NCBI GenBank assembly: GCA_018398585.1
Contig: JAGTTD010000005.1
Span: 10,591,355-10,655,354, forward strand
DNA length: 64,000 bases
Source of the DNA: Simmondsia chinensis
Taxonomy: Eukaryota; Streptophyta; Magnoliopsida; Caryophyllales; Simmondsiaceae
Direction: 5' to 3'
Shown: in pieces, positions 1 through 64,000 of the stretch
How the letters are laid out: each line of letters begins with the position of its first letter
How positions within the stretch are numbered: the first letter of the stretch is position 1
Program-made: the position numbers and the translations under genes
The notes under the pieces: model-generated
What the model was told of the DNA's origin: nothing
The model's input: only the letters and a program-made list of their open reading frames with translations
The model's database searches: none

Positions 1-329
1 TGCTAGGTGCATAGTTTATACAGAGAATGAATTAGCTAGTTATAAAATAGTTGAAGGTTTTGCTTATTTTAAGCTACACTCCTTGTACTTATACACTAGG
101 TATTTATAAGTTCGATGTTACAAATATGATGAGAAGACAATTATTATATAAATCAGGTTGTTATTGTATAAAATTGGATACTAAAATATCAGACCTAAGT
201 TAATTAATATATAAACTTTCTCTCTCCTAACCTCACTTCTACACATCCCTCCCTTTTCATGACGCATCACCTCACTTTTTCTCTCCGCTGCTCACTTTTG
301 CGCATCTATTTCATGATTCTTCCCTTCAT

Positions 330-694
330 TACTTAGCCAAAAAGGCTTCTTTAGTATAAATAGGGGAGAGGACATAGGGAAAAGGAGGCAAGAGGTGAGA
401 GGGAAGAAGAAAGGGGATTCATGTACAAAAGCCCTACACCCCTCCATCCTCCATGACCATCTCTCTGAAGCAATAATCAATCAAGCCTCCTACTCCTTTT
501 ATGCTAAGTATTTTTACATCCATTATGTTGGTTTATTACTTGTTTTTATTATTATTTCATGAGATTGGTACGGACTTGAGCATTAGGGCCGTCCTCTATG
601 GGTTGCCCTACGGGCCCCTTTAACCGTTTGTTTAATCTTGCAGGGACTACTAAGTCGGACGTGTAGCTAGAGGTTAAGTTCAGCTTATCCTAAC
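330..694 (+). repeat. LTR-like fragment, perhaps Tat/Athila gypsy type
   Basis: A TATAAATAGGGG promoter-like box lies near 355, followed by a purine-rich leader and then a stretch around 570-650 containing 'acttgagcattagggc' and 'cttgcaggga'. That order (TATA box, then an ACTTGAGCGT-like motif, then a TTGCAGG end) is what I know from the R/U5 part of plant Tat/Athila-type LTRs. No matching second LTR and no target duplication were found, so the ends are approximate. It could also be the 5' region of an unrelated transcript. Confidence 0.35.
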
Positions 695-761
695 AAACCC
701 CACCTCATATAGAACTTCAAAATGTTGTATAAGCACACTGACCTCAAACATCATAAACAGA

Positions 762-1264
762 AGGCTTATATGAGTGGCAGGTTATGCCCTTCGACCTTAT
801 GAATGCTCCGAGTACCTTCATACGACTTATGAATCCGGTACTCAAGCCTTTTATTGGGAGATTCGTTGTGGTTTATTTCGATGATATACTAAAATGTAGT
901 AGGAGTGAAGTAGATCACTTGGACCACTTGCAGCAGGTCCTTCATGTATTACGAGATAATAAATTGAATGTGAACTTGAAGAAGTTTGACTTTATGACTG
1001 AGAAATTGTTATTCGTAGGGTATGTTGTTAGTTTAGAGGGGATATTGGCGAAGAAGAGAAGGTAAAGGTAATCAAAATGTGGCCAACGCCCCGTACTATT
1101 AGTGAAGCTGGAAGCTTTCATGGACTTGCTACTTTATACTGTAAGTTCATTCAGAACTTTGCAGCTGTTATGGCTCTCGTCACTGATTGTTTGAATAAGG
1201 GAAAGTTTGAGTGAAGAGAAGAAGCTGGGAGGAGTTTTGCCTTAATTAACGAGAAGCTGCACAC
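762..1264 (+). pseudogene. Ty3/gypsy reverse transcriptase fragment
   Basis: This is the second half of a gypsy reverse transcriptase, the enzyme that copies element RNA into DNA inside the virus-like particle. It begins abruptly at the motif [11 protein letters not shown] and continues with NAPSTF and the catalytic box VVYFDDIL (about 865-890), so both aspartates of the active site remain. The fingers and the first catalytic aspartate are missing upstream, where unrelated sequence begins. After 1065 the reading shifts frame (a connection region matching 'WPTPRTISEAGSFHGLATLY' is read in another frame), and a stop lies near 1214. It is directly followed by RNase H, in the usual gypsy order. 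It is dead by truncation and frameshift. Confidence 0.85.
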
Positions 1265-1274
1265 TGCCCTAGTC

Positions 1275-1760
1275 TTAGCATTACCAGTTTTGCTAAGTTG
1301 TTCGAGGTTGAGTGTAATGCTAGTGGAGTCGGAACTGGTGCTATTCTTTCCCAAGAGGATAGACTTGTGGCATTTTTTAGTGAGAAACTCAGTGAGGCTT
1401 GGCAAAAGTGGTCAACTTACAATCAAGAGTTCTATGCTATGTTCCAAGCTCTGGAGCAATGGGAGCACTATCTTATCTCTCGGGAATTTGTGTTGTACTC
1501 TGATCATCCAACCCTGAAGTGCTTGAATAGTCAGAAACACTTAGATAAGATGCATGCTCGATGGGCAACTTATCTACAGAAGTTCCCTTTCATTCTCCAT
1601 AAGAAGGCTGGCGTTTCGAACAAGGTAGTAGAAGCATTGAGTCAGCGAGTGTCTTTGTTTATCACGCTTAGCTGTGAGATTGTCGGATTTGAGTGTCTTA
1701 AAGAGAAATACTGCAATGATGAGGATTTTCAGAGTATCTGCTATGGGGGACTTCCACATT
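1275..1760 (+). pseudogene. Ty3/gypsy RNase H
   Basis: This domain degrades the RNA strand of the RNA:DNA hybrid during reverse transcription. The reading frame open from 1298 shows [18 protein letters not shown] (normally ...VECDAS..., so the first catalytic Asp is replaced by Asn), then FFSEKLSEA, the tether [19 protein letters not shown] with its acidic residue, and [16 protein letters not shown] with the third acidic position. The end matches the usual ...KVADALSRR (here KVVEALSQR). The domain has its normal length of about 130 residues and is in the same strand order as the RT before it. The loss of the first Asp and the broken neighbours mean it is not active. Confidence 0.85.
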
Positions 1761-2640
1761 ACTAATGGTTACTTGTTCAGGGGTAACCAGCTCTACATCC
1801 CCGTGTATCACTCCGTGAGAAGATTATTCATGACTAACAAGGTAGTGGACTTAGCGGGAATTTTGGTAGGATAAGACCATCTCCAGTGTTGAGGAGAAGT
1901 ACCATTAGCCACAACTTAAAAGGGATGTGGGAAATTTCGTTCGAAAGGGCCATACCTACCAGATCTCCAAGGGAATTGCTCATAATACCGGGTTATATAT
2001 TGTATTACCAGTTCCTTGTGATATATGGTAGGATTTATTATGGATTTTGTGATGGAATTACCATGCACTCAATGGGGGGGGGGGGGTGACTCAGTCTTTG
2101 TGGGGGTTGATAGATTTTCAAAGACGGGTCACTTCATTCCCCTCCGTAAAATTTCGGACGCATCGCACATTGCTCGTTTGTCCTTTCATGAGGTTGTTTG
2201 ACTTGATGGGCTATCCGCATCCATTGTATTAAATTGAGATACCAAGTTCTTTAGCCATTTCTGCCTTATTTTATGGAAGATGTTCAACTCTTTTCACTGA
2301 AATTTAGTAGCACAGCTCATCCTCAAACAGATGGATAGATGGACGTTTGCTAGGGAATTTGATAAGGAGTATCTATGGTGATAAGCCAAAACAGTGACAT
2401 CATACCTTGGCCCAAGCAGAGTTTGCTTACAATAGTGATGTTCATAGCAGTATAGGAAAGACACCATTTGTAGTGGTTTATATGAAGCCTCCGAAGCTAG
2501 CTGTTGATTTTGTGCCACTTTTAAGGGTTCCTAGACTGAACATTGCTGCAGAGAAGATGGAAGAAGAGGTTCAAGTTGTATAGGCTAAAGTTTGATGGAG
2601 GCTGGAAGAGGGGAACGCTACATACAAGGCCGTTGCTAAA
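1761..2640 (+). pseudogene. Ty3/gypsy integrase remnant
   Basis: Integrase would join the cDNA ends to the chromosome. Across all three frames one can follow a zinc-binding region (FRGNQLYIPV near 1775), then [16 protein letters not shown] around 2090-2140, and the AHPQTDG motif at about 2311 followed directly by a stop. A run of 13 G at 2074-2086 sits exactly where the core domain changes frame. No single frame stays open for more than about 70 codons. It sits between RNase H and the C-terminal pol piece of the same element. Confidence 0.75.
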
Positions 2641-2679
2641 AGTATTGGTGGGAAAAGATCTGTCAAGTAGGTGATATGG

Positions 2680-3000
2680 TGATGTATTCCTATGCAAGGA
2701 GAGATTTCCTATCAAAATGTACAATAAGCTCAAGTGAAAAAGCATGGTCCTTGCAAGATTTTGAAAAAGATCAGCGACAATGCCTACGTGGTAGAGCTAC
2801 CGGAGAGCATGGGAATATCCAGAACTTTTAATGTGGCAGACCTGTATAACTATCATCCTTCTGAGACACTACTCTATCCAGATGTTAACTCGGGGTCAAG
2901 TTCATTTCAAGTGGAGAAAACTGATGTAGGACGAGCAAAAAAAGAGTTTCTTGAGTTGATGGACCGTCAAAAACCCAAATGGGTGGGCCAAAAGCACTAA
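2680..3000 (+). pseudogene. Ty3/gypsy integrase C-terminal part
   Basis: The open part (2734-3000) reads [19 protein letters not shown] and then [13 protein letters not shown], the SH3-like fold found at the C-terminus of gypsy integrases, followed by a hydrophilic tail. There is no recognisable chromodomain. The stop at 2998-3000 is probably the natural end of pol, because typical LTR or UTR sequence follows at once. Confidence 0.8.
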
Positions 3001-3420
3001 CTTGTGTGGCCAACTTCAAATGGTCATAACTTTTGATCCGTAAGGAGTTCCGAGGCTTGTAACCGGTCAAAACAAAGTTATCGGTTTGATCTATGCAACC
3101 CCCAATGCTTCACCTCTAGCCCCTCTTATTTTCACTTAATTCGGCCTTTAAATATGTTTTTGGGCCACTTTTATGTTTTCGGCCTAGTTTAGGGGTATTT
3201 TCTTAATTTCGTATTTTGGGTACTTTCGTAATTTTGTATATTATAGTTTCTCTTTGTTTTCTTATAAATTGTAGTTGTTGATGGTTGTATTCTTCATTCT
3301 CGAATTTTAATGAAATACAAACCCTAGTTTCTCTTCTCTTCGGTGGATTCCAAGTTTGTCTTTCGATTTCGACATGTTTGATCGATTTTTCGTTTCCGTT
3401 TTGCATGAAGATGGTTATGG
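3001..3420 (+). repeat. 3' untranslated region / probable 3' LTR of the gypsy element
   Basis: Immediately after pol comes 'ggtcataacttttgatccg' and later a T-rich tract ending in '...gaaatacaaaccctag'. This layout is familiar from the 3' end of gypsy elements. The partner 5' LTR is absent, so neither boundary can be proved. The motif at about 3024-3044 recurs in repeat R1 near 18509. Confidence 0.45.
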
Positions 3421-6256
3421 AGCCCTATTAAAGAAAAATAAAAGTGAATGATTAGGGTGAATTTGTGGGGGTAACTCGGTGCCCCTTGTAGTGGCACAAC
3501 GAGGTTGTGAGCATTTCTGAGTGATGTGTATGTGGTTGATCAAAGCAGAGGAAGAGTCAGCGTAAACCTCATTACAAGTCAATGCTTAAACGGTAATAAG
3601 ACTTTGAGTAACATAGTACAGCTTCCTCATCTATTCATCAATTATTGATCCTCCATTTGAGTGGTGGCGAGTTGCTGAAGTAACTCCATCTACTTGGCAA
3701 AGGATGGATCAAGATAACACTTTCCAAATGCTACCTAAATAGTTATGGAATCAGGCACGATTTATACATGATTCAGACTAGGGGAGTCAAAGTAGCAAAG
3801 ATTCAACAATTGATGCATTGATTTATATGAACCGAGGTTGAGTAATAAGGTTGACGTGAATTTGACCTTCAAGACTAAATATATTGCTGGGGACATTGAA
3901 AGGAGCCATCAACAAACTCGGCAAAGTTCATAGTCGATCAATAGAGATATCACCTAATCACCCAATAGTGGACAAGAAAGGACTCGTCATGCTTGCGAGC
4001 ATGGTCAGAAAGCCAATATGGGTAGTTGTAAGGCATTCAACGGTAATAATAAGGGCTTTCTTACTTACAATCACATTTAAAAATTGTCATTCTTCACTCA
4101 ATCGCCATAACTCTAAATGTTTTAATAAAGACAGCTTCAGTAGTCTTAGTTTTTTTCAATCAGGCACCTACATTGATGCCATTTAGTTGATTTTGAGGCG
4201 ATCATGTAATTTTACGTTTTCTTATACCAAAAAAGAGAAAAAATATATATATATCAGTATGGGTTTACTTGGTCAAGCAATAGCCCCTGAAATGGTCTAT
4301 ATATGCATGTTCGAATCCTACTCCATTCTTACTTGTACAGAGATTCGAACATACACTTAGAGCCACCTTAGCTGTATAGCTTTTTACCAGCTTGTATTTA
4401 TGCTTTCCCCAATTTATATACAACCCAAACAAAATCACATGTAAACCAAACGAAATATTAATGGCGTAAATGTATTTAACTGATTATAAACAATTAAATT
4501 TTTGAAAGTAATTCTCTAAAAAATTAAAAAAAATTGTGGTAGTTAAATAACAAATGATTACATCGAAAACTAATTTTATCCGCTAATAATAAAAGTAATA
4601 ATGAAGAATGTGTCAAAAGCATCTTGCCACTTCATATTGAGGAAGAATGATTAGGTGAGAGAGGTGGTCAAAATAATTAAATAAATGAAAATAAAAAACG
4701 GGGAATATTATTTTTGTTAGATGAGAAGAGAGGTTGCCCAATTGGGAAACTTAGTGGAGAGCTACCAGTCAAAGGAGTGCACTTGCAACACTCTTCACCC
4801 TTCCCTAGCTGTTTCACTGACTAGTGCACTGTACTCTTAACCACAATGAATTTTCACGCAGTCGGTGCCCTTCTAACCAAATATTTCAAGTATCGTAAAT
4901 TGCATAATAGAAATATGAGACCTTGAATATGTATTAATAGCGTATAAATTTTATAAAATAATTTCTAATTATGTTTCATGTATTTAATAAAATTATTCAA
5001 ATGACTATTTAAAATGATATAAAATTTGTCTTCATTTGTTGGTAAATCTGCTATCCCTCATTATTCTTCTCATCCAACTCATGAATTGGAATGTTGTCAC
5101 TTTTCTAATCAAGCAGAGTTGGGTGAAAGAGCCCATTTTAGACCTTTCCATACTTTGATTTGGAATTTTTTATTAAATACATATATTTTTAAGACACCTA
5201 CCTTCACACAACTAATATGCAATTTAACAAGAAAAAGTATTTTACATTGAACGTTTTCAGTTTTCTGAAGTGTTTGAACCAAATTTTAAAAAAAAAAAAA
5301 AAAAACATTTTTATTTTAGTACAAATATATCTAATTTTAAGTGCAATTAGAAAAATGATGACCTTTTTAACAAGCAAAGGTAGAAATAAAATCCAAAATT
5401 TTTTAGAATAAGATGTCTGCACCCATAATTTTAAAACGTTTAATTATAAAAGAGCAAATCTTTTTAAAAAAAATAATCATTTTCAAAATGAAGCGAATAC
5501 CATTTGTTCTTTAGAAATTAAAGGTTTGATATTAAGTCCTAGATATTCCCCAGCTGTACGAGAAATTGTAAAATTCAATTGCAAAAATTTAAGCGTCTAT
5601 TGAGTTTCTCAAACTAAAATGTTTTAGGTTGCTATCCGTTCATTTTTCCTCTACACTGAAATGGAATAATTACTATTTCTTTTCAGCTAAACACTGTAAA
5701 CTGAGCTTCCTTTACTTTATATTAACCGTAATGAGTTGAAACTCCATATGAATAATATATCATGGAAACAACAATTTATTTTAAATAATTATGCAAGTCT
5801 ACATTCGTCCTTCACATTTTCATTAAGTATTCCTAAACTAGATCTGCGAAAACAAATGCCAATCTACTTCTAAGGAGATCATAGTTTTGCAGTGAAAGAA
5901 TCAAATATCAAATGAGTGAGCAGCAGAAACTTTCTTTTAGTTAAATATTTAGGACAAAACGAGATAAAAAAGGTAAATCTATATTTTTTTTTAATTATAA
6001 ATTAGTTAATGATACAAAAAGAATATGGTTTGGAGATCAAATGATTGGGAGAATCATAAATCATTAAGAGAGAGAGAGAGGTCAAGTTCTTTGCATGAAG
6101 TATTTGTGTGAGGCACGTATGTAAAACTAAAAAATAAAAAGATGAAAAAAGAAAACAAAAACGAAAGCCACAAAAAACCAACAACAATGTAGGAAGCAAA
6201 GGATCTTTCTCTCAATCATGGGGCCCTCAAACTACCAACCTTTTCATCTTTCCTAC

Positions 6257-6258
<2 letters not shown>
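3421..6258. other. AT-rich stretch without a recognisable gene
   Basis: I see no coding frame with a recognisable domain here. There are short A tracts (for example 5288-5304) and a (GA) run near 6070. The short open frames overlap on both strands and look random. Confidence 0.6.

Positions 6259-6315
<57 letters not shown>
6259..6315. repeat. (TA)n microsatellite, left side of a copia insertion
   Basis: About 28 TA units run directly into the first base of the left LTR. A second TA run touches the far side of the same element at 10341, so the element appears to have inserted into this microsatellite. Confidence 0.9.
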
Positions 6316-6320
<5 letters not shown>

Positions 6321-6921
6321 GTGTTAACACTCATAAAATCAAGAAAACGGGTAACTATCTGATCTTCAAGTTTCAAGGTGTGAAATCACTTTCCTTAAGA
6401 CTTATTTCAGCGTGTGAAATAGTCTCGGAGATACAACAATAACCAAGTAAAGTGGAATAAAAGTATGTAAAGAGAGATATATGGAGATGTAAGAGAATGA
6501 CCATTTTTCAAATGCAAAGACACGTTTTCATAATAATTCATCAATCAAATTGGTGGGGTATATATAATAGATCAAGTGAAAGAAGACGTCCCAAAACATA
6601 CCCCAAAACAGGGGTGCAAAACCCAGGGAAGTTATCGCGCAAAAACTGAGAAAAATTGTCCCTGTGTGTCGACACACAGTTCTGCAGATTCGGTTCTGTC
6701 GATCTGTGTGTCGACACCCGGGCCCTGTGTGTGGACACACACCTCTGCATCCCTGTTTCTGTAAGAATGTGTGTCGACACACAGTCCTGTGTGACGAAAC
6801 ACATCCCAATACACTTCAAAACATATCAAAACACATCAAAACACTTAGAACACACATTTGGGACCAACTTCAAAACACTTCATTCACAAATTTTATTACA
6901 TAGTTTGAAAACACATCAACA
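6316..6921 (-). repeat. 3' LTR of copia A (606 bp)
   Basis: It matches the LTR at 9821-10340 along its length but is 86 bp longer, mainly because of extra copies of a palindromic unit, ctgtgtgtcgacacacag, at 6660-6800. It begins TGTTG and ends CAACA. Confidence 0.9.
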
Positions 6922-7509
6922 TTGCCCCGCTATTTTCAAAGTACAGTCATTCTCATAAGCAACATCTCTAAGTTAAAGGAGGCCATGTCACGCATCAATG
7001 AGGGTAGCTATCGATTTAACTCTCAGCTAGTGATGGCATGTTTGCAATTAATCGGATTGAAGATGGTAGACTAAGCTTTGAACCACTCAACCCTTTTGAC
7101 TAACTGAACACATCACCACGCACTAGGCATTCTACTCCCCGTACATACCTTACACCTCCCACATCGACACATATGACGCCGTGTGTCCTGTACCCTTCGC
7201 AAGTGTATCAAGGCCAAACCCTTTGTCAAAAATCACCCCTTGAAGCGGCCAAACTTCGCACTCACTAAGGTGGACCCCAACAGATCATGTCCTGCGACCG
7301 ACATTCTGTTACAAGATTATAAAAGCCGGGTCCATTAAGAGCATACGCTCATCCTTTAAATCTCTAACGCAGTACAAAGCACTTCACACACGGGATGGCA
7401 AAAATCTTTTGTGCTTGCAGCCACACGGATGATAAAACTCACTCATTGAACCCGAGACCTAGCGTCTGACTAGGTGTCGAGATGAGGGCCAATCATGGGT
7501 GACTAAAAA

Positions 7510-8290
7510 CGACAAGTTTCAACCCCATCCTTGTGCACGTTTTCTGGACTAAGTCTCTAGCAAGGCCTTTTGTGAACGGATCCGGTAGATTCTGACTTGT
7601 CCTCACAAAATCCATAGTGATGACACTTTCTCGAATCGGATGCCTAACTATACTGTGTCTCATACCAATGTGTCAAGACTTCCCATTGTACACCTCACTG
7701 TACGCTTTAGAAAGCGTAACTTGACTATCACTATGGATAGAGATCGGTGAGATCGGCTTAGGCCACAAAGGTATCTCGAACAAGAGATCCTTTAACCATT
7801 CGGCTTCTTTAGCCATGGAAACCAGAGCTATAAACTCCGCTGCCATCGTAGAATCAGCTACACAGGTATGTTTCTTGGAACCCCAAGAAACTGCACCTCC
7901 ACCGAGTAAGAAAACCCATCCACTCATTGATGCATGATCCCCCCCATGGGTGATCCAACTGGCATCCGAATATTCCTCCAAAATCAGGGGATACCCCATA
8001 TACGAAATACCATAGTCTATGGTACTCTTAAGGTGCTTCAATACTCTATAGATCGCTTGCCAATGTAGCTTACTCGGATTGCTTGTATATCTACTATGCT
8101 TTCCAACAGCATAGGCTATGTCAGGCCTAGTGCTCGTCATGGCGTACATCAGACACCCAATGACTCGGGCACAATCCAACTGATGAACAGGTGGGCCCTT
8201 ATTCGGTACCAATTTCATACTTCGGTCCATGGGTGTGAGCACTGATGCACATGCACCACAGTTGAACCTCTTCAACACACTCTCCACATA
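7510..8290 (-). pseudogene. Copia A RNase H and pol C-terminus
   Basis: RNase H of a copia element, which removes the RNA strand during cDNA synthesis. Reading down from 8287 one sees the connection segment with TSTRPDIAYAVG, then YSDASWITHGGDHASMSG (first catalytic Asp), AEFIALVSMAKEAEWLKDLL (catalytic Glu) and IHSDSQVTLS (third Asp). All three acidic residues are kept. The frame stops at 7673, but the tail continues beyond the stop with GMRHSIVRHPIRE and DPFTKGL, the normal copia C-terminus, down to about 7520. It follows RT in the usual order. Confidence 0.9.
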
Positions 8291-8299
8291 GTGGGATTA

Positions 8300-9019
8300 A
8301 GTCAAGGATATGGAATCCCCATTCCTTACAATCCTTATACCAAGGATTACCTCAACATCATCCATGTCTTTCATAGCAAAATTTTCAGAGAGAAACCTTT
8401 TTAGTCCTCTCTACTTGCTCTATATCCGTGCCAAATATTAGCATGTCATCCACATACAAGCAAATTATGAAGCCTTTGCCATTCCCAAACATTCTCTATA
8501 TACACTTATCTGATTCGTTAATCATGAACCTGTTATTCCGAACAACCTCATCAAACTTTTGATGCCATTATTTCGGGGCTTGCTTTAGCCTATACAGAGA
8601 GCGTATAAGCTTACATACCTTCCTCACTTAGCCCGGTACAACAAACCCTTGAGGTTGTTTCTTGTGCACTTCTTCTTCCAATTCACCATTCAGAAAGGCC
8701 GTTTTCACATCCATTTGGTGAATTACGAGTTTATACATAGAAGCAAGAGCAATCAACACTCTTATAGTCGATATCCTCACCACGGGGGCATAAGTGTCAA
8801 AGTAGTCTAACCCATGTTTCTGGGTAAACCCTTTAGCCATCAATCGGGCCTTGAACTTATCAATAGTCCCATCGACTTTTATCTTCTTCTTAAAGATCCA
8901 TTTACACATGATCGGCTTACTATCTTATGGAAGATCCACCAATATCCAGGTATTACTGCCCATGATGGAATCCATCTCATCATTAATTGCCTCTTTCCAA
9001 AAGTGGCATCATGAGACCT
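8300..9019 (-). pseudogene. Copia A reverse transcriptase
   Basis: Copia reverse transcriptase. The start matches the typical EAINDEMDSI and NTWILVDLP segments (8920-9010, partly in another frame), followed by CKWIFKKKIKVDGTIDKFKA, GFTQKHGLDYFDTYAPV, and HQMDVKTAFLNGELEEE with the first catalytic Asp. The active-site box YVDDM is visible at 8442-8456. A stop at 8628 and other frame changes split the domain. It abuts the gag remnant at about 9020 because protease and integrase were deleted. Confidence 0.85.
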
Positions 9020-9778
9020 CATATGACACTCCCAACAAACCAACTTCGTTTTCTTTTCGTTGCGTTTCTTGTGAAAGTGTCCGGTTCGTTTGGTCGTCTT
9101 ACTCTTCTGGCCTTCTTCTGAGACATTGATCTTCCCAATGTCACTAGGGCATTCCATGTTGTCATCCTGTAACCTGTATCCTTCCTCAATTCTCAAATGG
9201 TTAGCCAATTCTTCGATTGACATGTCTTCCTTCTTGTGCTTGAGAGACTTCTTAATGTCTCTCCAAGAGGGGGGAAGTTTGTCAATCAAAGACAAAACAA
9301 CAATGGTGTCGTCCATGTTCATATTATGTTGTTTAAAATGATTCAAAATTCGTTCAATTTCATGGAATTGCTCCATGACCGGACGCCCATCCACCATTTT
9401 ATAATTATTAAACTGACTAACCAAAAATTTCTTACTTGTAGCATCTTCTACCATGTACCGTGCCTCGAGCGCGTCCCACAATTCCTTAGCGGTTGGGACG
9501 TTGGAGTAGATGTCGAAGAGGGCATCAGTCATCCGATTGAGTACGTGCCCTCGACATATGTAGTCATCATTCTCCCACTACAATCGGGCTCGTTGCTCGG
9601 CCAATGTCTCCTTCTCCTCAGCAGCTGGGGCTGCAGGGTATGATGTATTCAAGACATACACCACATTGAGCGTTGTGATCAGGAAGTGCATCTTCCTCTG
9701 CTAATGGCGGAAATTCCCGCCATCAAAACGGTCCAATTTGATGAAATTCGCGGTCATCTCTCTCAGTGACGAAGCCAT
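9020..9778 (-). pseudogene. Copia A gag (UBN2-type)
   Basis: Gag forms the virus-like particle and binds element RNA. The likely start is the ATG at 9778-9776, opening MASSLREMTANFIKLDRFDG, only about 43 bases from the 5' LTR. The gag core includes PTAKELWDALEARYMVED and LPPSWRDIKKSLKHKKEDMS, typical of the UBN2 family. Two TAG stops interrupt it (about 9701, where a Trp is expected, and about 9575). The zinc knuckle begins CWECHMRSHD but lacks the rest, and the frame then runs straight into RT sequence. Confidence 0.85.
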
Positions 9779-9820
9779 GTCAAACCCAAAATCCCGAACG
9801 TGAAAATTAAGTCTTAAGAT

Positions 9821-10335
9821 TGTTGGTGTTAACACTTGTAAAATCAAGAAAACGGGTAGCTATCCGATCTTTAGGTTTCGAGGCATGAAGTCACTTTCCT
9901 TAAGACTTATTTCAGCGTGTGAAATAGTCTCGGAGATACAACGATGACCAAGTAAAGTGGAGTGAAAGTATGTAAAGGGAGATATATGGAGATATAAGAG
10001 AATGACCGTTTTTCAAATGCAAAGACACTTTTTCATCATAATTCATCAATCAAATTGATGGGGTATATGTAATAGATCAAGTTAAAAAAGACGTCCCAAA
10101 ACAGGGGTGCAAAACCCGGGAAGTTATAGCACGAAAACTAGAAAAAATTGTCCCTGTGTGTCGACACACAATTCTGCAGATTTGGTTTTGTTGATCTGTG
10201 TGTCGACACACAGCCCTGTGTGTCGACACATATCCCAATACACTTCAAAACCTATCAAAACACTTAGAACACACATTTGGGACCAACTTCAAAACACTTC
10301 ATTCACAAATTTTATTACATAATTTAAAAATACAT

Positions 10336-10340
<5 letters not shown>
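9821..10340 (-). repeat. 5' LTR of copia A (520 bp)
   Basis: It aligns with 6316-6921 from first to last base. It carries fewer palindromic ctgtgtgtcgacacacag units (about three, at 10150-10230) and lacks a short duplication of 'ccccaaaaca'. On the minus strand it precedes gag. No clean initiator-methionine primer site is visible in the short leader at 9779-9820. Confidence 0.9.

Positions 10341-10368
<28 letters not shown>
10341..10368. repeat. (TA)n microsatellite, right side of copia A
   Basis: About 14 TA units continue directly from the outer end of the right LTR, matching the TA run on the left side. Confidence 0.9.
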
Positions 10369-10372
<4 letters not shown>

Positions 10373-11512
10373 GGTTTGATTTAGATATAAGTACGTAAAA
10401 GGAGAACAAGCAACAAAGATAACTATATTTATATGGAAAACTCTCAAAGAGGAGGAAAAATCACGAGTACAGGTAAAGAATTTTTATTGATCAAAATTGT
10501 CAAGTATTACAAGAGGGTTTTTAACTCCCCCCTCTCCCTCTCTCTCTATTTGAAATGGCTCAAACTCTTGAAAAATGAAAGAAGAGAGTATAGAGTATAC
10601 GAGCGAAACTCTAAAAATGAAAATCGGGCATAACCCAAAGAGAAGCCCTGCACTTCCCTTTGGAGGTCAATGTTGAGCTACGGTCCCAGGTCCAAAGAGT
10701 CTAGCCCCTTCGTTCCACCAGATACCGCTGCTCAAGATCTATATATATATTCCAAGTTATCCTAATATATGATTAATAACACATATGTTTTAGACTTATT
10801 TAAGCTGATAGTTTCAATATATTTTGCCCAGTGTATAAAAGTAGTTGTTTTACATTTAATTGAAGTGAGATCTCGGAGTTGGTACACGTAATAATTTAGA
10901 TCATACCCTCAAGTTAAAGCTCTTTTGAGTTCGAAATTCATATCCTCTCCAAGAGTTGGTATCTAAGTTATACTCTCCTCAATAACCAATGTAAAAAATG
11001 ACAAAGTAATAAATTAACTTAATTACGTAATTTAACAGCTCGATTGTGTTTGATACAAGTGACTGAATATTAATTAACCCACTCGTTGCTGCAACATAAA
11101 CCAAATTGTGACTTACCATTAGAAACTCCATTGTAAAAGCAATGTCAATCATACAATAGAACTAAGTTAATATAATGGAATATCTAATTAGAATAATGCA
11201 GAAGAATAAGTGGGGCAAAGTGCAGAGTACAAGCGGTTATCTTGGGAGAGATTCGTGAGAGCAAGGCTAGCAGTACTGGAGATGTGAATCCAACCGACCT
11301 TTTATTTAATTAATTTTCTCTCATAATTCATTATAAAAAGTGTATCTGTACTTTTGACAAATGAAACTCCAATGAGGTGGGGACAGGTGGGGGTGTACTT
11401 TGTGGCTTCTGATCCACTCAAGATGACATGTTTGTTGCAACTTATAAGCCACATCCACTCATCACCCACATAATTTAATAAGCAAATGTTGAAAATTACC
11501 AATACTACAATT
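10369..11512. other. No recognisable gene
   Basis: AT-rich sequence with a short pyrimidine run at 10525-10550. The part at 10480-10740 has the look of LTR or leader sequence, but no partner copy was found. Confidence 0.5.
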
Positions 11513-12879
11513 TTGTTCCAGACTCCTTGTCTGGTATAAAAAAAAAAATATTAAAAGTGTAATCACTTTATATGCTATCTTTTCTCTTCACTTGATAAAG
11601 TCTTGTGCATTTACAATAGGTCTTGATGGCCATAGGTTTGCATGCCGCCAAGCTAGCGCGCCGCAATTTTTCATCCAAACATTTGTTATTGTGGTTCTGT
11701 TTTTTATAGTTGTTGCGACAAAAATGAAAACATGGGATCATTCCTTCGTACTATGGGTTCGAGTGATGATTGTTGACCTAAAACCATCCACTCTCTCTAT
11801 ATTCGCTCTTTCCTAACATAGTTGGATGAGCAAAAAGGTGGTGTAATAATTTGTCTTCCAACTTCCCACATAAGAGGTTTTGGATTCAAAACTTATCATC
11901 CTTCTTCTCAAATGTTGGTTTCCCTCTTTCGGGAAAGATGTTGTACTCTTTACTAATGTAAAAAATAAAAAAGAAGCCGAGTTTTTCACGCCTTCATTTC
12001 TTGCCGTTACTTCATACTGGGGCAAGATTTTGTGCCAATTCCTTAATCGATCAATTATCTCCACAGGTGAATCTTTGGCCTACCTTGAAGGACTGATAAA
12101 CACACTGAGACAACAACAACATACCCAGTGCCCCAAGGGATCCCGCTCACGCAGAGTCTAGGAGGGGTAGGATGTACGCAATCTTACCCCATCAGGGTAA
12201 GATCCTGATGAGAGATTGCTTCCAAAGACCCTTGATAAACACACTGAGAAACATAGAAAAAGTCCTTCCCTTCCCTTCTCTTATACTCTCTCTAGAGGTC
12301 TGTCTTGTTCCTCTTCTACTACTAAGTAAGTTGGGTCGCACTCTAGTCCATCACTAAAGAGTATCTTTTAGTGGTGGGCACGATGTTAATCTTGGGAGTC
12401 GGAGTGCCAGTTAGTCCTATTCTACTAATGCGAGCCGGGCCATAAATGACCTAGGGTAGTGGTGAACTTACAACATGGCAATTTTTTGATTTGATCATTC
12501 CTTTCTACTTCTTATTTCCATTTGTTTCTTAATTGTTTTTGTTATTCATTTCTGGTTGTGTTCGACATTAGTTTTTTTATGTTATTAAGATTTCTCTGTT
12601 CAAACTCAAGATTGGTCCTAGCTATAGATTTAACAGTTTTGAAGTCTCTAGTTTACTCTTCTTGGTTCGGTTGATTGTCTTGAGTTTCTTTTTAATTAGT
12701 TACTGGCTTGTTTTCCCAACATGAAATATATTAAAGACATAAATTTTTGGTCTAATGATTGAATATATTAATAAACAAACTACATTTACCTTGTCGACTG
12801 AGCATACAAATAAACAAATTACATTTGCTCAATGTCGTTTACTTAAATGAGGCATGTAACTGCCCCATCAATAAAGTCT
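11513..12879. repeat. Tandem duplication, copy A
   Basis: The unit begins with tgttccagactccttgtctg and is repeated from 12880. Blocks that match copy B in the same order include 'ttatagttgttgcgacaaaa' (11707 against 13085), a 'gttggtttccctct' block and 'attggtcctagctatagatt' (12610 against 13832). Copy A is about 1.37 kb because it carries a SINE of 122 bp plus one target duplication. No coding domain was recognised; the unit could be a non-autonomous element or a segmental duplication. Confidence 0.85.
12111..12232 (-). mobile_element. TTG-tailed SINE (TS/Au-like), 5' shortened
   Basis: This short retroposon is flanked by a perfect 17-bp duplication, tgataaacacactgaga, at 12094-12110 and 12233-12249. 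Read on the minus strand it contains ggaagcaatctctc, a hairpin-like region, gcgtacatcctaccc and a cactgggtatgttgttgttg end. That end is the known 3' body and TTG tail of TS/Au-type plant SINEs, which borrow LINE enzymes to move. The pol III head expected at the 5' end is not recognisable, so it is probably 5' truncated. The second copy of the surrounding repeat has the empty site at 13466-13484. Confidence 0.9.
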
Positions 12880-14122
12880 TGTTCAAGACTCCTTGTCTGG
12901 TATATAAAAATTGAAAGTGTGATAATTACTTTATATACTATCTTCTCTCTTGACTTGGTAAAGTCTTGCGGCACTTGAGTGGGCCCTAATGGCCACAAGT
13001 TCGAATGCTGCCAGGCTAGCATGCTGCAATGTGGTATTGACTCTTTTTTGCCCCAACGTTAGATATTTATGGTTGTGGATTTTATAGTTGTTGCGACAAA
13101 AACGGAAATGTGGGATCATTCCTTGGTTGGTACTACAGGTTCGAGCGATGATTGTTGACCTAAAGCCATCCACTCTCTATATATTCGCTCTTTACTAACA
13201 TAGTCAGATGCGCAAAAAGGTGTTAGTGTAATGGCTTATCTTCCAACGTTCTACATAAGAGGTCTTGGGTACAAAGCTTATCACCCTTTTTCGCAAATGT
13301 TGGTTTCCCTCTGTAGAAAAAGATGTAGTACTCCTTACTAATGTAAAAACATAAAAAATAAAGTCAGCTCCTCCATTTCTTGCTGTTACTTTCATATTGG
13401 GGTTTAATTGATTAGTTACCTCAATAGGTGAATCTTTGGCCTTTACACATGCTACCTTGAAGGACTGATAAACATACTAAGAGATAAAGTAATGTCCTTT
13501 CCTTCCCTACTCTTGTACTCTCTCTAGAGGTCTTTCTTGTTCCTCTTCCACTACTAAACAACTCTAGTCTATTATTAAAGGTTAACCTTTAGCAGGTGGG
13601 CTTGATGTTAATCTTGGGATTCTGAATGCTAGTTTGTCCCATTGTACTACTACAAGCCAGGTCATAAATAATTTAGAGCAGTGGTGAACTCACAACCTGG
13701 CAATTTTTTGGTTTCATCATTCTTCTCTGCTTCTTATTTCCATATGTTGCTTAATTGCTTTTGTTGTTCATTTGCAGTTGTGTTCGAGGTTGGTTTGTAC
13801 ATTATTAATGTTTCTCTGTTCAAACTCGAGATTGGTCCTAGCTATAGATTTGACAATTTTTAAGTCTCAAGTTTACTATTCTTGTTTCATGGTTGTCTCT
13901 AGTTTCTTTTTGATTAATTACTAGCTTGGTTTCCCAATGTGAAAAATGTTAAAGACAAATTTTTGGTCTACTGATTGAATAAAAAGCATAAAATTATATC
14001 AATAAACAAATTATGTTTGCCTTGTCTACTGAGAATACAAATAGAGTTTTGTTGACCCAACAAAACTTGATTCGGGAGCAATGTTGTTTTCTTAAATGAG
14101 GCATGCCTGGCCCATGAATTAA
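12880..14122. repeat. Tandem duplication, copy B
   Basis: This is the second copy of the unit that starts at 11513, about 1.24 kb long, ending near 'cttaaatgaggcatg' (also at 12840 in copy A). It lacks the SINE. The two copies differ by many substitutions and small gaps, so the duplication is not recent. No domain is recognisable in its short frames. Confidence 0.85.
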
Positions 14123-14212
14123 AGTAATACAGCATGAGTAAGCACTCAAAGTAGTTACCAGGGACCGTTACTGAAGATCGGATACTTGAGCAAGAAAAAT
14201 GCATATAAAAAT

Positions 14213-14860
14213 GTCGAATTGACTCTTGAGCAGTCTTTTCTCTCCTCCTTCAACGGTAACTTCTCTTTCACCCACGAACCACCTCTTCCGGCGCGTGTGG
14301 GCACGTGGCCGCCCACCCAGAGGGCGGAGTACCGGTACCAGAGTCGACAGGGTCCTACCTTTCAGGTCGTGCAACTTTCAAGGCCGATTGTTGATCTCCT
14401 GAGGGACCACCATTTCCACCCCATCACCTACCTCCAAAATCTCCATCACCGGTCCTCCCTCACCACCACCGGCCCTCCACCCTATCAAAAGCAAAGCCAC
14501 ACGGACACACCCGTACTCCACTACCACCAAACTCCACCTCCAACCACCAAATTCCAACACCTTTTACTGGTAACATCATCTCCCATCATCTCCAATCATC
14601 AAATTCCCCCACCCATTACTGGCGGCCATCATCACCCGCCTCCATTTTCAACCACCCATCACCGGGTCCATTATCTCTTACCATCTCCCACCTTCAATCT
14701 CAACCACCATCTCCGGCTAGCATCGTCTCCCACCAACATCTTCAAACCTCAACCACCAGCCATTATCAAATCCACCACCATCCACCGCCATCAACGCCTC
14801 CTCCTCCCTTTGGCCATCAACTTGCCCTCGTTTGCTAACCCTATCAGCACTGTTACTTGA
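14213..14860 (+). other. CCA/CAC-rich leader of the LINE-like element
   Basis: This first part of the insertion is strongly pyrimidine- and CCA-rich, with a GC content well above the flanks up to about 14340. It can be read as a 224-codon frame (14186-14860) rich in Pro, His and Thr, but that frame begins upstream in the target duplication and has no domain. I read it as an untranslated leader. Confidence 0.6.
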
Positions 14861-14871
14861 AATGCCGAGTG

Positions 14872-16680
14872 CAAATGCAGGGGTGTCCATCTTTGTTGAT
14901 GGCCTCCAGAAAACACGACAAACTCATGGCTTAGGACTATTTTTTGTGATTTCAGGTCAATCTACGACACCTTTGTTCATGTGAGGAAAAGGCTGAGGTC
15001 TAGATGGTCTTATGACTTTGTTCCGTTTCATGAATCGAATGAAGCTACACAAGCAGTTACATCCATGAATGGAAGATGGGTGGTGGGTGTCAAGCTTAGA
15101 GTGCAATGGGCAAACCCAGACAGAAGAACTGTACCTCCATCCGCCCGAAGCCAACCGCAGGAAAGGGTTGTCCAACAGGCCAGAAACGCAAGTGGTATTC
15201 AGGAACATGGGAACACACCACCTAATTGGGGTGGGGAAGATGTCAGCACAACTATTCAGAGGATTGTGGTGCGAAATACCAACAGGAGTGTCAAAGCATG
15301 GCTTGAGTGGTCAATCATTGCCCATTCATCTAAAGTCGGTCTTGATGATATTCTTACATTTATCACGGAGAATGACCTCTACGGGCTAACTCCTAAAGGC
15401 TTAAGCAACACTACCTTTATCCTGGTTTGTGACTCTGTTGACACCATGGACTCCTACCTTGGCCCCCTTAAGGAGACTCTTCTATGAAAGTACAAAGAGG
15501 TGTACAAGTACTTTGGCGGGACCTTTGGATCCCTTAATAGAAGAGTGTGGCTTAAGATTCACGGTATGCCTGTCCAATGTTGGTCCAATGACTGTTTTGT
15601 TGACATCATCAAAGTATGAGGGAAGTTCATAAGGGTGGATTCGAGGACGTCTGCCATGAGGTGCGTTGACGTAGCTAGGATACTGATTGACACCTGCTAC
15701 ACAACATGCATATATCAGATAGTCCAGGTTTAATTTAATGGGAGATCCTGCTTGTCCTTGTTAAAGAAGGCAGCTCGGTATTGGACCCAGACTACTCTCC
15801 CAGAGTTGTTGCCCATGCGGTCTCAGTTAGGTTGGCTTGGGAGCAGGCATCCTTTTTGACATAATCCTCTCAAGAAAGTTATTGTACCGTTGTAGCACGA
15901 CATACATCACATGTTCGACCTTCTCTAGAGCAAATAAGGGATTTCTCAATTGCCTGGGAGCCTGGAACTCCTATTCCATGGACTACGAATGAAGGGCTGG
16001 GTGTTACTTGGCAGCCATTAAGACAGGTCTCCTTCCATCTCAATTGTCAGATCATTGGGAGATGGGACTTGGAATGCTCTTACGTGCACGTCACACTGCA
16101 TCCTTGCGTTCTTCAGCCTATGGCCCAGCCTCCTCTTCTACTTCCATGTGTTGAGGATGATGAAGTTATAGCAGTTCTACATTATGCCCAGATAGCATCT
16201 CCTGATAACGATGCTCTAGGAAACATTAGTGATACTGATTCTGCAGCCTCTCGTCCTGAATTCCCTTTAGGCTTCAAGCCCACTGCATTGATCTGAAGCT
16301 CCAATGCAGAAGGTAGTATGCCCGGGAACCACCAAGTAGCAGTACCGTCCATGGAAGGGCGTAGCACAGATCGATGAAAACAAGAGAAACTTCCTACAAC
16401 AAAAAGGGGTAGAAGAGCGCTCAAGCATAAGATGAAGGAAAGAGAGAAGTGGGAGCTACATGAATTCCGGAAGGACATGTCACCCAGGAATAGCACAGGG
16501 AAAAAGACAAAGATCGCTGGAAAAAAGAAAAAGACAAACAGGGATAATTGGGGAGATACCACTTCTAATGCTAAGAAGATCCTAGAAGCGGAGAGAACAA
16601 TAGAAATGGGGAAAAGGTTGGGCCTTGAATTTGATGGGTTCGATCTGCCTATGATAAAAGCCATACTCGATAGAAGATGA
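14872..16680 (+). pseudogene. LINE ORF1-like protein, RRM + DUF4283
   Basis: ORF1 of such LINEs is thought to bind the element RNA. The RRM starts at VSIFVDGL (about 14884; RNP2-like), is broken by a frame change, and resumes with FVPFHESNEATQAVTSMNGR (RNP1 region) and WVVGVKLRVQWANPD. From about 15290 a DUF4283-type domain follows: KAWLEWSIIAHS, then LIFVCDS-like and YFGGTFGSLNRRVWLKIHGM in another frame, then ARILIDT. The last part, 16432-16680, is lysine-rich and ends ILEAERTIEMGKRLGLEFDG, a familiar C-terminus for this family. At least four stops or frameshifts interrupt it (near 14942, 15487, 15620 and 15732). Confidence 0.8.
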
Positions 16681-16689
16681 AAATGGGGA

Positions 16690-16965
16690 GAGATTCCACT
16701 TCTGCGGAGTTCTCGATTTTTTTGGTTTTAGGCGTTGCTTGTCCTGGTTGAATTCTCGTTTCCTTTGTGTCTGGTTGAGTTTTCAGTGTTTTTTTGTCGT
16801 ATTTTGCGGCTTCTGTTTTGTTTGTTGTTTCTTGCTTGTTGTTTTGTTGCCCTGTCTCCTTGCTTCTGTGCTGGTTGTTTTGATCCCTGTTTTCTAACAG
16901 CTGGACTCAAGGATCGCTTGGCGAGTAGTTTACTTGTATTGTGACTATGTCGCCAATTATCGAAA
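16690..16965 (+). other. 3' untranslated end of the LINE-like element
   Basis: A T/G-rich stretch ('tgttttgtttgttgtttctt') leads to 'ctatgtcgccaattatcg' and an A run. The sequence comes directly after the ORF1 stop, where ORF2 would stand in a full LINE. Confidence 0.7.
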
Positions 16966-16970
16966 AAAAA

Positions 16971-17045
16971 TGCATATAAAAATTGCACACAAATTTTTTG
17001 TAACATTTTTGCTGCTTTTGAATTTGATAGCAATTTTTATATGCA
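16971..17045. repeat. Perfect 16-bp inverted repeat (hairpin)
   Basis: tgcatataaaaattgc at 16971-16986 is repeated in inverse orientation, gcaatttttatatgca, at 17030-17045, with 43 bases between. The left arm overlaps the right target duplication of the LINE, so the arm existed at the insertion site before the LINE arrived. Confidence 0.8.
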
Positions 17046-17431
17046 ATTTTACCCTACAAACCAAGGTTTTGACTTTCAATGCTCGAGTATAAATGAGTTA
17101 TTCTTCAATTGGTAACTAATTTGGTTCACTCCACCAAAATCTTGTTAGTTTAATTTCGTTTGAGTTATTCTCTTTCAAGGTTGCAAACATAGGCCTGATT
17201 GAATCAAATTCGATATAGGTTGCTGAGCTCTTCTTATCTCCAAACAAATTCTATGTTGTTAAGCATTCTAGGTAAGGCGTTTGAGGAGTGCCCTACACTA
17301 CTCTGCCCAGCTGTCACTTAGGTTGAATCCATATTTATATTTTCTTGCACACCAAATACATATAAAAATGCAAAAGCAGCAAACGTCTTCTTAATTGAAG
17401 CACTATCTAGATCCAAGCAAAATTGTCATTG
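17046..17431. other. No recognisable gene
   Basis: AT-rich sequence. The stretch 'catataaaaatgcaaaagcagca' near 17361 partly repeats, inverted, the sequence at 17006-17045. Nothing else is recognised. Confidence 0.5.
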
Positions 17432-18953
17432 ATGTGTTTTTAAAAGTTGTTTTAAAACCGTCTACTTGCAAGCGCGTGAGATCGTCGTAGCTTTGTCGAG
17501 TATACGGGTCGTATCCACAAGGAATTGTGTTAAGTTAGACGTAGTGATTAACGAGCGATTTGAATTTTTGGGTTTTTGTTGTTTAAATAAATTGTTGACT
17601 AAATTAATAAAAACTGAATATAAAGTAAAAGTGTCAATTCAATTGAGATTAGCTTAGGGAGTGAATTTAGGGTAGCTTTACACATATCCTGTCATTATAT
17701 TTTACTTAGGACGATAATTTGAAGGACTTAGGATACAAGCTCTAGGCCTGGGTCAATGCATAAATTAGGGCTTAGGGTAATGAACTAGTCTAAAGGTATA
17801 ACCTATATTAGCACCCTAAGTGTAGCATAGATTATCTCAATGGCACTACTTAATTTCTTTGTTACTCTTAATTCAATATTGATTCATATAAAAGATTGGG
17901 TTTGGGGTTGGGTACAACCTCAACCCTGGCCACGCGTGAAATCTTGTTATGTTATGGTTGGGGCTACAAGCACAAGTCTAATCGCTGAAAAGTTGGAGAT
18001 CCAGTCATGGCTACATTCACACATAAAAAAATACCCAACAATCGTGAAGAATTCCCCACAGGGGTGAGAATATAACATAACTAAACCAATCGTCAAAAGT
18101 ATAATATAAATCTGGGATACGGGTGGCTACCTGCCCTTCATCCCTAAACTAAGAATGTTTACTCCTCCATGGGAGTTTTATACATTATGAAATCCAAAAA
18201 GAAAACAACAATGGATAAAACTAAGGATTTTAATACTCCCCCAATTGACGTTGACGTGATCCTCGCTTTTGATCCTTCCGGCACTCCGACCACCTGCGCT
18301 TCGGCGTTTGAAAACTCCTTGGATCTCGTAGTTGCTTCGAGAGGAGAGGAGACATGAGGCCAAAAGATCTGAAATTAGGTCTCCCTCTCTTAATTTATAA
18401 GTGGGGCGTCCTTAGTGTACCTCCCGTGCCCTCTCTAATCAATCTGGAAAATCGGTCTATCGATCGGCCACAGTTTTTATAGCTTGCGCAGTTAATTTAA
18501 AATGGGTGTAACTTTTGATCCGTAAAGAGTTATTGGCCAAATTATATATCAAATCGAAGCTCTCGAAGAGATATACATGAAACAAGTGGTTTCATTAGTA
18601 TATTGGACAAAATATTGGGTCATAAATACTCTTCTTTTAACCTTTTGCTCGTTTTAAGCTCGACCAATTGTCGAAATTGCATGGTCAATCGATCCATGCA
18701 CCCAAGGAAGAACTCTTTCTAATCGAATCTTGACATTAAGGGTACTTCTTTTGCACGCATGGTCGAGTTTCTCAAAGTAGTCTTCAATTATGCCTCGATT
18801 ACGCTTGAATCTTTCACTTTTCAACCTTCGTTTGTTCCGTTGCACTCTAAGCCAAAATGTACCGAGTTTACAACAAAAATATACATGTAAAATCCAAATA
18901 TATTGTAGGAATGAAGAATAAAATATATAAATATAAGGCATCTCAGTTATCAA
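17432..18953. mobile_element. Dispersed repeat R1, copy 1
   Basis: The block beginning 'gttttaaaaccgtctac' (17451) is repeated from about 28880, with the shared landmarks 'gagtatacgggtcgtatcca', 'gaacctcaaccctgaccacgcg'-like sequence and, at the other end, 'ctcaaagtagtcttcaatta' (18771 against 29937). Both copies begin near gatgtg and end near gcatc, which hints at short inverted ends, but no target duplication was settled. A minus-strand frame at 18654-18953 is conserved with copy 2. The family was not identified; it may be an LTR-like or DNA element without genes. Confidence 0.65.
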
Positions 18954-20231
18954 TTGATAAATTTACCAAAAACGCCAAAATACGTAATAAGTTGTCCTTT
19001 GAGGTCAATCACAAGTGGTTCAAACTTGATTTATTCCAAGTTGAGATAAATCCAGGACAGGTTTGTTTCCTTACTTTCACGGCAGCCATACAAAGTAGAA
19101 AACTAGACGAGCAACTCTTTTGGTGTCCATACAATGAGGATAACTTGCAAATGGCTCGAACGAGGAAATAACCATCCTCAAGGGTGAGATAATGTAGAAA
19201 TTGGCCCCAGTAAAGCTACATCTTGAACACCAACTTGAGTAAGCTTGAGCCTCAGGAGAGGGAGAAATGTCATAACCGTAGCTTTGATAGCGATGATGCA
19301 GAAAATATCCCGAAAGATGAGCAGGTAGATCTCGATAACTACTCTAGAAAGAGTTTTATAGCCATACTTGAATCTATTGCATGGAGGTTAAAATTAAAAA
19401 ATGAATGTGTGACTTCTCCAAAAGGCAACTTGCCAAAACTTAACATGTATTACTGGGCCCAAGCGAAAGTTTAGCCATCTTAAGGGATGTTGTGAATGGC
19501 GTGGGAGCCTCCATGAATGGGAGGACGCACAGATACGCTATGATGATGATGGGTGATATGAATAGGACGTAGACCTCAACTGTGTCCATCAGTGGCAAGG
19601 ATATTGTAGCAATCATATCGCAAACCTCCTCAACCAAAATCAAATCACGTATGTCGTCATATTTCGATTTTCTTTTCCGGTAGAATTAATAATCTCGATT
19701 CTCATGAAATCTCGATTTCTTAAGACAAGACGCTAAAATACTAATCGTTTCATCATCAAATTTTTTTTCCTTCGACTTCAACTGATACATAATTGTATTA
19801 ATGGCTAATAAATGTTGGGCAACACGCTTAACTGCCATCATTTTTAAATTGAATAAATTTTCAATCAGATGTATGTTGTTTGTCAGCGCTTTTTAGCACA
19901 GGCCCTTCAAAGCTTCCATCGTCTTGTTGACAACATTGTGTACCATAGTCCAGGATAAAGTAAGCCAAATAACTTTTAAAACTTAACAATCAAATAGGTT
20001 ATACTCCACGTCCTCTACAGCTTTTGGCTTCTCTCTCAATATGGAAAATTAAAGATTTTTCGCATTCAGATAATCTAAATATGCATCTACCAATATTCAA
20101 AATCAGTACTATCAAATTCCTCAACATCGAAAATTTTTACCTCATCAAATGCAATGGGTGAGCACTTCTAGTCTAAACCTCATCAAGCACTGAAATTTTC
20201 TTTTATAATGACATAAGTAGTTGTGAACCCC
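18954..20231. other. No recognisable gene
   Basis: Short frames, for example 19223-19474 on the plus strand (83 codons, acidic and lysine-rich), show no domain I recognise. The sequence looks like decayed repeat DNA. Confidence 0.5.
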
Positions 20232-20579
20232 CAACAAACACTAAACCCATAATCGTAATATAGCAAACACAAACAAAATGGGACCAAGATAAAATAAGAA
20301 CACTAGAATTTACGTGGTTCAATGAAGCCTACATTCACGGAGAGGGGCAATGAAATTTACTATATAAATTGAGGATTACAATCCTTAATATTTTCCATAC
20401 TAGGAATAAGATAGTCATATTTATAGGCATCAATCACCGCCTGTTAGCTCTACCATCACCATTTATACTACTATGATAGCGACTAAATGTATCCACTTAT
20501 AGGGACTCCAATAATGCGAGATTTAATACGTTGTTAAGGGAGACCATAAGTCTCCACACTCAAAAACATTAGCCTAACA
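20232..20579 (-). repeat. Copia-type LTR fragment
   Basis: Read on the minus strand it begins TGTTAGGCTAATG and contains 'gaaccacgtaaattctagtg', a segment I know from the U5 region of Tork-like copia LTRs, shortly before the end. A TATA-like 'tttatatagta' precedes it. No second LTR or genes are next to it, so it would be a solo or truncated LTR. Confidence 0.45.
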
Positions 20580-21991
20580 AATGTCCCACTCAAAGACTAA
20601 TGAGAATTGCTTACGAACTCTGCCACAATAGCCAACCTTGCTCCTCACAAGCAAGCGCAAACTCTAACTAAAGCTCGGCCTACCTTCAGTATATTAGGCG
20701 ATACACCCTTATTTAGAAAAGATATCATCTTACCCGCAAATCTCAATCTAGAAAATCATCTTTTTCCTATCATTCCAAATGACCCAAGTGATTATGAATT
20801 ATAACGACATCTCTACTTTCTTTTAAAATTTACATTTTATATAAAGCGAGGTCCATCAATCGAAGAGGTCTTAGATCGAGCTAGGTAGAACTAACTTAAA
20901 GTAAGAACAATAGATACAAATGGATACACATATCTACTCGAATTAATTTGAAGAAATCAAAGGGTCAATTACTCCCAACTTTGCAACCCCTGGGCCAACT
21001 GAATGTCCCTTTGAGTGATGCCCTAATCCAATTGAAAATGACATTCTAAATTTGTTAAGCCAAAACAATTAAAAAGTCATATTGTAGCATGCCCTCTACT
21101 TATGAGCAAAAGTAAGCTCTCTCCTTCAATTTAGTATTCTTTGTAGCAACTAAGTGTCCCAGTGGAACTTTCAACTAGTGTCTCCATTATTCTCTATTAA
21201 TTACTAATTATTAGAAAAAAATTGTTTTACAGTTGATTTTCATGTTATTAATTGAAGATCCATTGTGTTATGTTATGTTTCAAATTTTTTGTTTGCATTT
21301 CAAGCAGAGGTCTTGGATCATATTTTTCAGGCTAGGTTGTTATACACTTGCTCCTCTAGGATTTCTCTTTCTTTTGATATTATAATATGTAGGAGTCATT
21401 CCCATGTGAGTGACAGTAAATGGTGAGGGAGAGAGAGGGAGTGAATAAAAATCTTGTAATACTCCATACTTGATATAATGAGGTTTTCTATCTAAGCTCG
21501 TGGTTTTTCCCTCTTTTGAGCCTCGTAAATTCCACTGTCTTCGTTTCTCTTTCTCCTTTATTTTCTTATGTATTTTCCCAAATTTCGTTTTGGAACAAGA
21601 TCTACTCAGTTTTGTTTTTTCTGTAGTTTTTAGCATTTTAGATATCAAAATCATGTTTTTGAAACATTTTTCTTTCCTTTTATTTAGTTTTAACTCAAAA
21701 AAGAAAAGGAAATTAAAAGTCAAAAATGAACAAAAAATATCGCTTAAAAAAAATAAAATTTGAATTTGAAAAATTCTAAAGCTAGAACGAAAATTTATAT
21801 CGAAAAAGCCCTAAAGTTTCTATGTGCTTGCTGTATCTGACTCTCAAGTTTCATAGTATTTTAGTTATAGGGTATGGGACAAGTAGGCAAATCCTCCCTG
21901 GCAAGAAAAGAACAAGACCTTGGAAGGAACGAGTCATTTGATCAATTCAAATTTTCTTCACACGTGGTCACTTACAAAAGTGTCCAAGTGG
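20580..21991. other. No clear gene; possible LTR piece at 21250-21540
   Basis: The stretch with 'cttgtaatactccatacttg' and 'gtggtttttccctctttt' resembles the U5 end of copia LTRs, but no second copy is present. The remainder is AT-rich; the frames at 21340-21763 on both strands overlap and lack domains. Confidence 0.4.
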
Positions 21992-22003
21992 CCACTTGAT
22001 GTA

Positions 22004-22964
22004 GTTTGTTTTTTTTTTTTTCTTTTATAATTAGCGAGGATAAACCTACAATACAAAAGGTGACATCCCATACAAGAGATCAGAAGAGTACACAAAAAAG
22101 TGTAAAAAAGAGAAAATAACGAGAACACATACAAAAACAAAATTGAGAAAGCCATCAAGATAGTCATGCTCAACCCCTGAAACCATTCTAAACAGCCTAA
22201 AGATAACATAACAAGCAAAAGTAAAAAAACACACCAAAAGAAAAGCAACCTCCTACCCATAGCACCAGACGCTAAAGAAATAAAGACAGCAACACAATAA
22301 CAACTCGAGACACGCAAAGAAAACCCCACCATTTAAAACACCCAAGAGCAAGACAATAAACAAAGTAAGACAGAAACAGAAACAGAAAGAAACTCCCAAG
22401 CAAGCACCAACAAGTAGCAGAAAAGCATGCAACTGCAGTCAACTTAGACTCGAAGTATTCAACCTCCTTAGGAATCATGTCTCTAAGAAGCTCCGGAGGC
22501 AAGCTTTTGGCTGTCTTGTCACACTTTTTTCTAGCTCTTTGATTTTTCATAGGATTCAGCTATAAGTTAATAAATTTAAACTGTCAAAACATCTTATGAT
22601 TTTTCTTTTTCTTTCCAGATTTAGAACTCCTGCCAACCTTGATTTGCTTGGCCATATCATTAACACTAAGCTGGCAAGAAGATTCAGTGTTGTCAAGACT
22701 AGCAAAAGTTGTATCTGGGCCAAAACTTGGTGGGTAAGAGGGTCCATAATCCACAACATTCTTAGGATGGCCGCAATGGACCATGCCCAAAGGAGGGAAA
22801 GGGTGATGATGGCTCAAAGTCTGTCCATCCATGACCTGATAAATAGGAAGAGGAAGAGCTACCAAACTGTCCTCCATGATATCAACACTGTGCTCATCAC
22901 CCTCAAACTTGTGCCTCGAAGGGAGGGATGAAACCCTGCTCCACATTATCTAATGATCATTCCT
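22004..22964 (-). mobile_element. 5'-truncated LINE-like retroposon, ORF1 end plus 3' region
   Basis: Read on the minus strand, an ORF1-like remnant passes into a T/G-rich 3' region and then an A-rich tail (about 22009-22026). The block is flanked by ccacttgatgta (21992-22003) and ccacttgaggta (22965-22976), an imperfect 12-bp target duplication. As in the element at 14.2-17.0 kb, no endonuclease or RT lies between ORF1 and the tail. The insertion is 961 bp long. Confidence 0.75.
22560..22946 (-). pseudogene. LINE ORF1 C-terminal remnant
   Basis: The open frame at 22584-22946 is hydrophilic and ends in a lysine cluster (GRSSKSGKKKKNHKMF). After a stop, sequence in the next frame (from 22550) reads KKCDKTAKSLPPELL. 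I recognise the position and composition (ORF1 tail before the T/G-rich 3' region) rather than a conserved domain, so the assignment rests mostly on context. Confidence 0.5.
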
Positions 22965-22976
22965 CCACTTGAGGTA

Positions 22977-23567
22977 CTAATCTCCGAGTTCGGGGTGATT
23001 TAAAAATTATATCACATCGTTATAATGTTGAAATCTCATTTAAAAAAATAGTAAGCATGTCATGATCCTGGTTAGGCGATGTCTGTCTAGTACCGGTTGT
23101 GGGGGTGCAATGCGGGTTGAGGTGTGGATCGTAGACATGCTGTAAAGATTAACATGGATTATGAAAAAGTTGGTGGTGGGTTAGCTGTGGTGACCACAGA
23201 GGGCCGCAAAGAGGCAATTGGTGAATTGAAGAGAACTAAAGAACTCGACTTGTTTAGATGTTCTGGAAGTTTTGCTATATGTGCAGTGCAGTGTTTGATA
23301 AGGATTTCTTAAATTAGTGTGTTTACCCAAATGAGGGTAACATTGGAGTTGTCGCTAAGCAAGTCAAAAGAGGTGTTTTAAGATATTGATCTCCGATTGC
23401 TTGGAGATTGTGGCCACAATGAATTTCCACTATTTTTAATCCTATATTTTCTGCATTCTTTAAGTGTTCTAGACGTGCTAATATTATGTATACCTTCTTG
23501 ATCACACCGTGTGTTGATCATGAACATGAACTATTAAAAAGTAACTTATAAGTTGTGGAGGACAAGA
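22977..23567. other. No recognisable gene
   Basis: This stretch separates the LINE from copia B. A short plus-strand frame at 23124-23312 has no recognisable domain. Confidence 0.5.
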
Positions 23568-23572
23568 ACATC

Positions 23573-24167
23573 TGTTAGGTTATGCCTTAAATTTTATGTA
23601 ATTTAGTTATACGTCTTTCCATAAGTAAGCCGATTGATCGGGGGAATGTCCAATCGATCAGGGTGCAGCACTGGAGCAGGGAAGATGCAGTGACTCCGCC
23701 GATCGATCGGGGTGCCGATCAATCGGGAACCCAAAACACACTTACCCTAGTACACTTAGTATAAATAGATCTTGGGGCTTTCGGTTTTAAGAATCCAAGC
23801 AAAGAGAAAGCGTCATTCAGAGCAAAACAAAGAGAGAGAGGAAGTGTCCCTGTAATTATTCCATACATCTCCTTCAGAGGAAATGAATTGTAATTCTTCC
23901 ATTATTTGCATTCAATAAAGAATCTCCATCTCCGCCAGTGGTTTTTTCCTATCGATTGCAGAGGGGTTTTTCACGTAAATCACTGCGTTCTTCGTTTGTT
24001 CTCTTTTACCTTTTGTATACTTCTCTTGTGTGTTATAATATTTGAATCGGATCCAGTATTGAGTGTTACGTTCCACTTCTCAAATTGATATCGGAGTATA
24101 TCAGATTTGAGTCCAGTTCCTCACAAATTGATTCCTGAGTATATCAAATTTGTCAAGATTCCTAGCA
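23573..24167 (+). repeat. 5' LTR of copia B (595 bp)
   Basis: U3 carries several copies of GATCGATC/GATTGATC-like palindromic motifs (23631-23735). 'agtataaatagatc' near 23758 is the likely TATA box. It matches the 3' LTR at 26087 along its whole length. Confidence 0.9.
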
Positions 24168-24170
24168 AAT

Positions 24171-24182
24171 TGGTATTAGAGC
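24171..24182 (+). promoter_or_regulatory. Primer binding site of copia B
   Basis: TGGTATTAGAGC differs by one base from the TGGTATCAGAGC complement of the initiator methionine tRNA and lies three bases after the 5' LTR. Confidence 0.8.
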
Positions 24183-24204
24183 CCTGTTTTTTCAGTTTGG
24201 TACT

Positions 24205-25422
24205 ATGACGTCTGCAATTAAATATGAAGTTGAGAAGTTTGGTGGTCAAGGGAGTTTTAGTTTATGGCAGGTTCATGTTAAGGGCCTCTTGATACAGAGT
24301 GGCTCGAAGAAAGCCTTGAATGGAAAAGAGAAGAAACTAGAGAGGTTATCAGAAGGACAATGGAAGGAGTTAGATGAAAATGCTCTCACCGCTATTTAGA
24401 TGTGTCTTACCGATGATGTTTTGACAGAAGTTTTGGAAGTGAAGACCACTAAGGAGTTGTGGGAGAAATTGCATGATATGTTTTGTTTCAAGTCAGTCTC
24501 CAACAAACTTGCAGTTTAGCGTTGGCTGTTCATCTTTGGTATGTTAGAAGGTACGTCACTTAAGAATCATATTAATGAGTTTAATTCTATTATTCAAGAA
24601 TTAAAGAAGCTAGATGATGCTTCTAAGGATGAAGATCACGCTATGTTGTTGTTATGTTCACTCTCCACCACTTATAAAGGCTTCGCTGAAAGCATGATTT
24701 ATAGTGGTAGAAAAACCATTTATGTTGATAAGGTTAAGATAAACTTATTGAGTAACGAAAGAGTTGATAAGGAATTGTCAAATTTTGTAAATGACTCAGG
24801 AAATGGTTTGTTTGTGAGAGGAAGAACTGAGACTAGAGGATCTGATTTTGGTGCAAACTCATCTAGGTCAAAGTCTAGACATAAAGATTTATCCTGTAAT
24901 TACTTTCATAAGAAAGGACACATTAAGAGAGATTGTTTTAAGATTAAGAAGAAATTAGAAGCTAATAACATTGAGGACCAGAGAAGACCCACAGAAGCTA
25001 GTGTAGTTAAAGATGAGTTTGATGATGGTGTTCTGTTAGTGGCCAAATCTCAGTCCAGACGTAAAGATAATTGGATACTGAATTCGGGTTGTTCTTATCT
25101 TGTTTGTCTCAATAGAGGACGGTCCGCCACATATGAGTCAATTCAGGATGGAACCCTTCTTATGGGTAATGATGCAGTATGTAAAGTTTTGGATATAGGA
25201 ATAATCCAGGTTAAGATGTTTGATGGCACTGTTAAAACTTTGAGTGATGTTCGTCATGTTCCAGATTTGAAAAAGAATCTCATCTCTTTAGGTATCCTTG
25301 ATTCTCATGGGTACAAATACACAGCTCAAGGTGGACTTTTGAAGGTCAGTGAGGGTGCTCTGATTGTTATGAAAGGCAGAAGGGTAGGAACTCTGTATAA
25401 ACTTATTGGCTCCACAGTGACA
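24205..25422 (+). pseudogene. Copia B gag and protease
   Basis: Gag and the aspartic protease that would mature it. The ATG at 24205 opens MTSAIKYEVEKFGGQGSFSL; the UBN2 core continues with TKELWEKLHDMF and LLLCSLSTTYKGFAESM. TAG stops interrupt it at about 24398 and 24518. The zinc knuckle at 24895 reads CNYFHKKGHIKRDC, with the second Cys replaced by Phe. The protease begins WILNSGCS near 25073, where the catalytic Asp of the DSGAS-type motif is replaced by Asn. The pre-integrase region (VRHVPDLKKNLISLG) is intact in frame to a stop at 25423. Confidence 0.9.
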
Positions 25423-26012
25423 TGATCAGTGGCTGTTTCTACATCATCTATGTCAGAGTCAGATGAACATTGCTCTTATGGGAAGCAGAAAAGAGTTAGC
25501 TTCAATTAGGCAGTGCATAAGACAAAAGGATTTTGTTTATGGGATTCAATTTCTCACAAACTCCTGACGAGTAGAGATGTCATGTTTGATGAATCTTCGT
25601 TATTGCATCCACAGAAGACGTCATCAGTTAGTTGTGGCTCAGGTCAGGTACAGAGGGCAAAGGTAGTTCAGCTACAGTTAAGTAACACAGTTCAACATCG
25701 GATAGCTCCCAGAGATAGCATTCAACCACCTCCATTATAGATTTCTGAAAGAAATGAAGAGGGTTAAACCGTTCAACAAGTGGGGCAGTATTCAGTTGCT
25801 AGTGGAAGACAGAAGAGAGAAGCTAAACCGCCACAGAGGTATTTTTATGAAGAAATAACAGCTTGTGCTTTTACAGCTATGTCTAGAGCTAATTCAGAAA
25901 AGAAGAAGATTGGCTTTGCTGATAACCTCACTGATATGTTCACTAAAGTGCTACCTAGGAGAAAGTCCCAGCATCGCTCGGACTCGTTTAGGTTTTCTGT
26001 GTTATTAAGATA
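25423..26012 (+). pseudogene. Copia B pol remnants
   Basis: Three small pieces remain in order: an integrase C-terminal segment (KGFCLWDSISHKLLTSRDVM at 25528), a linker with basic residues, and the final pol tail (ADNLTDMFTKVLPRRKSQH near 25920). RT and RNase H cores are absent. Stops lie at 25509 and 25738. Confidence 0.8.
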
Positions 26013-26086
26013 ACCCTGTGTGGGGTGTTTTGTGGAGAAGGTGGAGAAAATTCTTTTATGTGAAGATTTGAGTCAAGGTGGAGATT

Positions 26087-26680
26087 TGTTAGGTTATGTC
26101 TCAAATTTAATGTAATTTAGTTATAAGTCTCGCCATGAGTAAACCAATCAATCAGGGGACTGTTTGATCGATCGAGGTGCAGCGCCTCGATTGATCGGGA
26201 TCTGGGAGCCAATCAATCGGGAGGTGGCGATCGATCAGGAACCCAAAATGAGCGTACCCTAGTACGCTCAGTATAAATAGACCTTAAGGGTTTTGGTTTT
26301 AAGAATCCAAGTAAAGAGAGAGCATTGTTCAGAGCAAAACAAAGAGAGAAAGGAAGTGTTCCTGTAATTCTTCCATATATCTCGTTCAAGGGACGTGAAT
26401 TATAATACTTACAATATTTATATTCAATAAAGAATCTCCATCTTTGCCCATAGTTTTTTCCTTCTCGATTGAAGAGGGGTTTTCCACGTAAATCACTCTA
26501 TTCTTCATTTGTTCTCTTTTACCTTTTGTTTACTTCTTTTGTGTGTTAAAGTATTTGAATCAGATCCAGTATTGGGTGTTAAGTTCTGCTTCTAAAATTG
26601 ATATTAGAGTATATCATATTTGAGTCCACTTACTCATAAATTGATATCAGAGCAGATCAAATTTGTCAAGATTCCTAACA
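26087..26680 (+). repeat. 3' LTR of copia B (594 bp)
   Basis: It aligns end to end with 23573-24167 but with many substitutions by eye, so the insertion is old. The palindromic gatcgatc motifs in U3 are kept, at 26165-26240, in a partly different arrangement. Confidence 0.9.
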
Positions 26681-27195
26681 ACATGATTTCTTGTACTTAA
26701 CCAAAAGATTAGGTCAAAAGGTATTCGTTCCCATGTGACTCAACTCTGGTTCCATGCATAACTGTTAAGAAATTACCAACTATATACTTGATGTAAATAC
26801 TTATTGGATTTAAAATAAGGATAGTGCATAATGTTGTCTTAGAGTTTCTACGTATATTATACTAATATCAATAGTGAGGGTATTAGGATTCGTATTTGCA
26901 ATCTGTCGATCAACAAAGGCTCTAATATTATCGCCAAAAATCCAATTTTACCAAAAGCTAGATCTTTTAAGAGAAAACCGAAAATGAATTCATACATAAA
27001 TTGGAAAAAAATATATTCTACACATATCACAATCAATAAAATTTGGAAATGAAAGTCTATTATAGCATTAGAGTGGTCTGGAAACATGGAACATGTCTAT
27101 TATTGCATTTGGGGGTGGAAATAATAGCATATTAATCATATCAATGGCTATTAAAGCCAATTGCATATTTTCCTAAGATATTGTTAGGGTAATAC
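26681..27195. other. No recognisable gene
   Basis: AT-rich spacer between copia B and the split SINE. Short frames only. Confidence 0.5.
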
Positions 27196-27229
27196 TTTAT
27201 AGGGGTAAGGCTGCTTACGTCTTCCAACC
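27196..27229 (+). mobile_element. TTG-tailed SINE, left piece split by gypsy B
   Basis: 'aggggtaaggctgcttacgt' is the middle of the same SINE body seen at 12.1 and 36.8 kb. It stops at the target duplication caacc (27225-27229) of gypsy B and resumes 8.8 kb later at 35996. The 5' part of the SINE is missing or too decayed to see. Confidence 0.75.
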
Positions 27230-27641
27230 TGATGTAGCGCGCAAAGTGGAAAATTTAGGAACGGAAAGGTTCAACGGCCTTTCCTTTAATTTTATTAGAA
27301 ATTAATAAAACAAGAGGAAAAAAATTCGCTCAATTTCTCACAACCCGAGAAATACAGAAAACTCTAGAAACTCTTTGGAAATTAATCAATGAAAAAATGC
27401 TAAAACCCTAGCTCAACTCTTCCTTGTATAGGGGAAGATATATCTAGAAAAAGAAACACTTTCCTAATCTAAATAATCTAAATAAAATCAAGATAAAACA
27501 AAATAAATTCCTTTCTAATGTAAAACACTTTCCTAATCTAAATGTAACTCAAACTCCTCCTTTTGCCGCATCCAAACTAAGCAGCCAACCAGGGTACCTG
27601 CCCACTCCTACTCGCCAAGGACGATAATGCGGACTGCATCA
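27230..27641 (-). repeat. 3' LTR of gypsy B (412 bp)
   Basis: It matches 35586-35995 throughout, including 'aaaggttcaacggcctttcc' near 27267. Its outer end tgatgtag follows caacc. The final pol codons (to 27608) run into its inner end. Confidence 0.9.
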
Positions 27642-28877
27642 TCCTCCCCAGGCCGGAAAGAATTTGCCCTCGAATTTACCATGTCAGCCACAAGGTAAGA
27701 GTCACCAAAGTATGGAGTTAAGTGCTTGACGTTGAAGATGTCAGAAGTTCTCATACCGGATGACAACTGAACACAGTAGGCGTTGTCGCTGATCTTGTCG
27801 ATGATCTTCAAAGGTTCGATCTTTCATGCCGTCAACTTGTTGTATTCCCAAGCCTGAGACCGCTCTCTGGTGAGGGTGGCCCAAACTTGGTCGCCTACTT
27901 GGTATTGGACCTAGCGCTGATGCTTATCACTTGCCTATTTATACCTGGTGCTAGCCTCCAAGAGATGTGCGAGTGTTTGCTCATGTATATCTCGTAGGTT
28001 GGAGATGAAGTCTTTAGCCTCACCATAAGGCGAGTAAGATCCGGGACTGGTACCAAACCAATTGGAGCCCTTGGCACAAAACCGTAGACAATCTTGAAGG
28101 GCGGAAACCCCATACTCCTGTTAACCAAGCTGTTGTAGGCGAACTCAGCTTGGTCAAGCTTTTTCTCCAAGCCATTGACGTTATCCGCAACAAGACAACG
28201 AAGCAAGTTCCCCAACGAGCGGTGTGTGACCTCGGTTTAGCCAACCATCTAAGGATTGTGAACCACGCTGAAGGTGTGGGAGGTGTGCGCCATCTTCCAT
28301 AATGCCTTCCAGAAGTAGTTCACGAATCGTACATCCCTGTTGGAGACAATGCTTGTCGGCAAATTGTGAAGCTTGCAGACTTTCCGGAAATACAATTCTG
28401 CAACGTGCACGGCATCAGCGGCTTTCTTACACCCAATGAAGTGGGCCATCTTAAAGAAGTGATCCACAACAACGAAGATCGAATCAACTCCGCCTGTAGT
28501 TCTCGATAATCCTAGCACGAAGTCCATGCTCGCATTCGTCCAAGGTTGACTTGGAACTGGAAGAGGTATGCAAAAGACTGCGTTAGTCACCCCACCCTTC
28601 GATACTTGACATATATGACAATGCTTCACAAACCTTTCAACTTCCTTGCGCAAAGTCGGTCATAAATAGTTATCTCGTCCCAAATGCCCTGCATTATGCC
28701 TCTTCTCAACTATCTTAAGCTGTAGACTCGAATCTGAAACCCAAAGTTGATTCCCCTTGAAAAAGAACCTGTCATGAATGGAGTAATACGGAGTCAAACC
28801 GGATTCTGCTTCTCCCCAAATCTCACCAAATTTGGGATCGTCCTGGTACTAAACCGCCAATTGTTCAAACCTGGTTA
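27608..28877 (-). pseudogene. Gypsy B integrase and pol C-terminus
   Basis: Integrase, reading down from 28877: a segment with QYQDDPKFGEIWGEAESG, the zinc-binding region ending HCHICQVSKG (28653-28600), the core with NASMDFVLGLSRTTGGVDSI (first catalytic Asp), and PTSIVSNRDVRFVNYFWKAL, where SDRD is changed to SNRD. Further frames give WATLTRERSQAWEYN-like sequence and, at 27608-27811, MKIIDKISDNAYCVQL with DIFNVKHLTPYF, the SH3-like end. Several frameshifts separate these pieces. There is no chromodomain. Confidence 0.85.
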
Positions 28878-28879
28878 AC

Positions 28880-30095
28880 ATCTAATGTGATTTTAAAGTG
28901 TGTTTTAAAACCGTCTACTCGCAAACGTACGAGATCATTGTAGCTTTGTCGGGTATACGAGTCGTATCCACAGGGAATCGTGTTAAGTTAGACTTAGTGA
29001 TTAACAAGCGGTTTGAATTTTTGGATTTTTTTTGTTGTTTGAATAAATTGTTGACTAAATTAATAAAACTGAATATAAAGTAAATGTGTCAATTTAATTG
29101 AGGTTAGTTTAGGGAGTGAATTTAGGGCAGCTTAACACGTATCCCGTCATTATATTTTACTTAGGACATTGATTTGAAGGACTTAGGCTACAAGCTCTAA
29201 GCCTGGGTTAATATATAAATTAGGGCTTAGAGTAATGAACTAGTCCAAAGGCATAACCTATCTTAGCACCCTAAGTGTATCATAGGTTATCTCATTAACA
29301 CTACTTAATCCCTTTGTTACTCCTAATTCAATATTAATTTATATAAAAGATTGGGTTCAAGGTTGGGTACAACCTCAACCCTGACCACGCGTGAAATCCT
29401 GTTATGTTATGATCTAGGCTACAAGCACAAGACTAATCGCTGCAAAGTTGGAGATCTAGTCATCGCTAAAAGCACACATACAAAAATATCCAACAATCAT
29501 GAAGAACTCAAAAGGCCAAAGCAACATGCTATCGGCTAACAGTTTTTCCATACGATACACATTCAATATTTACCTAGAGAATTGGAACATATTACTAATC
29601 TAAAACGATAATATTCAAAGAACTCTCTGACCAAAAAAAAAAAAAAAAAAGACAGATATATGAAATTTGTGGAGCAAAATTGCGAATTCTTTTTCATTTT
29701 CCCATGGAAATAGAAACTCTTCCGAGAACTAGTAACACGTAAACCATGTCAAGTCAAGACTGATTTTTCCAATTTTCGTATTCTATTAGAAAAGTTGAGA
29801 AACCTTTTTAGCTTGTTCTTCAAACTTTTTACACCTATGTTTTCCACAAGGGATCAATCCACGTGCCCAAAGAAAGACTCTTTTTGACCGAATCTTAACC
29901 CGATGAATACTTATTTTGCACACGTGGTCAGGTTTCTCAAAGTAGTCTTCAATTATGCCTTGATTACGCTTGAATCTTCCACTTTTTAGCCTTTGTTTGC
30001 TCCTTTGCGCTTTAAACCAAAATGTATCTAGATTACAAGAAAAACACACATGGAGAGGCTGAATATATGGCAGGAATGGGAAATAAAATATGTAA
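28880..30095. mobile_element. Dispersed repeat R1, copy 2, inside gypsy B
   Basis: It shares 28895-29515 with 17450-18066 and 29815-30060 with 18650-18910. The centre differs: about 580 bp in copy 1 correspond to about 300 unrelated bp here, which include an A run at 29633-29650. It interrupts gypsy B between RNase H (ends near 30130) and integrase (begins near 28877), so it arrived after gypsy B. Confidence 0.7.
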
Positions 30096-30109
30096 AAATC
30101 AAGTGCATC

Positions 30110-31253
30110 ACCGTCACTCTACTCTGCGACAAGATAAGGTTCCGCCTACTCAAAGCATCCGCCACTTTATTCAACAAGCCTGAGTTGTGCTTAATGACAA
30201 AGTGGAAGAGCTGTATGTAGCTTGCCCACTTGGCTTGTGAGTCCAAGAGTTTATCTTGACTTTTGATGTACTAGAGGCCCACATTATCAGAGTACAAGAT
30301 GAACTCTCGATTAGCTAAGTATGGCTTCTAGTGCCTCAGTGCTCGTACTAACTCATAGAACTCTAAGGTCGTAAGTTGAGTAGTTCAACCTACTCCCATT
30401 GAGTTTCTCACTAAAAATATGCTATAGGCCTCCTTCTTGGCTAAGCACAGTGCCAACGCTAATCATGGAAGCATCCGTGTGTAGCTCAAACGTCTTCTTG
30501 AAATCCGGTAAGGCTAACACCAGCATTTTTGTCAACCTCTTCTTTACATCTTCGAAGCCAGCAACTGCTAGAGGAGTCTAGGCAAAGGAACACTTCTTCA
30601 TGCAATAAGTAATGGGCACCATGGTGGAGCTAAAGTTCAGAACAAAGCGTCTATAGAATGACGCCAAGCCATGAAAGCTTCTGACTTCGCCAACGGTCCT
30701 TAGGTGGGCCAATTTAGAATGGCAGCAATCTTTCCTTCATCAGCGGCTATACCATCCTTGGATATAATGAAGCCAAGGAAGGTTGCTCGGTCTTTCATGA
30801 ACTCACACTTCTTAAATGTGGCAAACAAGTGTTGTTCCTGCGAGGTACTCAACATTTCCTTGAGATGCTTCATGTGCTAAGTTCGATCTTAGCTATGAAT
30901 CAAAACATTGTTGAAGTGGACAAGAACAAATTTCCAAATGAAAGGGCGCAGAACTTGATTCATAAACCTCATTAAGGTACTTGGCGTATTGGACAATCCG
31001 AATGGCATGACCAGCCACTCGTAAAGCCACTCGCATGCCTTAAAAGCAATTTTCTAGTTGCCTCAAGGCGAGATGTGAATCGGATGGTACCTGCTCTTCA
31101 AGTCTAACTTCATGATTACCGTCGAATTCTGTAATTAATCAAGCAAGTCATCCAATCTCGGAATAGGGAAACAATAGCGCAACATGATCTTGTTGATGGC
31201 TGTACTGTCCATACACATCAGCCAACTACCGTCCTTCTTTGGTGTCAACAAAA
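30110..31253 (-). pseudogene. Gypsy B reverse transcriptase (main part) and RNase H
   Basis: On the minus strand from 31250: LLTPKKDGSW, then a 'CMDSTAINKI' segment, the motif with MKLDLKSRYH (first catalytic Asp of RT), [20 protein letters not shown], and a YVDD-type box decayed to VHFNNVL. RNase H follows, with the end clear at 30246-30120: WASYIQLFHFVIKHNSGLLN and KVADALSRR. Stops are frequent. The RT was split from its N-terminal part by the insertion at 31257. Confidence 0.85.
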
Positions 31254-31327
31254 CCAATGTAATACCCTTTCCAATTGAATTGAGGATGTAAGTTTCGAGA
31301 ATGAAACATTTATTTAAGGGGTGAGGA

Positions 31328-31610
31328 TGTAATACCCCGTCTAGTTAAATTAGACTAGGTATTATAATATATGAAATCGGGTTTAAATGAATTAAACTAT
31401 GTATTATAATACAATTAGAATTCACTAATATTCTGATTGAGTTATAAATAAATTAATGAATTAATTATCAAAAAAGGGTCTATTAATAATACTAGAATAA
31501 TTATATATATATATATATATATATATACCCAAAACCCTGGTAAACTCCCAAAAGTCACAAAACCCTCTTAGTCGCTCCCTCATTTCTCTCGTTCACAAAA
31601 CCCTCCATTG
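31328..31610 (+). repeat. LTR fragment, plus orientation, left arm of the composite
   Basis: Begins TGTAATACCCCGTC after a purine tract and matches the first ~280 bases of the LTRs at 33533 (inverted) and 57114, including a (TA) run at about 31503-31528. It ends abruptly against the gag fragment on the other strand. Confidence 0.8.
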
Positions 31611-31618
31611 CGTCTATT

Positions 31619-31771
31619 CTATAGTTGCACATGTTCCTCACTAGGGTGCTCCTCTTCCATATCATCCTCTGATTCACTAGGGCATCCTTCAATCGAAGGC
31701 GGAACCCTGCTTTTTCCCTTGAAAGTTCTCTTTCTCTTCAAGGATGCTAGTGTTTCACTTTTGTCACTCAT
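31619..31771 (-). pseudogene. Gag N-terminal fragment of the composite
   Basis: A 50-codon frame opens at an ATG (31771-31769) with MSDKSETLASLKRKRTFKGK and continues with an acidic stretch. Its place, about 265 bases downstream of a primer site and LTR, marks it as the first codons of gag. It runs into the inverted LTR fragment and stops there. No further gag or pol is present. Confidence 0.6.
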
Positions 31772-32035
31772 CGTAACCTAAACCCACATCACACAAGAAA
31801 CCACATTGTCAAACGACGTTTACACTTCCATATAATCAAGATACTAATTCAAATACTCAACTAAATCCTTTAACACCAAATTTTCTTAATAAATAATAAC
31901 CTGGACTCTCATCTTAACCCTTAAATTTCTCAAAAGTTAAAAACCCAGGCTCTCATTTTAAGACACAAATTTCTCAATAATTAATAACCTAGGCTTATCA
32001 TAACACCTGAATTTCTTAATAATTCATAACCTAGT

Positions 32036-32047
32036 GCTCTGATACCA
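32036..32047 (-). promoter_or_regulatory. Primer binding site of the composite's LTR
   Basis: On the minus strand TGGTATCAGAGC lies five bases after the LTR end (…GGCGTTACA). This is the exact complement of the initiator methionine tRNA 3' end commonly used by plant LTR elements, and it sets the LTR's direction. Confidence 0.9.
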
Positions 32048-32052
32048 CTAAA

Positions 32053-33533
32053 TGTAACGCCCCAGGCTTAAGTCAAAAGGGCACTACACGGCCGTACTAT
32101 AATAAATTCCATCATTATAGTATGAAAGCCCGAAAACTTTCATTCATAATTCCTCAAATTTCCATAAAGGTTCCCATACATATATAAAATCGAATCCAAA
32201 TACATAATCACCAACGATTTAAACTAACAGTACAAAAGGTCAAAATTACAAAATCCCAACTAGGCCATAACATCCTACTACAAAATTTATTTAAAACTTA
32301 AACTACGAAAATTAAACTAATTTTCGGAATAGGAAGCCGCTCTATCTTTCTCGTCTTTTAGGAATTTTCCATGAGCTATTAAAATTGAAAGTAAAGGAAT
32401 TGGGTGAGTCAACAACATGGTCAGTAAGTGCACCACACACCCTACTCGGATCAGGCAAATTATTTAAAACGGATAAAGGTCCAATGAAAACAAGTAAAAC
32501 CAATTTATCTTCAATAATCACGTTAAAGAAGCACAAATCATGTCTTTATACTTTAATTTATTTCATAAGAGCTCTTGGTAAAACTCATATATCAATCAAA
32601 GACTACAGCTAGTATTATTCCCACGACAAGGTCAAAGATCGATATTTACGTTTCACACTTGAATCGATTCTAAGTCGATTGACCCATCAAGGTTAATGTA
32701 GTATCTATCAGCACAGAAGAACTGACAGACAAATCAGAGACTACGTGTTGGTATTATTCCTGCGCCAGGGTCACATATCGACTTTCACATTTTTCACATT
32801 CTTTCATCGATAGACCCCTAAGGTCACGTAGTTATCTGTGAGCTTTTCCCATAAAAACCTTTTAATTCAAATCATGAGTTTACAATAATTTCTTTCATAT
32901 TATCACAAGTACAAATTCCTTCGAAAATTTACATATTTCCACATCAAATCATTATACAAACTAATATAATTTAAATCACAATAGTAAAAATCACACAATC
33001 AATCAAACATATATCCAAATGTACTTTAACAGAGTAATAAAACATTCAAATATAAGTCTCACAAATCAAATCATATAATGCAATTTTTCATATTTCATAA
33101 ACAAGTGGGGGAAGTGGTAAACTTACATTCACTATCTTCTAAACCAAAAATCGGACTCTAATTGCAAATTAGCTTCGAAACCTATCAATAGCGGAATCAA
33201 AAATTGACGATTGACGACAGAAGAGAGAGAGAAAGGTGAGAGAGGGATGAGAGAGAGAGACGTGAACGAGAGAAAGAGGGGAGCGGCTGAGAGGTTTCGG
33301 GGCTCTATATGTGTGTGTATATATATATATATATATATACATATAGTTATATATATATAATTATTCTAGTATTATTAAAAAGCCCTTTTCTGATAATTAA
33401 TTTATTAATTCATTTATAACTCAATCGGAATAATAGTGAATTTAAATCGCATTGTAATCCCTAGTCAAATTCAATTAAACCCGATTTCATATATTATAAT
33501 ACATAGTCCAATTTAACCAGACCGAGTATTACA
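32053..33533 (-). repeat. Complete LTR (1481 bp) of the composite
   Basis: It begins TGTAATACTCGG and ends GGCGTTACA on the minus strand. It aligns along its length with the solo LTR at 57114-58667, including 'gtacggccgtgta' and two copies of a 'gaccctgtcg.gggaataat' motif. A purine tract plus internal-region tail precedes it and a primer site follows it, so this single LTR has an internal region on both sides. Confidence 0.9.
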
Positions 33534-33608
33534 TCCTCATCTCTTTAAATAAAAGTTTTGTCCTCGAAACTTACATCCTCAATTCAATTAGACAGGGTAT
33601 TATAGCCA

Positions 33609-34188
33609 GCACTACGCAAGGTCTCAAACTATCCTTGATAAACCCCTTGGAGAGCATTTCCTCCGCTTGGCACCTCAACTCCTCATTCCCAGAAGGACTC
33701 ATATGGTAGTGAGGCCTATTTGGCAAAGTAGTCCCCGTCATTAGGTCAATGCTGTGTTTTTTGTCTCTCACTGGCGGTAGCGTATCCGGTAACTCTTACG
33801 GAAAGACATCAGCAAACTCCCTCGACAAGGCTGTAACCTTACTCGATAACTTCCCCAGACTCAACTTACTCTCCTTCCTAATCAACAAAAAGATGATCTA
33901 GGTGTTGCCAACCTCCTTGGCGAACATAGCTCCACCCTTGACACTTAGATGTTGAGCCGTTAACGCTCGCGGCACCACTTCCTTTTCGAGTAACAAGATA
34001 ATCTATGTTCCCTCGAAGACAAAGCTATAAATGTTCTTCCTTCCATCATGTATTGTGCTCCTATCGTATTGCCACGGGCTCCCCAACAAATAGATGGCAT
34101 GCCTCCATAGTGACCACATCACACCAAACTCCGTCCTTGTAATTGACCCAATCGAAAAATTGACCAAGCATCGTTTAGATACAGCTAC
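33609..34188 (-). pseudogene. Gypsy B RT N-terminal part and linker
   Basis: The frame at 33571-33771 reads KKHSIDLMTGTTLPNRPHYH and then EEMLSKGFIKDSLRPCVVL, the entry segment of gypsy RT, before it meets the foldback insertion at 33608. Its partner segment LLTPKKDGSW continues at 31253. The linker upstream to the protease is broken by stops. Confidence 0.85.
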
Positions 34189-34698
34189 CTAGTTTCTTTT
34201 CTTGAGCCACGATATCTTGTATGGAGTTGGGTGAGCTTTCATCTTCAACCCTAGATTGGCAATTGCGTCTTCGGAAGCTACATTCTCACAATTTCCCAAT
34301 TCTATCACCATGCGGCATACTCTATCGCCAATGGTGCAGGTGGTCAGGAAGATTTTATTCTTCAGCCATCCATCTCTTGGTTCTTCTCTTGGCCCAAAGC
34401 AAGCACACCTAACCACAAGTAGGCGTCCTTCACAAGCTGCCACTGCATCTTCTTCTAGTGGTGCCAACTCGGTCTGGGTTTCTTCCACACTAACCTCGCC
34501 ATCCTCTTCTTGGAACTCCTCGATGAAAGGACCATTGTCAGGCCTGTCACCCTTACAACACTTAGCAGCACAGTACCCCATCTCTCCGCACTTGAAGCAA
34601 CGGGTTCTTGAAGTACCCGCCAAGTCCTGAATAGCCAGTTTACTGGTATTGGCGACTACTGGCCTGTTTTGTGTGCTCTGATTTGGCAATGCTCTCAC
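34189..34698 (-). pseudogene. Gypsy B gag zinc knuckle and protease
   Basis: The RNA-binding zinc knuckle reads CFKCGEMGYCAAKC, with the usual His replaced by Tyr. An acidic linker follows, then the protease region GDRVCRMVIELGNCENV. In related elements this is ...DSGSCENV; here the catalytic Asp is replaced by Glu, so the protease would be inactive. It ends KISWLKKRN before the linker to RT. Confidence 0.85.
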
Positions 34699-34899
34699 TT
34701 GGTCTCTTCCGCCAACCTATGCTCCCCAGGCATGGCCAACTTGGCCACACCTTTTCTAGCGCTCAGCGTTCACGACTCTTTGGCTTGCTTTCGAAATGGA
34801 AAAGATAACCACCTGTATGGACTCCTTCAATTCGCCAATATAGCGATCTGCCAATTTCTCTCCTGTCTCTGCTAAGTCATTCTGGCGACCAATGAGTGG

Positions 34900-35554
34900 A
34901 GCTCTACCGTGTACTCCTACATGGATTTAGAGCCCTAACGTAACCCTTGCAGATGTTGGTACATCAACTTGATGTGATTGTGTTGCAGGAAGGCGCCTGT
35001 CATATGCTTCTTCATCTTCTTCAACGACTCTACCTTAGCCTTCCCCTGATGAAGCTGCGTATGATTCAACTGTTGCCACCAAGCAGTGGCTCTACCCCAT
35101 AATCGGGTAGCAACCAATGGCGCCTGCTTCCTCCCCGGCACCTCCTTGAACTCGAGAACCTCCTCCACAGCAGCAAGCCAATCCCAGAAATCCTCTTAGC
35201 GTCCTCCTCCGTTAACGGGATCTCAATCCTGAGACCGGATTCCCACCTTCGATTATCAAAATCCGCGGTGTTGCTGGTATTCGAGCGATTCGTCCTTAGC
35301 CTCTGATCGGGTAACTTAGCTTCTGGAAACAGGTTTTGAAAGCTCTCATCTGTCTCGTCATTGTCACCCCCTGTTGGAGGGTGTTAGGCTTGGAATTCCA
35401 AAGCCTGCTTGGGATTTGCCCCCAATTGAATCAAGCAATGTTTGATTCGCTAGAGTTTCTCCTCCATCTCCTCAAACCTCCTTTCATTCTGCCGTTGTAC
35501 ATCTCGCTCGTATACGTCTCTGACGGTGGCGTATCTCTGTAGCCCATGGGCCAT
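34900..35554 (-). pseudogene. Gypsy B gag
   Basis: The likely start is the ATG at 35554-35552, 18 bases past the primer site, opening MAHGLQRYATVRDVYERDVQ. The retrotransposon-gag core shows EVPGRKQAPLVATRLWGRAT and AWWQQLNHTQLHQGKAKVES (35168-34935). Stops and frame changes near 35460, 35395 and 35190 break it. Confidence 0.85.
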
Positions 35555-35571
35555 CTCAGAAGTAATTTTGA

Positions 35572-35583
35572 GCTCTGATACCA
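35572..35583 (-). promoter_or_regulatory. Primer binding site of gypsy B
   Basis: On the minus strand TGGTATCAGAGC, the initiator methionine tRNA complement, lies two bases after the LTR end. Confidence 0.9.
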
Positions 35584-35585
35584 CT

Positions 35586-35995
35586 TAATGCAGTGCATAA
35601 AGTGGAAAAAATTGGAAACGGGAAGGTTCAACGGCCTTCCCTTTAATTTTATGACAAAATTAGTAAAACAAGGGGGAAAAAGTCACTCAATTTCTCACAA
35701 CCGGAGAAAGAGAAAAAAAACCTTAGAAACTCGTTGGAAATTAATCAATAGAAAACTGTTGAAACCCTAACTCAACTGTTTCTTATATAGGGGAAAAGAT
35801 ATCTAGAAAACGAAACACTTTCCTAATCTAAATAAATAAAATCAAGATAAAGCAAAATAAAATCCTTCCTAATCTAAAAAACTTTTCTAATCTAAACGAA
35901 ACTCAAACTCTTCCTTTTACCGCGTCCAGGCAAAGCCGCCAACTAGGGCACCCGCCAACTCCTATCCGCCAAGTACGGCAACGCGGGTTGCATCA
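35586..35995 (-). repeat. 5' LTR of gypsy B (410 bp)
   Basis: Aligned with 27230-27641; read on the minus strand it starts TGATGCAACCCGCG. It is followed by the duplication caacc and then the right half of the split SINE. Confidence 0.9.
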
Positions 35996-36063
35996 CAACC
36001 CATATCACCCTGGCAGGGCGGGAGCCTCTATGAGGCACTGGATAGCAGTAGTAGTTGTTGTTG
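35996..36063 (+). mobile_element. TTG-tailed SINE, right piece split by gypsy B
   Basis: 'gggcgggagcctctatgagg', then a cactgg motif and a gtagttgttgttg tail, form the 3' end of the SINE begun at 27196. Joining the pieces across one caacc gives a continuous SINE body. The first five bases are the duplicated target. Confidence 0.8.
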
Positions 36064-36816
36064 TATGGTCAGTCATAAATTTGTTGTTTTGTTCAGCTCT
36101 ATCAAAATGGTAAATTCTGTTGTGTTTAAGTTATATATTTCATATTATGTAGGGTTCGGGTTTTCTGAGCCGATTTCATTCCATATCTCGATTGTGTTAT
36201 CTTTTGTCAAAATTTACTATGTTGCTTGTAGCCATGAATGCGACACCGAGCAGATAGTTTTGGGGCATGGAGAGATAACAAAACGACCATTGAAGTATAA
36301 ATCAACTTGAACATGCCACGATTAGTTCTCATCTCGAATGCACTTACCCATGGAAGTTTCGCTATGTCCAAGAGGTTAAACTGTTTACCGATTAAGCTTA
36401 ATGGGTGTCTCCAAAAGAATTTTTACGTCCAATAGTAGTGTCCAAACCCACAGACCTTGCACTTAATAAGGCATAGGTGCAAATGCCTTATTTTTTTCCA
36501 TTAAGCCCAGATCATTAAGCACTATTTAATCCAATTTTAAGATAAAAGTGTTTTTTCAGATATTTGACCCACATATATAAGTATTTTTTTTCAATTAAAA
36601 AATAAAAAAACCAAAATCTATTTCCGTACTTTGTAAAAAAGGAGAAAAAATGCTTCCTTTTTATGCAAAGTAGAATTAAAACATTTTAGGATAAAAGTGA
36701 AACTGCTCGTAATCTCAAAAAAAAAAATATTCTAATAAAAGTAATTAAAAAAATAAGTCTGATCGAACATTAGGGCTGAGTATGCGTCAAATACCCAAAT
36801 TGGGAAACAATTCAAG
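36064..36816. other. No recognisable gene
   Basis: AT-rich spacer with several A and T tracts between two SINEs. Confidence 0.5.
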
Positions 36817-36835
36817 TAGGGTATCTAAAGAACTA

Positions 36836-37098
36836 CAACAACAGCAACACCAACAACAGACCCAGTGCCTCAAGGGCTCCTGCATAAGCGAGGTCTGGAA
36901 GGGATGAATGTACGTAGTCTTACCCCTTTTGGGTATAACCCTGCCGAGAGACTGTTTCCGAAGACTCCTCAACCTTATAAGGTCGGCAACGCGAGGACTT
37001 CCCGGGAGGTCACCCATCCTGATACTACTCTCGCCCAAGCACGCTTAATTTCGGAGTTTGAATGAGATCCGGTGCCTTATTGCCTAGTAAATGAACCC
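36836..37098 (-). mobile_element. SINE with a 5S rRNA head and TTG tail, copy 1
   Basis: The 263-bp block is flanked by tagggtatctaaagaacta (36817-36835) and tagggtgtctaaagaacta (37099-37117), a 19-bp target duplication with one mismatch. On the minus strand it begins with a 120-base 5S rRNA-like sequence, continues with the TTG-SINE body (cttcggaaacagtctctc, ctacgtacattcatccc, aggcactgggtctg), and ends in ttgttggtgttgctgttgttg. The head supplies an internal pol III promoter; the tail is that of TS/Au-like SINEs moved by LINE enzymes. I know 5S-headed SINEs (SINE3 class) from animals, but I do not recall this combination in plants. Confidence 0.9.
36979..37098 (-). pseudogene. 5S rRNA-derived head of SINE copy 1
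   Basis: It is 120 bases long, the length of a 5S gene, and begins at the 5S +1 position with GGGT. The box A region (taagcgtgcttgggcgagag) and box C region (ggatgggtgacctcccggg) match plant 5S rRNA almost perfectly. The first 25 bases and the last 10 differ much more. It is part of the retroposon, not a 5S gene in an array: it has no T-run terminator and runs directly into the SINE body. Confidence 0.85.
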
Positions 37099-37117
37099 TA
37101 GGGTGTCTAAAGAACTA

Positions 37118-37605
37118 AAATTACCAAAATCAATATCAATAATATGTGATCTAAAATTTTAGGCTGGCAATCTTTTTCCTGAGCCCACCTCACTAACAAA
37201 AATATTCGGGCTAGAATCTTACGCATCAGCCCAAGAAAAAACGCTCAGACAGATTTCGGCCCAGAGGCCCATTACAATATATGAGAAAATTCAACGAAAT
37301 TTGGGGATGTTTTAAACAAAGATATTATATTAGGAGTATAAATAAGTCAAGCTGAACCTGAACTCATTCGGGGCGAGCACAACTCGCTGCCATTTTGCCC
37401 TTTCCGAAAGTCATTGAGCTTTAAGATTTGGTGCTCGTGTTAGCTCATTCATGCATTTAGGCATGGATTTGGGTCATTTAGTTGAGATTTGGAATTTACC
37501 ACTCGGGTATCTTGAAATCATCGAGCTTTACTCGACGTATCTTAGGCTATCACTTTGATATTCAGCTTGCTCATTTTGTTTTCCCTTTTATTAAATTTAA
37601 TTGAG
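37118..37605. other. Spacer between the two 5S-headed SINEs
   Basis: I see no gene in this stretch. It contains no third SINE copy. Confidence 0.5.
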
Positions 37606-37619
37606 TATCAAAGCTCATG

Positions 37620-37734
37620 AAAGAGTACCAATACACAAGTGCCGGATCCCATTAGAACTCCAAAGTTAAGCGCACTTGAGTGACAGTGGTACCAAGATGG
37701 GTGACCTTCTGTGAAATCCTTGTGTTGCACCCCT
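37620..37734 (+). pseudogene. 5S rRNA-derived head of SINE copy 2
   Basis: About 115 bases match plant 5S rRNA: 'tgccggatcccattagaact', 'aagttaagcgcacttgagtg', 'gatgggtgacct' and the 3' end tgtgttgcacccct. The 3' end is closer to true 5S than in copy 1, while box A and box C have more changes. The junction to the SINE body comes right after the last 5S base. Confidence 0.85.
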
Positions 37735-37859
37735 CAGGTTGGGGATTTTCGAAAACAGCCTCATTTTAGGATAGCACCCTAAAGGGCCAAGACAGCGTAC
37801 ATTAAACCCTCCCAGACCCTGCTTAGGCAGGAGCCCTTGGAACACTGGGAATGTTACTT
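37620..37859 (+). mobile_element. SINE with a 5S rRNA head, copy 2
   Basis: The same chimera in the opposite direction: a 5S-like head (37620-37734) followed by the SINE body with gaaaacagcctcattttagg, cagcgtacattaaaccc and ggaacactgggaatg. It is flanked by tatcaaagctcatg (37606-37619) and tatcaaggctcatg (37860-37873), a 14-bp duplication with one mismatch. The TTG tail is decayed to 'ttacttt'. Its target differs from that of copy 1, so it is a separate insertion of the same family. Confidence 0.85.
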
Positions 37860-37873
37860 TATCAAGGCTCATG

Positions 37874-38174
37874 CAAAGCCCTAGGGCCCCTTTAAAAACC
37901 AAATACATTTTTCATTTGTCACTACCAATTTTCCATTTTATCTATAGTTTTCTTTTTCTATTTTTCATTTGGAAAACGAATGTTCAAGACTCGACAATAT
38001 AGAAATATTGGGAAACGTGGCCAAGTGATTCTAATTTTTCAATTTTCTAAAATTGTAAATTATAGGTATACGTAATGCCAAAATTCTAAAACCCAATAAT
38101 CCAAACCGATCCGATTCAAATAGTATGGTAAGCAATGTGAAAATGATCAATTTGACTAGTGTAGTATCCTACCC
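37874..38174. other. No recognisable gene
   Basis: AT-rich spacer between the second SINE and the copia C LTR. Confidence 0.5.
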
Positions 38175-38315
38175 TGATATACTTAATATATAATATACTA
38201 TCTTGTATTACTCTACAGTGATATTTCTATACTTTCCCTTGTATATTTTCCACTATATATATATACGATAGCTCAGTAACTCTAATGGGTTTGCTCTCCG
38301 AAATATTCTTGCACA
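38175..38315 (+). repeat. 5' LTR of copia C
   Basis: The segment with tttgctctccgaaatattct aligns with 'tatgctctctgaaatattct' in the 3' LTR; the rest matches with many substitutions. A 'ccactatatatatata' TATA-rich box lies near 38249. Confidence 0.65.
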
Positions 38316-38327
38316 TGATATCAGCGC
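38316..38327 (+). promoter_or_regulatory. Primer binding site of copia C, decayed
   Basis: TGATATCAGCGC differs at two positions from TGGTATCAGAGC and directly follows the 5' LTR. Confidence 0.6.
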
Positions 38328-38650
38328 AAGTAAATTTTAATTATCATCCCTAACGCTAACCCTAGCCCTAATCCCAGTTTCAAAGCCGCGAAACAAACCG
38401 CCTATCACGCAAGGCCCTGTTCACGCCGCTGCTTCCTTGGCCGAGCGGTGCACCTCTCTGGTTGAGCTCCTCTGCGGTGAGTTCCCTCCGGGGTGTGATG
38501 CTCCCAAACCAACGTTCTTGTCCTTTGTTCCCCTCTGTTCACGCAGGTTAAAGCCAAAATTCCACCGAAATTCATAGTGCACACTCCAGCTTTCTCTTCC
38601 CTCAAAGGTAAAATTAGTGAATTGACAATTCTTTAGATCCCTGGTGACCA

Positions 38651-38704
38651 ATGGCGGCTCAACCACCTACTTCCCTTTCTCTCTAAGCACCGAATTCACC
38701 AACC
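38651..38704 (+). pseudogene. Copia C gag, first codons before the Reina insertion
   Basis: The ATG at 38651 opens MAAQPPTSLSL, then a stop, then APNSP before the Reina LTR begins at 38705. The reading continues at 50400 beyond the inserted element. Confidence 0.6.
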
Positions 38705-39080
38705 TGATACAGGATATATCTTAGGAGGATATTTTTGGCGGGTGAATAACAACTTTTTAAAGTTGGCGGGTCACGGGAGAAGCGCGAGCAGTTTTTTAGT
38801 CGAGCCATGTGCAAGGCACGTAATCAGCTGTAATTCTATCATTTCATTTTTATTTTTATTTTTTCTCAATTGCTTGTAATCAGCTGCTATATATTGTTTT
38901 GCGGTCTTTTAGGGTTATCATCAATGAAATCATAGTCTTTTAGGGTTATCATCAATGAAATCATACTTATCTTCTCCTTATTTCCTTCTTCCTTCTTCAA
39001 TGTTCTTCTAATTCTTTTCTCCCTCATACTCTATTTCTGATTTCTATCACTAATTTGAGGTAATTTGAGCATCGGTATCA
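38705..39080 (+). repeat. 5' LTR of the Reina-like element (376 bp)
   Basis: Compared with the 3' LTR it lacks about 75 bases around 38820 and has a 31-base tandem duplication of the 'gggttatcatcaatgaaatc' segment (38909-38967). Confidence 0.9.
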
Positions 39081-39081
39081 C

Positions 39082-39093
39082 TGGTATCAGAGC
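39082..39093 (+). promoter_or_regulatory. Primer binding site of the Reina-like element
   Basis: TGGTATCAGAGC, the initiator methionine tRNA complement, one base after the LTR. Confidence 0.9.
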
Positions 39094-39126
39094 TCTAATC
39101 CTCAGCTGTGGTGTGTGCAAGCAATC

Positions 39127-40735
39127 ATGGCGGATAATACACGGGCAACAGCTGAAGTTAGGCGTGTGGAAGAAAAACTCGATCATTCCATAGGCAAAGT
39201 ACGGGATGAGATCAAGGCTGCTGTTGAGACCCTTGCGACACAGATGAAAAACCTCCAGGATCATGTGACGGCAATGTCTATGCAAGTACCTCGGCAGAAG
39301 TGAGGGCAGGGGCGACCAATGGAGCTTCCAACTCTTCAGCTGCAAATCCGACCCAAAGGACCCCTCAATAGGAGCTTGAGGGTGGTAATAACTCTTTTTC
39401 TCCTCGATTAGGTAGAATGGACTTCCCACTTTTTGATGGTGAGGATGTTAATGGCTAGTTATTCACTTGTGAGCAATTTTTCATGATTGATAATACTCCT
39501 GAATACGATAAAATTAGAGTTGCCTCGATCCATTTAAGAGGAATTCCTCAACAATGGCATAGGCGATGTGTCACTACCAATCCTGATTTTCTTACTTTGA
39601 GATGGCCTGATATGCTAGAGCGGTGAAGGGAAGGTTTGGCAATGCATATGAGGACCCAATTTCTAATTTGATGAGCCTAAAGCAGATGGGTATAGTGGGG
39701 GAATACTTGGGAAAATTCGACCAAATATCAGTGAGGTCTGACTTAAATGAATCACAGCTTATTAGTTATTTTGTAGCTAGTTTGAGAGAGGACATAGCCT
39801 TGGAAGTAAGAGCATAGCAGCCTACTGCCTTGCAACATGCTGTGTGTTTGGCTAAATTGGGTGAATCTAAAATTGAGGCCCTTGCTAAACAACTTAAGCA
39901 TAGCAGACCCCCTTTATTGCCCACCCCGAGTGGTCCTAGACCAAATCCTAACAGTTTTAGGCCAATCCCCAACCAACCTGGTGTTGTAACTCAACCCCCT
40001 GCACAGATAAACAGAGCCCAAGGAACACTGTCGAGAGCTGAGCTGCAGGATAAGAGAGCCAAGGGATTATGTTATTTTTGTGATGAGAAATTTGAGGCAG
40101 GACATAGGTGCAAAAACAAGGGACCTCAGCTGTTTTTAGTTGAAATTGATGATGAATGGGAAGAAGAGGCAGTGGAGGCACCTCAACCTGAATTTGAAGA
40201 AGCTAGCTTTCCAGATCCTGCTACACACATCTCTCTGCACGCGTTGGCTGGTGCAACCTCCTACCAGACCTTAAGAGTGACCGGGTCCATCAGGAGGAAG
40301 CCAATACATATCCTAATAGACTCTGGCTCAACCCATAACTTTATCGATGTTCAATTGGCTAGAAAACTTGGCTGTAGGCTGAGGCAGGTGTCGGCTCTAT
40401 CCGTGACAGTAGCAAATGGCTCTAAGTTGGAGTGCAACCAGCAGTGGCAACGTCTGCAATGGAAGATGCAAGATTCATGTTATACATCCAATTCCTTCTC
40501 ATTCCTTTAGGAGGGTGTGACTTGGTACTAGGAATTGAGTGGTTATCCTCATTAGGAGACATTCAATGCAATTTTCAGCACTTAACCATGACCTTCTCGA
40601 TGAAGGGAGAGACCAAGGTGCTCAACGGGGAAGGGACTAATGTATGCAAATTAGTGAGTGCCAAAGGATTGTCCAGAGCTATGGCTGGCACTCCAGTTAT
40701 AGCCTTGCTGAGAGGTGACATCAGAGTACAATGAG
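39127..40735 (+). pseudogene. Reina-like gag and protease
   Basis: The ATG at 39127 opens MADNTRATAEVRRVEEKLDH, a coiled-coil-like N-terminus. The gag core includes PLFDGEDVNG and LMSLKQMGIVGEYLGKFDQI. The knuckle-like motif is CYFCDEKFEAGHRCKNK (near 40070). The protease shows PIHILIDSGSTHNFIDVQL (about 40300), with the catalytic Asp intact, and later GCDLVLGIEWLSSLGDI. Stops at 39301, 39817 and a frame change near 40440 break the gene. Confidence 0.9.
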
Positions 40736-42714
40736 AGTGATGGGATTGAGCTGCAGATGGTCCAGGCTGTAACGAAAATAGACCTTCAACCTGAGCTATC
40801 TGCTGCAGTTGCAGCTTTGTTGCATCAGTATGATCCCCTTTTTGATGAACCTCATCTGTTACCTCCTAGTAGACCTCCCTTCGATCATAGAATCCATTTG
40901 AGAGAAGGAACTCAACCAATCAACAAAAGACCTTACCGTTACCCTTCACTCCAAAAGGATGCCATGGAGGAAATTGTCCATGACTTGCTTAGAAAGGGGT
41001 ATTTCTAGCATAGTAACAGCCCATTTCCATCAGTCATGGTCCTTGTGAAAAAGAAGGATGGCACTTGGAGAATGTGCATTGATTACCGTGACCTTAATCA
41101 AGCAACCATCAAGGATAAATTTCCAATTCCTTTAGTGCAAGAGCTGTTTGATTAGCTGGGGGCTACGAGATACTTTACAAGGCTTGATTTGAGGTCTGGT
41201 TATTATCATATCAGGATGGATGCTGATGATGTCCAAAAGACAGCCTTTAGAACACACTGTGGACACTTTGAGTTCTTGGTGATGCCCTTTGGTCTCCCCA
41301 ATGCTCCTTCCACATTTCAGGCCCTTATGAACTCTGTGTTTGCTGCCTACCTTCGAAAATTTGTGCTAGTCTTCTTTGATGACATCCTCATTTATAGCTC
41401 GAACCTAGAAGATTAAATCGAGCATCTGTAGGTAGTGTTTCAATTGCTGCAGCAGCACCAGTTATTTGTGAAGAAGAGCAAGTGCACTTTTGCAACAGAT
41501 CAGATTGAATATTTGGGTCATAGTATTACAAATGGGAAGGTCTCAACAGATCCAAGAAAGCTCTAGGCCATGCAAAAATGGCCCCCTCCCACTACCCTCA
41601 AACAACTCAGCGGTTTCCTAGGCCTAATTGGGTATTATAGGAGGTTCATCCAAGGTTATGGAGTGATAGCCAGACCATTAACTGAGCTCACGGGGAGGGT
41701 TAAACTGCAATGGAGTGACAAGGCTCAATCTGCCATTGATAAATTAAAAGAGGCACTCATGAAGGCCCCTGTGTTAGCCTTGCCTAACTTCACTAAACTT
41801 TTTGTGATCGAATCTGATGCAAGCAATGCAGGTTTGGGAGGTTTTTTATTGCAAGAAGGGCACCCTTTGGCTGACTTCAGCAAAACTCTTTGCCCCAAAC
41901 AGCAGCAACTGTCAGTTTATGAAAGGGAATTACTAGCAATGGTAGCAGCAGTGCTTCAATGGCAACAATATCTGCTCAACAACAGCTTTGTTATTCGCAC
42001 AGATCAAAGAAGCCTCAAATATCTTCTGGACAGAAAATTCACACCCATTTCCGGTGTGTGTGGCTCTCCAAGCTGATGGGGTTTAGCTACGTTGTTGATT
42101 ACAAGAAGCGCAAGGAAAATACTGCAGCTGATGCTTTGTCAAGGGTCACAAGTCATCAAATCTCTTGTCATCTCCTAGCAGCAGTAGACAGTGATCTATA
42201 CAACAGAATTCAGCTTCTTTGGCAAAGTGATGCAGACCTACAACTCCTGATTCAGCAGCTACAATCAAACCCTTTAAGCCATCCCAAATTCAGTTGGCGT
42301 GATGGACAATTGAAAAGGTAAGGGAAGTTTGTCATTGGTAAGGACAGAGGCCTGCAGCATATCATTCTCAAATGGATGCATTCATCTCCTAGTAGTGGTC
42401 ATTCCAGACGAGATGCTGCATATCAAAAGGTGAAGTCCTTATTCTTTTGGAAGGGCTTGCATCATGATGCAGCTGATTTTGTGAGGAAGTGTCATATCTG
42501 CCAGGCTTGTAAGCGTGATACTTCAGCCTATCCGGGACTCCTTCAGCCTCTTCCCATCCCGGACATGGTTTGGACCGACATCTTCATGGCTTTCATAGAG
42601 GGTCTCCCTAACTCCTTTGGGAAGGAGGTCATTTTTGTGGTGGTGGATCGGCTAAGTAAGGCAACTCATTTCATGGCCCTTTCTCACCCTTACACTGCTT
42701 TTACCGTAGCTCAA
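40736..42714 (+). pseudogene. Reina-like RT, RNase H and integrase N-terminal half
   Basis: The RT has [37 protein letters not shown] (first catalytic Asp), [17 protein letters not shown] and the box [11 protein letters not shown] (near 41370). Stops lie at 41007, 41154, 41414, 41430 and 41565. RNase H follows with VIESDASNAGLGGFLLQEGH (catalytic Asp) and YERELLAMVAAVLQWQQYL; a frameshift near 42040 leads to ENTAADALSRV. Integrase has the zinc-binding HICQACKRDTS (42500), then MVWTDIFMAFIEGLPNSFGK (normally WxDIxMDFIxGLP, so the core Asp is changed to Ala) and VVVDRLSKATHFMAL. It stops at 42714, where the inner chromovirus begins. Confidence 0.9.
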
Positions 42715-43450
42715 TGTCACGGGACCGTTTTTGACACCCTTGTCAAGCCCGTGCGCCACTTAACTTCACTCCGAAAGTACCTCGCTAAGTCAGGCTCCTC
42801 GTTAACCCGAAGGTTGTGTTTATGCGGAATAAAGGCAAACGAGTGTTTTGGAACAAAGAAAATAGAGTCACAATAATAATGCAAGTACACGTTCAAAGGG
42901 ACAAAGAGCTTGGATTAATTTGGGTGAGTTTGGACCACCCTTGGCAATTGCCATTCCTTATTATATATACTCAATGATATTTACAAGGGGTATGAACCGT
43001 GTATATTTCCAAAGGGGCACGGTTCATTACCTAGGAGACATGAATATTAAATAGGTACATGAATCTAGTCTAAATACATGGAATATTAAAGGGACAAAAT
43101 CGGGTGCACTCCCCTTGGGCTAAGCGTGTCAAGAGGACCGTGTAAATGGTCCAAGAGACACGCCTCAACAGCAAGGGACGCGACCTTGGGAAGGACATGG
43201 GCGCCCGTGTCTGGGCCTGCGCCTGGGCGCGCTAGGACGTGGCCCTGACGCTGCCTGGACCGTGTCTAGGCCGTGTCTGGGGCGTGTCAAGGCCCTTTGG
43301 ACGCGACCCTTCGTGTCAAGCGACATATCCTCCCGTTTACATACACGCATCAAGTAAATTAAGGAAAAATAAGGAAGGCCTAGTACTTCCTAGGTCCTTC
43401 TAGTACATTATTAAAAATAAAAAGTACTATGATATTGGCGGTCCGTGACA
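42715..43450 (-). repeat. 3' LTR of the young chromovirus (736 bp)
   Basis: Includes a GC-rich block at about 43190-43310 with repeated gtgtctggg/ctgcctgg units, unusual in this AT-rich window. It aligns with 48304-49040 with about 20 substitutions. Confidence 0.95.
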
Positions 43451-43481
43451 CTCTCCCCCACCTAAGTCGTTGACGTCCTCG

Positions 43482-43850
43482 TCAATGCCCGGTAGTCTTG
43501 AATGTCTCAATCATCTTCTTGAACTGCCATAAGTCCTCCTCCTTTTCCCAAGTAGCTTCATTCTCAGGAAGATCTTTCCAACGAACCAAGTACTCGGTAT
43601 ACTTTGGCACTCCCCTATGCCCCACGATCCGGTCGGCAAGAATCTCGGTTGCTTCCTTGTCAAAGGATGGGATCACGGCTGTAGGAGCTCGGCTCGACTC
43701 GCTCCGACTTGGGTCTTGATCATCCCTATGGTATGGTTTCAGCGTGCTTACATGGAAAACAGGATGGATCTTCATCTTAGGCAGTAGTTCAACTCGATAG
43801 GACACTTTCCCAACTTTTGCAAGAATTGGGTAAGGTCCCTCATATCTTCA
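43482..43850 (-). pseudogene. Young chromovirus integrase C-terminus and chromodomain
   Basis: The frame (43482-43805) reads VSYRVELLPKMKIHPVFHVS, the SH3-like end of integrase, then a Ser/Pro-rich linker and a chromodomain: EILADRIVGHRGVPKYTEYL, VRWKDLPENEATWEKEEDLW and a final helix. Aromatic positions of the methyl-lysine cage are partly retained (YLVRW, TWE). Chromodomains direct chromoviruses to chromatin with modified histone H3. A stop near 43848 separates it from the integrase core. The EILADR type suggests a Galadriel- or Tekay-like clade; I did not settle which. Confidence 0.9.
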
Positions 43851-44810
43851 GATTAGGCCCTTGTGAACCTTGCGTAGGGCCTTGAACTGCTGCGGCAGGA
43901 GCTTTACCATCACCAAATCTCCAACTTGGAACTCTAGGAACCTCCTCTTCTTGTCAGCCCACTTCTTCATCTTGTGCGCTGCCTTGTCGAGGTGGGTCTT
44001 GGCCATGTCGAGTCTTTCATTCCACCCTTTCGCAGCCTGGTATGCAGCGGGGCTGCTCCCTGTGTAACCGGTTGCAACAGCTTGCGGTGTCAAGGGTTGT
44101 TGCCCCATAACGAGCTCAAAAGGACTATGGCCCGTTGACTCGCTCTTGTGTAAGTTGTAAGAAAATTGGGCAATGTCAATTAACGTTGCCCAATCCCTTT
44201 GGTTGGCCCCCACATAGTGTCTCAAATATAACTCAAGTAAAGCATTCACCCGTTCAGCTGGCCATCGGTTTGTGGATGAAAGCTTGTAGAGTAGTGGAGG
44301 TTCGAACCCATCAATCTGAACAGTTCGGCCCAGAACTTGCCTGTGGATCTCGGATCTCGATAACTTATGATGCTCCGCGGAATTCCCCAATACTTAACAA
44401 CGTGCTTGAGGAACAACCGTGCAGCTTCGGTTGCGGTACAGTCCTTAGGCGCGGGAATGAACGTCCCATATTTCGAGAGTCGATCAACCACAACCATGAT
44501 TGATCCACACCCTTCTGATCTCGGTAAGGCGGAGATAAAATCCATGGAAACACTTTCCCATGGGTGGTTCGGTACGGGCAGAGGCTCAAGCAGGCCTGCG
44601 GCAGCCTTGTGCTCAATCTTGTCTTGTTGGCACACAAGACTTGTCTTGACAAAGGCTTCCACTTCATCTCTCATGTGCGGCCAGTAGTACGCTGCCTTGG
44701 TCAGTGCTACGGTTCTCTCGATTCCCGGATGCTCGGCCTATTGTGAGTCATGACACTCCTTCATGAGTTCAGGCCTCAAGTTCTCCTACTTCGGCACAAA
44801 CACTCGGTTC
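43848..44810 (-). pseudogene. Young chromovirus integrase
   Basis: The zinc-binding part is read in broken frames from about 44810 (LRPELMKECHDSQ, then ERTVALTKAAYYWPHMRDEV) with the Cys pair reduced to SLVCQQ. The core shows WESVSMDFISALPRSEG (first Asp), RSIISYRDPRSTGKFWAELF, where the Asp of SDRD is replaced by Tyr, and FHPQTDGQ, after which a frameshift follows at about 44250. A second frame (43848-44390) continues with ERVNALLELYLRHYVG, STGHSPFELVMGQQPL and KKRRFLEFQVGDLVMVKLLP. Its damage makes the element unable to integrate alone. Confidence 0.9.
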
Positions 44811-44834
44811 CCAACAGTGAACAACAGCCCATTG

Positions 44835-46907
44835 TCAGCCCAAAACCTGCGTGTCCGGCCTTCGGTAGCAAGCTTCAACATGTGTTGTGCAAACAGCCTG
44901 GACCCTGTCCAGAATATCACCTTGAACCATGCTCACACTAGCAAGGCTCGTCTTGCGGCTAAGTGCATCAGCGACAACATTTGCGGTACCCGGTTTGTAC
45001 TCCAAAGCATAGTCAAATTCAGCGAGGAAATCTTGCCATCTTGCTTGCTTCGGACTCAACTTCTTCTGGTTTTGGAAAAAGCTCGTTGCCACATTGTCAG
45101 TCTTGACAACGAACCTACTCCCAAGTAGATAATGACGCCATACTCTCAAGCAATGAATAATGGCGGTCATCTCTTTGTCATGAGTAGCATATCGACGCTC
45201 AGTTTCATTGAGCTTTCTGGACTCGAAGGCAACTGGATGTTTCTCTTGCATCAACACCCCTCCAATTGCAAAGTCCGAGGCATCGGTATGCACCTCAAAT
45301 GGTTGCCCAAAGTCGGGCAGGCGAAGAACGGGTTCCTCAATGACAGCCCGCTTCAAACTCTCAAAAGCAGCACGGCATCCATCATCCCAAAGCCATGGTT
45401 GCTTCTTCTTCAAAAGGTTGGTTAGGGGCGTGGCCCTAGCCGAATACCCGAGAATAAACCGCCGATAGTAGTTCACTAGGCCTAGGAATGACCGTAGCTC
45501 ACTAACTCCCTTAGGTTCTTCCCACTCTTCAATAGCGTGAACTTTAGCTTGGTCCATGCGTATCACCCCTTGGCCTATGCGGTGGCCAAGGAACGACACT
45601 TCCTCCTGAGCAAACGAGCATTTCTCTCGTTTGACATAAAGCTCGTTCTCCTTCAAAGCTTGGAACACCTTCTTCAAGTGCTCCACATGTTCTTCCAGGG
45701 ACTCACTATACACCACGATATCGTCGAGGTATACCACCACAAAGTTGACCAAGAAAGGCTTGAAGATCTCGTTCATGAGGGTACAAAACGTGGCTGGTGC
45801 GTTTGTCAACCCAAACGGCATCACCAAGAACTCATATGCACGATATCGGGTCACACAAGTCGTCTTCGGTTCATCACCCTCGGCTATCCGAACTTGCCAA
45901 TACCCGGACCTCAAATTAAGTTCGGAAAAGTACCGTGCCTTCCCCAACCGATCAAATAAGTCAGCGACAAGCGGAATCGGATATTTGTTCTTTACCGTGA
46001 CCTTGTTCAAGGCTCGGTAGTCTATGCACATTCGAAGTGACCCGTCTTGCTTCTTCTGGAACAAAAACGGTGCACCATACGGGGCCTTAGAGGGCCTAAC
46101 AAACCCCGCATCCAGAAGCTCCTTCAAATGCTTCCTCAACTCTTCCAACTCGCGTGGAGCCATACGGTAAGGCCCCATGGCGGGAGGCCTTGCCCCCGGC
46201 TCTAACTCGATCCTGTGGTCCACTTCCCTCCTCGGAGGTAAGTGTCTCAGTAACTCAGGCGGCATGACATCTTGAAAGGCATCAAGAAGTCCTTTCACTT
46301 CCACGGGCACTTCCTTAGAATCGGGCTTCTTATCTTCTACCAACGTAGCAATGTAAGTCACCTGTTTCTTTCGGATTCCCTTCTTGAACTGAACGGCCGA
46401 GAGAAGTTTTGCCTCTACCTTCTCACGTAGTAGGGGCACAGCAAAGGTCTCTTGGCCATGAGTGATCTCCATTATGTTCTCTCCCAGAAATGACAAGGGC
46501 TTCACGATGTCGAAGAAGTCCATCCCCAACACTACCTTGAAGTCATCCATCGTAACCACGGTCAAGTCAAGCGTGCCACTCCAATCTCCCAACTGGATGG
46601 GCACCTTCTTAGCAATCCCAAGGATCGGCTTGGATGAAGCATTAACGGTCTTCATCCAACCCAACTCCTTGACATAGTTCAACCCGAGCCGCCTTGCCTC
46701 ATGTTCTAACACGAAGTTGTGACTAGCACCTGTGTCCACAAATGCTTTTGTCTCGGCACCATTCACTTGGGCCTTAACATACATCAGCCCCTTGTTCCGT
46801 GTGCCCCCTGCCGGGACGGACACACCCCTGCGTGCCTGCGTCTGGATCGGGACAGGAGCCCGAGCCTGCGCCTGGACATGCGCGGCACCCGGTGCCTGCG
46901 TCTGGGA
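44835..46907 (-). pseudogene. Young chromovirus pol: protease, RT, RNase H
   Basis: One open stretch of more than 660 codons continues gag in the same frame after the TAG at 46910-46908. The protease has ETKAFVDTGASHNFVLEHEA (catalytic Asp intact). RT has QKKQDGSLRMCIDYRALNKV, YFSELNLRSGYWQVRIAEGD (the usual D of SKLDL is N here), MPFGLTNAPATFCTLMNEIF and VVVYLDDIVVYS. RNase H has FEVHTDASDFAIGGVLMQ, THDKEMTAIIHCLRVWRHYL and NVVADALSRKTS. The frame ends at 44835 at a stop just before the integrase zinc-binding region. Confidence 0.95.
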
Positions 46908-48278
46908 CTAGGTTTGGGAATGGACAGGCGCCCGGGCCTGCGCCTGGGCATGCGCAGCGCCCGACCCCTGCGTCTGTGTCTGTGTCAGCGTCTGGGCCTG
47001 GGCCCGTGTCTGGACATTCTCCTGACTCGCTGCAACTCTGCACGCACCCTGGGACATGGCCCCCAAGACACGCATTGAACCCATGCTTGCACCTCCGTTC
47101 TCTTGCTCTTGTGAAGCAACAAGGGCACTCAAAGCTTGACGTTCCGGATAGTCCCCGGCAAAGTGCGGGCCTGAGCATAGAAAACAGGACCGGCGGTTGC
47201 CTTGGTCTGACCGGTTGTCATGGTTTCGGTTGCTATGATGCTTGGTCTCATGATGCTTGTTCTCGTGTTGCTTGCCTTTGTCCTTCCATGAAGGCGATTT
47301 GTATGGCTTATCTCCCCCACTCTTCCCTTTGTTACTCTTGAAGTCCTTCTTCTTAGTAGAGTCTTTTTTGTACTCTACCAAGTTTTCGGCCTCGGATATT
47401 GCAGTGGCAAGATCTTGTACTCCTCTACGCTTCACCTCCATTTCGGCCCACGGTTGCAAGCCATCCAAGAAATAAAGGAGTGCTAATGATTCGGGCATGT
47501 CAGGAAGTTCAAGCATAAGGGACTGGAACTCCGTGACATAGTCCCTGATAGATCCCGTTTGCTTCAAACCCCTCAGCTTCTTCACAGCAACACTCTCGGC
47601 ATTCTTCGGAAAGAAATGTTTCTTGAATTCACGAACAAAGTCATCCCAAGTATCGATAGTGCAAGTCCCACGGCTTATGTCACCGTGGCGCCTCCTCCAC
47701 CACAACGCCGCATCATCTTGTAAGTACATCGATGCGGTGTTGATCTTGAGCGTCTTATCTTCAAGGCGAAGTGCCTCAAAGTACCTCTCCAAACACCACA
47801 AGAAATTGTCTATCTCTTTGGCGTTCCGTTTCCCTCCATACCTCGGCGGGTTTGGGACTTTGACACGAGACACACCACTCGTGCCAGCCCCATTAGCGAC
47901 AGCGGTCTTGCACAGCGTCACATCCTCCTTAACGATGTCAAGGTCTTGACATAGTCCAAAAACAGCGTCCTTTAGTTGATCAAGTTGCTCCTCCATGGCA
48001 TCCTTGATCTCAGTTATGGTCTCAAGGACCTTTCCCTCCATACCGGTGACACTCTCCTCTAGGGACTCGATAGTGTCAAATTGGTCATGAACATCACCCA
48101 TAACCAACTCTAATTTCGCCACACAAGCATCAAGACTACCAAGAGCATCCCGTGGAACAGACGAGTCCTTTGCCTTGCTTGCCTTTTTCGTGCGCGTCTC
48201 CGGTCTCCCTCTTGGTGGTTCCTCCATTGCTTGTGACGTACTTACAATTCCTTCCTCCACAACACTGCTCCCAACCAT
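46908..48278 (-). pseudogene. Young chromovirus gag
   Basis: The first ATG is at 48278-48276 (MVGSSVVEEGIVSTSQ); the frame is open further upstream, but those codons overlap the primer site. A coiled-coil region (LEESVTGMEGKVLETITEIK) precedes the retrotransposon-gag core with WCLERYFEALRLEDKTLKIN, DAALWWRRRHGDI and DDFVREFKKHFFPKNAESVA. A basic segment leads to a knuckle CFLCSGPHFAGDYPER (last Cys changed to Tyr). The C-terminus is a low-complexity Gln/Ala/Thr repeat (QAQARAPV repeated) with the TAG stop inside it. Pol continues in the same frame. Confidence 0.9.
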
Positions 48279-48289
48279 CACGTCAATCT

Positions 48290-48301
48290 GCGCTGATACC
48301 A
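48290..48301 (-). promoter_or_regulatory. Primer binding site of the young chromovirus
   Basis: On the minus strand TGGTATCAGCGC, one base different from the initiator methionine tRNA complement, two bases after the 5' LTR. Confidence 0.9.
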
Positions 48302-48303
48302 AC

Positions 48304-49040
48304 TGTCACGGGACGGTTTTTGACACCCTTGTCAAGCCCGTGCGCCACTTAACTTCACTCCGAAAGTACCTCGCTAAGTGAGGCTCTTCGTTAACCCGAA
48401 GGTTGTGTTTATGTGGAATAAAGGCAAAAGAGTGTTTTGGAACAAAGGAAATGGAGTCACAATAACAATGCAAGTACACATTCAAAGGGACAAAGAGCTT
48501 GGATTAATTTGGGTGAGTTTGGACCACCCTTGGCAATTGCCATTCCTTATTATATATACTCAATGATATTTACAAGGGGTATGAACCGTGTGTATTTCCC
48601 AAGGGGCACGGTTCATTACCTAGGAGACATGAATATTAAATAGGTACATGAATCTAGTCTAAATACATGGAATATTAAAGGGACAAAATCGGGTGCACTC
48701 CCCTTGGGCTAAGCGTGTCAAGAGGACCGTGTAAATGGTCCAAGAGACACGCCTCAACAGCAAGGGACGCGACCTTGGGAAGGACATGGGCGCCCGTGTC
48801 TGGGCCTGCGCCTGGGCGCGCTGGGATGCGGCCCTTACACTGCCTGGACCTTGTCTGGGCCGTGTCTGGGGCGTGTCAAGGCCCTTTGGACGTGACCCTT
48901 CGTGTCAAGCGACATATCCTCCCGTTTACATACACGCATCAAGTAAATTAAGGAAAAATAAGGAAGGCCTAGTACTTCCTAGGTCCTTCTAGTACATTAT
49001 TAAAAATAAAAAATTACTATGATATTGGCGGTCCGTGACA
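48304..49040 (-). repeat. 5' LTR of the young chromovirus (737 bp)
   Basis: Near-identical to 42715-43450. It ends at 49040, and the interrupted Reina integrase resumes at once with tcaggcatacatggc. Confidence 0.95.
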
Positions 49041-49947
49041 TCAGGCATACATGGCAAACGTGTATAAGCTACATGGGCTTCCCAGCACTATAGTTAGTGA
49101 CAGAGATGCCATTTTTCAGAGTGAGTTCTGGCAGGCCTTATTCACTATTCAAGGGGTGGAACTCCACATGTCAACTGCTTACCATCCTCAAACGGATGGG
49201 CAAACCGAAGTAGTTAATCGAGGCCTGGAGACTTACCTGAGGTTTATGTGTAACAGACATCCTCATTTATGGTCGAAATGGTTGCCTTTCGCGGAATGGT
49301 GGTACAATACCACCTGGCACTCAGCCACCCAGAAGACCCCATATGAGACAGTCTATGGACAACCTCCTCCCATTCACATTCCTTATATTCCAGGGGAAAC
49401 ACAGGTGGACGCTGTAGACCGAAGCTTGAAGGCAAGAGAGGACATGATTATAGTTATTAAGTACCACCTGGCCCGAGCTTAGAATAGAATGAAGCAATTA
49501 GCTGACAAGAGACGGTCAGACCGTGCATTTCAACCCAGTCAATGGGCCTACCTTAAGTTGCATCCTTATAGGCAGATCACCGTGGCACACCGGGGTTCAC
49601 AGAAGCTATCACCCAAGTACTATGGCCCATATATGGTACTCGAAGCTGTTGGTAAGGTAGCTTATCGGCTGCAGCTGCCTCCTTCAACTAAAATTCACAA
49701 TGTTTTCCATGTTTCCCAGCTGAAGCGACATGAAGGACCTCTGCCTGAACAAGCAGTGCACCTTCCAAATGATATAGATGCAGTTCTAGTAAAGGAGCCT
49801 GAGCAAGTTTTGCAGAGGAGGATGGTCAAGCATCATAACCGGGCAGCTACAAAGGTACTGGTGAAATGGAAAGGCTTTCCAATCGAGGAAGCCACTTGGG
49901 AATTTCTCTATGACCTACAACTCAAATTCCCTCACTTTCACCCTTGA
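49041..49947 (+). pseudogene. Reina-like integrase second half and chromodomain
   Basis: It resumes AYMANVYKLHGLPSTIVSDR (second catalytic Asp), FWQALFTIQGVELHMSTAYH and PQTDGQTEVVNRGLETYLR (catalytic Glu). A stop lies at 49480, then VGKVAYRLQLPPSTKIHNVF and HVSQLKRHEG form the SH3-like part. The chromodomain follows: EQVLQRRMVKHHNRAATKVL, VKWKGFPIEEATWEFLYDLQ, ending LKFPHFHP at 49947. The ...ATWE...FP pattern is typical of Reina. A purine tract and the 3' LTR follow at 49979. Confidence 0.9.
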
Positions 49948-49978
49948 GGACAAGGGTGATTTTGGGAAGGGAAGTAGT

Positions 49979-50399
49979 TGATATAGGATATATCTTAGGA
50001 GGATGTTTTTGGCGGGTGAATAACAACTTTTTAAAGTTGGTGGCTCACGTGAGAAGCACGAGCGGTTTTTTAGTTGAGCCATGTGCGAGGCACATGAGGC
50101 AAGGGGCTCTTTTTTCTCTTTTATCAGCTGGGTGTGTGTGTGTGTGTGGGCTATTAGTTACTTGCAGTAACTAACTCTGCAATTCTATCATTTTATTTTT
50201 ATTTGTATTTTTTTCTCAATTGCTTGTAATCAGCTACTATATATTGTTTTGCTGTCTTTTAGGGTTATCATCAATGAAATCATACTTATCTTCTCCTTAT
50301 TTCCTTCTTCCTTCTTCAATGTTCTTCTAATTCTTTTCTCCCTCATACTCTATTTCTGATTTCTATCACTAATTTGAGGTAATTCAAGCTTCGGTATCA
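49979..50399 (+). repeat. 3' LTR of the Reina-like element (421 bp)
   Basis: Preceded by the purine tract ggaagggaagtag. It contains a (GT) run near 50133-50147 within the part that the 5' LTR lacks. It ends CGGTATCA at 50399. Confidence 0.9.
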
Positions 50400-51420
50400 C
50401 AGCCACCACCATTCCCCAACCAATTAGTGACACCGTAGTTCCTGTGTCTACTGGCTTACGTTCCCTTCTGCAAATCGATCGCTTCTCTCATGGTATTACC
50501 TCTATTCCTACTTCTTGGTCTCATATTTATGCTAGAACTCTGTATGTCTCGTCAATGTCACCATTAATGCCTGTTCCTCCCCCCCCCCCCACCCCTCGAC
50601 ATCCTATCCTATTTACTTCATTTTGTCCACTCACGAATTGGGCTTAGAGTACAACACCCATTTTTGTTTTTCCCTCTCTCGGTTCTCACTCTTCCTCCGC
50701 AATCACTAGCCTTGTTATGGTTAAACTTGAATCCTCCACTAACTACACCACATGGTGCTAGCAAGTCTCTATGGTCCTGCACTCTAACCGTGTCATGAAG
50801 TTAGCCAATGGAACAATTCCTTGCCCTATTCCCTAAATTCCCCAACATGTTGGCCCTTATATTCCAAATCCAAATTATATTACTTGGGCCTGCATTGATC
50901 AAAGTATTAGGTGCTACCTATCTACTTCTCTTGCTCTTCCGGTCCTCAATGATGTCATACATCACCCCGCTGCTAAAAATATGTTGGATGCCCTTACTAA
51001 ACAATATAGTAATCACTTTCTTGCCAAAGAATTTAACCTTCACTCCCAACTTGTCACTCTTCATAAAGACAATAAAACCACAGATGCCTACCTCCGTGAG
51101 CTTAGAACTATAGCTGATAGCCTTACTGCCATTGGCTCACCGGTATCTAGTAGGGATTTGAATCATTATGCCCTTCTTGGGCTACCACCTAAGTTTGCTC
51201 TATTCAACACATTCACGCAAAATTTCTCCCTAAACCTTAGCTTTGAATAGCTGAAGACCTCTCTTCTGGATGTAAAAACTGCCCTTACTTGCTTTTAGAA
51301 TCTCACCACCTTCGATCATGGCCATGCTCTGGCTGCTAGTGGTTAGAACTAGGATTCCGCCAATGGTGGTCGTGTTCTTTAAGCATCGTGGACGTGGTGG
51401 CTGAGGATGTAACAACAAAG
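50400..51420 (+). pseudogene. Copia C gag, continued
   Basis: Gag resumes after the Reina insertion. Visible parts are ISDTVVPVSTGLRSLLQIDR, VKLESSTNYTTW (near 50720), and the UBN2 core HSQLVTLHKDNKTTDAYLRE and LRTIADSLTAIGSPV with LNHYALLGLPPKF (50981-51250). Stops at 50646, 50760, 50836 and 51250 divide it. A GR-rich segment near 51370-51460 precedes the protease. Confidence 0.85.
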
Positions 51421-51689
51421 GTAATGTTGGATGTGGTGGTCACAATGGGGGCCGTTGCTATCAGCAACATACCTACCCACCATGAAGCTCGGGTCAAACA
51501 GGCATTGGGGTTCCCCCTCTGCACTTCCCACCTTAGGCACGATCTTCAGAAATGCCTCTAGGTCAGTCTGGTGCTGGTATACTTCGATCGAGGCCTCTTG
51601 TTTGTCAGATTTACTATCAGGCAGGTCATATGCTACGTCTAATCGTGTCAACAACTATGTTCATACCAATCTCTTCCAGTCCCTCTTGG

Positions 51690-52770
51690 CCATGTCTGTG
51701 TCTGATCCCGTTAACTACAAGTGGTACCCAGATTCTTGTGCATCGAACCATATGACTCTAAATTTAGGTATTTTGAAAATTTTAAGTTCTTATGCAAGGT
51801 CGAAGTCTATTCAAGTTGGCATTGTTTCTTTGTTACCTATCTCCCATGTTGGTTCTTCTACCATATGTACTCAGTCTCATCCACTGTTGTTGCCTAATGT
51901 TTTATTTGTCCCTAGTCTTACTCATAACTTTCCGTCTATTATACAACTGCGTCGTGATAATAACTGTGTAGTTGAATTTGAATCGTCTCCTTTTTTTTTT
52001 TTAATGTGAAGGAGAAAACTATGAGGATACCCTTTTTCAAGGCACACAGTGATGGTCCACACTATGGCATCCCTTCACATCCTTCTAGACTTGTTGTGAG
52101 AGCGGTCATTGCTGAACTCTGCCACTGGTATTTTGGTCATTTGGGCAGCTCTTGTTAAGACATTATGAAGCGCTGTTCTTTGCTTTCTACTAGTTTTAGT
52201 TCTAGTTCATTATAACATTGTGACATGTATTGCTTAGGCAAGTCGCGTCGACTTTCATTTCGCCGTGTTTTGCATACAACTACTCAATCATTGCGATTAA
52301 TACATTTTGATGTTGTAGGCTCCTATTGTGTCTAACTTTGATTTTAAGTATTATGCTATTTTTATTGATGATTTTTCTCGCTTTTTGTGGCTCTATCTGA
52401 TGCGTAGGAAAGACAAAGTCCAGTCCATTTTTTCTGAATTTAAGGTTTTTGTTGAAAATCAATTTGATTTGAAAATTAAATGCTTTCAAAGTGATGATGG
52501 TCATGAGTTCAAAAACCATTCCATGGGCGCATTTTTTTCAGGCTTATGGTATCCACTTTCGTCTTTTCTGTCCTGATACCCCACAACAAAATGGAGTGGC
52601 AAAACGCAAGCATCAACATATGAGTGAAATGGTATGGATGTTACTTTTTCAAGCTTGTTTACCACCGTTGTCTTGGGCTGATGCTACTTGCGCTGCTTAT
52701 TTTATAATAAATCATTTGCCAACACCTATTCTACACAACCTTTCACCTTTTGAAAAACGTTTTGGTTAGA
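51690..52770 (+). pseudogene. Copia C protease and integrase
   Basis: The protease motif is YKWYPDSCASNHMT at 51718-51759 (normally DSGAS; the Gly is replaced by Cys). The zinc-binding region and the start of the core lie in broken frames, with HFGHLGSSC near 52135. The core shows YYAIFIDDFSRFLWLYLM (52350), FQSDDGHEFKN (normally SDNGGEF) and CPDTPQQNGVAKRKHQHMSE, where the catalytic Glu of VERKHRH is replaced by Lys. It ends LSPFEKRFG before a stop at 52770. Confidence 0.85.
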
Positions 52771-53639
52771 CCCCCAATTATAGCAATTTTCGTGCCTTTG
52801 GGGGTGCATGTTATCCTAACATCACTTCCCATACTGCTCACAACACCTTGCTCCATACCATTTGTCTTTCTTGGGTATGTATTCAACGTGCTACAAGGGT
52901 TACCGATGTCTTGACCTCGCCACAGGCCGAGTTTATGATACGAAATTACAGTTGGTAATGCTTTCTTTCTATTGCAGTGGTGGACCCCCTGATGTAGAAT
53001 CGTCATCATGTCTACTTTTTTGAAGATTTTTGCATTATTCGGATCTTGTGCCTAGCTCAGTAGTGTCATCTCCCTCTTGTCTTATTAAGGTTCCCCTTCA
53101 CATCACACCCATTCCCCTCATGCCTTGACCTGAGTCATTGTCACAACACTCACTATAGCCCACCAAAACCTCCTGTTGCAGCTCACCTGTACCACTAGCT
53201 CCTCCGTCACAAGGCCTACCGGAACCCACACCATCTATAGTGCTTGCACCTTCTCTCGCTATTATTACGGGCACGGATACAGAATATAGCCCCCATCACC
53301 CAGCTGTCAGTGTGGCCACAACACTACCTGGGGGTCCTACCGACTAGGTAGGATTTTCATCATATGTGCTTCCACATGCTGAGGAGGCTATTACTTCTTT
53401 GCCCCTGTCGACCATACTATGGCTTAAAACACCCACCCCGTGTACCTGAGACTCAAGGACAGCATACGCAAGTCCAAACACATCCTTTTCCCCTCCTCCA
53501 TCACTATAGTGTAGGAGCCCACATGTTTTTTCCATGCCGTGAAAAACCCTTTAGTGGTAGGAGGCCATGGATTAAGAATTTAATGCACTCGTCCAAAACC
53601 ATACATGGGATCTCGTTCCTCCTTCCCATGATTATAACA

Positions 53640-54330
53640 TTGTAGGGAGCACATAAAAATACAAGGTCAAGTATAAGCCTAATAGTTCAATTGATCATTT
53701 TAAGACTAGACTTGTCACTCAGGGATTTCACCAATGTGAAGTTCTTGATTACTTTGAAACTTTCAGTCCCAATGTCAAACTTACTACCATCAAGTTTATT
53801 CTTGCCCTGCCATTAGTAACAAATGGTCCATTCACCAACTTGATGCCAAAAGTACATTTTTACATGGTTTTCTAAATGAGGAAGTTTACATGAAACAACC
53901 CCGGAGGTTTGTTCATAATAAGTTTCTTGATCATGTTTGTCACCTGTGTAAGGCTCTTTATGGACTTCAACAAGAACCTCGAGCTCCGTTTCAGCGATTC
54001 AGTTCATTTTTTTATAGTCTTGAGTTCCACCGTAGTAAGGCTGACCACACCCTCTTTATACATCATTCCCCTATGGGACTTGTATGCCTCTTTCTCGTTG
54101 TTGATGAGACTATCCTCATTGGCTCTAACCCTTCCCATCTCCAATGCCTTATTGGAACCTTGTCCACCCAATTTGCCATGGACTTTGGTCCTTTACACTA
54201 GTTCCTCGATGTTGAAGCCAAACCTTTGCGATAGGGTCTTTTTCTTACTCAACGTAAATGTACCATTGACCTTCTTCACAAGCATGACATGCTTAAAGCA
54301 AAGCCTAAGCAAACTCCACTGCTTGTTTAG
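53640..54330 (+). pseudogene. Copia C reverse transcriptase
   Basis: RT begins with [20 protein letters not shown] (53715), then TTIKFILAL, a decayed DVNNAFLHG-type segment (frameshift near 53820), NEEVYMKQPRRFVHNKF and CHLCKALYGLQQEPRAPFQR. The catalytic box is LVVDETILIG (normally YVDDI/LI), so the second Asp is replaced by Glu. About 870 bases between integrase and RT (52771-53640) hold the usual Pro/Ser-rich linker, with several stops. Confidence 0.85.
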
Positions 54331-54339
54331 GTGCAACCA

Positions 54340-55018
54340 TCTCTAACCGATGAGAATTGACTTGATGTCCAGAGTGAGTATTATAGTGTAGTAGGTGCCC
54401 TTCAATATCTCAGTATGACTCGTCCTGATATTTGTTATACTGTTAACCATGTTTCCAATTTATGCATGCTCCTAGGTCCTCTCACTGGAAGATAGTGAAG
54501 TGTATCCTTCGGCACCTCAAACACACCCCCAACCATGACCTTACAATCTCCCCTGGATCTTGTGAGACCATTGCTGCCTATGTTGGTGCTGATTGGGGAG
54601 GGTGCCCTAATACCTGTCATTCTGCCACAGGCTTTGCTCTGTTCCTTTGTCCAAACCTCATCTCTTGGTGAGCCACAAAAAATACTCTATTGGTGAGTGT
54701 ACTACAGCATCATAGTATCACGTTGCTGCTCAGGTTGTTGCAAAGTGTGATTGGATTCGATACCTTATACGCGACTTAGGGATATGTCACTTTGGGCTGA
54801 CCAGATTTTCTATGATAGTGTCTTGGCCACTTATCTTACTTCTAATCTTATTTCCAATGATTGTATTAAGCACATCGATGTTTATTTTCATTATAAGGGG
54901 TGATATCCAAGTCCATTTCACCAAACACATCGCCGATATCTTCACCAAGGGCTTATCAATAGATCGCTTCTGCTATCACAAGGCCAATATGCATGTTGGT
55001 CTACCCTGTTCCAATTGA
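54340..55018 (+). pseudogene. Copia C RNase H and pol C-terminus
   Basis: Pieces in order are MTRPDICYTVNHVSN (54415), HWKIVKCILRHLKHTPNHDL (54485), GADWGGCPNTCHSATGFALF (first catalytic Asp) and, in another frame, KHIDVYFHYKGD and HIADIFTKGLSIDRF (54890-54965). Frameshifts near 54470, 54670 and 54870 separate them. It ends shortly before the 3' LTR. Confidence 0.85.
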
Positions 55019-55151
55019 AATACTTAGGATATTATGTAGTGTCTTGTATAATTCTATAGGGATATTTTTGTACTTCTCCTTGTGTATCTTCACTGCATAT
55101 ATGATATATCAACAATCCTATTGGGTATGCTCTCTGAAATATTCTCATACA
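55014..55151 (+). repeat. 3' LTR of copia C
   Basis: Aligns with 38175-38315, sharing 'ctctctgaaatattctcat'-like sequence at its end. The 5' edge is uncertain by a few bases. Confidence 0.65.
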
Positions 55152-57108
55152 AGTTTGAGTATATTTGATCGATTAAAAATTGATATTGGCTTGAGTATAA
55201 ATACTACTTTGAGATACATAATTTCAAAGTGTCAATTGTCTACAACTGTTGCTAAATCAATCATCAAAAATAAGAAGAGTAATTCATTGTTTGAATACAA
55301 TACAATATAGCCTATTCATATGACAATTGTTCAACATGCTAACTTACAAGGTTTTCTTATGTTCCTCGACCTTGAAATTCATTTATGTAATACTTTGTCT
55401 AGAATGCAAAAACAATTGGATAATCAACATTTGCAACGTGGGAATAACTTGCAATTAATTCATGACATTGCTTTGGAATTAATAGTAAGGGCAAGAGAGC
55501 ATAGGAGAAAAGAAAGAGAAGGATGGAGTGAAGAAAGACAAAAGGTCATGTATGTGTTCTCAACCATGAAAGTCATTTATGAGATACAACTAGCTACAAT
55601 ATGATGTCAATAACCCAAAAATATTTGAATAACCAACATCGAAAGTGTAGTAATTATTTGCAATTAATGTATCACGTTACTACGAAATTAATAACGGCAC
55701 TGGGACAAAAAGAAAGAGAAGGATAGAGAGGAAAAAAAAAGGAAGACAACAAGAATGAAGCTGAGAATGGAAAAGAGTACGAAGAAATCTATGGAAAACA
55801 CGGAAGTGGAAAATTATGAAAAAAAAAACTTTCTAAAATGGTTTTCGATTTCCAAAATAGTAGGAAAAATTGGAAAATTATTTTTCAACTTTGTTCTTGG
55901 TAACTACAGTATTGGACAGCATTTTTTTTACTTTTTCAATTGTCTTGAAAATTTTTCCATGCAACTAAATACTTTTATCTTGAAACAACTCCTTAATTTT
56001 TCCCAAATTTCAAATACCACAAAATCCTATCCCTTGCTTTCTAGCGACTGTCACTGCCAAACCTTCTGTGACCACGAAACCTCAGCAAAGGTCCGGACAA
56101 CCGGTCACCTCGGTCCTCCAATAGTAGCCGCTATCATTGTCTAGCTCGTGCTCCCCCCCTCCCCCCCAAGGTGCTCATGACCTCGAATCACCATTACTAC
56201 TCCCGATCATGACCACGGTGACCCCTCCATTTCCATTCTCTCCAATAGTCGGACCGACGTTATACCTTGCTCAATGTCAGTTGATCCAAGGTTACTCACC
56301 TCTAGTCATCTTATACTATTGCTAGCCATTCGCCTCCCTCCTCTTATTCATTATGTGATGTTGCATTAGTTGCTTGTCTATAGCCCATTTCTGCACCTGA
56401 CAAACTTGACTATACAACTTAGTGTTTCCTTTCTCATTCCATTCATCTCCTCACGTTCTCGAGTTGCAGAGAACAATCCGAACTGAGGCCAATTCTTTCA
56501 CTCTCCTAAAAGTTGGTCTAGAGCTTACCAAATTTGTCCACCAACACCTAGCCTTCTAGCTTTGGGTGCTCGACAACAATCTAGACAGTAAGCCTATACT
56601 CTTGACAGAAGATGTTAACAACCCCCTCCCCCAGCATAATTGAGTATTCCATTAAGTGTGTCATCCCACATCACTATTATAGGCTATAAATTTAATTAAG
56701 ATCATTAACCCTCAACCTCAATGTTGTGGTAGTAGTGCCAGATCCATAGGCCATGAAAACAACAATATTTCATTATGGGCTTGGGTGGCTAAATCTCACA
56801 TTTTCTATCTTTGACTTCGTTTAACCAATTGAACTTAAACTCTTTAAACGGGTACTCATCAAGATTAGGACAATGTACTTAAGTTGCATTCCCTTTATTA
56901 TATCATAAATCGATTTCTTAGAATGGCCTTTGAAAAGGATTTGCCAAATTCTTCTCATCCCTTACGTAATTGATTGGGATTATTTTATTTTTAATAAAAA
57001 GTCTGGTGACACCATATTTCAATGGGAATATGTCTTTGCTTGCTATTATATACCTTAATTTCCGCAAATCCAAGGCCACTCATGAGTTAAAGTGTATCAA
57101 GACTAAGG
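55152..57108. other. No recognisable gene
   Basis: AT-rich sequence with one internal tandem duplication (listed separately) and a C-rich stretch near 56150-56170. Frames at 55320-55604, 55755-56144 and 56137-56325 show no domain. Confidence 0.5.
55368..55730 (+). repeat. Imperfect tandem duplication
   Basis: A segment with 'aacttgcaattaattcatga' and 'gaaaagaaagagaaggatgg' (55446-55527) recurs as 'tatttgcaattaatgtatca' and 'aaaaagaaagagaaggatag' (55655-55726). The offset is about 205 bases. The copies are diverged. Confidence 0.7.
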
Positions 57109-57113
57109 GCATG

Positions 57114-58667
57114 TGTAATATCCAGTCTAATTAAATTAGACTAGGTATTATAATACAATTAAAATTCGCTATTATTTCGATTGGATTATAAATAAATTAA
57201 TGAATTAACTATCAGAAAGAAGACCGTTAGTAATATTAAGGTGATTAATATATATATATATGCGCAAAGAGAAAAATAAAGAAATAATAATAATAATTAA
57301 AAAAAAAGAAAAAGAAAAAGGGGCCGTGGAAACCCCACCCCCAAAAACCTCATATTTCTCTCTCCTCGCACTGCCCCTGTGCCTCTGTTCCCCTTTCGCC
57401 TCTCTCTTTTTGGCTCTCTCGTTTTCTCTTTTTTCTCATCAAATCCTAAATGTCGATTCTCGCTTGATAGGATCCGAGGCTAACCCATAATAGGAGTTCG
57501 ACTTTTGGATTAAACGCTACTCAAGGTAAGTATATCACTCCCCCTACTTGTTTATAAATAAGAAAATTTTGATTATAAGGGTTTGATATGTAAGACTGAT
57601 ATTTGAATAGTTTATTAGTTTGTTAAAATAGGTTCAGGCATATATATTTGGCTAATTTCGTGATTTCTACTCTTTTTATTTAATATATACTGATTTATAT
57701 GTTGATTTAGTGTTTAAATATGTGATTTCTACTATTGTTTGATGTGTTAATATGTAGTTTGAATTGTACTGATTTATACGTTGAATTGATGTTTAAACAT
57801 GTGAATCTTGAAAGAAATTGTACTTGTGAGTATGCGAAAGAAACTATTGTGAACTTGCTATTTGAAATAAAAGATTTTATGGGAAGAGCTTGCAGATAAC
57901 TACGTTGACCCTCCGGGGTCTATCGACAATAGAATGCGAAATGTGAAAGTCGATCTATGACCCTGTCGTGGGAATAATACCGGCACATAGATCTATGTTC
58001 GATCCTAGTGGATCTGTCGACTTAGAACCGGTTCGAATATGTGAAATGTGAACGTCGATTGTGACCCTGTCGCGGGAATAATACCGGCTGTAGTTTTCAT
58101 TTCGTCTGTGAGTTTTACCAAAATGAGTTCTTGTGAAATAAGTTAAATTATAAAGTTGTGATTTGGTGCTACTTTAACATGATTTCTGAAGGAAAAAAAA
58201 AGAATTGATTTTACCTGCTTTGGTTGGAGTTTTATTCGTTTTAAATAATATGTCTGATCCGGGTAGGGTGTATGGTATACTTGCTGAGCCGTTGTTTGCT
58301 CACCCAATTAATTTATCTTCCAGATTAGTAGCCGGTGGCAAATTCTAGAGGAATGAGGACGATGCAGCGGCTCTCTATTTCGGGATTTAGTCTATTTTTG
58401 TAGTTTAATTATTTGATAGTTTTGTAGTGGGATATTGTAGGCTGTTTGAGATATTGTAATTTGAGCTTCCACACTATTAGTTTTAAAATGTTAGTATTGA
58501 TGTATTTGGACTTGAGTTCATATATGTTGGCAAAATTTATGGAATTTTGAGAAATTTTAATCGAAAGATTTTGAGCTTCGTACTATGATGAGGGGATTCA
58601 TTGTAGTACGGCCGTGTAGCGTCCTTTTAACTTAAGCCTATTTGGTATAATGTTTGAAGGCGTTACA
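57114..58667 (+). repeat. Solo LTR (1554 bp) with perfect 5-bp target duplication
   Basis: Begins TGTAATATCCAGTC and ends GGCGTTACA, flanked by gcatg at 57109-57113 and 58668-58672. It is the same family as the LTR at 32053-33533. It has no genes or second LTR beside it, so it is the product of recombination between the LTRs of a full element. Inside are a (TA) run at 57250, a pyrimidine-rich promoter-proximal part (57340-57440), and two copies of 'gaccctgtcg.gggaataat' (57961 and 58069). Confidence 0.95.
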
Positions 58668-58672
58668 GCATG

Positions 58673-58985
58673 AGCTTCCCCCAGAGTGGAATGTCTCCCG
58701 ACACATTCCTCACCATTCAGCTTTATAACTTGCCATTTCTTGACTCTTGGTCGATTTAGCCATATAGCTAGGTTTGTTTATAACTTTTTAAGATATATTT
58801 TTTTTATATTAATGTCGTCTTTTTTCCTTTTTTTTTCGTGGGGGGATCCCCTTAAATTCCCCATAAATAGGGAGCCACTCTTTCCCACGTGGAGATTCAA
58901 ATCCAGGTGGTGCATATGGCCATTGGCATTCTTCACTACTTGGCTGTGTTCCTAAGGTACAATGTTCTAAGGTATAGCCGGCACG
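58673..58985. other. No recognisable gene
   Basis: Short spacer between the solo LTR and copia D. A T tract lies near 58796-58830. Confidence 0.5.
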
Positions 58986-58989
58986 AACA

Positions 58990-60745
58990 CATAGCCACTA
59001 ATAAAAATGAATTTCATCATATTATCGAACACATAATTGCTATCGCCATATCCCTCTAACATAGCATGGACCCTTTTATAATGTGGATTCAAATCTATAA
59101 TACCTCGAAGGTACCTTAACAACTTGATTAAAGCATCGCAATGCTCATTACTAGGATTGTGGGTTTAACTAGTAAGTCTATTAACTCTGTATGTAGTACC
59201 GGAACAAGTGTAGTTGGGAAAAAATATTACACTACCAATTATCTTTGCATACTCAACGTTTTATAAACTATTACCTGTGTTTCTTTTGAAGTAAACACTT
59301 GAATCATATGAAGACATAACAGGAGTGTTATCAAAGTGACCAAACTTTCTTATAGTATTTTCTTCACGTCATGGGATTAACTAAGAATCAAGCCCTCCGG
59401 TGTTCTAGTGATTTTTACTCCTACTATGACATAGACCTTGCCTAAGTCTTCTATGTCAAAACATAAACTTTATAGCGATTAGAAAATTAATGCTCGTGGC
59501 CAAAAACTTCATAAGACTTGTACACACAATCTTCAGCACTATTTAGAGAAAACCTATGCATGACCAAAGTGCAACTAGAATTTTTAAGCCATTGTTTAGG
59601 AGTTTTGTTTGAGACCGCACAATGAGTTTACAAGCTTACACAATTTATTTTCCATTTCAGGAACCTTGAACCCCTCTGGTTGTTCAATGTATATTTCTTC
59701 CTTAAGGTCACTTGAAAAAGTAGTTTTTACTTCCATTTGATGTATTATAAGATTATATATGGATGCTAGAGCTATTAAAGTTTTAATAGTGACAATCTTA
59801 GTTACAAGTGAATAAGGATCAATGTAGTCAATTTCCTTCTTCTAAGTGTAGCCTTAGTCACTAATGTAGCCTTTAATTTATTAATAGACCCATTGGTCTT
59901 TAATTGCTTTCTAAATACCTACTTACACCGGATAGGTTTGCATCCCTATGAAGGCAAAGTCAAGCCAATGGTTTTATTAATCATTATATAGTCTAATTCA
60001 TTATTAATGACCTCTCTCTAAACTGGATTATCTTTGAATTTCATGACCTTATCATATATCTTAGGATATTTCTCATCATGATTCATGAATGCATTAATAA
60101 CATGCTTATCGAAATCGGGCTGGTTAGATATAAAAGCATTAATATAATTTGGTTCAAAGCTAGTGCCAATTTTAGTCCTTTTACCTCTTTGAAGCTCCTA
60201 AACCTTGATCTCAGGAGGGGAATGATTACGTGATGAAATAGTGGATGAAACATGCCACAAAATAGGCATACATGCATTGATAAAAAAAATAGGCTTGAAA
60301 ATGCAGCATATCGTGATTTCATGATTTTACCTAGTTCAAGACTCGGGTCATTTGTCATTATGAATCTATATGCATCATTGGTCGTGGCATACCCCCCAAA
60401 AAAATGACATGTACAATTTTAGGATCTACCTTACATTTTTTTTTAAATTCGAGAATCCTTACTTTAGCTAGACTAACCCCCCCACCCCCACCCAATTCTC
60501 GAAATATTGAAGTTTAGGAGCATCACCATTCCAGATTTCATATGATGTTTTATCTAGTCTTTTATAAGGGGCTTTATTGAGCACGTGGGACATAGATAAT
60601 AAAGCTTCCCTAATAGGGTCGAGGGTATGCCAAATATAATAGGGATCACTTTCAACATGTGCTTAAGAGTTCTATTATTCCTTTCGTCTACACCATTTGT
60701 TAGGGGATATATGGGGTTGTGAACTCATGAATTATTCCATTTTCA
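58990..60745 (-). pseudogene. Ty1/copia pol fragment, copia D
   Basis: Read on the minus strand from 60745: integrase end (a decayed TPYSPQQNG-type segment, then EALLSMSHVLNKAPYKRLDK and TSYEIWNGDAPKLQYFENWG), a linker, RT (INNELDYIMINKTIGLTLPS near 60000; IALASIYNLIIHQMEVKTTF and EEIYIEQPEGFKVPEMENKL around 59700), and RNase H (EYAKIIGSV, NPSNEHCDALIKLLRYLRGI and YKRVHAMLEGYGDSNYVFDN near 59020-59140). The order is intact but frames are broken throughout. It has no LTRs; both ends abut other elements. Confidence 0.8.
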
Positions 60746-60767
60746 TGAAGTTTCCTAGAGATAGCAA

Positions 60768-62105
60768 TACTTGACTTTGCTTCGTGAATTCAATGATTCT
60801 TTTACTTGGAATTATCATGAGATGCTTGGCCTAGACAGAAAGGTGGTTAAGCATAGACTTCCTATCAATCTAGGTTCGAGACCCATCATTAGGGCTCAGG
60901 GGAGAATGTCCCAACAAGTTATCAATTTGGTCAAGGAAGAGATTGAAAGATTCTTAAAGGCCAAGTTTATCAAGACTACAAAGGTACGTCGAATGGTTGG
61001 CAAATATTGTTCTTGTCATTTAAAAGAATGGCAAAATCAGGGTCTGTATTGAGTTTAGGGATGTGAATGCAGCCACCTTGAAGGACGAATACCTAATGCC
61101 TATAGCTGATGTGCTCTTTGACTCAGCTTCGAGTCATGAAGTCTTATCCTTTATGGATGTCTACTGTGGGTACTACCAAGTCATGATTGCTTCAGAAGAT
61201 ACGCACAAGACAACATTCAGGTTTCCTGGGTCAATAAGGACATTTGAGTGGGTAGCTATGCCATTTGGTCTGAAGAATGTTGGCGCCACGTATCAAAGTG
61301 CCATAAACATCATCGTTCATGATCTCATTGGCAAAACCATCGAAGTTTATATAGCTGACATCGTGGTAAAATCAAATCCCAAATTAAACACTTGGAAGAA
61401 TTAAGGGCCATGTTCCTTAGAATGAGGACCCATAACCTCAGGATGAATCTATTAAAGTGTGCTTTTGGCATGCATGCTGGAAACTTCTTAGGTTTTCTAG
61501 TGCACAAAAGGGGCATCAAGGTGAATATTAGTAAGACTAAGGCCATTCAACTGGCCAAACTTCCTTCAAATAAAAAGGAGCTTCAACGCTTCCTAGGGCA
61601 GGTTAATTTCCTAAGACGTTTTATCTCAAATGTCCCAAGAAAAACGAAAGTCTTCTCTCCACTTCTGAGGCTCAAACCTAAGAAGGACTTCAAATGGGAG
61701 GAGCCACATCAAGCAGCCTTGGAGGCCATCCAAGAGTACTTGATTAGGCCACCAGTTCTTATTCCACCAAAGCAGGGCAGACCTTTGAAGATCTATGTCT
61801 CTACTTTTGATGAATCTATTGGTTGTTTGCTTGTACTAGATAATGAGCAAGGGTTTGAATGGTCTATGTTCTACCTTAGCCATTGCTTACATGAATGTGG
61901 AATAAAATACTCCTTGATTGAGAAGTTGCGTATCGTTATTCTATGCATCAATAAAATTGAGACATTACTTCTTGGCATTTACTATATATGTAGTTGGTGA
62001 GATAGATGTCATTAAATACATGCCAGATAGACCATTTATAAGGGGAAGGTTGAGCATGTGGAGTATAGTTTTACTTCAGTTTGAGTTAGTTTACGTATCA
62101 TAAAA
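60768..62105 (+). pseudogene. Ty3/gypsy Tat-type reverse transcriptase and RNase H
   Basis: The fragment begins REFNDSFTWNYHEMLGLDRK, then VKEEIERFLKAKFIKTTKVR, VLSFMDVYCGYYQVMIASED (first catalytic Asp) and MPFGLKNVGATYQSAINIIV. The active-site box is VYIADIVVKS at 61344-61373, normally VYIDDVVVKS, so a catalytic Asp is lost. After frame changes at 61050 and 61402: LKCAFGMHAGNFLGFLVHKR, then FLGQVNFLRRFISNV. A gypsy RNase H follows (PPVLIPPKQGRPLKIYVSTF, where YVS replaces the catalytic YISA/YTD region). Gag, protease and the RT start are absent; it abuts copia D. Confidence 0.9.
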
Positions 62106-62179
62106 GTTAGTAAAGGGCCCTGCCTTAGCATACTTTCTATCTAACCACCCAATCATTAATACTGGCCTAAACTATGAGC

Positions 62180-62500
62180 CAGGCCAATTCTTGGTAGTGG
62201 AAATGGTCCCTTGGAAGTTATTCTTTGATGGATTAAGGGCCAAATCAAGTGCTGGAGTGGGCATTGTGATAGAATCTACTGCTAGTATCATCACCAAATT
62301 GGCCATCACTTTAGTTAAAAAATATTCCAACAACATGGCAGAGTTTAAGGCATTGATCATAGGCCTACAAACTCTCATGCAAATGCAAGTCCTCAATGTT
62401 ATCATCAAGGGGTATTCGCAACTAATAATTTTCCAAGTAAAAGACGAATTTCAATGTTTGAGCGATACCTCAAATCAATACTTATCAGTGGTATAAAAGC
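62180..62500 (+). pseudogene. Second, archaeal-type RNase H of the Tat element
   Basis: A separate RNase H domain follows the normal one, a hallmark of the Tat lineage of plant gypsy elements. It reads WKLFFDGLRAKSSAGVGIVI (first Asp), NNMAEFKALIIGLQTLMQMQ (Glu) and VIIKGYSQLIIFQVKDEFQC, where the usual GDSQL has lost its Asp to Tyr. The fold is about 100 residues, as expected. A stop occurs at 62495. Confidence 0.85.
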
Positions 62501-62939
62501 TGTTGAGTAAATTTAATGGTGTATAGTTTGAGCATATCCCTGGAGAGAACAGAACAAAGCAGCCAATGACTTGGCCCAGTTAGCATTAGGGTGCAAAGAA
62601 ACCATGATCATTAAAACCAAAGTCTTAGACAATAACATTGATTTCACTGACTCTTCTGTCTTGAGAGCAAAGTAATGCCAAGTGGACACTTGGAATGCTT
62701 TGAAACCCATCAAATTGGCCTAAGTCAACGTGAGGACTGGAGGAAGCCTTAATGGATTACTTCAAGAATGCTTAAAATTACGTTAAGGATAGAAAGATAA
62801 AGATGAGGGCTCTTAAACTCCATCTTCATGATGAATTTGGAGACATATAAAAGGGATGTTGGTGAAGTGCTTCTCAAGTGCCCTGACTTGGACGAAGCAA
62901 TGCCGGTGATGGTAGGAGCCCATGAGGGTATCTATGGAT

Positions 62940-63995
62940 CTCATCAATTACGGATGGCTGCATAAAGTATGCCAACGGGTGCAGAGCATACCCAAGACAT
63001 GGTCATGTGCCAAGAGTCCTTGCGGCTGAAATGTATGCTATTGTCAAACCCTTGCCATTCAAAGGTTGGGCAATGGACATCATAGGAGAAATTTACCCTC
63101 CTTCAAGCAAGCAACACTCTTACATTCTTGTGGCCACATATTATTTAACAAAGTGGGTGGAGGCTAAGCCATACAGGAACATCAATCAGCAAGACATGAT
63201 AGATTTTATCAAAGAATTCATCCTATGTAGGTTTGGTATCCCATAAACCATTACTGCAGACCAAGCTAGAGTGTTCAATGGAGTTGAAATTAAGGAGTTT
63301 ACCAAAAGTTTCAACATAGAAATCTTGAACTCAAACCCTTACTATGCTTAAGCCAATGGCCAGGTAGAGTCAACCAACAAGATTTTGAAGGCCAATATTG
63401 AAAAGATGATTGAGGACACTCTTAGGAAGTGGCATGAATTGCTATCGGATGCCCTCTAGGCTTACAAGATGTCTAAATGAGATGCAAATGGGACAACTCC
63501 CTTCCATTTGCCATATGGCCATGATGTCATTCTCCCAGTGGAACTAACGGTTCAGTCTATTAAACTAGCTCATCAAGGGAGTTTTTCTAAACTTGAGTAT
63601 GAGTAGGCTATGATGGACAAAGTGAGTAACTTAGACTAAGTTGGGCTCGATACTCTTCACAAGTTGGAAACATACAAGAAGAGGGTGGCCAAAGCCTACA
63701 ACAAATGGGTTAAGCCTAAGTCTTTTGACTTAGGAGATATAGTCTGAAAAGTGGTTTAAGCCATTAGCCAGAGAGATCGTGCCTTTGGGAGATGGTCCCT
63801 GAACTGCAAAGGCCCATTTAGAGTCATCAATGTGTTTGAAGGCAATGCTTACTTACTGTAAGATCAAGATGGAAGAACTCATTCGAGGGCTATTAATGGA
63901 AGGTTCCTAAAGAAATATATGCTATCAATTTGGGATTCTAACAAGGAAGCCCTTAAGTATAGATTCCCTGAATTGTGGGCTCAGTTTCAATATTA
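62940..63995 (+). pseudogene. Tat-type integrase
   Basis: A degenerate zinc-binding region lies before 63000. The core reads PFKGWAMDIIGEIYPPSSKQ (first Asp), YLTKWVEAKPYRNINQQDMI, FGIP, a stop, TITADQARVFNG (second Asp, normally TDNGTQF), and ANGQVESTNKILKANIEKMI (Glu). The C-terminal half (TPFHLPYGHDVILPVELTVQ, KPKSFDLGDIV, GKCKGPFRV-like) has several stops. The last codons near 63990 read RFPELWAQFQY. The 3' LTR would lie beyond the window. Confidence 0.85.
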
Positions 63996-64000
63996 ATGTC

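Follow-up and report, generated by a model that had tools for sequence, protein, structure and literature searches.

A dispersed SINE family with a 5S rRNA-derived head in the genome of Simmondsia chinensis

Introduction

When a stretch of DNA resembling 5S rRNA lies directly against the body of a plant SINE, do the two form a single mobile element or have unrelated sequences come to rest side by side? This question is raised by positions 36817–37117 of a 64-kb stretch of the genome of Simmondsia chinensis (the window). A reading made from the sequence alone had described a 5S-like head of about 120 bases starting at 5S +1, joined to a SINE body with a TTG tail and enclosed by one target duplication, and had proposed that a head swap created a new SINE family.

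The proposal is unusual for a plant. In the passages available to us, a 2022 review derives plant SINEs from tRNAs (PMC9033089) and a 2023 guide derives nearly all of them from tRNAs (PMC10741241). A 5S sequence is known in plants from Cassandra, an element with an internal 5S that is described as widespread in land plants in parts of three papers (PMC10886601, PMC10853983, PMC7215508), one of which (PMC10853983), in the text available, refers to animals where it cites the capture of promoters by SINEs. SINEs with 5S-derived heads form the SINE3 class, which is said in excerpts of one paper to have arisen several times independently (PMC10886601). Here, we describe the locus, the family to which it belongs (5S-SINE) and the explanations that compete to account for it.

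Results

Two 5S-headed copies and a headless copy in the window

Copy 1 occupies positions 36836–37098 on the minus strand (263 bp) and is supported by an Rfam 5S match together with a DNA search of its own genome. Rfam matched 37100–36981 (minus strand) to positions 1–120 of the 5S model with 54.7 bits (gathering score 38, E 1.1e-8). The head itself (36981–37098, minus strand), with its start set by the target duplication, runs from GGGT at 5S +1 to the 5S 3' end, and this GGGT directly adjoins the duplication. It is followed by the body (36860–36980, minus strand), which alignment shows to be common to copy 2 and to the headless copy described below, and by a TTG-rich tail (36836–36859, minus strand). 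The duplication lies at 37099–37117 on the 5' side and at 36817–36835 on the 3' side and measures 19 bp with 1 mismatch. Both the complete head and the 19-bp duplication with a single mismatch are therefore as the sequence-only reading described them.

Copy 2 lies on the plus strand at 37620–37859, starts about 5 bases inside the head and ends in AATGTTACTT rather than in TTG. Its Rfam 5S match covers 37615–37733 (plus strand, 43.1 bits), and its duplication of 14 bp with 1 mismatch lies at 37606–37619 (5' side) and 37860–37873 (3' side). The two copies can be aligned across a common head–body junction and fall in different subfamilies, copy 1 in A and copy 2 in B. A headless copy at 12111–12232 (minus strand) consists of body and TTG tail only; it has a perfect 17-bp duplication on both sides and its first base is about 10–15 bases past the head–body junction.

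A SINE-like unit at 35950–36063 (plus strand; start guessed) also has a TTG tail and carries a head of another kind. Only about its last 45 bases are in common with the 5S-SINE, at 77% identity. The idea that body and TTG tail recur in other SINEs of the window thus holds for the headless copy, which has both; it fails for the tail of copy 2 and extends only to those 45 or so bases of the unit ending at 36063. No tRNA genes were called in the 64-kb window. Long open frames at 44835–48305 (minus strand) resemble, by eye, a Gypsy-type LTR retrotransposon.

The head–body junction recurs throughout the genome

We searched the genome from which the window comes (831,394,711 bp in 35 contigs). Copy 1 served as the query of a DNA search that scored the best 40 of the 7,251 candidates from its first look and returned 42 rows. 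All except one (41/42) spanned head and body, and the remaining one covered 51 bases. At 20 loci examined with Rfam out of a set of 30, the 5S model matched the element over positions 1–120 in every case. An exact pattern running from box C to the start of the body had 2,251 + 2,213 = 4,464 matches genome-wide, compared with 0 + 0 for the reversed control. Among the 100 matches listed, the match length was 58–60 bases in 74, 64 in 1, 67 in 8, 70–71 in 16 and 73 in 1. Because these lengths show three sharp modes (59, 67 and 70, among the 100 matches listed), the junction is inherited. The element therefore exists in far more than the two copies first noticed, and its head and body do not meet at random points.

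Copy number was estimated from a sample of 200 kb on 18 contigs, taken as twenty 10-kb stretches at fixed positions. In this sample there were 15 BLAST clusters, of which 8 span the junction, as well as 8 Rfam 5S matches, which scales to about 33,000 copies genome-wide (Poisson 95% 14,000–66,000). This estimate is likely too high because 18 of the 20 stretches begin 5 Mb into a contig, and on contig C1 the listed matches are denser there. The exact pattern found 2 matches in the sample against 8 copies, which scales the 4,464 matches to about 18,000. From these two considerations, we put the copy number at roughly 10^4 or more. On the first 22.8 Mb of C1, 54 of the first 100 listed junction matches lie within the first 6 Mb. 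Viral contigs contained 0 matches to the head–body pattern, to a second head–body pattern or to the body pattern; the head–body pattern had 3 matches in contigs of bacterial and archaeal genomes, which we take as chance.

Head, body and tail insert as one unit

Target duplications at threshold were found in 29 of 42 copies, compared with 3/420 in swapped-flank controls, where the flanks came from different copies; the other 13/42 copies had none at threshold. Not entered in this test were L004, which duplicates copy 1 of the window, the second of two views of the L008/L017 pair, L015, which is fused to its neighbour, the truncated L043, and any copy too close to the end of a locus or missing much of the head. 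Duplications were present in 24/35 copies of subfamily A and 5/7 of subfamily B, and in 8/14 copies that had not been found as search hits. They were 14–25 bp long (median 17, copies tested). With offset placements as the null, 24/30 loci had duplications against 0/180. With a further null the comparison was 24/30 against 20/600, this null being inflated by TTG repeats.

The position of the duplications defines the element. In subfamily A, 13/24 stop exactly at 5S +1 and 23/24 within 4 bases of it; in subfamily B, 3/5 stop exactly at the first base of the head. Head, body and tail insert together, and many copies have their own duplications. These other copies confirm the earlier suggestion that the chimera moved as a single element. 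The unit is also not part of a longer element in the copies tested, since the duplications flank 5S +1 and the end of the tail in 29/42.

The core of the 5S promoter is conserved in the consensus heads

For comparison with the heads we used a typical plant 5S with approximate box limits, either of which may differ from the host 5S. Against this reference, 12 positions are changed in consensus A and 16 in consensus B. The changes are unevenly placed. Within the core (31–112), A has 3/82 changes and B 4/82, whereas the head ends have 9/37 and 12/37 (core versus ends, Fisher p 0.0013 for A and 0.00013 for B, all against the reference 5S). Neither consensus is changed in box A (0/15) or in the intermediate element (IE, 0/6), and box C has 1/18 changes in A and 2 in B, again relative to the reference 5S. 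In copy 1, the equivalent of box A (5S 50–64, approximate limits; 37036–37050, minus strand) has 1 change against 0 in the consensus, the IE has none, and the equivalent of box C (5S 80–97, approximate limits; 37003–37020, minus strand) has 2 against 1. The description of boxes A and C as nearly unchanged within a head that has otherwise drifted is therefore accurate for the family. Because even drift would not spare the core of the head, the source copies were likely under promoter selection. The unchanged box A and IE beside diverged head ends fit a putative Pol III promoter that has been kept.

The true 5S genes of this genome are mainly in tandem arrays apart from the SINE copies. The 5' end of true 5S, with one mismatch allowed, had 62 + 107 matches in the genome; of the 100 listed among these 169, the majority fall either in one tandem array of contig C8 (4,686,078–4,719,402) or in clusters on C3 and C8. 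The spacing in the best-preserved part of the C8 array is about 435 bp. An exact 34-base piece of the reference 5S core had 8 matches in the genome, 0 of them in the C8 tandem array. Since this piece is absent from the array, the host array 5S differs somewhere from the reference 5S, and the counts of changes given above may shift. RNA folding of the two consensuses was no stronger than that of shuffled sequences (z −0.80 and −1.32).

At least three subfamilies share the body

The family has at least three subfamilies, which correspond to the modes of match length. Subfamily A (length 70) has GTTGCCAACCCTATAAGGTTGGGGG at the junction and B (length 67) has GTTGCACCCCTCAGGTTGGGGG. The junction of subfamily C (length 59) is that of B minus 8 bases, and this form is the commonest among the 100 matches listed. 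Subfamily A ends in TTG repeats and consensus B in AATGTTGC(T)n. A tree of 43 copies is star-like, with A (36 copies) and B (7 copies, including two whose junction is C-like) separated by one branch. The support for this branch is 100/98, and it is the only starred one among 40 inner branches in a bootstrap that had not settled. The star-like shape fits descent from few source copies.

Thirty copies chosen by similarity to copy 1 diverge from consensus A by 1.6–9.8%. In these same 30 copies, C-to-T and G-to-A together make up 317/409 changes, as would be expected for the decay of methylated copies.

The 3' end and the search for a donor

We take the body of copy 1 to resemble the 3' domain of Au/TTG-tailed plant SINEs. 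In the part of a published comparison available to us, all 7 of the RTE families tabulated for flowering plants terminate in (TTG)n or (TTGATG)n, the TS SINE of tobacco has about 100 3' bases in common with an RTE LINE, and Au-like SINEs are reported with poly(T) ends (PMC3747384). By analogy with such plant pairs, the TTG tail of the 5S-SINE points to a putative LINE partner of the RTE type. It is not certain that a single LINE partner serves all subfamilies because consensus B and copy 2 do not end in TTG.

No RTE LINE sharing the 3' end of the 5S-SINE was found in the DNA upstream of eight headless copies. By eye, no reverse transcriptase was seen there in three frames among open stretches of at least 45 residues (up to 1,500 bases upstream, less for L026). 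At L040, a 319-residue open frame lies within the 1.5 kb that leads up to a body copy truncated to 4518–4588 (minus strand) and is possibly a host gene exon.

A tRNA B box joined to the 5S-SINE body has 1 exact match in the genome, compared with 4,464 for the 5S-headed pattern of similar length. The sole match, at C18:7605581–7605606 (plus strand), is possibly a relic of a tRNA-headed relative. With the B-box form before the body occurring exactly only once genome-wide, a simple exchange of heads on a tRNA-headed SINE of high abundance has no support. The original proposal of a new SINE family is supported; its LINE-recognised 3' end is a prediction from the TTG repeat and the published plant pairs, and a tRNA-headed donor for the swap is not visible. 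The family may equally stem from direct joining of 5S RNA to a LINE 3' end.

In four headless copies (L009:1816, L011:1857, L034:1988 and window 12117), the duplications place the start no more than about 15 bases past the junction. The remaining ones start further into the body or are without a clear duplication. Starts near the junction may reflect stops of reverse transcription at the structured 5S part, with the numbers small and the folding not unusually stable. In four other cases, L014:945 (minus strand), L022:1862 (minus strand), L026:217 (plus strand) and L037:4173 (minus strand), the body is preceded by pyrimidine-rich stretches (TGCTTT, CTTTCATG). At L014 and L026, duplications of 16 and 24 bp about 110 bases upstream suggest a further type of head.

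Discussion

These data support the idea that the locus holds a member of a 5S-headed SINE family in which a 5S head and a body, each about 120 bases long, are inserted together, with a TTG tail in subfamily A. We give this reading, including likely transcription by Pol III and predicted copying by an RTE-type LINE, a probability of roughly 0.87. Pol III would start at +1 by the TFIIIA route through the internal promoter of 5S, so that the SINE RNA would carry its own promoter inside. The TTG 3' end of this RNA would be recognised by an RTE-clade LINE, and a new copy would be made by target-primed reverse transcription. As for its origin, a LINE reverse transcriptase may have copied a LINE- or SINE-type 3' end, jumped to 5S rRNA and copied this to its 5' end. 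A template jump of this kind would account for the union of a complete 5S with a body that is truncated.

Chance can be set aside with most assurance. Independent insertions of headless bodies do occur, in favour of 5S retropseudogenes having inserted separately beside unrelated SINE bodies, but the same junction in thousands of copies and duplications that enclose the whole unit make this explanation scarcely credible. It is also very improbable that the 5S stretch belongs to an LTR of Cassandra, solo or truncated. Cassandra, a TRIM retrotransposon, is the known plant element that contains a 5S, yet its 5S sits at about the middle of the LTR in the descriptions available, whereas in the tested copies the unit ends at 5S +1, next to the duplication. 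The duplications of 14–25 bp and the termination of subfamily A in TTG repeats also speak against it.

A 5S-headed SINE family could have arisen more than once. That A and B gained their 5S heads independently would account for their separate clades, for the differences in their first 24 bases and in their tails, and for the placement of 15/18 A–B head differences in the first 24 positions. Against this, the start of the body is common to A and B (GGTTGGGGG..CTCGGAAACAGCC) and both share changes at 39, 79 and 93 relative to the reference 5S, although these could be letters of the host 5S. On balance we consider repeated origins unlikely. Somewhat unlikely, too, is that Repbase, Dfam or a subscription paper already describes the family from this plant or a relative of it. 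A repeat caller would catch about 10^4 copies, and in potato 9 of 688 unknown repeat consensuses matched Rfam RNAs including 5S rRNA, according to the passage available (PMC4524691). Pointing the other way, the two reviews cited at the outset leave little or no room for plant SINEs outside the tRNA-derived type, and a paper placing SINE3-like 5S in plants cites the Cassandra paper for it in the text available (PMC3095306). Among the literature matches listed, the titles and the starts of abstracts contained no plant 5S-headed SINE.

The reading that we prefer, a family of 5S-headed SINEs, can be compared with several known systems. The 3' domain of the Au SINE/Angio-SINE superfamily, which is characterised by a 37-bp Angio-domain near the 3' end, presumably resembles the 5S-SINE body. 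Heads in that superfamily are tRNA-derived, with a box B, and the 5S-SINE head is 5S instead. The TS SINE of tobacco, whose 3' end is common with RTE-1_STu, has a (TTG)n tail like subfamily A, and differs in its tRNA-related head with boxes A and B, as far as the cited account goes (PMC3747384). Ped-1 of the springhare combines a 5S rRNA head with a BovB LINE tail in Table 1 of the same paper (PMC3747384), in a mammal; the partner of the 5S-SINE is only a predicted one. Cassandra is likewise a plant retroelement with a 5S promoter. It differs as an LTR element with the 5S at about mid-LTR in the descriptions at hand, and the 5S-SINE has its 5S at the end of the unit beside the duplication and not inside long terminal repeats. 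There is also a likeness to SINE3 of fish, lepidopterans and others, described in excerpts as having a 5S-derived head with an internal Pol III promoter (PMC10886601). The 5S-SINE has a 5S-derived 5' head and moves as head, body and tail together, and, judged against the reference 5S, it appears to have kept the internal 5S promoter. The SINE3 hosts named in the text available are animals plus the fungus Aspergillus (PMC5063351), whereas the body and tail of the 5S-SINE are of the plant type.

Among animals, SINEs with 5S heads are well established as a class, and their presence in a fungus is reported; a plant case was not met in the literature listings searched, and one may have been described elsewhere. 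We regard it as an even call whether this is the first plant SINE lineage to have swapped a tRNA-type for a complete 5S (type 1) promoter through one RTE-type template jump, expanding to about 10^4 copies divided among three or more subfamilies and displacing tRNA-headed relatives here.

The family also carries a warning for annotation. Rfam labels both window copies as 5S rRNA, and AnnoSINE, as partly described (PMC8825457), discards candidates too close to Rfam RNAs (E below 1e-15). Annotation based on boxes A and B, or filtered against Rfam, could miss or mislabel copies. A plant SINE with a 5S head in about 10^4 copies would show that the promoter module of plant SINEs is open to wholesale replacement, and the 5S-SINE is a system in which to ask if a TFIIIA-type promoter alters the timing and location of SINE transcription and silencing.
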